The position numbers and the translations under genes are program-made. From the NCBI RefSeq assembly GCF_964355755.1, contig NC_092674.1:2051001-2115000 (forward strand): 64,000 nucleotides of DNA, given 5' to 3'. The notes beneath the pieces were generated by a model. That model saw only the letters and a list, made by a program, of their open reading frames with translations. It ran no database searches and was not told the DNA's origin. This document shows positions 1-64,000 of the stretch, piece after piece. The first letter of the stretch is position 1, and each line of letters starts with the position of its first letter. The DNA is from Antedon mediterranea (taxonomy: Eukaryota > Echinodermata > Crinoidea > Comatulida > Antedonidae).

Positions 1-46
1 TATTTATAAGAATAAAATAATATTTTTAGTCGCGTGGAAGCGACTC

Positions 47-99
47 TATAGTTCACTATGTCGGTCGGTCGGTCTGTCGGTCCGGTATCACTATGCGTT
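47..99. repeat. Direct repeat, copy 1 (GGTCGGTCTGTC-rich)
   Basis: Begins TATAGTTCACTATG, continues with repeated CGGT and CTGT units and ends near GGTATCACTATGC. A second copy is at 624-692. The rest of 1-841 shows no convincing exon. Confidence 0.7.
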
Positions 100-623
100 T
101 TATCGCTTTCTGACCTTATCTTGATATCAGTTTAATCTAGCTAGGTCAATTTTTCACAGTATATTCCTTATGGCCAGGAATCGATGAGGTTATGTTTTCA
201 TGGTGCGCAATAAAAAATTACGCGGTCTACGCACGATTTAACGAAATCATGTTTGTAATCATATCTTCACAACCATGAATCACAATTAAATAAAATTTGG
301 TAATTTCCGGGCATAAATCATGATATGGCAATACAATTAAAAAATTTTCAAAATTTATTTTCGATGAAGTAAGAGTACGTTTCAAGCAATTTTAAGCGTT
401 TACAAAATTGCCATGAGTGCGCATATTTTTGCGCGCACACTGCGCGTTAAATGTTATTGCGCACTCTTTTTGCCCGATTTCTGTTTTCTTGACTTACTTT
501 TCAACTCGAAATTACGTTATACGAGCACGTCAAAAGTGACAGGCTACGCACGTGTAAATTTAAAAAATATAAATGTTTTTAAACATTTCAACATTTTTAA
601 ACATGTTTAGTAATTTCGGTCAG

Positions 624-692
624 TATAGTTCACTACGTCGGTCGGTCGGTCTGTCTGTCGGCCTGTCTGTCGGTCCGGTATCACTGTGCATT
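624..692. repeat. Direct repeat, copy 2 (GGTCGGTCTGTC-rich)
   Basis: Same order of motifs as 47-99, with an extra CTGTCTGTCGGC expansion in the middle. The two may be the same end of two copies of a dispersed element; no boundary was found. Confidence 0.65.
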
Positions 693-841
693 GTAGCACG
701 CGACTTAATGGCTGTTGGCCTTGTTTCAACAATAAAAGGCCATATAAAAAGATTAAAATAACAACAATACATCATTAAATCACATTGTCATATACAGTAA
801 AAAGGATTATTCATTTTAAAATAATGCCAAACAATACAAAC

Positions 842-2526
842 CTTAGATGAAGTCAATCTTTTGTTAGTTGTCCAGTTCTTCTTTTTTAATTCTGAGTTTT
901 CCTTCTTTAGATTCAAATTGTCTTCTTTTATCTTCGCTACATTCTTTAGATCACTGAAAAAAATATTTTAAAAAACAATTTCATAACAATATCATATTGA
1001 ACTTCCATAAACATGTCTCTTTAAATTTCATTTTAGAATAATTAAATGTACATAAAATAATGGTTTTGTGTGATTGTCGAAATTAAAAAAAATATAAAAT
1101 ATAAAAAAATACAATATAAAGGCTTTCAAACCTGTTGTATTTGTCCAGTTTAACGTTTACTTTTAATAATTCAGTTTCTTTTGTTGCTAGTAAGTCTTTT
1201 AACTGGACACATAATGCATCATTTGCACCTTGGTTGATTGAACGTTCTTCTGCGTTCTTGTTCAATTTTTGATTTTCAAGCTTCAGTTTTCCATTTTCCT
1301 AAAAGTTAAAAATATAATATTTCACAATTATTATTATAACAAAGGAAATTTATATGATTAAAAACATTATATTGGTATACTATCCTTTTTGGTAGGAAAA
1401 TTAACAAAACAACTTCCTAATTATTGAATAAGTATAAAAAACTTACAGATCGTACTGGAATAATTTCTTTTAATGTATTGGAGAGTTGTTCTTCTAGCAC
1501 TCTGCAGTCTCTGAAAGGAAAAAACATAGTAACAATTGTTAAATTCACATATATTTATACGACATTGCGGAAAAATGCATCAAGACAAAATTGTTGCATT
1601 ATAATTATCAACTTACTTGCGAGACGATGACACACGATTGGCTAATTCCTTCAGCTTGTTCTTCAAGACTGTATTTTGTAAACATACAGTTAAGAAATAA
1701 AAGGTATTAAAATGGCTATTGTTATCAATACTTGGATTAATATTCTGATCATTTTCATAAACATTTTTATCAACATTTCATCAACATTTTCATCAACATT
1801 TTCCTCAGCATTGCATCAACATTTTCATCAACACTTTTATCAACATTTTCATCAACATTGCATCAACATATTTATCCCCATCAACATACGTATTCTAAGC
1901 CTCAACATTTTCATCATCATAATCTTTATTTAAATCATCACTGTTTTTGTCTTATCTATATTTTTTATATTACTACAAAGGTTAATTTAATAAAATAAAA
2001 GGATATCTTGTGTCTTTGTTTGGTACTGTCTGATTAATTCACTGTTGAGAAAAAAGATCAGTAAAACATTAATGAACAATAATTAGAAATTATACCATAT
2101 AAAATTACAGTATAAATATGTTTTCTTCAATACTTACTCAACTAACATCATTTTCTCTTTTAGTGCTGTATATTTCAAGGTGTGTTCTGTCTTGCACTGT
2201 TCCAGTTCCTACAAAAAGATAATTTTTGATAAATAATTTGTAATAATGTATAATATAAAACAAAATAAAAGATAAAAGAGACAATGTGAGGCAAAATGTA
2301 TGCTTCAAAAAACTAAATCGTAAGATCAATCAATCAAATAAATTTATTACATCTAATAAGGAAAGTTATGTACAGAAAAGAGATATAAGCAAGGCTTTTA
2401 TTTTAAAGCAGAAGAAGATGGTAAACAAGGTTGTACCTGTTGAAGCTGGTCACATCCTTTGCAAGACAGAACACTTGGTTCCTGTTGGTTTAACATTCTA
2501 ATACATCTACTGTCAACTGTTGCCAT
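842..2526 (-). CDS. ICE1: ICE1-like coiled-coil protein, N-terminal part (partial)
   Basis: Seven coding exons join in one frame: 2437-2526, 2138-2208, 2007-2041, 1617-1677, 1447-1510, 1132-1298 and 842-953, giving the first 200 residues. The ATG at 2526 has an in-frame TGA directly before it. Residues 22-30 contain a CxxC motif followed by LQQ; residues 31-200 are almost entirely coiled coil rich in K, E, L and N. From memory, the N-terminus of human ICE1 has the same CxGCxxLQQ motif followed by a very similar helix ending in EYQ. ICE1 is a subunit of the little elongation complex, which acts in small nuclear RNA gene transcription. The ICE1 assignment rests on this recalled similarity. Exon 7 ends at AAG followed by GTTTGT, a plausible donor, so the gene probably continues beyond the left edge. 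The intron between exons 3 and 4 is U12-type. Confidence 0.7.
1678..2006 (-). other. U12-type AT-AC intron in the ICE1-like gene
   Basis: Read on the minus strand, the intron starts ATATCCTTTT right after CACAAG and ends GTTTAC. A branch-point sequence TTTCTTAAC lies 12 nt before the AC. These match the minor-spliceosome consensus for donor, branch site and AC acceptor. Splicing joins CAA-G to AA-AAT and keeps the coiled-coil frame. An AG nine bases further on (1669-1670) would also stay in frame, so an AT-AG variant dropping three residues is possible. No usable GT donor gives a sensible exon here. Confidence 0.85.
1750..1872. repeat. Short tandem repeat (CAACATTTTCAT-type)
   Basis: About ten imperfect 12-18 bp units built from CAACATTTTCAT and CAACATTGCAT. 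It lies inside the U12-type intron and produces spurious open frames. Confidence 0.8.
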
Positions 2527-3665
2527 TCACAAATGTTACTCCTTCTGCTATATTTCTTCAGACAATGAATGATTCTAAAATTGTTAAAAAGTGAAAATAA
2601 ATGTTACAATCTAGGCCGCCAGTAGACACCACACTGTCACAACAATCTTGTAAATCTAACATTTTTCATAAATTCATAAAGAATTCATTTTAGCCACCTA
2701 CACTAATACGCGATCTAAGTACGCCTAGGCCCAGATGGGTGGGTGCAAAACGAGAAAATACTAGTCATTAAAAAGCGATCTCTCCGCCTAACAAATCTAA
2801 ACACCAACCCATCAGGACAGCAGAGCAGACGGCCTAGCTCAGGCTGAGATAAATAATACGCTCAATAACCAAATCAGTCTGTGATGTCTTCAATCTATAA
2901 TAATTGACACATATTTGACTAGGTCCTTTGACTATAAACAGATATTTCAACAAACTAACAAACAATAATAAATGCAAAAAACAAACCAAAAAGTTCTTGA
3001 CAAAATCCACATGCTGTTCGTACGTGCACGATGTAATTTTTTCCCATACGTTATTTAATCGTGGTTTGCTACCCTCTGGTGGTGGTGGAGGAAAGTATGA
3101 AATATATTTTACTGGACGCGAGAGGCGCCCTAATATTTTTTCGTGGACGGAGTGTGAGAAAAATTGAAACAATAACTGACATTTTGATGGCTGGTAAAGG
3201 GTTTATTCACTTTTTATATAACATATAAGCCTAGCTAACATTAACCATTATTTATATTATTATGTTAAAATTTAAAATAGTAAAACTGGAGTTGTATTAC
3301 GACACACCTCCTTTTGATGACTCGACCATGTGAGACAGTGAGTGAGTGTCAAAAGTTGGCGAGCATCGATTGCCTGGAATTTAGGGAATTAATGCCGGCT
3401 AGCCTACAATTATTCACAATTTTTAACAAAATTGCTATGTTTTATAAAAAAAAATTTTCATCAGATTTTTGTCCAGTTGATTTAAAATAATAATTTTTAC
3501 CATATGTTTTTTTAAAATATATAGATAAAACTATTATTACTATAGTTTAGAAGTAGAGTAGGTACGTAGTCTAGTGTAGTTAGTAAAGTTTTAAAAATGC
3601 CTACTTTAATATTATTATTAGTAATACTAATATTAATAATTTTTTTAATAATTTTAATATTTCAG
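2527..3665. other. Divergent intergenic region between ICE1-like and eIF2A/PYM1-like genes
   Basis: The two genes point away from each other, so this stretch should hold both promoters and untranslated exons. A possible acceptor for a 5' untranslated exon of the ICE1-like gene is seen near 2576 on the minus strand (TTTTAG before AATCATTC). An open frame at 2834-3172 on the minus strand contains a proline run, but it has no ATG and no recognised domain. No N-terminal exon of the plus-strand gene was found. Confidence 0.4.
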
Positions 3666-5191
3666 ACAGTACCGGTCTTAGCAAAGCAGCCAAGAAGAAT
3701 CAGAAGAGACGAGGAACCGGAGAACAAAATGAAGTAGACTTGATTCAAAATCTTAGAGATCAGCTAACAGAGGCCAAGACTAACAAAGTCAGTTCATCAG
3801 CATCATTGTGCCATGTTTATCGCAAATAGCATGCGCAATGCATGGTGGGAAGGATATTAAAGCAGCGTCATGACGCATATACATGATTTGTTGTTTGTAC
3901 GTGTACGTATTCCCATCATGCATTGTGCAATGATGTTCCTCGCGAAATCAAGCTATTTGCAATTTGCTTAAACATGCATTTTACCCTTGGGCCTTTATAT
4001 ATGCTTAACAATCTTGGATCTCCCACAGAAGGATTTACAGTCAGCATAAAACAAAAGGCCAGGGATACAAAAAAAAGACATAAAGGACTTGTTCTCTGGG
4101 GGAGGACCTCACACCCCTGCTCACATAAACCTCCTTTCCCATCTTCCTGGATCCACTTTTTACCATGCTTTTCATTTAGCTTTCATTTCAGATATTTCTT
4201 TAAGTTAATATTGTGATTCAAAAATATATAACTATTGTACTTTCTACAGGATCATGCTCTGGCTAATGAATTGAGGCAGAAGCTGTGGATAGCTCAGGAT
4301 TTAAATGCAGGACTGAAGTAAGTCTATTGAAACCCACATCATAGTACAGTCAACTCTCTCAATACCAGACATCATGAAAGTTGAGTTGGCCTAATATTTC
4401 TGGTTTTCGAGAAATGTTGGTATTCTAAATGTGTTTTTAATGATAAAATATAATTTGGGAACTTTTTGACATCCAAAAATGTCTGGGTTTATTAGGAGAA
4501 TTTGCAATTTTCAAAGAGTTCATCATTTGGAGACTTTTGTGTTAATTTGATTTTTATTTTATTAGTGTGTAGCTAATAATAATTCATATTATTGACCAAA
4601 AAAGTATTAACCAAAACTATGTCTTAGACCTGCCATTGACAAGGACGACGACAAGGCTCGGAAATTACTGAACACGGTAACGAATGAAGGACTAGGAACT
4701 CAGAAGGATACTGTACAAGTTGTAGCGCCCTCTGTAACTTCTACTGCCGACCAAGATGAAAAAAAGATGAGAAACCTTCAGAAAAAACTCAAAAAGATTG
4801 AAGAATTGAAAGTAAAAAAAGAAGCTGGAGAGAAACTAGAAAGTAATCAGGTAAGTTTAGCAGCAGAAAAACTTTTTTTTATTTAATTTTATTTATTTGA
4901 TGGAGATCAACATTTTAATGATGGATCCAAATTAGTTTGACAAAAAAAGTGTAATGTGCCCAAATATGGTAGTGATATGACATTATTATGTCCATATATG
5001 GGCAGATCGCATTGTTTTGTCACATAAAGTTAATACAGTAGTGTAGACAGAGCTTTATTTTATATTTTATCTATTCGCTTATTCAGTTGTTTGTTTTTTG
5101 TTTTTAGTTGAAGAAGATTGAAACAGAATCAGATGTGTTAGAAGAAATTGAACATTTAAAGAAACTTATGAATGTTACAGTGAAAAGGTAA
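3666..5191 (+). CDS. eIF2A/PYM1-type C-terminal helix protein (5' exons not found)
   Basis: Exons 3666-3787, 4250-4317, 4628-4850 and 5108-5191 keep one frame with consensus splice sites and end at TAA 5189-5191, giving 148 complete codons plus a split first one. The first exon contains a basic GLSKAAKKNQKRR patch. The third and fourth encode KKMRNLQKKLKKIEEL followed by a GEKLESNQLKKIE helix. This basic coiled segment is the known C-terminal end of both eIF2A (initiation factor 2A) and PYM1 (partner of Y14 and Mago). The E-KLE-NQL-KI spacing is closer to eIF2A. An eIF2A beta-propeller would need many exons, and neither it nor the PYM1 N-terminal motif is visible upstream before the divergent ICE1-like gene. 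It may be a diverged PYM1, a gene fragment, or have a distant first exon. A polyadenylation signal AATAAA lies at 5521-5526. Confidence 0.55.
3815..3972. mobile_element. Small foldback element in intron
   Basis: Inverted arms containing CGCAAATAGC...GCGCAATGCATG...GGGAA on the left pair with TTCCC...CATGCATTGTGC...GCTATTTGC on the right, around a centre near 3890. It lies just downstream of the 3787 donor. No open frame of note. Confidence 0.6.
4346..4525. mobile_element. MITE-like element, ACAGTCAACTCTC family, copy 1
   Basis: Starts ACAGTCAACTCTCTCAATAC and shares internal text (TTTTCGAGAAA, ATGTGTTTTTAATG) with 7271-7452. The right end is degraded. Confidence 0.55.
4933..5055. mobile_element. 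CTCTGTCTACAC-family MITE, left end truncated
   Basis: Starts inside the family at TAGTTTGACAAAAAAAGTG and ends GTGTAGACAGAGCTT. It sits in the last intron of the eIF2A/PYM1-like gene, about 50 bp before the acceptor. Confidence 0.8.
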
Positions 5192-6744
5192 CATTGGCAG
5201 TTACCATGGTAATGGTAATTAACAAAACAAAAACAAAATTACGCTTTGACTTATGGCAATATGGAATTAACCATGTGAAAAAGGAATTGACAATTATACC
5301 ATAACAACAGCTCAAGACTTTTAATATCTCAAGCTGGAATAATTTGCCAGTTGGAGCTTTTGGCACGTTTTCACTGGAGCAGTCTGTAATAATTAATATT
5401 GTAATTAAAATGGACAATAATTAAACAGTAATGTAAAATGAATACAATTAAATATTATTAATATCTAATTTCAATGTAATTCATATATTTTGTCAGTAAT
5501 TTTGTCGTAATAATTTATTTAATAAATGACTTGTTCACATTTTATTTGATTTCAACTACAGGTAGTATGTTGGTATTTAAAATAAAATAATTTTAGACAA
5601 GTTTTGTTTTTTATTTTATTTTACTCTTCCACACCATAAACCTCATCATTTTAGAATTACATTTGTTTCACTTTCTCTCACCTTACCATAAATCTATAAA
5701 TTGTAAATCTTATTTGCTTAAAATAAACACAGTTTTATTTAACTGGGCCATTACCATAAATTTGTGTCAGTTCAATATGTGGGTGGTTTCTTGACTAAAT
5801 TAATTGTTCAAATCTTTGCCCTGTCAAAGCTTTTCAAATACTAACAACGCAAGTCACTAAAGCTATATTAGTATACTGTAAGTTTGTACTTGGTTTTATA
5901 AGAATCCCCCATGCATATTTGTATTACTGTATCTACCATTTCTGTCCAGTTTAAGTACCTTAACAGATTAATATTGTTAAAAACACATCGTAGACAATTC
6001 TAGTCTAGTTGTATTCAAATTCTGTCCTATTAAAAAGCAAATATCGTTTTTATATATAAAAATATATCAATTTATTATACCGTTCAATTCATTAACAATG
6101 TTTCTTAATACTTATATAATTAATACAGAAAACAGTAACAGTAAAATGCTAAAAAGACGTCAAGTATACACGGAATACAGTAGGAGCCCTATTAAGGGAA
6201 CACCTTCAGGACCCAAAATAAATGTCCTATTAAGAGATTACTATAGTGTTAGAACATACTGTACATGTCATGGGAAAGTAATACTGTATAATCCCTTATA
6301 AAACCAATTATACCATATCAACACATTAAACTTAATGTATACAATACTATTATAATTACTATGTTTATATATACAGTAGTACTGTATCAACACATACACT
6401 TTATACAATTAAAATCTATATATAATTTAAACTACAGCAAAATCCATATTAACAGGATGACTTTGAGACCCAAGAAAGCCCTTAATTTTTTTTACAGGAA
6501 AGTTCCCCCTTAATAAGCGTGTCTCAATAAAAGATTCTAATATAAACCCGTTTAAAGTATGAAAAACATGTTTAAAAGCACCTTTTTATATAAAACCACT
6601 AGAACTATTACCAATATATTTTTACAATTTTAAGATAATAAAATAATAAGACGGAGTTTCCAATTTGATCGATTGTCAATACATTCACATATTTTAGTCC
6701 AAACTTTATAAAGTATTAATGAAAACAACTTGGTAACCGGTGAC
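5192..6744. other. Intergenic stretch, convergent 3' ends
   Basis: AT-rich DNA between the plus-strand eIF2A/PYM1-like gene and the minus-strand SLC35A5 gene. Open frames here are short, lack splice context and have no recognisable motif. It should contain the 3' untranslated regions of both genes. Confidence 0.5.
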
Positions 6745-9700
6745 TTAATCATCATCGTTGTCGTAACCACTCCCTGCTGAGTTATGCCGTAGAAGAAGTT
6801 CCATTTGATCCGAGACAATCTGAAAAGGAAGGTAAGCAGGTTAGAAAAAGAATAGAATAGACTGAATTGGGAATTGATGGGAGAGAAACAAGGGTGCTGG
6901 CTTGGCAATTAAAGGCGGTAGGAACAGGGATGCTGGATTGACAATTGATGGGAGAGAAACAAGGGTGCTGGCTTGGCAATTAAAGGCGGTAGGAACAGGG
7001 ATGCTGGATTGACAATTGATGGGAGAAACAAGGGTGCTGGCTTGGCAATTAAAGGCGGTAGGAACAGGGATGCTGGATTGACAATTGAATTGGCGTGGCT
7101 TATGATGGGGTTGTTGGCTTGAGAAATTTGAACAGGTATTGCGCAATTAACAAATTTACAGTTTACAATGCTACCGAGTGCATTAGCGTTAGTTTGGCCT
7201 GTCATTGGTCAAACTACTTATGTTACAAGTGAAAACAAAACTTCTAGCTTTTCTATTTCTAAAAACTAATACAGTCAACTTTCCCAATACCTTTGGGCTG
7301 GACTAATATGTCTGGTTTTCCAGAAAGTCTCATATTCGGAATGTGTTTTTAATGGTAAAAAGGAACTTGGGACCCTTTGGATCTCACGAAAAGACTGGTT
7401 TTGGGTGACTTCCAGGTTTCAGAGAGTCCGGCATTGGGAGAGTCGATTGTAGTGACAATGTCTCACCCCATTTTGCGTAGTTTCTTTACCGGCATACTCT
7501 TCATAAACAGTATCGTTTTCATGCTCATCTAATTTAGATAAGTGTACACCGTCACTGTCTTTACTCACGTTATAAATATAAATACAAATAAGTACAATCG
7601 GTGCTTGCAAGTAGAAATTCAGCGTGGGGTTGTAACCAAAATGAAATATCGAAAACGTTATCACCACAACTGTCATAACCTGAGTGCTTAGTATATGAAA
7701 CATATTGTCTTTAAATTTTAAAATTATTGACACAGTTAATCCAATAAACGCAATGTCAAAAATCAGAATCGACGAGAAGACGTTGTATCCGTCGAAGAAG
7801 CCACATTTCCAGACACGCTGTCTGTAATCGCTATGAGTTAGTAACGTAACAACGTTAAAGAACACGCCAAACATGTATAGTTTCGTATTCTGAAAAAATA
7901 TACTTTCTTGCAGTCCGCCATCTTGTTTGAATATTTTCTCGTTGTAGATGTTTGCGAACGAAGCAATAAAACAACTTACGATGATCAAAACGTGCCCTGT
8001 ATTAAATATTTTTATTTCCTTTTCGTTGGAATCCTTATGCTCAGTTGTTGAGATGTGTTTTGTTGGTAATAATTCATTTTTAATGTTTTTTTCATAACTG
8101 CATATAACTTTGTCAGATTTTGATGATGTATTCTTTTGTAAATAATTGACATCTTGTTGATGATGTATGCTTTCAGAACTATGACTGCTTTCATTTGACA
8201 AGGAAACAATTGCTAAAAATAAAATAATAATTGACGCCCACTGGACCTTGGTAAACTTCACTCTAAAATAAAAACATTAAAACTATTAAACAAATAGCAA
8301 AGAAAATGTATTCATAATTTCAAACTCTATTATAGCCAATACAATAGAAATCTTCTTTGGGCACCCTATTTACAGGACACCCATTTAGTTTGGAAACTTT
8401 GTTGGGTCTCAAAAGGGTGTCCCATCTCTACCGTATTTTACAAATATTCAGAAAAATATAAAAAATGATGTACTTACTTTAAAATAAATCGAAATAAAAT
8501 TGATGTTGAAATGATAACAAAGTTATTCAATAAAACTGCCACTGCCTGAGATGAATAAAATAAAAACATTTTATACAAAAAGAATATACATAAGAATGAT
8601 ATTGGGTTGATTTAATGATTTGTGTTTTTTTTTTCCATTTACTTTATTTTTGTCTCCATAAAAATACAATACAAAAAAAACACGAGTCCAGGCCGCCTCT
8701 AAAGTTCACAAATTGTAAAAGATAAGACATCAAATTAAGTTCAGCACTTCATTTTGCTACTTATAGACCCTGCCCCCCCCCCCCCCTCCCCCCATTTTCC
8801 AAAATCCTGTATCCACTATTGCATATAATTTCCGAGACAAATTGATGGAGTGTGAAATATCAAAGTAATAGATACACCTCATACAGTAACAGACAGTAAA
8901 TACACCTCATAATAGACAATACATTTCATACAGTAAATAGACAGATGCACCCCATGCAGTAACAGAAAGATATGCTAGTATTTTCTAATTGTAATCTTTG
9001 ATTGTTTTTACTTACCGGCTCCAAGTATGTTAGAGTATAGAATCCAATCAGATTGTCCAAAAAATACAGCAATCCTGGAATACTCCATTTTAGAAAATGT
9101 GCCGTACTGTGCGATGGCTTGCTGAATATTTCAGAAATCTGGCGTCCCTCTTTAAAATAAATATTCAGTCAATTTCTTATCTTTCTTCAAATACTATAGT
9201 ATTTACTATTTATTTATTTATTTTATTTATTAATACCATAAACCAGTGAATTGAAACACTAGCCACATTCACAAAAGATGTTATTATTTGTATTGTGATA
9301 TTGAATATCACGTTAGCAGACCAGGTAAAGGCTTAACAACAATGACCTTGAGTTGTAATTAGTGTATAGCAATTAAAAGCCAATTCTTTTGTTCATCAAT
9401 TTATTAAACATAACAACATCTGTTATCTGTTCTGAATTTAATTAGTGGACAGACTAGTATAGACAGAAATGTGACAATTAATAAAAATGTATTACAGTAT
9501 TAGGAAATACCTATTCAGGGAAATGCCTAGTAAGGGGATGCTTTCCCCTGACATGAATGAGGGAAAATATATTAAGCTCTGTCTACACTATCAAACTAGT
9601 TTGACAAAAAAAGTGTGATGTACCCAAATGTGGTAGTGATATCTTTATGTCCGTATATGGACACATCACATTTTTATTGTCGCATAATGTTTGATAGTGT

Positions 9701-10425
9701 AGACAGAGCTTTAAACACCACAGCCAACCCTTCAGGGTTCATCATTTTCATCATAAAGCACCATACTATTCTATATTCATGTTATGTTTATGACAAGCCA
9801 CATTGACAAACTACTCCATAGAGTTGATTACAGTCATCCTATGTTTTAGTTAAACATGCTTTATACATACCTTTGTAAAGCAAATGTATTGAAAGTAAAA
9901 AGCAAACTGCAAATTTAATGGTCTCTGCACATATATTCACTGTTACTGGTAAGTAATCATACTTATGTTCTGTTGGAGAGAAAAACTAATGAAAATATGT
10001 TGTATTACAAATAAAATGCTGTACAAAGTACAGGAGATAATGTGAAGATCATGTATACCATATTATATAATTTATAAATGAACCATAATGTTCGCCATAT
10101 AAGTAAAATAACAACTCAATGAATTAAATTCATTGAGGGCCCTATACAGGAGCGGATCCAAGGGGCCCCGTCCTCCACACTAAATTAAAGATAAAATATC
10201 AAATTAAGCTCAGCCATTCATTTCACCATTTTCAGGGCATGGGCCCGCTACTTACATGTAGGTTAAGTATATTTAGGGGTTAGAAGGTTGCAAGATGTTA
10301 TAGATTGTCAATACTGTACCTGTATTTGAAGACAATCTTGTGAGTGGTAGACGAGCTGATCCAAGACTAATAATAAGGGCAGCTAAGCCTACTGATATAA
10401 AACGGTCTTTTTGAGACTGAATCAT
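6745..10425 (-). CDS. SLC35A5: SLC35A5, nucleotide-sugar transporter family protein
   Basis: Six coding exons: 10320-10425, 9871-9969, 9016-9149, 8478-8545, 7467-8262 and 6745-6819. All have GT-AG sites and matching phases and total 426 codons, giving 425 residues, essentially the length of vertebrate SLC35A5. Diagnostic stretches are KYDYLPVTVN (exon 2), LKWSIPGLLYFLDNL (exon 3), VQWASIIILFLAI and GHVLIIVSCFIASFANIYNE (exon 5), and KFKDNMFHILSTQV. The protein has about ten membrane segments. The family carries nucleotide sugars across Golgi membranes, but the substrate of SLC35A5 is poorly defined. The last exon adds a short hydrophilic tail ending in GSGYDNDDD, comparable to the acidic tail of the vertebrate protein. 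The start is the second ATG of exon 1, because the first (10440) meets a stop after three more codons. Confidence 0.95.
6865..7092. repeat. Minisatellite, about 70-bp unit, 3 copies
   Basis: Unit contains ATTGATGGGAGAGAAACAAG, GGTGCTGGCTTGGCAATTAA and GGCGGTAGGAACAGGGATGC. It lies in the last intron of SLC35A5 and reads through as open frames on the minus strand. Confidence 0.9.
7271..7452. mobile_element. MITE-like element, ACAGTCAACTCTC family, copy 2
   Basis: Ends ACAGTCAACTTTCCCAATAC and GTATTGGG-like GCATTGGGAGAGTCGATTGT form imperfect terminal inverted repeats. Its right end is only 14 bp from the end of SLC35A5 exon 5 (7467), so the donor of that exon lies between the coding sequence and the element. 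Confidence 0.7.
8680..8800. other. Poly-C tract in degraded repeat
   Basis: A run of C broken by one T at 8770-8793 follows GACCCTG, with GAGTCCAGGCCGCC to its left. Related text (AAATTAAG-TCAGC-CTTCATTT) recurs at 10147-10245, so this is probably a decayed hAT-type MITE. Confidence 0.45.
9574..9712. mobile_element. CTCTGTCTACAC-family MITE, near full length
   Basis: Both ends are intact: AAGCTCTGTCTACACTATC at left and GATAGTGTAGACAGAGCTT at right. Located in the SLC35A5 intron between exons 3 and 2. Confidence 0.9.
10147..10245. mobile_element. Degraded hAT-type MITE
   Basis: Starts CAGGAGCGGATCCA, close to the CAGGGGCGGATCCAG ends common to hAT MITEs. The right end is unclear. Confidence 0.4.
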
Positions 10426-10574
10426 TATTGCGCTACCATGAGAATCACTTACTAAATATGAAGAAAAAAAATGTTAAAACAAAAAGTGCACAAGCCGGAA
10501 CCTCCATGGTCCACTGAATCTTTTGATTCACTGATGTCGATGATATAGGCCTACCCCATACCCACTACGGATGC

Positions 10575-10765
10575 TAGTCAAGTCGCCCCATCGCAAAGTC
10601 GCCCCATACAAAGTCGCCCCTTACACAGTCGCCCCATCGCAAAGTCGCCCCGACACAGTCGCCCCATCACAAAGTTGCCCCATCGCAAAGTCGCCCCAAC
10701 GCAAAGTCGCCCCATCGCAAAGTCGCCCCATCACAAAGTCGCCCTATCGCAAAGTCGCCCCAAAA
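10575..10765. repeat. 16-bp tandem repeat, left subterminal array
   Basis: Units of CGCCCCATCGCAAAGT with small variants (CGCCCCTTACACAGT, CGCCCCGACACAGT). Confidence 0.95.
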
Positions 10766-12111
10766 CGTTAAAAAATAGTTTACAAGTGCGTAAAATGTCG
10801 CAATGATACACAAAATAACATGGAACGTGTAGGCATAAAAAGGGGAAGCCCCGCCATGTAGTCGATCTCAGGTCACACGATCGGCACGCACCACCATCCA
10901 GAGAGGAAGCCCCCGACTAATCACTCCGCGGTCGCACTAACGTGCTAGCTTACCAGAGGGAAACCCCCGTAATTACTCCGCCGTTGTCGCACTACAACGC
11001 ACCATAGATGGGGAAACCCCGCCGGAGTTTTACGATGATATCAGTCGCGTTCGAAATCGGTCGCGTTTAAATTTGGTCGCGATAAAATGATGTTATACGA
11101 TCTAGATTATATACATAGTATTACGTAATGAACATTGATTGTAAGCCTGGAAAGGCAATCCCATCATTATATCCATTATAAAATTGCATCATATCACCAC
11201 TATGTCGTAAATGATGACGTGCGTGTGTGTATTCGTCGTACGTCCGTGTACGTATTATTCCGTGCCTCTTCACGGTCTTGTTTAATTTAAAATTAAATAA
11301 ATACCCGATATGAGGATATTTATTAGGCATGATAATTAGAATGTTCTAGGCCTAACCAAAAGGGTTGAAAAGAATTTCTTCAGTAAAATGATCATTGTGC
11401 TGTTGAATAAAAGGCGACTCGCCATCTGAAACATTCTCTGAAACCAATCGGAACTGCGCCGTCTTTCTGCTGACCATCGGGGATTCCCCTTTTTAAAAAA
11501 CACGCACACGATACTGTACGATGGTTTTTCCATGGTCAAAATGTAGCGTTTTAATTTTACTAAAATACCTGCATGTAAAACAATCATATCGGCGATGAAA
11601 TCCTTTTTTTTAAATTTCTTTATTTTGAAAAGTCATTATAAAATTAAGACACATAACTTGTCAATAAATGCAAAATGATCAATAAGTAGCCTATAACACT
11701 CATTGTCTTACAACACTGTTATTGTTTTAACTACTGTAAATCTATAGGAAGGCCTAGGCTACTACACATTTATACATTTATTATATTATCCTAAAAAATT
11801 AGCTGGTATCCACGCGTAGGTTGAAGAAAGATTCGTAATTGTGGCTCTGGTAACTAATTTAAAAATCATATTAAATTAACATTTTCGAAACTATAAATCA
11901 GGGATAGGCCTAATCTTTTTAGAACTTTCAAACAAGGGACTATTTTTTTAATGATTTTTAATAAAAAGCACATCACTCCATTAAAACCTGTAAAATAAAA
12001 ATTAAAACACAAATTATGTATATAATAGGATAAACATTATACTGTATACGACATTTAGCGCGAGCAAAGTAACAACGCAATCGATATCAAACGCAACCAA
12101 TATGATTAAAA

Positions 12112-12312
12112 CCGTGGGCGACTTTGCGATGGGGCGACTTTGCGTTGGGGCGACTTTGCGATGGGGCGAATTTGCGATTGGGCGACTTTGTAATGGGGCG
12201 ACTTTGCGATGGGGCGACTGTGCCGGGGCGACTTTGTTTTGGGGCGACTTTGCGATGGGGCGACTTTGTATTGGGCGACTTTGTATGGGGCGACTTTGCG
12301 ATGGGGCGACTT
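12112..12312. repeat. 16-bp tandem repeat, right subterminal array
   Basis: Units of ACTTTGCGATGGGGCG, the reverse complement of the array at 10575-10765. The arrays could pair to form a very long stem. Confidence 0.95.
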
Positions 12313-12724
12313 GACTGGATCCCCCCACTACCTAGTACTGGTGGTATGGTAAAATGTTTCTATTGGCCCCTCTCAATTCAACAGACCTGTCATACCTGTG
12401 TAACTCATAAAGGCCAGGCTAGAGCACGTTAGATCTACTTACTCGCCCTAGGCCCAGCTATACCTCCATGAGCTATCTATAGTAGGCCGCTAGCCTACTA
12501 CTAGACCTACTAGGCCTACTACCTAGCCTAGCTAGCCTAGCTAGGCCTACCTGCTTACTTTACTAGGCCTAGCTAGTTAGTGTATAGTATAAATTGTGCA
12601 CCACTTGTAGAGATCACACCCACTTTATTTACAAAACATATTTATTGTTACATACTCACAAATCCAGGTTCATTATTGGTTGGGTCTCCATATTGTGAAC
12701 CAAATCCTGCGACCCCCTCTGTCT

Positions 12725-13738
12725 GCGAGGTATAATCAGAGCGTCATTTTCGACGATCGAGCATTCTCTACTTCTACGGAGCGCCATTTATGCCTTTATT
12801 TACTTCCGAAATAGAAATAGTACTACGGTAACTGGTTCAGTGGACCAAATTTAGCACCAGTGGAGCACAATGATATAAAATAGAAATAAGTCACTAATTT
12901 TAATATCTTTTCGTATGTTAATACACTGTGCTCAAGTGGACCCAATTTTGAGCCAGTGGAGCACAGTGATCTAAAATAGAAATAAGTCGTCACTGAATTT
13001 TAATATCTTTTCCTTTGTTAATACACTGTGCTCAAGTGGACCCAACTTGGAGCCAGCGGAGCACAGTGATATAAAATAAAATTCAGTGACTTATTTCTAT
13101 TTTATATCACTGTGCTCCACTGGCTCCAAGTTGGGTCCACTTGAGCAGAGTGTATTAACATACGAAAATATATTAAAATTCCGTGAATTATTTCTATTTT
13201 ATATCACTGTGCTCGCCTGGTGCCAAATTGGGTCCACTTGAGCACAGTGTATTAAAATACGAAAAGATATTAACATTCAGTGACTTATTTCTATTTTATA
13301 TCAATGTGCTCTCTGGCTCCAAATAGGGTTCAATTGAGCAAAGTGTATTAAAATACGAAAAGATATTAAAATTCAGTGACTTATTTCTATTTTATATCAC
13401 TGTGCTCCCTGGCTCCAAATTGGGCCCACTTGAGCACAGTGTGTATTAACATACGAAACGATTATTAAAATTAGTGACTTATTTCTATTTTATATCACTG
13501 TGCTCCACTGGCTCCAAATTGGGTCCAATTAAGCAGAGTGTATTAACATACGAAAAGATATTAAAATTAGTGACTTATTTCTATTTTATATCACTGTGCT
13601 CCACTGGTGCTAAATTTGGTCCACTGAACCAGTTACCGTAGTACTATTTCTATTTCGGAAGTAAATAAAGGCATACATGGCGCTCCGTGAGAAGTAGAGA
13701 ATGCTCGATCGTCGAAATGACGCTCTGAATATACCTCG
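12725..13738. mobile_element. Foldback element with long inverted repeats
   Basis: The ends CGAGGTATAATCAGAGCGTC and its near-perfect reverse complement at 13719-13738 continue inward through GATCGAGCATTCTCTACTTC, GGAGCGCC and GTACTACGGTAACTGGTTCA, making arms of at least 150 bp. The inner part is built from repeated 120-150 bp modules containing CACTGTGCTC-AAGTGGACCCAA and TATAAAATAGAAATAAGTCA in both orientations. No open frame. No clear target duplication was found. The arrangement resembles sea-urchin TU foldback elements. Confidence 0.85.
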
Positions 13739-13793
13739 TCAATCTTAATAATTTTGAAGCGCCCTCTAGACAAAGTATAGTACTTTTGACGCT

Positions 13794-13984
13794 AAGCTGT
13801 CTGCACTATCATTATCAACTAATTTGACAAAAAAGTGTGATGTGCCCAAATAGGGTAGTGATATTCCCAAATATGGTAGTGATATTCCCAAATATTGTAG
13901 TGATATGACATCTTTATTTCCATATATGACCACATCACATTTTTTTATCACATAAAGTTCTGTTTGATAGTGTAGATAGAGCTA
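13794..13984. mobile_element. CTCTGTCTACAC-family MITE with triplicated core
   Basis: The left end is mutated (AAGCTGTCTGCACTATC). The core contains three copies of the CCCAAATATGGTAGTGATAT module. The right end reads GATAGTGTAGATAGAGCTA. Confidence 0.85.
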
Positions 13985-14080
13985 ACTTATTTAATAGCAT
14001 TTACAACTTTGTTGAGTGAGGGATCTGAGATTTCTATATAAGAACATAACACTAGATAAGAAGTAAATGTATGAAAACAT

Positions 14081-14086
14081 TTTATT
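14081..14086 (-). terminator. Polyadenylation signal, DOMON/ATP1B-like gene
   Basis: AATAAA on the minus strand, 178 bp past the stop codon at 14264-14266. Confidence 0.6.
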
Positions 14087-14263
14087 CACTATACTTTTAA
14101 TACATAAGTAAAAACGTTGTTTATAATATATAATACACGTTAAAATGTATTTACAAACTGACTATAGATTTCAAAACCCGTAAAATGATGAATCATTTCT
14201 ATACTACTGGTGGTATACACCAGAAGATGACGTGGACTGATCTTAGGAGGAGAAATGAAAAAC

Positions 14264-17200
14264 TCAGTGTTTGGCTGAGCCTTTGATTTTCACCGTGAAG
14301 TTTATTCTACCCTCAGATCGCGAATGGTCAATGTTTGCCGCCCATGTGAAACAGACGATACGGATAGATACATTCTCCACCGGACTCATCATTTGGACGG
14401 TTACAAAAGAGTTGACAAGATCGTCTGATAAAAATCCCGCCGATGGTGTGACCACGACAGATCCAAGTATTCGTTTGTCAGCGTTTGTCTAGAAAAATAA
14501 TGAATACATATACTGTGACTTCATTTTCACGTATGGTCAAAGCTCTGTCTACACTATCAAACAAAAAAATGTGAAGTTCCCATATATGGGCATTATTATG
14601 TCATATCACTACCACATTTAATCATATCACTACCATATGTGGCCATATCACACCTTTTTTGTCAAACTAGTTTGATAGTGTGGACAGAGCTTAAATTTCC
14701 ATTTACCAATAGAGAGCAAAGTAAGACATAAAGCATTGTCAACAAAACTGTGATGTGCCCAAATATGGTAGTGATATGCCCAGATATGGTAGTGATATGA
14801 CATCATCATGCCCATATATGGGTATGAATTCAACACTATGATATCAATGGAAGTAATGGCTGTGTTCTTTTAAGCCACAAAAAGTGGTCTCTCTCTCTCG
14901 TTTTTCAATTATAAATACAGTTACCTTTCCCTCGCACGTTAGAGGCAGGTGAGAGTCAACGTAGACATCTTTAATCGTGGTTGGTATCAGCATTGGTAGG
15001 TATGGCAACGGTGCCCACTCCTTGGGGTTCTATATAGTTGAACATAGACATTATTATTATAAAAATAAAAGATACGTTATTATTTTAAAAATAAATAAAC
15101 TTGATAATCATTGACAACAATCAGCATTTATAACAAAAAGGCAACGATGATATTATAATCTGATGTATGATGATGATGATATTGATGATGATATTTAATA
15201 TTGATGGGGTCATGGGCTGATTATAACATACCTATAATGTTTAAGTTATATTATTAAAATGTATATATTATATTTTTGTTTTGAGTTTGTGTTGTGTCCG
15301 TTGGATATTGTGTTCTGCCAATTCAAACAAAGCAAACAGAATTTTTATTATTTTTTTCTTAAAACAAATGACAATAAATGACACTTGACTTGATAAGAAA
15401 ATAAACACACTCATTGTTGAACCTATTTTGAATTATATCAATTCCTCTGTACTTACTCCCGTAAAAGTAATTATAACGCATGGACAACCACTTGCATATC
15501 CAAATTTAGTAGCCGGATTACAGGTGGCGTGTGCACTAGAATCTGGCAAAAACATCGACAATGCGCGGACGTACTTCATGTAGGTCGACGGTACGGTAGG
15601 CTTGTATGATATCACCGCTTTATCTGGAATCAACTGAAGATCTATAGATTAGTAAAACAACTATTAGATACGTCATTGTTAAATTCACGCCATCTGATTG
15701 GTTTAAAGTTACAACTAATCCCTGCGTCTGTCTTTTATTGTAATCGTTTCTTTCTGCAGATTTCGATAACTCCGTGCTTAGACCCAGAGTTAACCAAGTC
15801 AATATTTGAATAAGGTATATCACTAAAGCTCTGTGTACACTATCAATCCTTTTGTGATAAAAGAAAATGCCCACATAACACGGACATGATGACGTCATAT
15901 CACTACCATATTTGGCCACATCACACTTTTTTTGTCAAACTACTTTGATAGTGTAGACCAAACTATACGGTAGCTATAGAAGTTTAATTCTAATCTTATT
16001 TTTTTCTTTCTTTTTTATTCATTTATTTTTTTTGTTCACGCACTTGGAGGGTCTACAAACTCTTGAGATGCTGCTGGAAGTCCACTGTCCTCGTCGATAT
16101 CAAACGGCCAAGCACCGAACGGAAGAGGTCCTGTCCCGCCATCTGGCCCGTCAGATCCATCCGTCATTGTTATGACGCCACGCGAGGAATTGAAGTTCAC
16201 CATGTATTCGGAAATGACAGGAGTTACACTGTGTTGCATTGGACGGTGTATAGCTGAAATGTACATTTGAAATAATTATCGTATAAAATACAAATGTATC
16301 ATTGTGTCCCCTGCCAAAACAATTCTTTAAAATAATTATTTTTTCTTTATGTCCCTTTCTAAATGTCTCAGATTAATCTTGCTGGCGACATGCGTAGTAC
16401 CGTAAATAACTAAGCGGTTCAATAAAAGGTGTAAGTTTCCCCATGTCGCATTGTATTTCTTGTACAGCTTTGTTTCACTAATGTCCAACCAAACCAGCTT
16501 GGTGTGTACTTGGACGCGACGCAATGCAACGCAAGGCACAATTGACCAGTTAGGATAATCCATAGGCGCGCGTCGTCGTGATTGGTCAAATTCCGTCATT
16601 GGGTTTCGTCCAATAGAAGCAAACTTTAGGCTTGGTTCCTACCCTGGCGCAACACAAGGACATAAGCGCAACGTAAATGATTCGACCAATCACAAGCGAT
16701 GGATTATTCGAAATGCCGCTTGTGTCATTGGTCAACTCGCTTGCGTTGCGTTTACGTACCTCCGCTACGTATCTGTGTGAACCAAGCCTTAGTGAGTGGC
16801 CCAATTCATAATCAATGCTGAGGCTTCGCGAACCACTACAGAGTAAGGCAAACATACTCACATGAAGTTATAGGTCCGTAACCTAAAAACATATAATGTG
16901 GTCGATACAGATTGAACGTCTTGTCGTTTTCAGGTATGTTCTTTTTTCTTGTAAATTTGCAAGATATATATCCATCAACATATGAAGAACTATGGACCAT
17001 CAAATTGTCCTTAAAGAAATCAACATGTGTAAGCATGAAATAGAAGTTATCGAAGTAATTTTGGATTCATCAAAACCGTTACAATTATTCTATACTGTAC
17101 ATTCAACATATTGTAGTTTTAGATACTCTAAAGACGATTTTCCACTAGGCGAATTTGTTCGCGCGAATCGAAACGTCAGCTTATATTACGCGTAGAGAGA

Positions 17201-20200
17201 GATTTTGAAGATGGAAAATTCGCCTAGTCTTCTTGTTGACTCTATAAGCCAAGCCTAGTGGGAAATCGGCTTGATGGCAAAATACTGGTATGGACTTACC
17301 GGACTGGTGATCTCCTCCATGTAATGTCGAGCGGAGTACGCCTGCTTTACATCCGTCCTTCCCTCTGTTTTCCCTCTAATACAAAAAACAACATCGTCTT
17401 CATTCTACAGATTACAAAGATGATCAATTACAAATCTTCATCGATAAACATATTGCAAATCATTAATTTACCTTTTCATATTCCTCACCATGACATCGTC
17501 AATGGAGCAGCCAAGCGGCAGCTTCGTAAAGCTAGGTTCGCATTGGACGGAACGCAATTATGTACGGTACGCGCAATTATTTGCGTTGTGCGTACGTCTT
17601 GCGTTGCTTGAACTAAAAAGTCGAAGTTACTCGAACTATAGAGTTTTAACGTATATTGTGAACAACACTAAAGCTCTGTCTACACTTTTAAACGTTATGT
17701 GCTCATGGGCATGATGATGCCATATCACTACAATATTTGAGAATATCACTATTATTGGGCACATAACACTTTTAGACAAAGCTTTAAAATGGTGTTTGAT
17801 ACTAACCATTTTTTTATCTTCAGAAAAGGCCAGTGCAATCCATCCATTTGATTTACCAGCTAACAGAAATGTAAGAGAGTCACCCGTCTTATTTTCCTTA
17901 ATTCGTACGCTAATATCGCATTTATTCCAATCACAATCATCAGGTACTTTTGCACACTGTTCGTATTTTCCACATTTGTTTAGTTTCAGAAAATCTGGTG
18001 GTTGAAAAGGGTCAGTACTACCTCCTTTGTCTAGTTTGTCAGTTTTTGGTTTTCCAGCTGGTTTTATGTCTGTTTCAGCATAAAGTACATGCTTTGCTAA
18101 AGATACTTTTCTTTTTGTAACCCTTTGAGGTCCTTGCATTAATGGCATGCCTACGAAATTAAAAAAAAACATAAAAACAGTAGGCACTAATAATTGTTAA
18201 CAACATTCAAGTCTAAGTATTAAGAGTTACAAGGTATAAGATAACAAAGTTAAGAACAAAAATGCCTATCTGTAACGTCAAAAATAAGCACAAACTTTGA
18301 GCAGGAACGCGTTCTAATGTTGATAAAAATCTTACGCCTTTTGTACGCGCGCGCCAACTTTGTGCGTCAATATAACAGTAACATCAGAATAATGTCAAAA
18401 GCATACCTTTCTTTAGAGCACCACTAGCAAAAATTAAATACCATTTTCGTTTCATGTTAAAATACTGAGGTACAGACTTTAATATCTTCTTTCTTGTAAA
18501 TACACAATGTATCATTTTGTTTTTACGGTCGTATGTTGCTTTTAATATCGTAGCTCCTTCAATCTGAATATGAAATAATTAATAATAATTACAATTCAAT
18601 TTTATATTTTAAAAAGATCTTCATTGATTGTATTGTTCATCTTAGCCTTGGTTGCGATGAGATATCATTTAAAGATGTATTGTGCCCCAAAAACATGAAA
18701 AATAAAGATAAAATAAGACTTTGAATAGATTATTTTGTAGATTTAATAAAGCTAATCACTTCGGTAGAAAAAAGGGAACAATTGAAAGTTTTCATCTATA
18801 AAATGAAAAAATAAATGATTAAATTCAACCAAAAAACCATTTGCTGGTAGCCAATTTGACTATTTTTTGCTTTAAATTACAGGTTTTCAGGTAAATACAT
18901 TTTTTCCATCCCATTTTTGGTCAAAGTGGATAAATATTATGTAACATTAAAATGGCATATTAAAAAAAAAATTATGAATGAATTATTTTTTTAGGGGGAC
19001 AATACATCTTCAATAAAGAAACAGGAACAAAAACGTGTACCGGTAGTGCAATTTTATTCTAATTAGTTGATACTGTATCATGCTAAATACAAATCGTAAA
19101 TTAACTATTACGAACTCTTGCCCGCGTTCAAGGTGCTGAAGTCAGATGTTTTGCCCAAATTTCACCCCGAGTATCCATACAATTACGTCATAATTAGGAA
19201 AACATCTGACTAATCAGCTACAATAAAATAATACAACAGGGAAGAGTAAAATTATACTCTTCCCTCCTGAAAATAACAAACCAAATCATCAACGTGTAAT
19301 CTTGAATATTCTCCATATATGTGTTTTACTTGCACTTTCGTTTCATTTAAGACACAGGCTACCATGTCATCACTGCCCTAGTGAAACAAAAATTAAAGGC
19401 TAGCTCCATGTATACCATTTTAAGCTCTGACTACACGATCAAACTAGTTTGATAAAAAAAAATGTGAGGTGCCCAAATATAGTAGTGATATACCCAAATA
19501 TGGCAGTGATATGACATCATCATGTCTATGGGCACATGACATTATTTGACACGTAAAGTTTTATGGTGTTGACAGACCTTTAGTTTTTATTAAACTTATT
19601 TTGTAACAACTTTATAATATTAACAATCCCACTTATTTTTTCTTCAGCGGTAAAAAGTAAAAAGATCATCGTAATAAAGCCTATAAAATAACTTTCCAAT
19701 GTGAGTGCAACCGACTTTTTCATATGTTATAAGAAGAATTGACTGTCACAACACTACACTATTGCATATTTATAAATAAAATATAAATATAAATCGAACG
19801 ATTGATTGATTGATTGATCAAACTTTTTGTGACAAAAAAAATATGAAGTGCCCAAATATGGTAGTGAGATGACGTCGTCACATACAATTCGATAGTGTAG
19901 ACAGAGCTTTAGGGAAAAGGTATATAAATCGAAAGAATTACAACCAATTTTACACAGAAGATCAGTAATATCTAAATTACAAATAGTACCCGGTTGTGGA
20001 TTGTAAGCAAAAATCAGTTTAAAGCATCATATAATTTAAACGTAACATAGACGTAAAACAAACCATTTCGTTTGTCCTAATCTCACCACAAATTTATCCT
20101 TTGATAAGCCTACAGCTACAAAGCCATCAGCGCTACCTCGTAGGTTGAATTTAAAAGATTTTTTATCACTGGTTTCTTTGACAGAGAGGGCATATCGACA

Positions 20201-20368
20201 GTTGCCGTCTTCTGGGTTACATTTGGCAGGTTGCAGATAACAAGCAGAACGGTAACAAAGTTTAGGTGTCGTCGTAGTAGACTTTAAATCGACCTTCGGG
20301 GAAACGTTTTGTCCCATACATCCGGATAGCCAAATCACGAGAACAATTAAAGAGCTTTTTGTAGGCAT
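14264..20368 (-). CDS. Secreted DOMON-DOMON protein with Na,K-ATPase beta-type ectodomain
   Basis: Eleven coding exons form one frame: 20087-20368, 19282-19377, 18407-18563, 17807-18150, 17472-17521, 17300-17375, 16862-17009, 16044-16253, 15457-15623, 14925-15029, 14264-14488, for 619 residues. Residues 1-20 are a signal peptide. DOMON 1 spans about 55-178 (GFVAVGLSKDKF, then GSDDMVACV, then HCVFTRKK and WYLIFASG). DOMON 2 spans about 250-384 (NGWIALAFSEDKKM, SIDDVM, ISCKFTRKK, YMFLGYG). DOMON domains bind heme or sugars, as in ferric reductase-like FRRS1. Residues 386-455 are a proline/glycine-rich linker. Residues 456-619 match the ATPase beta ectodomain: ISYKP, then C-NPATKFGYASGCPC-VII, LTCEGK and IRIVC, keeping four of its six disulfide cysteines. 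The usual beta-subunit cytoplasmic and membrane segments are absent. The 8-to-9 junction uses donor AA/GTGCGT and acceptor TTCCAG/AT. The join needs transcript support. Confidence 0.75.
14539..14693. mobile_element. CTCTGTCTACAC-family MITE, intact ends
   Basis: AAAGCTCTGTCTACACTATC and GATAGTGTGGACAGAGCTT. Lies in the last intron of the DOMON/ATP1B-like gene. Confidence 0.9.
14741..14825. mobile_element. CTCTGTCTACAC-family MITE, core fragment
   Basis: Two CCCAAATATGGTAGTGATAT-like modules and the CATCATCATGCCCATATATGG centre, without terminal repeats. Confidence 0.7.
15825..15964. mobile_element. CTCTGTCTACAC-family MITE
   Basis: Left end AAAGCTCTGTGTACACTATC; right end diverged after GATAGTGTAGAC. 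Lies between exons 8 and 9 of the DOMON/ATP1B-like gene, the intron that joins the two domain types. Confidence 0.85.
16627..16791. mobile_element. MITE with TAGGCTTGGTTC ends
   Basis: Inverted ends TAGGCTTGGTTC and GAACCAAGCCTTA enclose paired internal text (GACCAATCACAAGCG, CATTGGTCAACTCGCTTGCG). Related sequence occurs at 16497-16560, 17530-17620 and 49490-49760. Confidence 0.75.
17147..17232. mobile_element. Small inverted-repeat element
   Basis: CACTAGGCGAATTTG at left and AAATTCGCCTAGT at right pair, enclosing 60 bp. It lies in the intron before exon 7 of the DOMON/ATP1B-like gene. Confidence 0.5.
17670..17788. mobile_element. CTCTGTCTACAC-family MITE, short variant beside an exon
   Basis: Left end AAAGCTCTGTCTACACTTT and right end AGACAAAGCTTTA. 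Ends 18 bp from the donor end of exon 4 of the DOMON/ATP1B-like gene (17807). Confidence 0.8.
18669..19013. mobile_element. TTAA-flanked MITE, copy 1 (piggyBac-like)
   Basis: Left TTAA then AGATGTATTGTGCCCC; right GGGGGACAATACATCTT followed by a mutated flank CAA. About 340 bp. Shares internal text (CATGAAAAATAAAGAT, GGTCAAAGTGGATAA) with 39035-39356 and 51547-51899. Confidence 0.8.
19421..19582. mobile_element. CTCTGTCTACAC-family MITE, diverged ends
   Basis: Left end TAAGCTCTGACTACACGATC; right end GGTGTTGACAGACCTTTAG. Core has two ATATGG-type modules. Confidence 0.8.
19816..19911. mobile_element. CTCTGTCTACAC-family MITE, left end lost
   Basis: Begins GATCAAACTTTTTGTGACAAAA after a GATT run and ends GATAGTGTAGACAGAGCTTTAG. 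Confidence 0.8.
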
Positions 20369-20983
20369 CTTTGCCTAAAGAAAATATAAAACAATATCAA
20401 TATAAGTAAACAAAGTTAAATAAAATCAACTGGATTGGTTAGTGACAACGTTATGCATTTACTTGAATAAAAATGATAATTTATATATATATACTAGACA
20501 AAAAATATAAATAATACAATGCATTCCTTTAATTTCCCGATACTATATATTAAAAAATAATTACAGCTATATCTATTTTTAGTATTTATTTTATTCCTCT
20601 GTAATTGCTTTTGTATATATAAGTTATAGTGAGGCTTTCGAAACTATTGAACGAGTCTAATACACATTTCAACGATAGTTATATTACATAAACTCTGGTA
20701 CACTTCAAACCCTGCCACTCCCAATCAAAGGACGTGTTTTTAATCCTTAACATATGAAAAATGTGTTAAATTGTAGTTAACATGTCCAACTGGGAGCCAA
20801 CCTAGGCCAACTGTTAGGACCTACACCTGTTACCAGCTCCTACCACCCTCTAGAGTTTTCAGGCTGCTGGTTTTGACCTACAAACAAGGCAATGAACTTT
20901 AAGCCCACTTTAAGTGCAATACACCGAAATACGTGGCAATGTTATATTCATTAAGGTGTCAAACCATAAACACAATATATCCT

Positions 20984-21163
20984 CATGCTGCTATTAGTTG
21001 TTAATGACGTCATAGAGACACAAAGTTGACGCGCGCGTCAAATTCGTATTCTCATGCTGCTAATAGTTGTTAATGACGTCATAGAGACACAAATTTGACG
21101 CGCGCGTCAACGCGTACCATTTTCATCAGATTGAGCACGCCCGCGTTATATTTTATGACGTCA
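20984..21163. promoter_or_regulatory. Three CRE palindromes upstream of the DOMON/ATP1B-like gene
   Basis: TGACGTCA occurs at 21005-21012, 21074-21081 and 21156-21163. The first two lie in a 65-bp tandem duplication that also repeats CATGCTGCTA-TAGTTGTTAA and GACGCGCGCGTCAA. This is 0.6-0.8 kb upstream of the ATG at 20368. TGACGTCA is the known CREB/ATF site; use here is inferred. Confidence 0.55.
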
Positions 21164-21633
21164 TTGACAAGAGTAGTAGGAAACGATCAGTGTAAGAAGA
21201 TCCAAACTTGTGGACAAAACTCATCCATTAAACTGGACTGGAATAATTCCATTTTGGTCGCCAAAGAAAAAATAGCCGGGACCTCCGCGCTTGAATTATT
21301 CATATTATTAGACCAATAAGATGTAAAATTGATTAGACCCTAATGCTATTTAGTTTAGTAGCTCACCAAATTAGTGCAAAATACAGGACCTTATCTTAAA
21401 ACCAATTTATAATAATAGGGCCTACCATAATAATGATAGTCTATAGAACTGGAATTTAATTTCGCCAAAAGCATTCAAAATTATTATTAATTCATCTGAT
21501 TTCTTTAATATTATGTTTAAATAAATCAATATAAATTCGGTAAATAAGATTTCAAAATATAATTTATAAAAAAACCAACAAAAAAAACAATTCCAAATGT
21601 CTTAGGCCTATACTACCAACAGAAAGGCTAAAA

Positions 21634-21720
21634 ACTTACCATCTGCTCCAAGTAAAGTCCCGATGCTACTCAAGAATATACCTCACACTGTCTGTTCGGA
21701 AATAGTCAATGTACTGTTAG
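21634..21720 (-). promoter_or_regulatory. Possible non-coding first exon of the DOMON/ATP1B-like gene
   Basis: On the minus strand GGAGCAGATG is followed by GTAAGT (21634-21639), a strong donor, and the coding exon starting at 20368 is preceded by a TTTAG acceptor-like sequence six bases before its ATG. The 5' end of the exon cannot be set from sequence. Confidence 0.35.
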
Positions 21721-22206
21721 CCTGCTAAATAAAAGACTTCAAACTACCAATTGGGATGATGTCCACTTCCGATTGGGCCACCGACTGTAGTTAAAACAAC
21801 ACTGTTATTCCAGACAAAACCCAATTAAGAATTCAACTGATACTTCACTGCTTTTATACACCAACACTTAGGCCTATGTATAGTTTTTCCAGAATTGCTG
21901 TATTGTTTGCCAATCCACCGCCAATCAGCGCTTGGTACTGTGTTTACTTCCACCAACAATGAATAACGTTTCTTCTGGTTTGGTATAAAGTGCGTGAATA
22001 GCCCTCCTCACGTCAAACTGATTTAAACTTTTATTATTTAAACGTTTAAACATATGTTTATATATTTAATCTCCTGAGATTTTGCTCTAACAACTGCAAG
22101 GCTTTCTCATCTTCGATAGTAGTTTAAGAACGATTAACTAAGCTTAATTTCAGGATCTTTTGAAAGATTGCCAATTGCAAAATAAATCAAATTTATTGTG
22201 AAATTG

Positions 22207-22212
22207 TTCGAT

Positions 22213-22253
<41 letters not shown>
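22207..22253. repeat. AAT microsatellite
   Basis: About 15 units of AAT. Confidence 0.95.
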
Positions 22254-22255
<2 letters not shown>

Positions 22256-22629
22256 TATCATGACGAGTATGAATTTGCAGATAATACGTTTGATATACAG
22301 TAAACACAGCATATACTTATTCATAAAATGTAAAACAATATAATATATTCGGAAATGTTTATTAAACAAATTATAAGCAATTTTTTTCTAGACTAAACCA
22401 AGTTTCCCTATAATAGGAGTGTCCCCTGAATAGAGGTGCAGGTTGGATGTTAGTGTTAAAACGTATATTTCCCCTAATATTCTGTTCTGCTTCATGATAA
22501 TGTGCAGATAACATAGCAGAAATAAAGCGTTGCGTCACTAACAATAGGGATGTCCCCTGAAAAGAGGTATCCCGCAAAGAGGTTCTAGTATAGACATTTA
22601 TTATAGAAATCTATTTTTAATCTTTGGAA

Positions 22630-22635
22630 TTTATT
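22630..22635 (-). terminator. Polyadenylation signal, leucine-rich-repeat gene
   Basis: AATAAA on the minus strand, 43 bp past the stop codon at 22678-22680. Confidence 0.6.
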
Positions 22636-22677
22636 TAATCTTTAGACTTTAATATAAACGTCTTTGCTGCTAAATAT

Positions 22678-24273
22678 TTATGTAGAATCCTTATCAATTG
22701 CTTCATTTTCCTCCTTTTTCGTTGTTCTTTCTAGTAGTTGTATGTATTGTTTTCGACGCCTGTAACTGGAAATACAACGCCTGTGGACAAAAATGAATGA
22801 TTGTATTAGGCCTAAATCAACGCTCAGAGAGAGTGAAACAAATCGTTGACAACAGGGAGTATGTTATTGCTGTGTGGTTGAGTTATGCTGTGGGTGGGTG
22901 GTAGGGTTGGGTGGGTTGGGTTATGCTGTGGGTGGGTGGGTGGTAGGGTTGGGTGGGTTGGGTTATGCTGTGGGTGGGTGGTAGGGTTGGGTGGGTTGGG
23001 TTATGCTGTGGGTGGGTGGTAGGGTTGGGTGGGTTGGGTTATGCTGTGGGTGGGTGGTAGGGTTGGGTGGGTTGAGTTATGTTGTGGGTGGGTGGTAGGG
23101 TTGGGTGGGTTGGGTTTGAGAAACAACTGATGATAATTATGATCCAATTTTTGGTCAAAGTGAATAACATTTTTTTTTTGAGGGAGATAATAAATCGATT
23201 TGAATGAGCGGCTGCTGTATTTACCTGATCTGTGGTATCTTTAAGTAAAGACACACCAGTAGTATGAAGAGGGTTCCACCAACTGCAAGTTCCCACCAAA
23301 TCCAGTTGCAGTGCAACGCACCTATGTCTACCTTTGTTATTATTTTATTATCTAGGCCTAAATCATTGCAGCGCGGTATGATATCTTTACGTCCCTTAGG
23401 TGCCAATATCCCTTCATTTAATTTTATCCAATTGATAAACCAGACCAAGTCACAGTTGCATGTGAATGGGTTACTAAAAACTGATAACTTATTCAAATTG
23501 GGAAAATCTTGCAATCCGGCCGAGGGACCTATATTTGCTAGTAGATTGTCGTGGATATACAGTACTTCAATACTGGCACTTGACGCCTTAAAGAATCCAG
23601 GTGGAATGTACGTGATTTCATTGTTGAAAAGCGCTACAAGATTGAGTTTTGTATGTTTCTTGAATAGACCAGAAGGCAGAAACCGTATGTTGTTGTCGCC
23701 GAGATTAACCCACTTAAGATTCAAGTTATTGTCGAATAAATCTCCGTCGACGGATGTGATGTCACAGTGACGAAGAACGACGATAGTTAAGCTACGAAGC
23801 TCCTCAAACCAACGTTTATTTACCTTTTTTAAGGTATTATAACTTATACGTAAATATGAAAGTTCATCCAAGCCACTAAAAGCGGTATCGTCAATTCTAG
23901 ATTCCGTCAGTTCGTTGTTGATCAAGTCCAAAGAGATAATGGACAAATTCGAAAACCCGTATGCGTCCAACGTCGTTATAGCGTTGCTTCCAAGGTATAA
24001 GTTTTTGGTGTCAACTTGGAGTCGTGGCATCTTGTTCAGATCCTTTGAAGTGCAGTTTACATACCAACTACATTGATGGGAACATTGCAAATCATTTTCA
24101 CAAAAAGAACAAGAGCATTTAACCTCCTCAACACAATCTTTTATTATAAAATCGCAGTGAAAGTCGCAGCCATGACATTTCTTCTCATTGTTGGTACCAT
24201 GGGTAGTACTTACCAATGCACATAGGATTACTAGGCTTACAAATGTTGTCACAGACAAAACACGTAAGTACAT
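22678..24273 (-). CDS. Toll-like leucine-rich-repeat membrane protein without TIR domain
   Basis: Exon 1 is 23225-24273 and exon 2 is 22678-22780; donor CAG/GTAAAT and acceptor CACAG/GCG join in phase to give 383 residues. Residues 1-26 are a signal peptide. Residues 33-74 hold a dense cysteine cluster ending in CSWYVNCTSKDLNKMP and then DTKNLYLGSN, the form of an LRRNT cap seen before the membrane-proximal repeats of Toll receptors. About seven leucine-rich repeats follow (86-270), then an LRRCT cap (NPFTCNCDLVWFINWI ... PRCND ... LHC, 278-322) and a membrane segment at 324-345. The cytoplasmic tail of about 38 residues is basic then acidic (SYRRRKQY ... KKEENEAIDKDST) with no TIR or kinase domain. 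It may be an adhesion protein or a signalling-deficient Toll relative. Without splicing the frame would stop at once after exon 1. Confidence 0.88.
22866..23112. repeat. Minisatellite, about 37-bp G/T-rich unit
   Basis: Roughly six units of TGCTGTGGGTGGGTGGTAGG followed by GTTGGGTGGGTTGGGTTA. Lies in the intron of the leucine-rich-repeat gene. Confidence 0.92.
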
Positions 24274-25356
24274 TTTTGACCGATCATAGAGATATTATAG
24301 AATATATTGCAGTAAACTGATGTATTTCCTTCTTTCAATCGGAACCGACAAAACGAAAACGAGAGTGGCATATTGACATTTCCTATGACGCCTCTAATAG
24401 CAAACATCTCCATGATGATAGCTTCATGAAAAAAAAATGTACCGCGATTTTTAAACAACGAAAAAACAAAAACAATACAAACCGAAAAATTGTAAGGTCT
24501 AATTTTTTTTGTCTAGTCAAGTTTATATTCCTACCGATTACCATGCATCATATCTCATCCCTTCCCTTCCCTACTTCCCACTCTCCTCTCCCAATTCTCC
24601 TCCTCCCCAACCACCTATTCTACTGTCTATAACTTGATCTCTCTCCAAAGCAAGGAAGGAATTTTCTGTCTGCCACCACCAATGTTTGAGATATAAAAAA
24701 ATCCAGTTAATAAACTCACACCCTATTTACAACATGCGAGATATTATTAATCCAGAGGGAGTAAAGACATTTAATACATTTTCTCATAACATTGGCCTGA
24801 ACTCTGTCTCAAAACCGGGGACACGGTGTGAGGCTTGGCCGTTCAGTCAGATAGATAGGCCTACAGACTTGGACGTAAATTCCTCGAAAAGTAAAGTAAT
24901 TGAAACCTATTGTAAAAAAAACAACTCGGGAACAGCCATCATGTTATTGTAAGTATGTTTTGAAGACAAAAAATAGCTTTTTAGTTTATAATAATTACGT
25001 TTTGTTTGTAAGATTCTTGGGTGGGAGAACGAATGAGAGGTGTGCTATCAACTCCCACCACACACCGACGGTGGAAGAGAGACGATTAGCCGCTAGTATT
25101 TTACTTCCGGTAGTTATCAAGTCGGGCTTACAGATGTATACTGCTCAAGTGAATTAACATTATCCTCGAGTACACTATGCTCTTGGTTTATTATGCTGTA
25201 TCCTATATAGGTTCTATCTACCGTCATTACAGTTACTTCAATATGTTATGTATCTTGAACAATATGAATTATTTATTTATTTTAGGCTTAAACTATTGAC
25301 TAATAAAAGCTACTGCCATGATGTGTTATTGTTTACTACTGTACGTATTTAATGTT
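24274..25356. other. Intergenic, nothing coding recognised
   Basis: Upstream side of the leucine-rich-repeat gene, so its promoter should be near 24274-24500. A C/T-rich tract at 24550-24625 is the only compositional feature. Confidence 0.4.
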
Positions 25357-26119
25357 CGCCGTGGCTAAAGATACGGTACCGTATTCTAACTTCTGTTTAC
25401 TAAAGGTACGGTAAAATTGCATTACGTCATATTAATCAGCCAATGGAGTGCTGGTACGTGTGTGACGTCATCGTATAAGGACTTTTTTTCATATCGCGTC
25501 TGTTGTATATGTAGAGAATTCCTATCGGCGGCGCCAGACTGCGTGGATGTGTGTGCGCTGTAGATGAGGGTTTTATTTTTATTCCAAATGGCCTATTTAG
25601 GCCTATATTTTTTATTAAACTTTGTTTACAATGGTGACCATAAACAACAAGCAAATGCGGACAATAAAGGGGCCCTCAAATACTATGATTTAGACAGTAG
25701 CCCCAGGGCTGACGAGTCACAGAAATCAGCGCACACATGCAGCTGGCTCCAGCCTGGCATCGCTTTCCCTACACAAACAAACTCATGAGGTTATAGTACG
25801 TAGTAAGTAGGCCTAGGCCTCTGTTGAAACGGTTTTCTGTAATCTAGAATTAAAATCAATGTTTTGGCTTTTCAATAATAATAACAGACGTAGGCTACAT
25901 TTAGTTTTTTTCACACACGACTGCGATAATAGCGATGAATGAAGCATAAAGAAAATGCGGTTGATCACTGTTTTCGCGAGATGAAAAAAATCCACAAAGT
26001 CCTTATACGATGACGTCACACACGTACCAGCACCCCATTGGCTGGTTATGACGTAATGCAATTTTACCGTACCTAGTAAACAGAAGTTACAATACGGTAC
26101 TGTATCTTTAGCCACGGCG
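25357..26119. mobile_element. Mutator-like non-autonomous element, 763 bp
   Basis: TTTAATGTT is present at 25348-25356 and at 26120-26128, a perfect 9-bp target duplication. The ends CGCCGTGGCTAAAGATACGG and its reverse complement extend into arms of about 145 bp (both arms include TAGTAAACAGAAGTTA-like text, a GCATTACGTCAT-like motif and GTGTGACGTCATCGTATAAG). A 9-bp duplication with long inverted ends is typical of Mutator-like elements. The interior has no transposase. Each arm carries a TGACGTCA site. Confidence 0.85.
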
Positions 26120-26811
26120 TTTAATGTTTTACTTACTTGCTTACTTGATAGATAGGCCCTGTATTCCTTTGAGAAAGGGTCCTCAATTTTTCTTTGAAGG
26201 ATTTCATAGTTTTTGCAGAAATTATATCGTCTGGTTGTAATTTGTTCAAATCGGAAATTATTCTATTACCAAACAACTGTTTTTGTTTACTTTTTCCTTT
26301 CTAGGCCTATAGTTTATTATATTTTTTGTTTCATACTTATAAAGCAAGTAACTCAACATTTTACAGTGATTGATAATCTATAATCTCATGTTTTGTAAAG
26401 ATCTAAGTTTAGGTTTAGAGAGTGGAGTAGAAACAGATGATTGTGAAGTAAGAATCTTCTTGAGTTGAGGTTTTTTCTTGAGATTGCAGTCCAATTTCTT
26501 GAGATTGCAGGCCAATTTCAGAGGTTTGCGATCTATCTTTAAAACAACCCCGCAGAATTATAATAATTAATAGAATAAAAGACAACAATTATGCATACTT
26601 CATGGCAATCCAAAAATCTTGCATTCCAATAATATTAATGTTAAAAACTTTAGAACAAGATTTAAATGCCTAAATATGGTAATACCATTTGTCTGCTAAA
26701 AGTTGGCCAACTAAATTTTTTTCAGTGGTGTTTTATTAAAGCATATTTTTATTTTTTATTTAGATGATGTAGATACGCCAACTAGCAAGTAGTAGTATTT
26801 TGAATTGCATC

Positions 26812-29800
26812 ATGGCTACCAATATAGATTCCATGAAGTTGGTGCGAGCACGTTTCGCGTACAAAGCCACTAGCACAGATGAACTGAACTTTAACAAAGG
26901 TGACATCGTTATGGTCACCCAACAGGTTGAGGGCGGATGGTGGGAAGGAACGCTAAACAGTAAAACTGGATGGTTCCCTAGCAACTACGTCAAAGAAATT
27001 CCCTCTGCTGGTGGTGAGTTCTAAATTTCCTATCGCATTCAGGCAAAATGGGGGTGGGGGGGGGGCGGGGGTGTGGAATCAGATTGTTAGTCTATTGCAT
27101 TTACAGTTTACAGCCCATTTCAACAACAAAAAGATGCGCCCCCTCCCCCTCCCCCTCCTATGCTATTAGACAGAGTCTTTAATTGGAAGGTGCAGCTAAT
27201 CATCTGCAACCACAGTCTTTATTTGGAGAATGTAATAACTAATATATTACATTTATTTCTGAGCTGTAATTTTGCTTTAACCCGGTCAGCACATGTTTAG
27301 GCCCTTGACACTCCTTAATTCAAAATCCTGGTCAGGGTCAGTAACCAGTTAAGTTGTACAGTAACTAAAAAACTTCACTAATAACCAATTAAAAGATGTT
27401 CTAACAACATTTTAATGCTTATTTTAAATTTGTTTACTGCCAAAAAGGATTTTATTATTTTTATTGAACCATGTTTGATGAGGGTAGCCCATCTAGCAAA
27501 GCTGATCATTGGGCCCTCAACAATACAATAATACACAATACACACAGATAACTTTATTCACAAACAAGTTGTTCATCACAGCAAAATATCCATTATGTTA
27601 TTGTATTTTGATTTTCAGTATGCTGCATTATAATGACATTCTGTGACTCATATCATTATAGTGCCAATGTTTAATAACAGCATGCAATAATGTTAATGCT
27701 AATGAACATAATAATGCAGACATTCATGTTATTACAATAAGAAAAAAGATGCACAAGCTACACTTTCTACCTAAATAATGGGAAAAAATGTTTTTGCTAA
27801 TAAGCCTCAGTTGACAGAGTGTGTCGTAGTGGTCAGTTGACATAGTGTGTCGTAGTGGTCAGTTGACATAGTGTGTCGTAGTGGTCAGTTGACATGAGTG
27901 TGTCGTAGTGGTCAGTTGACAGTGTGTCGTAGTGGTTAGTTGACTGAGTGTGCCATAGTGGTCAGTTGACATGAGTGTGTCATAGTGGTCAGTTGACTGA
28001 GTGTGTCGTAGTGGTCAGTTGACTGAGTGTGCCATAGTGGTCAGTTGACATGAGTGTGTCATAGTGGTCAGTTGACTGAGTGTGTCGTAGTGGTCAGTTG
28101 ACTGAGTGTGCCATAATGGTCAGTTGACTGAGTGTGTCGTAGTGGTCAGTTGACTGAGTGTGTCGTAGTGGTCAAATTGTTAATGGTTAGTGTTGAAATA
28201 TATTCCTATAACAACATGCTTTTCAAATTCTATGGGTACAACCCCAACATCTTGAAAACCCAACTGAATCGATATAATTATTATTATTACCGCATAGTAC
28301 CCATAGTACCCCCATGAAGACTGAATACAAAAATTCAACTGGATACAAAATTTGGCAAAAATGATTGCATTTGTAATGTTTTTGTTGTTTTTATATTTGT
28401 TTTTTAAATGTAAAATATGGTGATACTGATTTTGGTTCAAATAAATATTAAATTGAATGTATTTTCCTTTCCTCTTGACATGTAGACTAAATTAGAGCAT
28501 GGGATTACTGTACATTTGAGGATGGGATTATACTTGGGTCATACTGTATACCATAATGTAACAAATATAAGACTATTTTGTAGGCTACAGAATACAGCAG
28601 AGACTTAGTAGAAGTCTTAAAGCATTTTCAGGAAGTTTCTTAGTTAAAATACCAGGAAGTTGGAAACTCCTAATCAACAATAACCTTTGACCTTGGAACA
28701 TAATAGTTATGAGGAACCGTATACAGTGTTTTTATAAATTTAGATTATCAGAACGATATTACAAGTTGTATTTGAATATTAACGATTTATTTGTTTTAAA
28801 AATGTATTTATGATTTGTTTATTGTTATTAAAATATGTGTCTTTATCATTAATACATTGTACATGTTTCAAAGATTCAGAAAAACAATTTCTTCTCGATT
28901 TAATTAAAAAGAAATATTTAAAACTTGATGTAATAATAATGTCCAATTTATATAGTGCAAAATGCAGGGCACCTCTAAGTGCTGAACAATGTTAAAAGTG
29001 CAAATTAAAAAGGTTGGATTTGAGGATGTGTTTTTAATATTTTACAATGTTCTGATTACATTAATTATAAATGAAAAATTTGTGGATAATTAATTTATGT
29101 AGGTCAGCATTTTCTTGACACATACCGTACCATTATCTATCACAGTCGATGCTTTGACGTCTATAAGCTGCTTTAAAAGCGTTTGCCTCCAGCAATATTT
29201 ATGTTACTTTGTTGGCATAATCTCGTATGATTTATGTTTGCCTGCCATGGCTTCAGCACTACATTTCATGTTTTTATTATTGCGCGCACATTACCTTTCC
29301 TCTTCGGGCCGAGTGTCCCATAAGGCTATAACAGGGTTCGAAATAACACTGGTCCGCCGGCCAATGGCCAGTTAAATGCGTGGCGGACCAGTAAGAAGCC
29401 AAATAACAAGTCTGCTTGACCAGTTAAAATTTCAGTAAAACCTGATGAAATACATAAGATGTTCTATCAGTCAATTTCGCTTCTATCTAGATTATCAGCA
29501 ATTTAATTGGTATTTTAAAATGTTAACTATTATATCTGTTTGTTTGTTTTATTTGGTATTCAAACAACGAACCAAAATGGCACTTCAAGCTAACACAGCT
29601 TGTTTACTAAAAGCATAAATTATTGCAGGAAAGGAAATGCAGTATGTCCGCAAAATAATTTTGACATGATCGCCCAAAGAAAATACAGTATTTAGCATAA
29701 ACAGCCAGCTTGATGCTTTATTTGTATTTTAATCCAGAAAACGAAGGTGTACAGTGGTTAAAAGGAAACAATTACAAAATTGTGAAAAGTGGACAGTTTT

Positions 29801-32800
29801 AGAATTTATTTAATAGTAACTGTCAACTGTACTGAACAAAATAGGAGGTTTTCAATATATACTGTGATACAATCAATAATTACTAAAGATTGAAATATTA
29901 GAAGTATCCAATAACTCAAGTTCTTTGCTTTCTAGAGATGAGCTTTATAAATTATATTATACAAATTTGTAAGCGCTGTACAAAATAGGATGTTTGCAAT
30001 ATACTGTTGTACTGTACAATCAATAACATTAAAGATTGAAATATTAGAAGTACCCAATACCTCAAGTTCTTTGCTTTCTACAGATGAGCTTTATATTAAT
30101 ACAAATCAATATAAGTTTTCATTATGATGACCGGGACATGTTTCATATTACATAAAACTTAATCATGAACCTGAATTTTTAGAGTGCTGTATCTTGGTTT
30201 AATTGAGATGTTGAAGAAACAGATGCATACTTAGTTTAATTTGATTGAGTTTAAATCAAAAGATTAAATATCAGTGTTGAATAAATTAAGGAGCGACTAT
30301 AATGGTATTAGCTGACATGATAAACTGAGCAAAACCATTACAAAAATATATAGATTTTATGTTTTTAGTTAATTTTCTTTTTTTTATAAGAAAGTTTAAG
30401 TTACATTCATCATCAAGTTTTTATGTAACTTCAAATAATTTTAATTAAAAACAGTTTTAATTTTGTTACCAAACACACATACTCACTGTATGTGGGATGG
30501 TCTCACAGACGACTCCATTATCGGATAGGTGTGCTTAACTGAATTCCTTATTTTTCGTAAATGTATCCTCTCTTTAAAAAGCCAGGACTATTGTTGGTTT
30601 ATCCGGGTAAGCAACAACCATAGACTAAAGCAGGTTTTGTTTAAGTGTTACATTAATCATTGTACATAAGTAACCATGCCACATTAATTTCTATTTGCTA
30701 AGCCATAAGAATTTATATGTACATAAATTTCTAAAAAATCTTCTTCTTAACGTTTTCCGTCTTCTGCCATTACGCTTTCCACAATTTGTTTCTATTTTTA
30801 AATTTTCAAATTAATATATAAATTAACTTGTCATTGTTGGTAGTTGGCAAATAATTTTTTCTTTTAGTTAATTCCGTAAAATTGCATTCCTCGGAATATT
30901 TTCGTTTGTGCCATTAAGATGACTAATGTTGTGTTTGGGGATTACTTAAGCGTTGGGAATGTCTCGCTCCCGTTAATACATTCGGCATTTTGCGCATAAA
31001 TTTTGCATAATTACTCTTCAAGATTGTACATTAAACTTGAAATTGCATTATAAGACAAGCGTCACATTTAAGTGGTGTTCTAAGATGCTTTATTTATAGG
31101 AATAATAATAAAGAACTAACGCAGTTGTAATAGAATACAATGTCTAGTGAAAACACTGTCGGGCTAGCCAACATATTTTACTTTGTTGGCTAGTGACAAT
31201 TTAGTATCATTGTGGCTATTTTTAAGACAAACTGTCAAAATCTAGATAATAATAATATATAATATAATTGTTTTAATTCAGACAGGCAGACCGTAACATC
31301 TTTTTTCCTAGCAAACAGGTTAATTACTTTCACTTACTTAATATAGTTTGTTTTTCTGTGACATCAGATCAATGATAAATTGTTATCACATTGTTGTCAT
31401 ATTGTATTGATGCAGTAATTAAAATCTTGACAAGCACATACTATAATGAACAAGCATTGAATAATGTAGAACAACGAACATTGAATAGAACTACAAACAT
31501 TGAATAGAACTACAAACATTGAATAGAACTACAAACATTGAATAGAACTACAAACATTGAATAGAACTACAAACATTGAATAGAACTACAAACATTGAAT
31601 AGAACTACAAACATTGAATAGAACTACAAACATTAAATAGAACTACAAACATTGAATAAAACTACAAACATTGAATAAAACTACAAACATTGAATAGAAC
31701 TACAAACATTGAATAGAACTACAAACATTGAATAGAACTACAAACATTGAATAAAACTACAAACATTGAATAAAACTACAAACATTGAATAAAACTACAA
31801 ACATTGAATAAAACTACAAACATTGAATAGAACTACAAACATTGAATAGAACTACAAACATTGAATAGAACTACAAACATTGAATAGAACTACAAACATT
31901 AAATAGAACTACAAAAATTGAATAGAACTACAAACATTAAATAGAACTACAAACAATAAATAGAACTACAAACATTAAATAGAACTACAAACATTGAATA
32001 GAACTACAAACATTGAATAAAACTACAAACATTAAATAGAACTACAAACATTAAATAGAACTACAAACATTGAATAAAACTACAAACATTGAATAGAACT
32101 ACAAACCTCCAGTAGGACAAAAAACATTTAATAGAAGAACAACTGAATAGCATAACAAACATTGAATACTGTAGAACAATAAATGTTACATTCTATAGAA
32201 ACATTTTTTATGTCGTAAAAGTCAAAATTATAAATCATGTTTTTCATGTGCAAAATTTTAATGTGCTCTGTGCCGTTGTTCATTTATAGAACAATTAGTA
32301 ATAGGTTTAATTGATAAAACATGAATATATTCAATAGATAGAAAAGATGTATAAACTGCAGAAATGTCAGGAGATTAATACATTCATGTTTAAAGTTCAG
32401 CGTTGTAATGTTCTCCGTGTCATTAGAGGACAGTAATTAATAATAATTTTCCTTGAAATAGTGCGATGGAACATCTCTGCATAGAAGCTGTGTGAAATAT
32501 TAAAGCTATGTATATCATATTTTAATGTGCAACTTTGTAATGTGCTCTCGTTGTCTGTCGGGTATTTATACGGATCAGTTACAAATATAAATTAATTTAT
32601 TAATGCACAAAGCCTAGGATGACAAATTCCATTAATTTCTTGCATCTCTTAAGCTCTGTTAAAGAGCGTCACGTATTGCTTTCGTTCAGCAGCGTGTGAA
32701 CTGCTTGCGCCATCTACAAATTTAACACGTATTGTTGTTAATTCTTCTCCCTATCGTCACCAGTGCTTTTTAGAAGTTGATTATTTAAAAGGTTTCAAGG

Positions 32801-35800
32801 ACCTTCAATGAATTGTATGAATTCATGTTCTGATAAACTAGAATTTATTAGTCTATTAGTCGTGCCTAGCTTACCTGGATAAACCAACAATAGGCTTTCT
32901 CCTCGAAGAGAAATGTAGAAGATTTCATTGAATCCCCCCTCCACAAATGGTATAGTACATAAACTATGGCCTCAAGTGGGAACCTGCCCACAAACCACCA
33001 TCATTTTAATTTTTTATTAATTTTTAAGAACTAGATACTGTACTTGCAAGAAAAACTAAAATCATCACAAATTGTATATGACAGTAAAGGAACACAATAC
33101 AAACAACCACCATACTAAACCAGAAAGTTGTATGATGTAATTACACTACTGTATGACAGCAGAACCCTTCCTTTGGGACACCTCAAGGGGACACTTTCCT
33201 GTGATACGAATGAGGGAAACAAATGATATAGCACTACTGTATGCTTATCCCCTATTCAAAGAACACCTCTATTAAGGGGACACTTTCCTGTGATACGAAT
33301 GAGAGAAACAAATGATTTAGCACTACTGTATGCTTATCCCCTATTCAAGGAACACCTCTATATAAGGGGACACTTTCCTGTGATACGAATGAGGGGAACA
33401 AATGATATAGCACTACTGTATGCTTATCCCCTATTCAAGGAACACCTCTATTAAGGGGACACTTTCCTGTGATACGAATGAGGGGAACAAATGATTTAGC
33501 ACTACTGTATGCTTATCCCCTATTCAAGGAACACCTCTATTAAGGGGACACTTTCCTGTGATACGAATGAGGGAAACAAATGATATAGCACTACTGTATG
33601 CTTATCCCCTATTCAAGGAACACCTCTATTAAGGGGACACTTTCCTGTGATACGAATGAGGGAAACAAATGATATAGCACTACTGTATGCTTATCCCCTA
33701 TTCAAGGAACACCCCTATTAAGGGGACACTTTCCTGTGATACGAATGAGGGGAACAAATGATATAGCACTACTGTATGCGTATCCCCTATTCAAGGAACA
33801 CCCCTATTAAGGGGACACTTTCCTGTGATACGAATGAGGGGAACAAATGATATAGCACTACTGTATGCTTATCACCTATTCAAGGAACACATCTATTAAG
33901 GGGACACTTTCCTGTGATACGAATGAGGGGAACAAATGATTTAGCACTACTGTATGCTTATCCCCTATTCAAGGAACACCCCTATTAAGGGGACACTTTC
34001 CTGTGATACGAATGAGGGAAAAAAATGATATAGCACTACTGTATGCTTATCACCTATTCAAGGAACACCTCTATTAAGGGGACACTTTCCTGTGATACGA
34101 ATGAGAGAAACAAATGATATAGCACTACTGTATGCTTATCCCCTATTCAAGGAACACTTCTATTAAGGGGACACTTTCCTGTGATACGAATGAGAGAAAC
34201 AAATGATATAGCACTACTGTATGCTTATCCCCTATTCAAGGAACACCCCTATTAAGGGGACACTTTCCTGTGATACGAATGAGGGAAACAAATGATATAG
34301 CACTACTGTATGCTTATCACCTATTCAAGGAACACCTCTATTAAGGGGACACTTTCCTGTGATACGAATTAGGGGAACAAATGATTTAGCACTACTGTAT
34401 GCTTATCCCCTATTCAAGGAACACCCCTATTAAGGAGACACTTTCCTGTGATACGAATTAGGGGAACAAATGATATAGCACTACTGTATGCTTATCCCCT
34501 ATTCAAGGAACACCCCTATTAAGGGGATATTATTTTGGGTCCCAAAGGTGTCCTCTTAATAAGTTGGGGTTCTACTATAAGTCCTAAAAAATGTTTTTCA
34601 AATCATGTTATTGAAAAGACACTTTACTAATCCTATAAAAGCCTAAAATATTAGACTATGTTTTTGTCATATACCAGGGAAAAATTTCATTTGAAAATTG
34701 CTAATCAAACTGATTTTTTAGTCAAGAAACATATTTTTGTATTGTATTTTTTGCTACACAATTGTAGAAATGTGTAGCAAAAAGGTTGTTTTGTATAGCT
34801 TTTTGCTATGCTACACTGGCGAAATTATTCCCTGTATACTGTAACTGTCTTATCCACACCATAATTTTGAAGTAAACAATAGTTTAATTGTAAGGATTAC
34901 TATTTTATAAATTAATTGATAAGATATTAATATTGTTTTATTCAAAAATATTATACTGTAATACTGTACACTGTATGAATTTCAGTAAACCAAGTATAGT
35001 CATTGATATTGTTCTAGAAACTTTACAGAAATATTATAAAGTTCTTGTTGGTGTCGTTGGTGACCTAAAAAACTAAAGGTCATTAGATGACATTTACTGC
35101 ACTAATAAGTACCAGGCTGTTCAAATAAGCAGAATTATTCTATAGATTATTATCAAGCAATTGTTTAAATTGTTTGTGAAAGTTTTTCATGGAATCTGTT
35201 AATTATCATTCCAATCATCTTTTTATTTATTACAGACATTTCAGAATTGTTTAAAAGGACAAAATTTCACTCCCAAAGACTTATTATGTAGAGCATATTG
35301 TGTATATGTTTGTCTTAAGAACCACTGAGGGTCCCTAATGATCAGCAATTGCTGGATGGATCACCCTTATTAAATATGGTTAAAAAAATACATTACAGTA
35401 CTATACTGTAGTACAGTAGGTTACCTGACCATAACAATCTGTCTAAATTATCAAACTCTATGTGACAACAAAATGTGATGTGCCCATATATGGACATGAT
35501 GATGTCATATCACTGCCATATTTAAGCATACTGTATCACTACCATATTTGGGCACATCACACTTTTTTTTTCTGGTTTTCAGTTATGACCTTATTAAAAC
35601 TTCTTTACAATGCATCCTTTTTCAACACTTTGTTGAATCTTTTATTGTGTGAATGTAACAATAAAATATGAAAATAAACAATCGCTGAATTGTCATTCAA
35701 GTTATATTCGTTGGTTTCTGTTCCTTTTTAAAATGTTTTTTCGTATAAACTTCCTGGTTGTGTTTATAATGTGTTTTTACTATTATAAAAAGAAATTTGA

Positions 35801-38800
35801 ACAATTAAATCAGCATTTACATACATGTATCTACGCAAGTACAGTAGTGAACAAAAGGAGGTTCGGTGAAAATATTTGTGCAATCAATACGAATACAATA
35901 CTACGTACATTTTAATGTCTAAAGCTCTGTCTACACTATCAAACTAATTTGACAAAAAAAGTGTTATGTGCCCAAATATGGTAATGAATTGTTTAAATAT
36001 GGTAGTGATATGTCTAAATATGGTAGTGATATGTCTAAATATGGCAGTGATATGATGTCATCACACATGGGCCGGGCTTAACAGCTTACTACATGTATAC
36101 TAATGTTCTTTTTTGTCAAGAGCAAAAATGTAAATACTGCCCTCTGGAACCTTTCCAAACTTGTAACTTTAAATATTTGTTGTTTGCTGCCCTCATGGGT
36201 GTTTTTTCATTTTTCATTCTCATTGCTTTTGTTGATAACGTTTATTAATGATATTTGAAATCTGAAAATTCCTTTTCAACAAAATTAGTTGGTACCAAGA
36301 ATCTATAAATGTTTGCATGGATTTTTCAGATTCAAAAGTACTTTTGGTGTTTTTTTTTAGTGTTGCCGTATAAAAAATTATGGAATATCAATTTTTAATA
36401 TGGATAATTGGCTCAAAGCAGCAAGGTACAGAAATGAAGATGATTCTAAATCTAATAATTTAAATCTAATATTATATGCAACCTAGTGTAACAAAATATT
36501 AATCTATTTTTATATGTTTGTATATATAATATTCATGCACTACACAATTTTTTAATGTAGTATATTTCACAGAAACCCGTCAAACAATTCATGATATGAT
36601 AGTGATACATACTAAGAATATTTAATTGTCATTTAAAAAATTGTAATAACAAGATTTGTCTTTGTAAAAAACAAAGAAATGTTATCTATCGGTTTTCTGG
36701 TCTGGTTGACTCTCAAAATAAATTGTTGAATGTTTATTATAAAGTTTGTTTTTGCAAGAAGTAGAGCGTTTAATGTTTGTTGAGTTCATTTTTGTTTTAT
36801 TTATGTCAGCTTTTATCAATTTGTATTTTAAGTGGTTGGCAGTTCATGTTGTAAAATAAACATACCTTATCTCCTTCATTGGTTGCTGATAACATTTGAA
36901 ACAGTAGCAGATATTTTTTGAGTGACATCAACAGACAGACAAACGTTATCTCTTCTGATATGATTTGTATTATTAACAACTGTTAAACAACGATGCTTGT
37001 TTAAATTCTAAACATACCCATCTGAGAGTTAGTCATGATTGGTCCTCTGCTTGGCTCTCAAATCATTATTACACCATAATAACTCATAAGGATGTTTTAA
37101 AAAAAATACTTCCACTTTTAATGGAGTTCGGTGAACGAGTCAAACAAATTTATCACCCTTGTGCTTTGAGAAATATTATCTTTGTGTTTTACTGGATGTT
37201 TCATGGTTACTGCACTGGAATCTTCTTCTTGGCTGAGGTGTTGTCTAGGATTGTAGGCCTACTACACTAGTAGCATACCTCTGGCAGCTGACTGCAGCTA
37301 TCATATTCCGAGGGTTCAAGCAGTTGGGTGTACAATCCTATTTTGGAGCTAAGCCTCCATTGGAATAAACAAGTACTGTAGACAACACTGTTTTAATTTG
37401 AGTGAATTTAAAAACCATCTTTGAGATGTTTATAAATGCCTAGTTCCTTTTGAATGCTTAAGACTACTGCTATAAGAGGAGTCATCTATGTGGATTATAC
37501 GTAGAATACCTAGGCCTAGTTGTTTATGTGTAAACACCAACACAGGAGACAAACGCTCATCATTCTATTATGAAAGTAAGTCTGAATTTATATTAAAGTT
37601 TAATCAACTTACCGACTACCAAAAACTAATGGACTTCTGACTTTAAAAAAGCAAGGATTAGAAAAGAGGACTTCTTCATAGTTTTTGGAGTTATGATTAC
37701 ATTTTTAAATAAAAATTAATGGTACATCATTGGGATGATCCCACTAGACTGTACCATTTTCACCTTGGGGTATTCAACTAAAAATTCATCTTTTTGTGTT
37801 GGTTTGCATTTAAATATGTACGATTTATATATATTGTTGGATATGTTGAATTTCGTCATCACAATTGATATTGATAAAAACCAATTGTTTCCACCTTGGT
37901 TTAAATATACAGTATATTTGCCTTCAATATTTATACAAATATATATTTAGAGGTTTAGTAACTAATTTATAATTAATTTCAGCTTTGTGATCACCTTTGT
38001 ACTTGAAATGTGTTTAAATTATTAGTCATAGATAGTTTCCAAGAAGTCAGGTCTGTCATTTTTGTATGAATTAAACCTCCTTATTTATATTATATTATTT
38101 AGACATTTTTGCATTAGTTGTATAGATGCCAAGTTGTAGGTTTCACCTGCTCCTCCATGTGTTTTGGGCTGCTCCTCCGTGTGTTTTGGGCTGCTCCTCC
38201 ATGTGTTTTTGGCTGCTCCTCCATGTGTTTTGGGCTGCTCCTCCATGTGTTTTGGGCTGCTCCTCCATGTGTTTTGGGCTGCTCCTCCGTGTGTTTTGGG
38301 CTGCTCCTCCGTGTGTTTTGGGCTGCTCCTCCATGTGTTTTGGGCTGCTCCTCCGTGTGTTTTGGGCTGCTCCTCCATGTGTTTTGGGTTGCATTTAACT
38401 GTTTATTTTGTCATTTTATTTAAGGGAAAACATTTTTCGGGGGTTTTTTTTATGGAAATGATTAACTTTGTTAAAACTACACTACATGTCCTGATTATGT
38501 TTTTGGGAGAAAATTCATCATCTGATTCTTCTGACTTTCCAACTAAAGCTCTGTTCACAAACTTTATGTGACAAATAAATGTGATGTGCCCATTATATGG
38601 ACATGATGATGTCATATAACTACCATATTTGGGAATATTGCTACCATATTTTGGCCCATCACACTTTTTTGTCACACACACTTTATTAGTGTAGACCGCT
38701 GGTATAGACCATGGACAGAGCTTTAGAATAAAACTTTTCATTTTCTTGCATCATAATCATCTTCAAGTCAATTCTCTTTTGGTAAAGAATATCACTATCT

Positions 38801-41800
38801 TGTTGAATGAAACATATACCTTGTGAAGCGTTCGTTCATCGTCATAGCCTTTGGGAATATTCCATAATGTTTGTTTATTTATAATTATACACTATTCATT
38901 AAAAGAACTCGGGTGTTGAGTAGGAAATTGCTTTCTGGTTAATTGTCTGGAAAAATGAAGACTAGGCAGTAAGAAGGTGTTGAATTCTATAATAATGAGT
39001 TCAGCTGGAATTGTATCATAACAAACTAATTTATTTAAAGATGTATTGTCCCCAAAAACATGAAAAATAAAGATTGATAAAATCAGACTTTGAAATAAGG
39101 TCATTTTGCAGGTTTAATAAAGTTATTCACTTCTGTAGAAAATTATTTTACTTAAAAAGACAAAAGAAACGGTTAATTTTAACCAAAAACCATTGTCTAA
39201 AGTATTTTTTGCTTTCAAATTAATTTTTTTCAGGAAAAAAATGTTGGTTCGATCCAGTTTTTGGTCAAAGTGAATAACTATTATGTGACATTAAAATGGC
39301 ATATTAAAAAAAATTGGAAAAAAAACCCAATGTTGTAGGGGACAATATATCTTTAAACTTTTCATCCTTATTTTTGATGTGGTTCATCTTTATGTGTATA
39401 TTTTAATATTGTATAAATAATTTGACTTTCTTCATATCAAATCAAGACCAGATACAGTAGAATTTTGAAACCATGCTTAAACTACTGTACACTTAAACTA
39501 CTGTACACTTAAACTACTGTACACTTAGGGCCTGTTTCTATTGAAAAATAAAAAAAGAACGGTTTTTTGGAAACCGGTTTCGGCTGTTGTTTATAAATAA
39601 AGATCGCGTTGCAGCTCAATTTTTACTCCAATAAAACCGGTTCCGTCCATGTGCGTTCGTTATGAATGACGTCATTATATACACCACAATGCAGTTCGTT
39701 AGGCGGAAGTGCGATTTGATCGAGGTCATGTTTACTTTTTTTCGCATAGCGCGATCCCCAAGAAATAGCATCCATTTCATCATAGAAGGGGGAATTATTA
39801 CCTGAAACGTTATTGTGGTCCTTGGTTAAAGTATAGGTAGGCCTACGTTGCACCCTCTGATATTGTCAAGTTGAACTCGTCTATTTTTCACACGCTTTAC
39901 AATATTCTTAAAAACATGTAGGCCTATTAATTATACGCGAGTCTTTCTTCCGACTCCCGACAAGTCCCCTCATCTTCTTTCCTTCACATATTTTTTACGA
40001 ACCTCGTAATAGCATCGGTCAACATTTTTTAGTTAAATAAAATACTCACTATCTAGAGAAATAAAAATGACTTAGGCCTAGGTCCTATCGCGCGAGTTTG
40101 ACTGCGAGTTGACCGCAATCATCCCAGTGCAGCAGACTGCAGAGTTCAGTTTTGGGGTCAAATTGAGACCGCGATTGTGTTGCAGCTAAAAATTGCTCCG
40201 CGGAAACCGGTTTCAGAACGGTTCTTTGCGATCGAGACCGCAATCAATTGGGGTTTTTGAAACCGTTTTTAAGATCGGTTCTTTTTTGTGGTTTTTTGTG
40301 GGGACCCATTTCTGCTGGCAAGAAAAAACGGTTCTTGAAAAGAACGGTATTCAAAACCGTATTCTCTGCTCTATAGAAACAGGCCCTTAAACTAGAAAGA
40401 GAGATGATAAATGTGAGATTGATGAGTCACGGGAGACAACAGATTATTAATAAATCAAACTACAGCATTATGATAGTTTTATTTACTAAAGTGGTACAGT
40501 TACAGTACAATACAAGATACAAGATTTATAATATGATAGAGATATCATATTTATTGGGTTTTTTTTCGTGATGCTATAAATAATACAGTATACAAATTAT
40601 AAAAAACAGACAAAACCTAAAAACAATTAAAACATTATGTATTGCACAAGGAACCATTTTATTCATTCTTTTCATTATCTTCTATTGATATACAAAATAA
40701 AACAATTAGATCAAAACTTAGAGATTAAAATGAAATAGTACCTGTATTACAGTACATGGTTGTTGTGGGTGAATGAATTTCTTAATCTATTAGTACTATA
40801 TTTTTTACAATAAAGTAGAGAGTAGAAATACTTATAGGTTGGAAATGAAAAGTTGGGTTTTGGATATATAATATTATTAGTATCTGAACTGTTTAAACAT
40901 AGTATTCTTTTCTTTACAGGATCTCCAGGATCAACGAATTCAGCCAACAAAGGAGCGTCGCCCTCATCGAACGAAGAAAAATCGCAGTACCATGCTCAGG
41001 TACAGTATAAACATCAAAATTCCATTTCTAAACTTAATGAATTAAATCAGGTAGAACAAAGTATTTATACTTAATGCTTAAACATTGTGAACTCATTACA
41101 ATATTTTTTTGAGAAAATAATGATAAAATAATGTAAATATTAGATTTGAAATTGATAGTTTTGTGACAACTAAAATCCTTTGTATTGTACTCGTACATAA
41201 TTTACTAGATGTACGAAGCGTGCACGGAATAAAATTATCCCGATTGCAAATGAACCTTAGCGAGTGTAATGCTAACATTTCTTAGGCCTGTGTAAAGGAT
41301 TAATAGGAAGACAGATGTTGTACTAAAGAATGCATAGCTAGCTCAGCCTACAGCTGGCTCACAATAACTTGTTTACATCATCTCATTAAAACATTGTAAG
41401 CGTCGGATTCATTGGCTTTATTCCGCTCTTGATTGTCGGTTTTAACAAGGTTTCTATTGCTTCAGACCCAAACCATTGTGCTTTTTGATTTTGAATTGAA
41501 TATATTGGAAAATTCAGCATGAGTATCTAGTATACTTGAATTTGAAAGATCTTAATACTGGTTTTAAATTGAAACTGCATCTTGTTGAAGTTTTGGTAAA
41601 TGATTTTGAATTCAATATCTGGTCATAATCAGCGTGGAGTCTTGCATACTGTACTTAAATTTAAATATTCTAATCTTAAAATCTGATGCTTAAAAGACCA
41701 CCATATTACTGGATTTATGGGGCCGTGTTTATCTTACAGAAGGTGCCAAAAAAAATATGTAAGTTTTCCTAATTTTGAAAATTGAAATAATATTGATATG

Positions 41801-44800
41801 ATTTTTGTTTTATTTTATGAATAATTGTTTTTTCTTTCTTGCAGGTCATAGAAAGTTTAATTGAAACTGAGAAGCAACATTATAATGATATACAAAATTT
41901 ATTGACAAATATTTTAAAACCGTTAGAAGCTACAGAGAAGTAAGTCATAACTTTATTCATTTATTTTTCTGTTACATAATTGTGTCATTTATGCTTGGGT
42001 AAACACATAAAAAATCAACTCCTAGAGAATTAAAACAAACTCCAAAATTAATGTGTGACTAACATATGTTCTCAGAAAGATCTATTTCGTGCCTAGCCTA
42101 CCTGGATAAACCAACAATAGCCCATGCTCTCCAGAAGGAGGGCATTAATAAACTGTTAAAATTCTTTGAGCACCCCTCTACCATGGACCTAGTTTATAGG
42201 TCCATGCCTCTACCATATCGTTTCCATTCATATACTGTTTGCTAATTCTTGTTCTTTTTACTTGGTTGTGTAGGCTAAGCCCAGTTGAATATGCCACTTT
42301 AAAAGGCAACATCGACAAGTTCTTGCCCTTCCATCAATCACTCAAGAAAGTTATCGAAGAAAACGCACTGTAAGTAAAATGCAATATAAATTCTTTATGT
42401 GCTGTCTAGGTTTTTATACATACATTTTTTTGGCAATATTGTTTTTTTTTACACAAAATTTGGCCACTAGTTGTAAACCTGGTCAGTATTTTTGTATAAT
42501 TTAGAAATAAAGAGGATAATAATAAAATCCAACATTGGTACTTGGATATTAAAATAAATATGTATTCTGGTTAGTTTACATTAGATATAGATTACAAACA
42601 TATGAATTCTATTACAACTGGAATACCCTGTACTGTACATGCTAAACTGGACAAATTAAAAAACAAATTGAAATGATGGTTAGTTTTGAGACTGTATAGT
42701 ATTAGTCTCAGCGAAAGACCAAAAGGAAAACCACAAAAAAACATGGATGACAAACCTCAAAAAGGAAAGAAAACCTTTCACATGCTTTCTGATAAACGTA
42801 CTGAGTGGTGAACACAAGTGAGACGCACAATGTCTAACAACTATTAGTGTTTAAGATGATGAAGATGATAATATTAGTAGAGTGTTGATATATTATTGAT
42901 AGTACATTAGTTCTGAAAAGAACTGTTGAGTTCCTCGACATTTCAATCAATAGGGTTTGATCGTCCTCAGGAGTGAGAATTTAGAGTAAGGTGCTTAATA
43001 ATTATTCTCTATTCAACTCATATAATGCACAAGTAAAACAAAAGAACCTGTAATTACATTTTGCTTACAGAGTTATAGTCTCTCGAAAGATGAGAAGAAA
43101 GTAAGTCTATTCATATCAAGCTTTTTGTATCATTATTTTATATATTTTTATTATATATAAGCTCTGTTCACACTATAAAACTTATATGGTACTGATATGA
43201 TGTCATCATATCCATATATGGGCACATTGCATTTTTTTCCACATAACGTTTAATAGTGTAGACAGAGCTTTAGTGTTCACCCCTTCCAATATCAATGTAC
43301 AAAACTATTTTTCCAATATTGTAGCACAACAGGGTTTTTGCACATGAAAGCATTTTTTCTAGAAAGATCAGCCTGATTGATATTAATTTGTTTATTGGTG
43401 CAAGAAAAGTAAAATTTAAACCTTAGTCAAGATATTTCTGACCTATGCTATTACAGTGTGTCTACCTAATTTTCTCTAAAATTTAGTTAAAATGTAGTGG
43501 CAAAAAAAAATTAGACTAAAAAGATTTAGAATAAATTTACCAGAAACATTCCAAAATTACCATAAGTTCTAAAAAGATCAAAATCAATCATTTTCCTATG
43601 CTTATATATACCGTACTGACGCGGGTATAAGCCCACCCCCCTCGAACATGAAATCACGTCAAGTTTGGGGGGTGGGCTTATACCCGAGGATCCAAAAATG
43701 CAGATCGTCAAAAACAGCACATGTACACTGTGTATTCCACCATGCGAGCGAGCGCCCTCACGTGTACGACGTTGACTCTAAATACACGAGGTGTAGAGTG
43801 TCGGAAAATTAAGTTTATAGTTCGTGTAATTAATATCGTAGAATATCTTATTTTAAACATCAATTTAACAAGAATTTATCAAGCAGAAAAGCAAGTATAC
43901 AATGTTCGTTAAATAGAAATGTACCAAAGAAATTTAATAAGCTTGTTTATGGCAGCCGATACCAAATAGTGGTTTTCCCGTTTTGGCGACTTGTAGCGTC
44001 GTGTGTGAAGCGATCTTCGACCGCGATGGAGTGTAAACAAAACAGGACCGCTAGGCCTCATATGGCCTAGCGTATATTAGCCTAGCTTGGTTATGATCAA
44101 AGGTAGGTGTATTCGGTGTATGGACGTCGCCAAATACAAAATAATGTATTACGACACGCACTGTTGATCTTCGAATTAATGGGTGGGCTTATACCCGAGT
44201 GCCTCATTTTTCATGAAAATTAGTCAAAAGTCGGGGGTGGGCTTATACCCGAGTATGGGCTTATACCCGCGTCAGTACGGTAAATATAATGGTCTTTTCT
44301 TTATCCTTAATCGTTATCAGCAGTCAAAGTTTATTTGTATTTTAGTTGTAAAATGTTTATTTGGTTATTGTCAACATTGTGGCATGCTGTGTTATACGTT
44401 GTACATAAGCTCCCTTACCACTTGCATTTTTAGCGTTTTCTCGTCTTTTCTACCAATAGATTTTTTAAATTCCTAGTGCATCACATTTTAGGCCACAGCA
44501 TGACTACTTCACCTCAAATTCTATACTTTTGTATTTATGCAGCTAAACAGAATTTACTAAATGCGGCCTAATCCTAAACTCAACTCAAACCAAACTAGAA
44601 ACCGGGAAAAAAAAAAAAAAAATTTGACTTGGTTTAATCCTCTTCAGCTCTGTCTATACTATCAAACTAGTTTGACAAAAAAAAAGTGATGTGCCCAAAT
44701 ATGGTAGTGATATGCTTAAATATGGTGGTAATGATATGACATCATCATGTCCATAAATATATATATCACTGTTTTTTTCACATAAAGTTTGATAGTGTGG

Positions 44801-47800
44801 ACAGAGCTTAAGAAGACCAGAATTGTTGTATTCGCATTGGTTGTATACCCAGGGATCCCAAATTCTATTGTGCCACTTAAAGGCAGTTGCAACAACAGAG
44901 GAAATCATTGAATTGTCTTCCACGCCATCAAATATTTGCTTTTAGTTGAGTTGAGAACCTGCTCAGTTTAAACGAAAATTAAATGCACCTAATTTTAAAG
45001 CAACATTTTGCCATCACTACTGACACACTTTAAGTAATGCCCAGGCTAAATTCTGCTTTACTGCACAAAAGCATTCAACTCCATTGGTTCAGAAAATGAG
45101 CGTAGAATTCTGAGTTGATTAATAGTTGTGTTGTGGTATTTCAGATGAGAAAATTTAAATTTTTACTTTTTGGTTATGTTCTCCCCTTGAAGGGAAAAAG
45201 GCCTACGCCGGTTCATCCAGGTAAGCTAGTCACTAATAAATAGACCATGATTTTTTTTTTATGACTTTGTCAGAAAAAATAGGTTTTTAGAATTTGCTGA
45301 GCTGATTTGATTTAGTTTATTTAACAGTTAGACTATTCCATTAAGAAAAAAAAAAATCTTCTATTAGTATTACACTAAGTACACCGACCAAACTTAAATA
45401 CCCACTAAGCTTGAATTTACTATGTTAAGTACATTCTCATAGTGAGCAAGGCATTGTACTGTACATGCTGATTGTGAACAAATTGTGCTCACCAAAAAAA
45501 TCAAATGCACCAAATTCTGTAGTGTAACTGTGTCTCCACCGTCTGTCCAGTATCTAAAGCTCTGTCTACACTATTAAACTAGTTTGACAAAGAAAGTGTG
45601 ATGTGCCCAAATATGGTATTGGTATGACAACATCGTGTCCATATATGGGCAGTTTGACAGTGTAGACAGAGCTTTAGGTAAATACAGTCACATGTGATCA
45701 CATGTGACACCCTAATGATAATAGGAAAGTTACAGATACAGTAATGATAATCGGCTAGCACGTGAACAGGATGTTGATTCATATTGTGAACAGTGTTGCA
45801 TGTGCTACACCTTGTTTTAATATACAGTATTGTATTTTCCAATTTTAATTGTAATTTTCATATCTATTTTATTTAAATGCTGCATGAAATTTTTTTAAGT
45901 ACTGGTTCTTTGATTTTTTGTGTTAAACTGTTTTTGTAGTTTTTATCATTAAAAAAAACAAAAATAATTCATATAAAAAAAAATAGTGTATTTAAATAAA
46001 CAAATAGCAAATAGCTAAAGCTCCACACTATCAAATTTTATGTGACAAAAAAAATGTGATGTGCCCATATATGGAAGTGATATGCACAAATATTGTAGTG
46101 ATATGACATCATCATGTCCATATATGGGACATCACATTTTTTTGTCACATACATTTGATAGTGCAGACAGAGATTAACATGTATTCTTCTAGTCACAGCA
46201 AACGTCCCCTTAACATGTATTGCCTCGTTTCACAAAAAAAGTTTTTCCTTAATACTAAGGGATTCCCCTGAATAAAGGTGTCCCGAACACCAGTTGTTTT
46301 ATTTGTTTGAACATTAATAATACTGTCATGTTCTATTGCTACATTCTAATTTGTGCCGCATTGCTTTTCTTTCAGATCAGACACAAAACAACGAATAGGA
46401 CAGTGTTTTATCAAAGCAGCAGCTGACTACAAGGCTATCTATTCAACTTATTGTGCAAATCATCCCAAAGCAGTTGCTGTACTTACGCAACATGGGTAAA
46501 ATAGTTTTTAATCATTTCAGCCACATTCAAATTTAGCGATAACCCGGTATACAGTAGCCGAGAAGTTAAACCAGGGGTAGTTCAAACCAAATCCAAGGTA
46601 TAAGGCTCTCCTCAACCATAGTCCTGATGCTAGAGTAAGGTTTACCCCCAGTGTTCTGGTACATCTTAGCCCTTGTGGTGTGGACAGAAAAGAGAACCAT
46701 TTGGTGGTAGCTCTACATAAAGAGATCTGTAGAAAGAATAAAATTTGTTTTATTTGTAACATGTTTTGGGCTACTGTACTTACATGTATGTGGGCTAGTT
46801 AGATCTGATAAAATGAAAAATCAAGGCAACAAGTTATCATTCTGTACTAGCGTATTATGGCAAAAAACTACGGTAGAATTATCTTAAACAGCAATCTACT
46901 ATACTAATGAGTCTTTTTTTCGAATTATTCCTTAACTAGTATTAAGCTCTGTCTACACTATAAAACTAGTTTGACCAAAAAAAAGTGTGATTTGCCCAAA
47001 TATGGTAGGGATATGCCCAAATATAGTAGTGACGTCACATCATCATGTCCATATATGGGCACATAAAGTTTAAATCTGCCCAATTTACATTTATGTTCTA
47101 CTTTTTGAAAGAGAATTCTGCAAAAATCTTTTGAAATGTTGTTTATGCTTTAGGATAGGTTGATATAATGACAATCTAATTGAATGTGAGCCATCATTTT
47201 ATATCCTAAATTCCTGATAGCTTTTGCTCCTGTTGATTTAATGTGCTATCTGTACGTCAATAAATCTTACAACATCTTGTGCTCGGTCTACTGCTCTGGA
47301 TGACCATGGAGGTATGAATACCTCCATGGGATGACACAAGAGAAAAATTTACAGAGTTAGAAACAGTTGATTGTTTGTTCAATTCCGACATTAGGACTAC
47401 TGTAATAACTTTTGAACAAATATGTAATAAAACATACACCGCTTCTTGTCATTAGTGATAGATTTTGAAATAAAGACCTTTGTGTTTTTGATTTATTGTT
47501 TCATGGTTGTAAATTGTTTAATTTATTACCAAAAAAAGTATCTACTGCCCTCTATTTCCTTTATTTCTTTAAAATTGTGAAGGTTTAAAGCCCTGTCTAC
47601 ACTATATAAACTAGTTTGACAAAAAAAAAGTGTGGTGTGCCCAAATATGGTAGTGATATGCTTAAATATAGTAGTGATATGACATCATCATGTCCATATA
47701 TGGGCACATTTTTTTGTCACATAAAGTTTGATAGTGTAAACAGAACTTTAAATAAACAAATATTTTATATTCAATTATTTCATTAAATTCTAGGGATGAG

Positions 47801-50800
47801 CTTGGAAAATATATGGAAAGCAAGGGAGAATCACTGATGAATTTAACAACAGGTTTGAGTAATCCCTTCCGATGGATGGACCAGTATACAAACGCATTAA
47901 GAGAACTAGAAAGACATACAGCAGTAAGTGATATATAAAACACGCATTTGAAGGTCGATGACCTTATTGTATATTTTTCTCTTGACCTTATTCCGTAATT
48001 CAATTAAATTTTATTCAATTTATTCAAAGTTATCTCCAAGATGGAGCAGAGAAATTTATATATTTTTTGTATTTCATTCGATATTATATACAATATCTTA
48101 CCAAGTAAAGTCCTACTATAGGTCTGGTACAAACAAAATTTGAACAAACTTAAGCTCTGTCTACACCATCAAACTTTATGTGTAACAAATAAATGAGATG
48201 TGCCCATATATAGACATAATGACATAATATCACTACCATAAATGGGCACATCACATAAAATTTGATACTGTAGACAGAGCTTAAGACAGAGGAGAGAAAA
48301 GTTTATACTGTATCTTTATATCTTCCCAAGTATAGTCTTTGGGCACAACATTTGGATAAACTTAGATTATACTCAGAATGCATTAGTAATGCATTGACCA
48401 AAGTATTGTGCAATAAAAATGTATAATATCATAAATAAGTAATTATAATAGTGACCTTCATGTGACCAAACTCATAAGCCATACAAACTATACTATATTC
48501 AACTATCTTATGAAATAATTCACATTAACCATTCATATTCGACATAGTCACGTTTATTGTATTTCCTATTCCTAGTATAATTTAGCCACAACTTTCAATA
48601 ATTTCTTTTACTTTGTAATGTTTATCAATCACATACAGTATGTGCCTTTTTTTCATGTTCTTCTCTCTCTCCATGTCAAATGAATTTCCTTTTGATTTAT
48701 AGGTTGGCCAGTCTGACAGGATTGACGTGACGACGGCGGTTTCTGTCTACACAGATATAGCTGTGAGTTTAACAATTATTTCATTTATTTTTAATTATTA
48801 GTTAATGTAAATCTCTGTCTACAATATCAAACTGTATGTGACATGTAATGTGACCATACTGTATATGGACATGATGATGTCATATTACTACCATATTTGG
48901 GCACAACACACTTTTTTTTGGTCAAACTAGTTTGATAGTGTGGACAGAATTTAGAATACTGTATTTTATGCCACTAACCTATTACCAATCATGTACAAGA
49001 TCTCACACAAATGTAAACCAAGGTCATAAAATAAATGCTAGTGTATTATACACCTTGATGATGCTATAACTATTTTATATTTTACATTATTAAATAATTA
49101 CTTTTCTTTTTAGAAATTTTGTAAACAACTCAGGAAAAGAAAAGAAATGGAGTATGATATAATGACAGGAACAATACAAGGATGGGAAGGAGAAGTGAGT
49201 AAAGTAAAACATCTGACTAATATAGTAATGATAAGCCCAAATATGGTAGTGATATGCCCAAATATGGTAGTGATATGCCCAAATATGGTAGTGATATGCC
49301 CAAATATGGTAGTGATATGCCCAAATATGGTAGTGATATGCGATCATCATGTCCATATATGGGCACATCACATTTTCTTTGGTACCAACCCACTTTTAAA
49401 TTGTAAATTCTCATTTACAATTTTCTGGAAAACTAATAAATATAGGTTAAACCACTGTATTTTGTTTATCTGTTACAAACTTAGTCCCCACTTGGAGTTA
49501 ACGCAAGGACGTAAGCATGCGGCAATTAATTTGAACAATCACGATGGATAATCCAAACTGTCGCTTGTTTTTGATCAACAACTTAAGCTCTATCTACGCT
49601 ATCAAACTAGTGTGATGTGCCCAAATACGATAGTGATATGCCCAAATATGGTAGTGATATGTATGTATATACATCTTCATTTCCATATATGGGCACATCA
49701 CATTTTTTGTCACATTGCGTTGAACCTAAGCTGTTGTGTTGCGTCCAAGTTTGAACCAAGCTACCTTATTATCTATTCTATAAGAGTCAATACTGCCAAG
49801 AAGCAGATTTAGCTGAGAAAAAAATATTAACTAGTTATAATATTTGGAGCATGATATTGCAAAACTATTGGCTCCTGTTGCAATAAAGTATATCTAATCT
49901 AACAATAGGTTTATGCATTCTCTCAAGTGTATTAACTATTTAATTAAATTGATGTACTGAACTTTAAAACAATGCAATCAAGGCTTATCAGATTCTATTT
50001 CAAAAGTTTGACTATAGATTAGTTTAGCTTGTTACCTCTAGACAATATATGACTAGACGAATAATAAAACATTGGATTCCATGTCATGCTGACTGGTCAA
50101 GCATGAAATTTATGCGCATTTATTTCAATTTGTTCTGGGTAATTGACCAATCATCTTGCATCATTTGCATCACTTTTAAATGTTGTAACTCAACTATGTT
50201 AAATACTAATTATTGTGTTATAATATTTTTCCTCCAAAGTATTTCAATTTATTTGGCTCCTATTTAAATATTTTAAAGTTTAAACTTTCTTCAATGAATA
50301 TATATTTCTAGTTTTTCAACTAAATTATTTTCAGTTCCACCTTTTTATTTAGTGTCAACAAAAGTAACCTAAAATCTATAAGTATTTTTATTGTTGTTTC
50401 GGCAAACAAACAAGCTAATAACTTTTCTGCGGAAAGGGGTAACAAAGATAAAACAATGTGCCATTCTAACAAATATGAATTTAACAGGGACTTCGGAGAC
50501 TTTTAAATACCTTTCGACCAGTTTAAATATGTTACATAGCATGTTGGATCATGGTTGGATGATAAAACCAGAAATGAGATATCTACTGTTCCCATGTTGA
50601 ATTTTTTTGTCAAAACATATTTGTCCGAAACTAAACTAAATACAACAACAAGCACTTTAACAATACAAATTTGAGTAAAAAATTCTTTCTTTTGTATAAA
50701 ATAAAATAAAATACTGTTGGTATTCTCTACCAGTTGTGTGACCTCCATATCACTACCCATTATTAATGGATGAGTTATTTTAGAGACAATTCTATGCTAT

Positions 50801-53800
50801 TAAACAATAACAGCTGTACAGTATGCTATGAATATTATAAAAGTATTTGTTTAGTGCTGTATATATTTCAATTTGATTCGGCATTTGATTAGCACCAAAT
50901 GTTTAAATAATGGAAAGGTAAGTTGGTTATCTTTCATTAGAATAATTGATAAACATTGATTAAATAGTATTAATGATATTGATTTGAATAATAAAGACTA
51001 AGTATTGATTTAATTGATAAAAATTGATTGATTGAATAGTATTAATGATATTAATTAGAATAATGAAGTATTGATTTAATTAATAAACATTGATTGATTG
51101 AACAGTATTTATGATATTGATCAGAATAATAAAGTATTGATTTAATTGATAAACATTGATTGATTGAATAGTATTAATGATATTGATTAGAATAATAAAG
51201 TATTGATGTAATTGATAAGCAATCATTGATTGATTGAATTGGTTTGATGATATTGATTAGAATAATAAAGTATTGATTTAATTGATAAACAATGATTGAT
51301 TGATTGATTGATTGGAAAGTATTGGTGATATTGATCAGAATTATTATTATTGATTTAATTCATAAACATTGATTGATTGATTGAACAGTATTGGTGATAT
51401 TGATTTTAATAATGATTTGTTGAAACCAATATTTCCTAAGGGTGGTGTGAAAGGAAAAATGAGATAATTAGCATATGCTCAAATTACTGTTTATATAGAC
51501 CCACTGCCATTTTGTTTGTAATTTATTTGTAAATTTATATTTTAAGTTAAAGATGTATTGTCCCCCTGAAAATAATTTTTGTAAATTGTTGTTGTTGAAT
51601 ATGCCATTTTAATGTTATATAATAGTTATTGACTTCGACCAAGAATTGGATCCGAAAAAAATGTATTTACATTAAAAAAACTGGAATTTAAAGAAAAAAA
51701 TGGTCAAATTGGCTGTCAGCCAATGGATTTTTGGTTGAATTTAACCATTTATCATGTTATTTTATAAGTGAAAACATTATATTTTCCCGTTTTTTTTTAC
51801 GGAAGTGATTCACTTTATTAAAGCTACAAAATAACCTATTCAATGTCTGATTTAATTAATCTTTATTTTTCATGTTTTTGGGGGACAATACATCTTTAAG
51901 GGTGCCAGATATTAAAAGCTTTTGCTTGCTTGGGGTAATCCTGTGTTTCACACTTTTATGAATTTTGTTTGAAAAATAAAGAATACTCAACACAATTTAA
52001 CCAACTATTATTATTATTAAATATTAACTTCTCTCAATAAAAGAATACTGTTTGTTTTCTTTTTTCAGAATATCAACAATCTTGGAGGTGTTATTAAAAT
52101 GTGGCAGTTCTCTGTCATCCTAGACAACGTCAAAGAAGAAAGGATATTTCTGCTATTTCCAAATTTATTAGTTATTTTATCACCAGATGGGAATATGAGT
52201 GGTTTTACTTATGAGGTAAGTTTGTCTTCACGATTATGTATCCATTATCTACTTCAGCTCTGTCTACACTATCAAACTAATTTGACAAAAAAGTGTGATT
52301 TACCCAAATATGGTAGTGATATGACATCATCATGTACATGGGCACATCACATAGAGTTTGGTAGTGTAGACAGGGCTTTAGACAGCTTCTGAAGCCTGGT
52401 AGATAAATTTTGCGACATTTCTAATAATATGTACACTAGTAGTAACACTTCTTGGTGTAAAATATTCTGTATTGGTGTATAAGAAATGAATGAATTTTAT
52501 TTTTTTGCTTATTTCTGTGCTCTGTTGGTGTTTAGCACCTGTTTGGTCTTTCCTTGACTTTTATATTTGTTTTGTCTTCTTTGTATTGTATATGGCAGAA
52601 AATTGAATAAATAAAAATAAAATAAAAATTTAAAAAAAAGTTCTTTTACAGTGTTGTTTCAAGAATGTTTTTTCAAAAAAAGGTAGCTCCCCGGTTAAAA
52701 GTCATTTAATTATTTAGAGTCGGAAGTACACTGTTTATAAATTTATTTATTTCCTGAGTGGGTGATTTGGATCACATCTATCACATATTTATTTACAGTA
52801 TATATTTATATTTGCAGGGGAGAATAACTTTATCAAATTTACGTTTGACACGAATTGACGACACAGAGACGTTAATGAACGCATTTGAAATGTCAAATAA
52901 CGGCACCGACAAAGTGTTGTTATCCGCAGCGACATTGATGGAGAAGGAAGAATTTATTGACGAAACGGAACGATTACAAAATCAGACACCGGTTCCAACT
53001 GTCACACCGGTTTCTACTCCAGCTGTTGTGTTGCGCCGTGATAAAAAGCAACAAGAAACACAAATGGCAGATGTAAGTGAAGATTTTTATTATCCAATAT
53101 AATAATCAAATATTGTCTATGAATATTTTCATGGGCTGCCTCTCCAAGCTTTGCTTTTTTTTTTGGAATTTTGCCCCTCTTAGTTTATAAATTATTATTA
53201 TGATTTTATAAGAGAAATAAATGTTACTTTGATTGATTGATTGATAATATAGTTTATTGTTTTGCTTGCGTATTTGCTAAAATTGGTTGAATTTTATGTG
53301 TTTTATGACAAAACTTACCATTAATAAAATCATATTTCCTCCTATAACACCAATGCTTGCATCAGTGATTAAGCAATATTGTTCAAACTTTTGCCAAAAG
53401 CCAATTTATTATATTAAAATATTAACAATCATATTTGGCATAAGTTGAGACACTGATCTGTCAATGCGAAGCCCATCAAATTATCATTATCTATCCTGTG
53501 TGTAATCCAATTTCTCCACTTCCTTCGACATGTACGCTAAACAGCGCCTAAGCCTTTAATAAGGGGAACAACTGATTTCACCTCTCCGGAGACACGGCGG
53601 CCATTTTGTTTGGCGATATTTTAAGACACAGGTGGCTAGCAGGATATGATGACAGACACCATATTCATAAGATTGTCATTGTCATAATGTAATTATTTTA
53701 TTGAGAAAAAAAATTTGTATCAAAGACTGGTTAAATTTTTGCGTTGTCTACATTTCCCTGTCGGTTGTGGTTATAGATAATAAGATACAGTGTTTTGTGA

Positions 53801-56800
53801 TCAGTCGCGTTTGTCTGGATTTAATATAAAATGGTTGCAACAAAGCTTTGGCTCGCTTATATCCAACAGGAGGTAAATTGTTTCTTAACCTTTATTGGAG
53901 AGGTAAGTCCCAAATACACAATGGAAGATTATTATTTATTTTATTATTCAATTCAATATTCCAATATTTAAACCTTTCTATCCAAGGTCTTTTTCTGTTT
54001 TCTTATCACAAACTTTGTTATTGCTACTGATACTAGTGACAATGTGTAAAATATAAATTATTCTTATTCTCTTTAAAAAATTAATTTTTTTTCCATCAGT
54101 TAATTTAAAATATCTAAAGAATTTACTTACTAATCTAGTATTATAATAAATGGAGAAATCTAGAAAAATTGTGATTTTGTAGATTAACCAATATACCTAT
54201 AATGAAACATAAATTCATAAATTTAATTTCTATTAAAAATCTTCAAAAAATTCAAGAGGTACCCAGTTCTTTGTTAGGCCATCCGCCCATCGTTTCATCT
54301 TGGGCTATTTGCCAAATTCAATAACAGCATTGTCATTTTTACAGTAATTTGCCTTTGGATTAAAAAATATCAAAATCAGATGTTTATTTTTTTCTGTGTT
54401 TCTATTGAAATTGCGTTGGAATATTTCAGTTATAGGTAAATGATATTCTGAAACTACAGTAAATACCATGTTTCCTTTATTATGATTATATAAAAAGATT
54501 TAAAAAGAAATCTTGGAATATCAGTTTAATTAAGTTATTTTTTTATATTGTTTTTTGATGTCCTTTTTCATTATTGAACATTTTTCGTCTTATTTAGGAA
54601 ATACAGTATACAAAATTTGTTAATAACTAAATTTACACAGATAAGGATGGCTTCCATTAATAGCTTGAAAGCCCCGATGCAAGTTTTGTTAGAAAAAGAA
54701 TCTAAAAATAGCCTACGAAAGAATGGTATTATTTGTGTTATAAATTTGAAGGCCCAAGTTTAGGGCCCATTAATATGTATTTTCTTGTTTTTCAATTTTT
54801 ACTGCGTCAAACTTAATCATATATTGTACTAGGCCCAACCACTCACTTTTTCAGTTAATATGGATTGGACCCCATTGGAAATAAGTTTACTTTTTATTTG
54901 TCGACTTAATGGGTTATCCTGGTATTCTTTTTAATATGTACATTGTATATTTTAACTATTTTTATGAATATCGAATAAAATCAATCAATCAATCAGTCTG
55001 CAGTTGATTGGCTTTTTTATGTTTTTCAGATCACAACTCGCGTTGAAAATGTAAATAACACAAGAAATCAGGACACAACGTCACCGCCACAGTTAAAAAG
55101 CGTTAGTTTCTTGCGACCAGCGCCACCGATCAGCCCACAAGTGGTATGGAATTTACGTGATGGTCCGAGTAAAAGCCCAAAGGCTTCTCGTAAACTACTC
55201 ACGTCTGTTAAAAAAAAGCAAGGTTTGTGGAAATTTTTATGATATTATTGTTTGAATGTTTGCATAGCAACAGTTTGCAGTAAATCACTTGGTAGTTCTG
55301 GAAAAAAACTGTTTAGTTTCTTGATGTTTGTTTCTTTTGAACTTTATTCAATCAATCGTATCGTTCAATCGTATCGTAAATAATATTAACCATGATAACG
55401 TGTATAGTACAGTGATTTTTACAAAAAATATTAATTATAAAATATATACATTCATTATTAACAGTAATGATAAATTTTAAAAATGTAATATGCTTCGTTT
55501 GTCCTTAAGATCAGGAGTTAGAAAATTGTCGTATTCGATTGGGAACTTTCGTTGTCAACATAAAGATTCGTTGAGTACTTTTTGTAACAGAAAGTCATTC
55601 GAATAGAAAACGTTGACAACGAAAGCTTTTTAGTTAAGAACAATCTCAATGCTCAAAATACTCCGTTAAAGAAGTACTCAACGGAAAAACTACTTAACGG
55701 TACACTCGAATACGACAAATGTGGTGTACCTTAAACTTACAGACATATTTTCGTTATTGTTTTTCTTTTTTTATACATTTTTTCTATACCAATAATAGAT
55801 AAATTAAATATAAAAATAGTATAACTTATTTAAAACCTGGTCTTGTTATTGCATCTATTGGTAGTATAACCTAATGTAAACCTCTTTGACTAACAGCCAA
55901 AGCATTACTCAGACTTGATGATTTAGAGTATCTGAGTTTAGACCTGAAGACTAGTTTCTGCTATTCACATACAAAAGGTCGCGCCTTAACCTTTGTTATC
56001 AACTAGACCACTGATCTACATAGATTCTGTACATTTAATAAACCTATATTGTCTTTTAAATTGGTGCCTGGATCTACTGCCCATTTGTTACTAACCTAAC
56101 ATTTGACCTGCGTATAATCCCATGTAAATTTTGTTCGTCAATCATGCAAACCTTTTAAAAATATAATCCTATGCTCAAGTTTTTATCCCACCCCCTAATT
56201 TAAGCTACATTTAGACACAAGGTCATTGTTAATCCAATCCGAGTATAATCCCACCTCCTAATTTAAGCTACATTTAGACACAAGATCATTGTTAATCCAA
56301 TCCGAGTATAATCCCACCCCCTAATTTAAGCTACATTTAGACACAAGGTCATTGTTAATCCAATCCGAGTATAATCCCACCCCCTAATTTAAGCTACATT
56401 TAGACACAAGATCATTGTTAATCCAATCCGAGTATAATCCCACCCCCTAATTTAAGCTACATTTAGACACAAGATCATTGTTAATCCAATCCGAGTATAA
56501 TCCCACCCCCTAATTTAAGCTACATTTAGACACAAGATCATTGTTAATCCAATCCGAGTATAATACCACCCTCTAATTTTCACCAGATTTGGTACCCGGC
56601 CCTATGGGACTACACTCATATTATATAGTAATATTTAAGACTAATTTTTATTTAAACTTGGAAAAAAAAGTTATGTCATTATGATTGTTCCCTGCAAAAA
56701 CAAATCATGACACTAATGTGATTCTTCTTTTAATGGATTGTAGTGTACAATAATATTAATGATATTATTATACCAAAAAATAAAAAAAAAATATAGCAAT

Positions 56801-59800
56801 TAATTTGCTGACAATTCAAAATACAATTAGTTAAAAAAGTACCATTGTTATTTAAAATAAACATTATTAAATTATCTAAAAATGATACTTATTAAAATCT
56901 TCCTAATGAAACAAATTATTATGAAAATTATTCTTCTTTTCCATTGTTTTACAAGAGTCTTTCTGTCGTCAGAATTGTTTCAATAATTTGACCTGATAAA
57001 GCATGACCTCTTCATTATTGTCTCCATAGACTAACTATCATATTAAACAGACTTTTCCATTTGTAATAGTCTATCATAATATTATTATGAAATTGAGCAG
57101 GTGTCATGGAGGTTATAATTCAAACAGGAGGGTAACACTTTGTTCCAGCAATTTATTTTGGTTGAATCATTTTGTGTTTAATTTTACACATATCACTGGT
57201 AATTTGTATGTTTATTGAGTATTTCTGTACTTATATTACACCTGTCTAACATTTTATGTTCTGTTCTGCCAAACATGTATTTTTTATTTCTTGTTTATAC
57301 TTTTTTTTGTCAGAAAAGTACTTGATTACATGAAATTATATTTTGCCCGACTGTTGTTCTTCATTAGGCAAACTTGCTGTAGTTATATACTAGTTTGTTG
57401 CGAATAAATGTGGAATTTTACAGTATAAATCGTAATATCAACAATTGTTTTGTTTTTTTTTCAGCTGCGAAATTATCAAATTTTCAAGTTCATCGGTTAG
57501 AGAACCAGGAGGAGGACACCCAGATATTGAAAGTGATAGAAGCTTATTGTTTCTCATCCGGAAACGCTCGCATATCAGGTAACAAAATGCATGTAATGCT
57601 AAAAGTTGAAACAAATGATAATGTATGATAAAGGTTGCATTTGTAGGATGTATTGTACTGTTAAGTTAACCTTAATCTTCAATTTCAATTGGTATGTCTC
57701 TTCTAAGACCTTTTACGAATAGTGTTATTTCTTTTGCCAGAGTTTCCTTCTAAGAAGTTTTAACTCCTTCTGCTTTTGAATAGTGTTATTTCTTCCCCCA
57801 GTGTTTCTCTTCTAAGAAGTTTTAACTCTTTCTGCTTCAAATAGTGTTATTTCTTCTCCCAGTGTTTCTCTTATAATAGGTTTTAACTCTTTCTGCTTTT
57901 GAATAGTGTTATTTCTTCTCCCAGTGTTTCTCTTTAATAATAGGTTTTAACTCTTTCTGCTTTTGAATAGTGTTATTTCTTCTCCCAGTGCTTCTCTTAT
58001 AATAGGTTTTAACTCTCTGCTTTTGAATAGTGTTATTTCTTCTCCCAGTGTTTCTCTTATAATAGGTTTTAACCCTTTCTGCTTTTGAATATTGTTACTT
58101 CTTCCCAGTGTTTCTCTTCTAAAACGTTTTAACTCTCTCTGCTTTTGAATCATGTTATTTCTTCTCTCAGTGTTCTCTTCTAGGAAGTTTTAACTCTTTC
58201 TGCTTTTGAATAGTGTTACTTCTCCCCAGTGTTCCCCTTTAAGAAGTTTTAACTCTTTCTGCTTTTGAATAGTGTTATTTCTTCTCTCAGTGTTCTCTTC
58301 TAGGAAGTTTTAACTCTTTCTGCTTTTGAATAGTGTTACTTCTCCCCAGTGTTTTTCTTATAATAGGTTTTAACTCTTTCTGCTTTTGAATAGTGTTACT
58401 TCTCCCCAGTGTTTTTCTTATAATAGGTTTTAACTCTTTCTGCTTTCGTATAGTGTTATTTCTTCTCCCAGTCTTTCTGCTTTCTACTTTGATTTGTTCT
58501 CCCAGGGTCTCTCTTCAATAGTGTTACTGCTTTCGTTTAGAGTTTAGATGTTTTGGTTAAGTTTAAGCAGGCCTTTATTACCAAGAGGTTTCGAATGCAT
58601 CGATGGTCTCAGAATTATTGACTTCGGATGGCAAACTTTTCGAATCTGTAAACTAGTGTTTCTTTTTTTTTTCTTTTTTTTTTAAACTTTTGTGTTTCAC
58701 TTATTTCTGCTTCTAGTGTTCACCTTCTGTTGGTGTTATTTTTTATTCCAGTGTTTTTCTTTCACTTAGTGTTCTTAGTGTTCTTAGTGTTCTATTAGGA
58801 AATTGATATGCTGGGTGGAGTCATTCAATTCTGTTTGGTTGGCAATTCCAATCGTATATAGGGTGTATGCCAAATTTACTTTATAATAATTATGTAGAGT
58901 TTAAACAAAGTTTTTAAGTTTGAAGTAGAGTTTACTAGTGATGTAGATTTGTAGACTACATTGACATTGACTAAGTAACTACTTAGTAACTTAGTTGTAG
59001 AGTTAGTGTTGTTTTGTCAAAACAGTTTTATCCATTACAGCCAACAAACAATCAAATATCACTAACAGGTGCTTCTTAGAAAGGCCTGTGAACTACATAC
59101 ATTCATTCAAACACTACTAAAGCTCTGTCCACACTATCAAACTCATTTGACCAAAAAAGTGTGATGTATCGAAATATGGTAGTGATATGCCGAAATATGG
59201 TAGTGATATGCCGAAATATGGTAGTGATATGACATCATCATGTCCATATTTGGGCACAGCACATTTTTTTGTCACATAAAGTTTGATAGTGTGGACAGAG
59301 CCTAATAGTTTAGTGTCCCACCTGCCATCTTTTTCAAATACAGTATTGGTTTTTCTATACTTGCTTATTTAACAAATGTCTCTAGTGTCTTTCATCATAG
59401 CGATCGGGTTGTGTGGGGTGGGTACTTGGTTCGTTGACCCCCTTGCTACAAAGCTATACTGGGATTGGGGTATTAAGCAGTGGTGTCTTTGCTTATTATG
59501 TATGATACTACCGTACTGACGCGGGTATAAGCCCACCCCCCTTGAACATGAAATCACGTCAAGTTTTGGGGGTGGGCTTATACCCGAGGATCCAAAAATG
59601 CAGATCGTCAAAAACAGCACATGTACACTGTGTATTCCACCATGCGAGCGAGCGCCCTCACATGTACGACGTTGCCTCTAAATACACAAGGTTTCGAGTG
59701 TCGGAATATTAAGCTTATAGTTCGTGTAATTTATCGTAGAATATCTTATTTTAAACATCAATTGAACAAGAATTTATCAAGCAGAAAAGCAAGTATACAA

Positions 59801-62800
59801 TGTTCATTAAATAGAAATGTACCAAAGAAATTTAATAAGCTTGTTTATGGCAGCCGATACCAAATAGTGGTTTTCCGTTTTGGCGACTTGTAGCGTCGTG
59901 TGTGAAGCGATCTTCGACCGCGATGGAGGAGTGTAAACAAAACAGGACCGCTAGGCCTCATATGGCCTAGCGTATATTAGCCTAGCTTGGTTATGATCAA
60001 AGGAAGGTGTATTCGGTGTATAGACGTCGCCAAATACAAAATAATGTATTACGACACACACTGTAGATCTTCAAATTAATGGGTGGGCTTATACCCGAGT
60101 GCCTCATTTTTCATGAAAATTAGTCAAAAGTCGGGGGTGGGCTTATACCCGAGTATGGGCTTATACCCGCGTCAGCACGGTATATAAATTAGTGCGTAAT
60201 ACATCTATGGTATGCTGTTGCATGTATTGATAAGTCTGTACATAATGTATTGTAGACAGAAGTTAAGCTCTGTCTACACTATTAAACTTTTGTGACAAAA
60301 AATGTTTTGTTCCCATATATGGACATGATAATGACATATCACTACCATATTTGGGAAAACACTACCATGTTTGGGCAAATCACACTTTTTTAGTCAAACT
60401 AGTTTGATAGTGTAGATAGAGCTTAAGTTAAGTATCGTGAAACATTTGACCTTTGTGTTGTGCTTGTATTAATCAATCTACTTTGATTTCATAAACTAAT
60501 AGTAAGGTCATGTTTGTTCATCTTCTTGTCATCATTCATTGAATTGTTGTTATGTTTGAGGATTGTGCTGTATTTAGTTTATCGTTTGACTTGAAAGAAT
60601 TTTTAGTAATTAATACAGTTTTAAAACAACAAAAAACAATTGGATTAAACCATTTTTTAAATGGTCAAGAAATACAAAATCAGTTTTGACAAACATAAAA
60701 TACACACTAATATGTCTGATTTTTCTGGTAATCTCTCAATAAACTCTCCCAATACAGAACTCTCTAAAAATTAGAAACTTTCCCAAAACAAGACTTTTAA
60801 TTTTTACCAATAAAAATGCATTCTGAATATCAGACTTTCCAGAAAAGCAGACCTGTCCAGCACAAATGTGTATTGAAAGAGTTAAATGTATTTCAAACAT
60901 GTTTTAAATGTTTAAAAAAAAGAATTTTGGATCGTTTGGACTTTAAGCAAAGTCTGGGTTAGGTTGTTAGAGTGCAGAAATATAACATTGCTCTACAAAA
61001 AAAGAAAAAATAAGTTTGTATGAGTGGAATGGATATTTGAACCTAGCGTCTGGCTGCCATGCATCTTAACCAGATAATTGGTGACAATAGAATTTAAGTT
61101 TACAATTCTTTTGTTATATTTATTATACATTTGATTTGACATTTTTTATAATTTACTTTTTGTGATTTGTTTATCTGTTTATATGATCTCATATTTTATG
61201 TTTATCAATGAATTTTCTTCTTGAATTATGTTTATTCATTTTGTGTAACGTTTTTGTTTTATTTCACAAGTAGCGTTTTTTATTCTTAAGTGTTTCAGAT
61301 TTGTGTTGCAAATAGGACTACGCATGTCATTTGTGAAGAAAATTCTTAATATTAAAAAAAAACTACCAAATTCGATAATCGCGAAAAAAAGTAGTTTAAC
61401 TTTTTTTTTGGTCACACTGAAAATTGTTGCATGTTGTTTGACCTTTGCACTTTGAACCTACTCGTGCATAGAATCATTGGTAAATAGCAGGATATGAATT
61501 ATGCATGAGTTTGATTGAATATTCATGCAAAATAAAGTCATATCTCATTTGTAGAATTTCTTTTTTCCAGTAAGGACCATTGATGCCCAGCCTAACAAGC
61601 AAATGGCCAACCTCACGGTGCGCGCTGCCGCCGCTGGTGGTAGTCCACGGTATTAATCACTTTTTTGATGAATTTTTTTTTTATTATTGTAACCGCTTTT
61701 AGCTGAGAACAAAATGATGAATTGAGAATATTGATTATTAACTATTTTAAACACAAATTTGCATAGCTTTTCATGGATGACCGCTCACCATATGACATTA
61801 GCATATTCATATTCATTAGCATATCATTAGCATATACTGTATGTCTGTTGTATAGTAGTATGTCAATTCGTCTTGTTTCGTATGTCCTGTTATTTATATG
61901 GTCTGGAAAACTAACTTTTGTATGATATAATAATGACTTATTTCTGGTGTTTTATTTTAATAGCTTGTTTTTATATCACTTGTGGATGCCACACATAAAT
62001 TGTTATTAATTAATAATAATTAATTATTTATGCAAATTGGTTTCTAACAATTGCTAATTGTTGTCTTTTTTGATCAGAAAAACTGTTGTAAAATAAGTAA
62101 CTTATTTTTGTATTGTTTAAAAAACAAATTTTGGATAATAATAATAATAATAATGCTTAATATTCATTTTAGTTTCATTTTTAAAATAGGCAAATTATTG
62201 TTCTAATTTGAATAATGATTTGTTCCATGTGTAGTTTGCAAAAACTTAAAGACTGTTTTTTTAAAAGCATCACCTTTTTTTTTGTTAGTTGTCATAAATT
62301 TGGTAATGTACAATCAACCAATCAACCAACAAGTACAGTAACTCTTTGTAAAGAATGTGTTATTTTTAGTGATTTTATTTTACACGCTATACCTTGTATT
62401 TTGTTACAGACCCTTGCGAGTTAGACAGTCTAAGAATTATAATAAAATAAGATATTGTTGGATAAAATTAAATGTATGTTTGTATATCAGTTTACTTGAT
62501 AAAGAAAACGAGTATAGAAACATCTTTTGAACATATTTTAAACGGTTTTAGCGACAGTAGAATCCCTTTTAAGAGGCCACCTTCACAACCTGAATAGGGG
62601 TGTTGATAGTTAAAACATATTTCATCTGTTTCGTTGGATCCATGCTATCAACTTTTTAGCTTTTGCTTATTAAATGCTTAAACTTAACACTTAAAAGCTT
62701 AGTAAAAAAAAGTCCTAGTTTTCAGAATTTTAAAAGTCTAAAAGTTGTCTTTATTAATACCAAATTAGGTTGTACGATTAGTTGACGCAATTTCCCAATA

Positions 62801-63630
62801 TGAAACAAAAAAAACATTTCATTACATGATTCATGTGTTCTACTCAATGTTGTTTTTTTTTTCTTATACTTGGTTTCCAGATGAACTGTTTCAGACAGAT
62901 ATGAGATGAAAATAGACTCCTAACCTTATACTGCCCTGGCCTTAACACATAACATTTACCAACTGTAAACAGTTTTTTTAAAGTATTCCGCTTAATAATT
63001 AAAGCAGATATTGCCACTAAAAATACCTTTACATACTTTGTTACTATTGTTATGACTAACTCCTCCCTAATGTAATACAAAGGCCTATTATAGATTACCA
63101 CAAATAAAATACCAATTTTTAAGTTTCTTTCTAAGAGAAACTTAACACTTCCATTCTCTCTAATAATCTTTAAGATGAAATGTTCAAAGGAGAAATTAAA
63201 CTTAACATTTAAAATCTGTCATGTCACGCATGTGTGATAAGTATTTACTCACTTGCACAAAGTTTAATTTTCTTAATTTTGAACTTTCCAATAATTATAT
63301 TTTGAAATCCAACCATTTTTTATATAAATAGTTTGTTTTTGGATTACAGGGGCGGATTTGAGGTGTACAATTGGGACATGTTCCCCCACTCCACTTTGCT
63401 CAATAAATTGCATTTAATGTGTTTTTTTATCATGTTTTTCTTTAATTCTGGATCCGCCCCTGGGTACTTGAAATTATTTCTTCACTGGGCTTAGTTTCAA
63501 TTAGAGTAATTAGTTACTTTTTCTATTTGTTTGCAGTTCAAATGGACAATACTCCACCCGTTTTTCTGGTCGAAGAAGAGAAAATCATAGTGGAGGAAAC
63601 TCGGGGTAACGAAACGGTTTTGCAGGAAAA
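26812..63630 (+). CDS. ARHGEF7: PIX-type Rho guanine nucleotide exchange factor (3' end outside window)
   Basis: Coding exons: 26812-27013, 40920-40999, 41845-41939, 42274-42369, 46376-46495, 47794-47923, 48703-48762, 49114-49194, 52069-52215, 52818-53072, 55030-55222, 57465-57578 and 63537-63630, with optional 43071-43100 and 61571-61649. All phases agree. The ATG at 26812 follows an in-frame TAG (26770-26772), so this transcript has no calponin-homology domain. SH3 spans residues 8-62 ([24 protein letters not shown]). DH spans about 95-280 ([29 protein letters not shown]). PH spans about 289-395 ([26 protein letters not shown]). A proline-rich segment has LRPAPPISP and [11 protein letters not shown], then [14 protein letters not shown] and [15 protein letters not shown] proteins activate Rac and Cdc42, bind PAK through SH3 and GIT through the C-terminal coiled coil. 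That coiled-coil exon lies beyond the right edge. Confidence 0.96.
27046..27072. repeat. Poly-G tract
   Basis: G-rich run (broken by T, C and A) just inside the first coding intron of the PIX gene, 33 bp after the donor; followed by a C-rich tract near 27137-27160 that could pair with it. Confidence 0.7.
27815..28172. repeat. Minisatellite, about 26-bp unit
   Basis: About 14 units of GTCAGTTGACATAGTGTGTC plus GTAGTG, with a second variant containing GACTGAGTGTGCCATAGTG. The variants alternate in higher-order pairs. Confidence 0.93.
29348..29392. repeat. Short perfect hairpin
   Basis: ACTGGTCCGCC at 29348-29358 pairs with GGCGGACCAGT at 29382-29392. Function unknown. Confidence 0.6.
31466..32105. 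repeat. Minisatellite, 19-bp unit, about 33 copies
   Basis: Unit AACTACAAACATTGAATAG, with G/A variants at two positions (GAATAA, TAAATAG) that occur in runs, indicating local expansion of variant blocks. Confidence 0.95.
33180..34530. repeat. Minisatellite, 90-bp unit, about 15 copies
   Basis: Unit contains TATTAAGGGGACACTTTCCT, GTGATACGAATGAGG and TAGCACTACTGTATGCTTAT followed by CCCCTATTCAAGGAACACC. Copies differ at few positions. Related single copies (CCTATTCAGG, AAGGGGA, TTTCCCCTGACATGAATGAGGG) occur at 9505-9565, so the array seems to have amplified a fragment of a dispersed element. Confidence 0.95.
35438..35570. mobile_element. CTCTGTCTACAC-family MITE, right end truncated
   Basis: Left end TCTGTCTAAATTATCAAAC; core in reverse orientation (CCCATATATGGACATGATGATG); stops in the T-run after CACAC. 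Confidence 0.75.
35921..36075. mobile_element. CTCTGTCTACAC-family MITE, right end lost
   Basis: Left end AAAGCTCTGTCTACACTATC intact; four partial AAATATGGTAGTGATATG modules; stops in CATCACACATGG. Confidence 0.8.
38149..38392. repeat. Minisatellite, 22-bp unit, 11 copies
   Basis: Unit CTGCTCCTCCATGTGTTTTG plus GG, with an A/G variant (CATG or CGTG). Reads as open frame in several phases on both strands; not a gene. Confidence 0.95.
38544..38725. mobile_element. CTCTGTCTACAC-family MITE
   Basis: Left end TAAAGCTCTGTTCAC; right end carries a short insertion (GTAGACCGCTGGTATAGACC) before ATGGACAGAGCTTTA. Confidence 0.8.
39035..39356. mobile_element. TTAA-flanked MITE, copy 2 (piggyBac-like)
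   Basis: TTAA at 39035-39038 and 39353-39356; ends AGATGTATTGTCCCC and GGGGACAATATATCT. Confidence 0.85.
39528..40386. mobile_element. Harbinger-like non-autonomous element, 859 bp
   Basis: Inverted ends GGGCCTGTTTCTAT and ATAGAAACAGGCCC are flanked by TTA at 39525-39527 and 40387-40389. A TTA 3-bp duplication is typical of PIF/Harbinger. Subterminal text (AAAGAACGGTT, AAACCGGTTT) is repeated on both sides. An open frame of 76 codons on the minus strand (39623-39853) lacks an ATG and has no recognised domain. Confidence 0.8.
43071..43100 (+). other. Candidate 30-nt microexon of the PIX gene
   Basis: Preceded by TTGCTTACAG and followed by GTAAGT. It fits between exons ending 42369 and starting 46376 without changing frame and would insert ten residues, [10 protein letters not shown], into the DH domain next to ENAL and before SDTKQR. 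Not part of the known family sequence at that position, so it may be regulated or spurious. Confidence 0.4.
43159..43272. mobile_element. CTCTGTCTACAC-family MITE, internal deletion
   Basis: Left end AAGCTCTGTTCACACTAT; right end AATAGTGTAGACAGAGCTTTAG. Only one ATATGG module remains. It lies 59 bp after the candidate microexon. Confidence 0.85.
43611..44280. mobile_element. 670-bp TA-flanked element, copy 1 (Tc1/mariner-like)
   Basis: Flanked by TA at 43609-43610 and 44281-44282. Ends CCGTACTGACGCGGGTATAA and the reverse complement. The subterminal GGGTATAAGCCCACCCCC motif recurs internally near 44181 and 44231. Over 90 percent alike by eye to 59511-60180. Confidence 0.88.
44646..44811. mobile_element. 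CTCTGTCTACAC-family MITE, intact ends
   Basis: AGCTCTGTCTATACTATC and GATAGTGTGGACAGAGCTTA; follows a poly-A tract at 44608. Confidence 0.85.
45555..45676. mobile_element. CTCTGTCTACAC-family MITE, shortened right arm
   Basis: AAAGCTCTGTCTACACTATT and GACAGTGTAGACAGAGCTTTA; core joins directly to the right end after CATATATGGGCAG. Confidence 0.85.
46016..46176. mobile_element. CTCTGTCTACAC-family MITE, left end with deletion
   Basis: TAAAGCTCCACACTATC lacks the GTCT of the consensus; right end GATAGTGCAGACAGAGATTA. Confidence 0.8.
46944..47072. mobile_element. CTCTGTCTACAC-family MITE, right end lost
   Basis: AAGCTCTGTCTACACTAT at left; stops at GGGCACATAAAGTTT. Confidence 0.8.
47586..47750. 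mobile_element. CTCTGTCTACAC-family MITE near a PIX exon
   Basis: AAAGCCCTGTCTACACTAT and GATAGTGTAAACAGAACTTTA. Ends 44 bp before the exon at 47794, so it lies close to the branch-site region. Confidence 0.85.
48151..48284. mobile_element. CTCTGTCTACAC-family MITE, reverse core
   Basis: TAAGCTCTGTCTACACCATC and GATACTGTAGACAGAGCTTA; a single CACTACCATA module. Confidence 0.85.
48809..48953. mobile_element. CTCTGTCTACAC-family MITE, reverse core, near an exon
   Basis: AATCTCTGTCTACAATATC and GATAGTGTGGACAGAATTTA. Begins 47 bp after the PIX exon ending 48762. Confidence 0.8.
49220..49378. mobile_element. CTCTGTCTACAC-family MITE, core amplified to a tandem array
   Basis: Six to seven copies of the 21-bp module GATATGCCCAAATATGGTAG+T at 49225-49340, then the GTCCATATATGGGCACATCACA half. 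No terminal repeats remain. Starts 25 bp after the PIX exon ending 49194. Confidence 0.85.
49583..49718. mobile_element. CTCTGTCTACAC-family MITE nested in another element
   Basis: Left end TAAGCTCTATCTACGCTATC. Its flanks (AACGCAAGGACGTAAGC at 49500 and GTTGCGTCCAAGTTTGAACC at 49738) look like the two halves of a TAGGCTTGGTTC-type element (compare 16627-16791). Confidence 0.75.
50935..51405. repeat. Minisatellite, about 65-bp AT-rich unit
   Basis: Six to seven imperfect units of TTGATTGATTGAATAGTATT, AATGATATTGATTAGAATAA and TAAAGTATTGATTTAATTGA. Confidence 0.88.
51547..51899. mobile_element. TTAA-flanked MITE, copy 3, inverted
   Basis: TTAA at 51547-51550 and 51896-51899; ends AGATGTATTGTCCCCC and GGGGGACAATACATCT. 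The interior runs opposite to copies 1 and 2. Confidence 0.87.
52255..52380. mobile_element. CTCTGTCTACAC-family MITE close to a PIX donor
   Basis: AGCTCTGTCTACACTATC and GGTAGTGTAGACAGGGCTTTA. Starts 40 bp after the exon ending 52215. Confidence 0.85.
53073..55029 (+). other. PIX intron, no element recognised
   Basis: AT-rich, with short GATTGATT runs near 53233 and 54985. No open frame with splice context was accepted. Confidence 0.5.
55526..55718. mobile_element. Palindromic MITE, about 193 bp
   Basis: Outer arms TTGTCGTATTCGA and TCGAATACGACAA. Nested inner pairs are TTCGTTGTCAAC with GTTGACAACGAA, and CGTTGAGTACTT with AAGTACTCAACG. The whole unit could fold as stacked hairpins. Confidence 0.75.
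56165..56578. repeat. Minisatellite, 63-bp unit, 6 copies
   Basis: Unit CAAGATCATTGTTAATCCAA, TCCGAGTATAATCCCACCCC, CTAATTTAAGCTACATTTAG+ACA, nearly identical between copies. In the intron before the PIX exon at 57465. Confidence 0.95.
57690..58480. repeat. Minisatellite, about 60-bp unit, 13 copies
   Basis: Unit TTTTAACTCTTTCTGCTTTT, GAATAGTGTTATTTCTTCTC, CCAGTGTTTCTCTTATAATA+GG with frequent small indels. Located between PIX exon 57465-57578 and the cassette exon. Confidence 0.93.
59119..59304. mobile_element. CTCTGTCTACAC-family MITE, three core modules
   Basis: AAAGCTCTGTCCACACTATC and GATAGTGTGGACAGAGCCTA; three GAAATATGGTAGTGATATG modules. Confidence 0.88.
59511..60180. mobile_element. 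670-bp TA-flanked element, copy 2 (Tc1/mariner-like)
   Basis: TA at 59509-59510 and 60181-60182; ends CCGTACTGACGCGGGTATAA and TTATACCCGCGTCAGCACGG. Same length as 43611-44280 although small indels differ between them. Confidence 0.88.
60264..60425. mobile_element. CTCTGTCTACAC-family MITE, reverse core
   Basis: TAAGCTCTGTCTACACTATT and GATAGTGTAGATAGAGCTTA, 83 bp right of the 670-bp element. Confidence 0.87.
60737..60893. mobile_element. MITE-like element, ACAGTCAACTCTC family, copy 3
   Basis: CAATAAACTCTCCCAATACAG at left and GTGTATTGAAAGAGTTA at right, with the shared interior AATGCATTCTGAATATCAGA and TTTCCAGAAAAG. Confidence 0.6.
61571..61649 (+). other. 79-nt frame-switching cassette exon of the PIX gene
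   Basis: Preceded by TTTTTTCCAG and followed by GTATTA. It opens in phase with the exon ending 57578 and encodes [20 protein letters not shown] followed by AAGGSPR. Because 79 is not a multiple of three, inclusion makes the next exon (63537) read [20 protein letters not shown] and stop at TAA 63607-63609. Skipping it reads the conserved [12 protein letters not shown] frame instead. Alternative ends with and without the GIT-binding coiled coil are known in mammalian beta-PIX. Confidence 0.75.
63347..63462. mobile_element. hAT-type MITE, 116 bp
   Basis: Ends CAGGGGCGGATTTGAG and CTGGATCCGCCCCTG, the terminal form common to hAT MITEs. Flanking 8-mers do not match, so the target duplication has decayed. 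It lies 74 bp before the last PIX exon of the window. Confidence 0.75.
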
Positions 63631-64000
63631 GTAAGTTCCTGTCATACCGCCCCCTATGGTAAGAAGTGGCAAGCAAGTTTATTGGTCTCCTTTACAGAAG
63701 TTTATAGTGCATAACTAGATGGCTGGGTTGCAGAGGCTAGTGAATTTGCAATTAAAATGCATGTTATACTTGGTTTTCTTACATTTGCAAATTATTTTTT
63801 TTAATTAACTTTCACACTGGCAAAATACAGATAAAAGAAATGTTGGCACTTTACACAGAATGATCAACTATTACAAAAACTATTCAATTCTTGTTAGTTT
63901 AAAAGTGTCTTGGGGTGGAAAAGATGTTGAAACACATTCATATATTGCACAAAAAAACCATTAAATGTGCACAATTTTATTCAATTTTTATTTTGGTTTC
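63631..64000 (+). other. PIX intron to the right edge
   Basis: Starts with the GTAAGT donor. No exon recognised; the terminal coiled-coil exon should lie further right. Confidence 0.6.

Follow-up and report, generated by a model that had tools for sequence, protein, structure and literature searches.

A crinoid gene predicted to encode a secreted protein of two DOMON domains and a trimmed Na,K-ATPase beta-type lobe

Our analysis of a 64,000-nucleotide window from the crinoid Antedon mediterranea (NC_092674.1, positions 2,051,001 to 2,115,000; contig C5; the assembly totals 354 Mb, with more than 22 Mb in each of its 11 largest contigs) revealed a gene in which exons for two DOMON domains are followed, in phase, by exons related to those of the Na,K-ATPase beta subunit gene, ATP1B. 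On a modest balance of probability, this one gene gives rise to a secreted protein composed of a signal peptide, two DOMONs of the SDR2/FRRS1 type, an acidic Gly-rich linker, and a trimmed beta Ig-like lobe that arose when ATP1B exons 3 to 6 were duplicated and then cut back, with DOMON2 binding heme or iron and the lobe serving in adhesion or docking.

Rebuilt from sequence, the DOMON-beta gene occupies 20368-14264 on the minus strand, a region with zero N, and comprises ten coding exons that encode 618 amino acids with no internal stop. All introns are GT-AG, and their phases (0,0,1,0,0,1,1,0,0) are consistent across exons, in agreement with the first-pass annotation, which had counted eleven exons; ten of these are coding, and the total of eleven holds if one includes a non-coding 5' UTR exon, which is suggested by an acceptor (tttctttag/gcaaagATG) lying six bases upstream of the ATG. 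DOMON1 is spread over coding exons 1 (20087..20368; aa 1-94, with the signal peptide MPTKSSLIVLVIWLSGCMG, a Cys motif, and the first part of the domain), 2 (19282..19377; aa 95-126), and 3 (18407..18563; aa 127-179, where the heme-ligand position holds no His). DOMON2 begins, after a linker, in exon 4 (17807..18150), which ends in SEDKKM, continues through exons 5 (17300..17404; aa 294-328) and 6 (16862..17009; aa 329-378), and finishes in exon 7 (16044..16253). The latter is the fusion exon, as it carries the last residues of DOMON2 (including H380 and H385), a Gly/Asp linker, and QEFVDPPN, the start of the beta ectodomain. The beta part then occupies exons 8 (15457..15641; ectodomain start and CNPATKFGYASGCPCVI, with C488-C502), 9 (14925..15029; as far as LTCEGK, with C541), and 10 (14264..14488; IRIVC with C590, ANIDH, and GRINFTVKIK, followed by the TGA stop, the YYPYxG loop being absent from this exon). 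The first AATAAA poly(A) signal downstream of the stop codon lies at 14081..14086 on the same strand.

The domain content proposed in the first-pass annotation was borne out by HMM searches, which found DOMON twice and Na_K-ATPase once, both families scoring above their Pfam curated cut-offs. Specifically, DOMON (PF03351) scored 117.1 bits over the whole protein against a cut-off of 32.7, with 55 bits for DOMON1 (56-174) and 68 for DOMON2 (255-373), while Na_K-ATPase (PF00287, cut-off 23.3 bits) matched residues 485-605 with 35.2 bits in the whole protein and 41.3 bits when the C-terminal part was searched alone. Residues 5-19 form the sole candidate hydrophobic N-terminus, and no transmembrane segment follows them, the maximum hydropathy in 19-residue windows over the rest of the 618-aa protein being 1.31; the signal peptide first proposed thus stands. 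In a phmmer search of the PDB with the 618-aa protein, Na,K-ATPase beta chains matched with an E-value of 7e-8 and were, apart from one chance-level match (E 1.5), the only hits; this search also placed beta homology in a separate stretch, QEFVDPPNLQLIPD..YMKYVRALSMFLP, that had not been claimed before. No DOMON chain was among the PDB matches to the DOMON sequence or to a small profile. Against the genome's own beta genes, the beta part gave alignment scores of 120 (ATP1B) and 138 (a second fusion, Kazal-beta, discussed below), compared with 30 +/- 4.5 for shuffles, at an identity of 27-28% to the genome's other copies. An assembly chimera is unlikely, given a window without N and an identity to other copies of merely that level.

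Within the beta part, the core is kept (CNP..FGYASG.PC, LTCEGK, IRIVC, ANIDH, and GRINFTVKI), as are the second and third disulfide cysteine pairs (C488-C502 and C541-C590), confirming the two of three disulfides recognized earlier; the first pair is gone together with its segment, and an additional Cys (C500) sits in the FGY motif. The Na,K-ATPase beta subunit is a type II membrane protein with an N-terminal membrane segment and three ectodomain disulfides. In the DOMON-beta protein, the signal peptide and DOMONs stand where the membrane segment would be, two of the three disulfides are present, and the YYPYxG loop is absent; the score against the Na,K-ATPase beta subunit equivalog (TIGR01107) is 38.5 bits, far under the cut-off of 189. 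Because the membrane segment and conserved ectodomain parts are missing and the equivalog score is so low, the protein is predicted to be unable to act as a normal pump subunit.

The ancestry of the beta part can be read from its introns. ATP1B lies on the same chromosome, 230 kb away (C5:2278766-2302212), and all three retained introns around and within the beta part match it in position and phase (PP-G/L, phase 1; LNR/VW, phase 0; CEVY/KD, phase 0). A further ATP1B intron, after LYD (phase 1), falls in the segment missing from the DOMON-beta gene; there, coding exon 8 is the counterpart of ATP1B exons 3 and 4 fused into one, minus one intron and about 45 residues that include the first disulfide. 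Since intron positions and phases are conserved, the sequences show descent of the beta part from ATP1B exons by DNA duplication, and a retrocopy origin is ruled out on the same ground. The earlier proposal, in which a secreted DOMON protein acquired a beta ectodomain, therefore holds for the transfer itself, although what was retained is the ectodomain start and the C-terminal Ig-like lobe rather than the whole ectodomain. We propose that a duplication took in ATP1B exons 3 to 6 and the final few codons of the transmembrane exon and placed this copy downstream of a two-DOMON gene, and that a later deletion across old exons 3 and 4 would have removed the first-disulfide segment and one intron. 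Relative to ATP1B (PF00287), then, the DOMON-beta protein shares the homologous ectodomain start and lobe, whereas it lacks the cytoplasmic and membrane segments, the first-disulfide segment, and the YYPYxG loop, which in ATP1B reads YYPYLG, and its lobe sits behind DOMONs.

The window's DOMONs presumably resemble those of FRRS1 and FRRS1L. The two were said at first pass to be split alike by introns, and indeed both show the phase pattern 0,0,1, which, with an intact Cys framework, they have in common with their closest paralogue. The closest paralogues are two adjacent single-DOMON genes without a beta part (C5:31711274-31716970; L028 2275-7970), one with an anchor-like hydrophobic tail and the other with a Gly-rich tail (GRRPGGGGG...GYDYYGG). 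In CG8399, the insect SDR2 orthologue, a SxDxxMGxD motif contains the putative heme ligand Met286, paired with His379, and Ser281, Asp283, and Asp289 form a possible iron site (PMC10691727). DOMON2 has SEDKKMNED, with M293 and with N replacing the motif G, plus H385, which is aligned with a His of the DOMON paralogue; M293 and H385 are 92 residues apart, compared with 93 between the CG8399 ligands. DOMON1 has SKDKFVGSD, in which Val94 replaces the Met, and no His near its end. The original suggestion of heme or sugar binding can thereby be narrowed to an SDR2/CG8399-type site (S-x-D-x-x-M-G-x-D), and because, by alignment, the candidate Met and His occur in DOMON2 only, at most one heme per chain is predicted. 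DOMON2 would most likely bind heme b or iron (via M293 and H385, or D290 and D296/D297), with DOMON1 as a putative non-heme partner.

These features set the DOMON-beta protein among, yet apart from, known DOMON architectures. With the SDR2 and CG8399 (CYBDOM) proteins it shares the SxDxxM(G)xD site, the Cys framework, and, in DOMON2, the candidate Met and His (PMC10691727), whereas it has no reeler domain or membrane anchor, and no cytochrome b561 membrane domain was found by Pfam match or as a membrane segment anywhere in the 618 residues; moreover, it has two DOMONs and a C-terminal beta lobe. It likewise resembles secreted or anchored DOMON cytochromes of the AIR12 type in having DOMON without cytochrome b561 (PMC10784544), from which it differs in that AIR12 is a GPI-anchored plant protein with a single DOMON and no beta domain.

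What, then, might a beta lobe do behind two DOMONs? Beta subunits ordinarily occur as obligate partners of the pump, and to what extent their adhesive lobe can work independently of it is debated. Trans binding between beta1 ectodomains is mediated by two segments of the Ig-like domain, 198-207 and 221-229 (PMC6770782; PMC12040271). In the lobe, the residues aligned with 221-229 are kept (KTNADKRILG), while the counterparts of 198-207 are without clear conservation. A pump-subunit role seems to us less likely than one in adhesion or docking, with the lobe as a module that carries a DOMON pair predicted to bind heme or iron, because the 221-229-aligned residues and the Ig core are kept but the membrane segment, first disulfide, and YYPYxG loop are lost. 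Such a module may hold a redox or metal module near beta-bearing epithelial surfaces or in the matrix. It is doubtful, though deserving of weight, that the lobe instead drifts or serves as no more than an Ig-like structural spacer or cap, with all activity in the DOMON pair: the low identity, the loss of the first-disulfide segment and of the loop, and the additional Cys (C500) in the FGY motif would fit, whereas retention of the core motifs and of two disulfide pairs is not expected under pure drift. More improbable is a lobe that still recognises the Na,K-ATPase, so that the protein, in soluble form, would regulate the pump or beta-beta adhesion or act as a decoy for either. Common descent with ATP1B, the trans binding of beta1 ectodomains, and the kept 221-229 segment speak for this; against it, the protein lacks a membrane segment as well as the first disulfide and the loop, and published work holds that assembled beta needs its disulfides for ER exit, although that work concerns the pump complex.

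A further alternative is that there are two transcription units. Read through its donor, exon 7 continues as ...FVDPPSA to an in-frame TGA, followed by AATAAATGAATAAA, with AATAAA at 16027 and 16019 (17 and 25 nt past the exon). A DOMON-DOMON gene could end there, its beta exons being orphaned or belonging to another transcript. Third-position GC also differs between the halves, at 0.30 for DOMON exons and 0.48 for beta exons, a contrast that fits separate histories, as from a fusion, and would also fit two separate genes. The splice from 16044 to 15641 is nonetheless supported as the predicted junction because its donor (CAA/GTGCGT; 6.85 bits on a generic weight matrix) is the top-scoring GT site in 16253-15642, is in phase 1 as exon 8 requires, and is crossed by homology to beta, which begins upstream of it (QEFVDPPN/LQLIPD versus beta1 YQDRVAPPG LTQIPQ in the phmmer search of the PDB) and extends downstream of this homologous phase-1 intron. 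The resemblance of the exon 7 end (SQEFVDPPN) to beta1 YQDRVAPPG, over nine residues, has a p of about 4e-4 relative to random nonamers. Only 402 bases separate exon 7 from exon 8, and a scan of the open frames and donors in this intron gave no convincing candidate for a membrane exon, the occurrence of which had been raised at first pass as grounds for doubting the fusion; the one open stretch with weak hydrophobicity is part of a repeat-derived frame, and none of the twelve best donors follows it. The idea that this intron supplies a membrane exon to an independent beta gene was rejected for want of a candidate with a good donor. As the three beta exons are moreover open, in phase, and provided with good splice sites, two separate units are quite improbable, and the TGA and AATAAA signals directly past exon 7 make a DOMON-only form possible as a second transcript form of the same gene. 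That the gene is decaying and without function is very improbable, since deletions in the beta part and the lost Met and His of DOMON1 are set against 618 open codons over ten exons, with all splice sites and the DOMON Cys frameworks intact.

The fusion is not unique in kind, as another gene of this genome, on a different chromosome, encodes a beta fusion that is likewise predicted to be secreted. The Kazal-beta gene (C9:3558000-3566999; L027, minus strand, 5868-2659) has eight exons in phase and encodes 526 aa, with a signal peptide, three Kazal domains, and a complete beta ectodomain retaining all six of six cysteines and a YPY-type loop (HFPYM); Pfam scores are 101.5 bits for Na_K-ATPase and 66.5 for Kazal_2. 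Like the DOMON-beta protein, it is not a pump subunit and has a signal peptide and extracellular modules joined to a beta ectodomain at the same phase-1 intron; it differs in having Kazal domains in place of DOMON, an ectodomain that is complete, with the loop and three disulfides, and a higher Pfam score. The Kazal exons are also of phase 1-1, as exon shuffling usually requires. In a tree of six beta domains, Kazal-beta grouped with the canonical sequence at 76%, with the neighbouring node at 41%, and the six sequences do not resolve whether the two fusions are sisters. No further beta-ectodomain genes were found in this genome by a protein search or by a family search with E values as high as 10, searches that may miss divergent exons, and a search of viral contigs found no relatives. 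Two weak matches with stops, to the N-terminal/membrane part of PF00287 (C9:18429528-18429704, L042; C2:37567407-37567562, L043), are possibly divergent or broken beta-like exons. We infer that both fusions are secreted proteins that reuse the Ig-like beta lobe for adhesion or docking. It is an evenly poised proposition that, in this lineage, the beta ectodomain is a mobile extracellular module, cut at the phase-1 intron and inserted on at least two occasions downstream of secreted modules (DOMON-DOMON and three Kazal domains), yielding secreted redox/metal or protease-inhibitor parts on a pump-derived adhesion lobe.

The surroundings of the gene add several observations. Two 64-nt copies, 95% identical and 69 apart, lie 610-740 nt upstream of the ATG (20978..21110, plus strand); each holds TGACGTCA and the palindrome TTGACGCGCGCGTCAA, a genome search found no further copies, and the pair is possibly a promoter element. 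A MITE-like short repeat, in which a 21-nt unit (GTGATATGCCCAAATATG) recurs a variable number of times and the ends resemble ACTATCAAACTAGTTTGAC, occurs in the introns and flanks of the DOMON-beta gene (13810-13945, 14563-14815, 15821-15958, 17666-17756, 19437-19529, and 19816-19914) and in ATP1B (L026 6070-6240). The sequence TAGGCCTA is found 19 times in the window, against 0.5 expected. Directly upstream of the gene, on the minus strand, is a single-exon open frame of 357 aa with leucine-rich repeats and hydrophobic ends (23221-24294), and another minus-strand frame (7419-8276) matches nucleotide-sugar transporters (Nuc_sug_transp, 98 bits). Elsewhere, the small contigs C16 and C18 (L035, L030) are full of long tandem arrays that read openly as LLGTTRNYSE or NIPGTYPEHTR repeats.

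A search of the literature, covering open-access papers, found no published description of either the DOMON-DOMON-beta or the Kazal-beta layout. The beta lobe is a new partner among known DOMON architectures, and evolution appears to have turned a known pump-subunit component into a freestanding extracellular module. A natural secreted lobe-only protein and a secreted full-ectodomain version, occurring in one genome, would also inform how the beta lobe is used as a module, and provide a direct test case for its pump-independent function.
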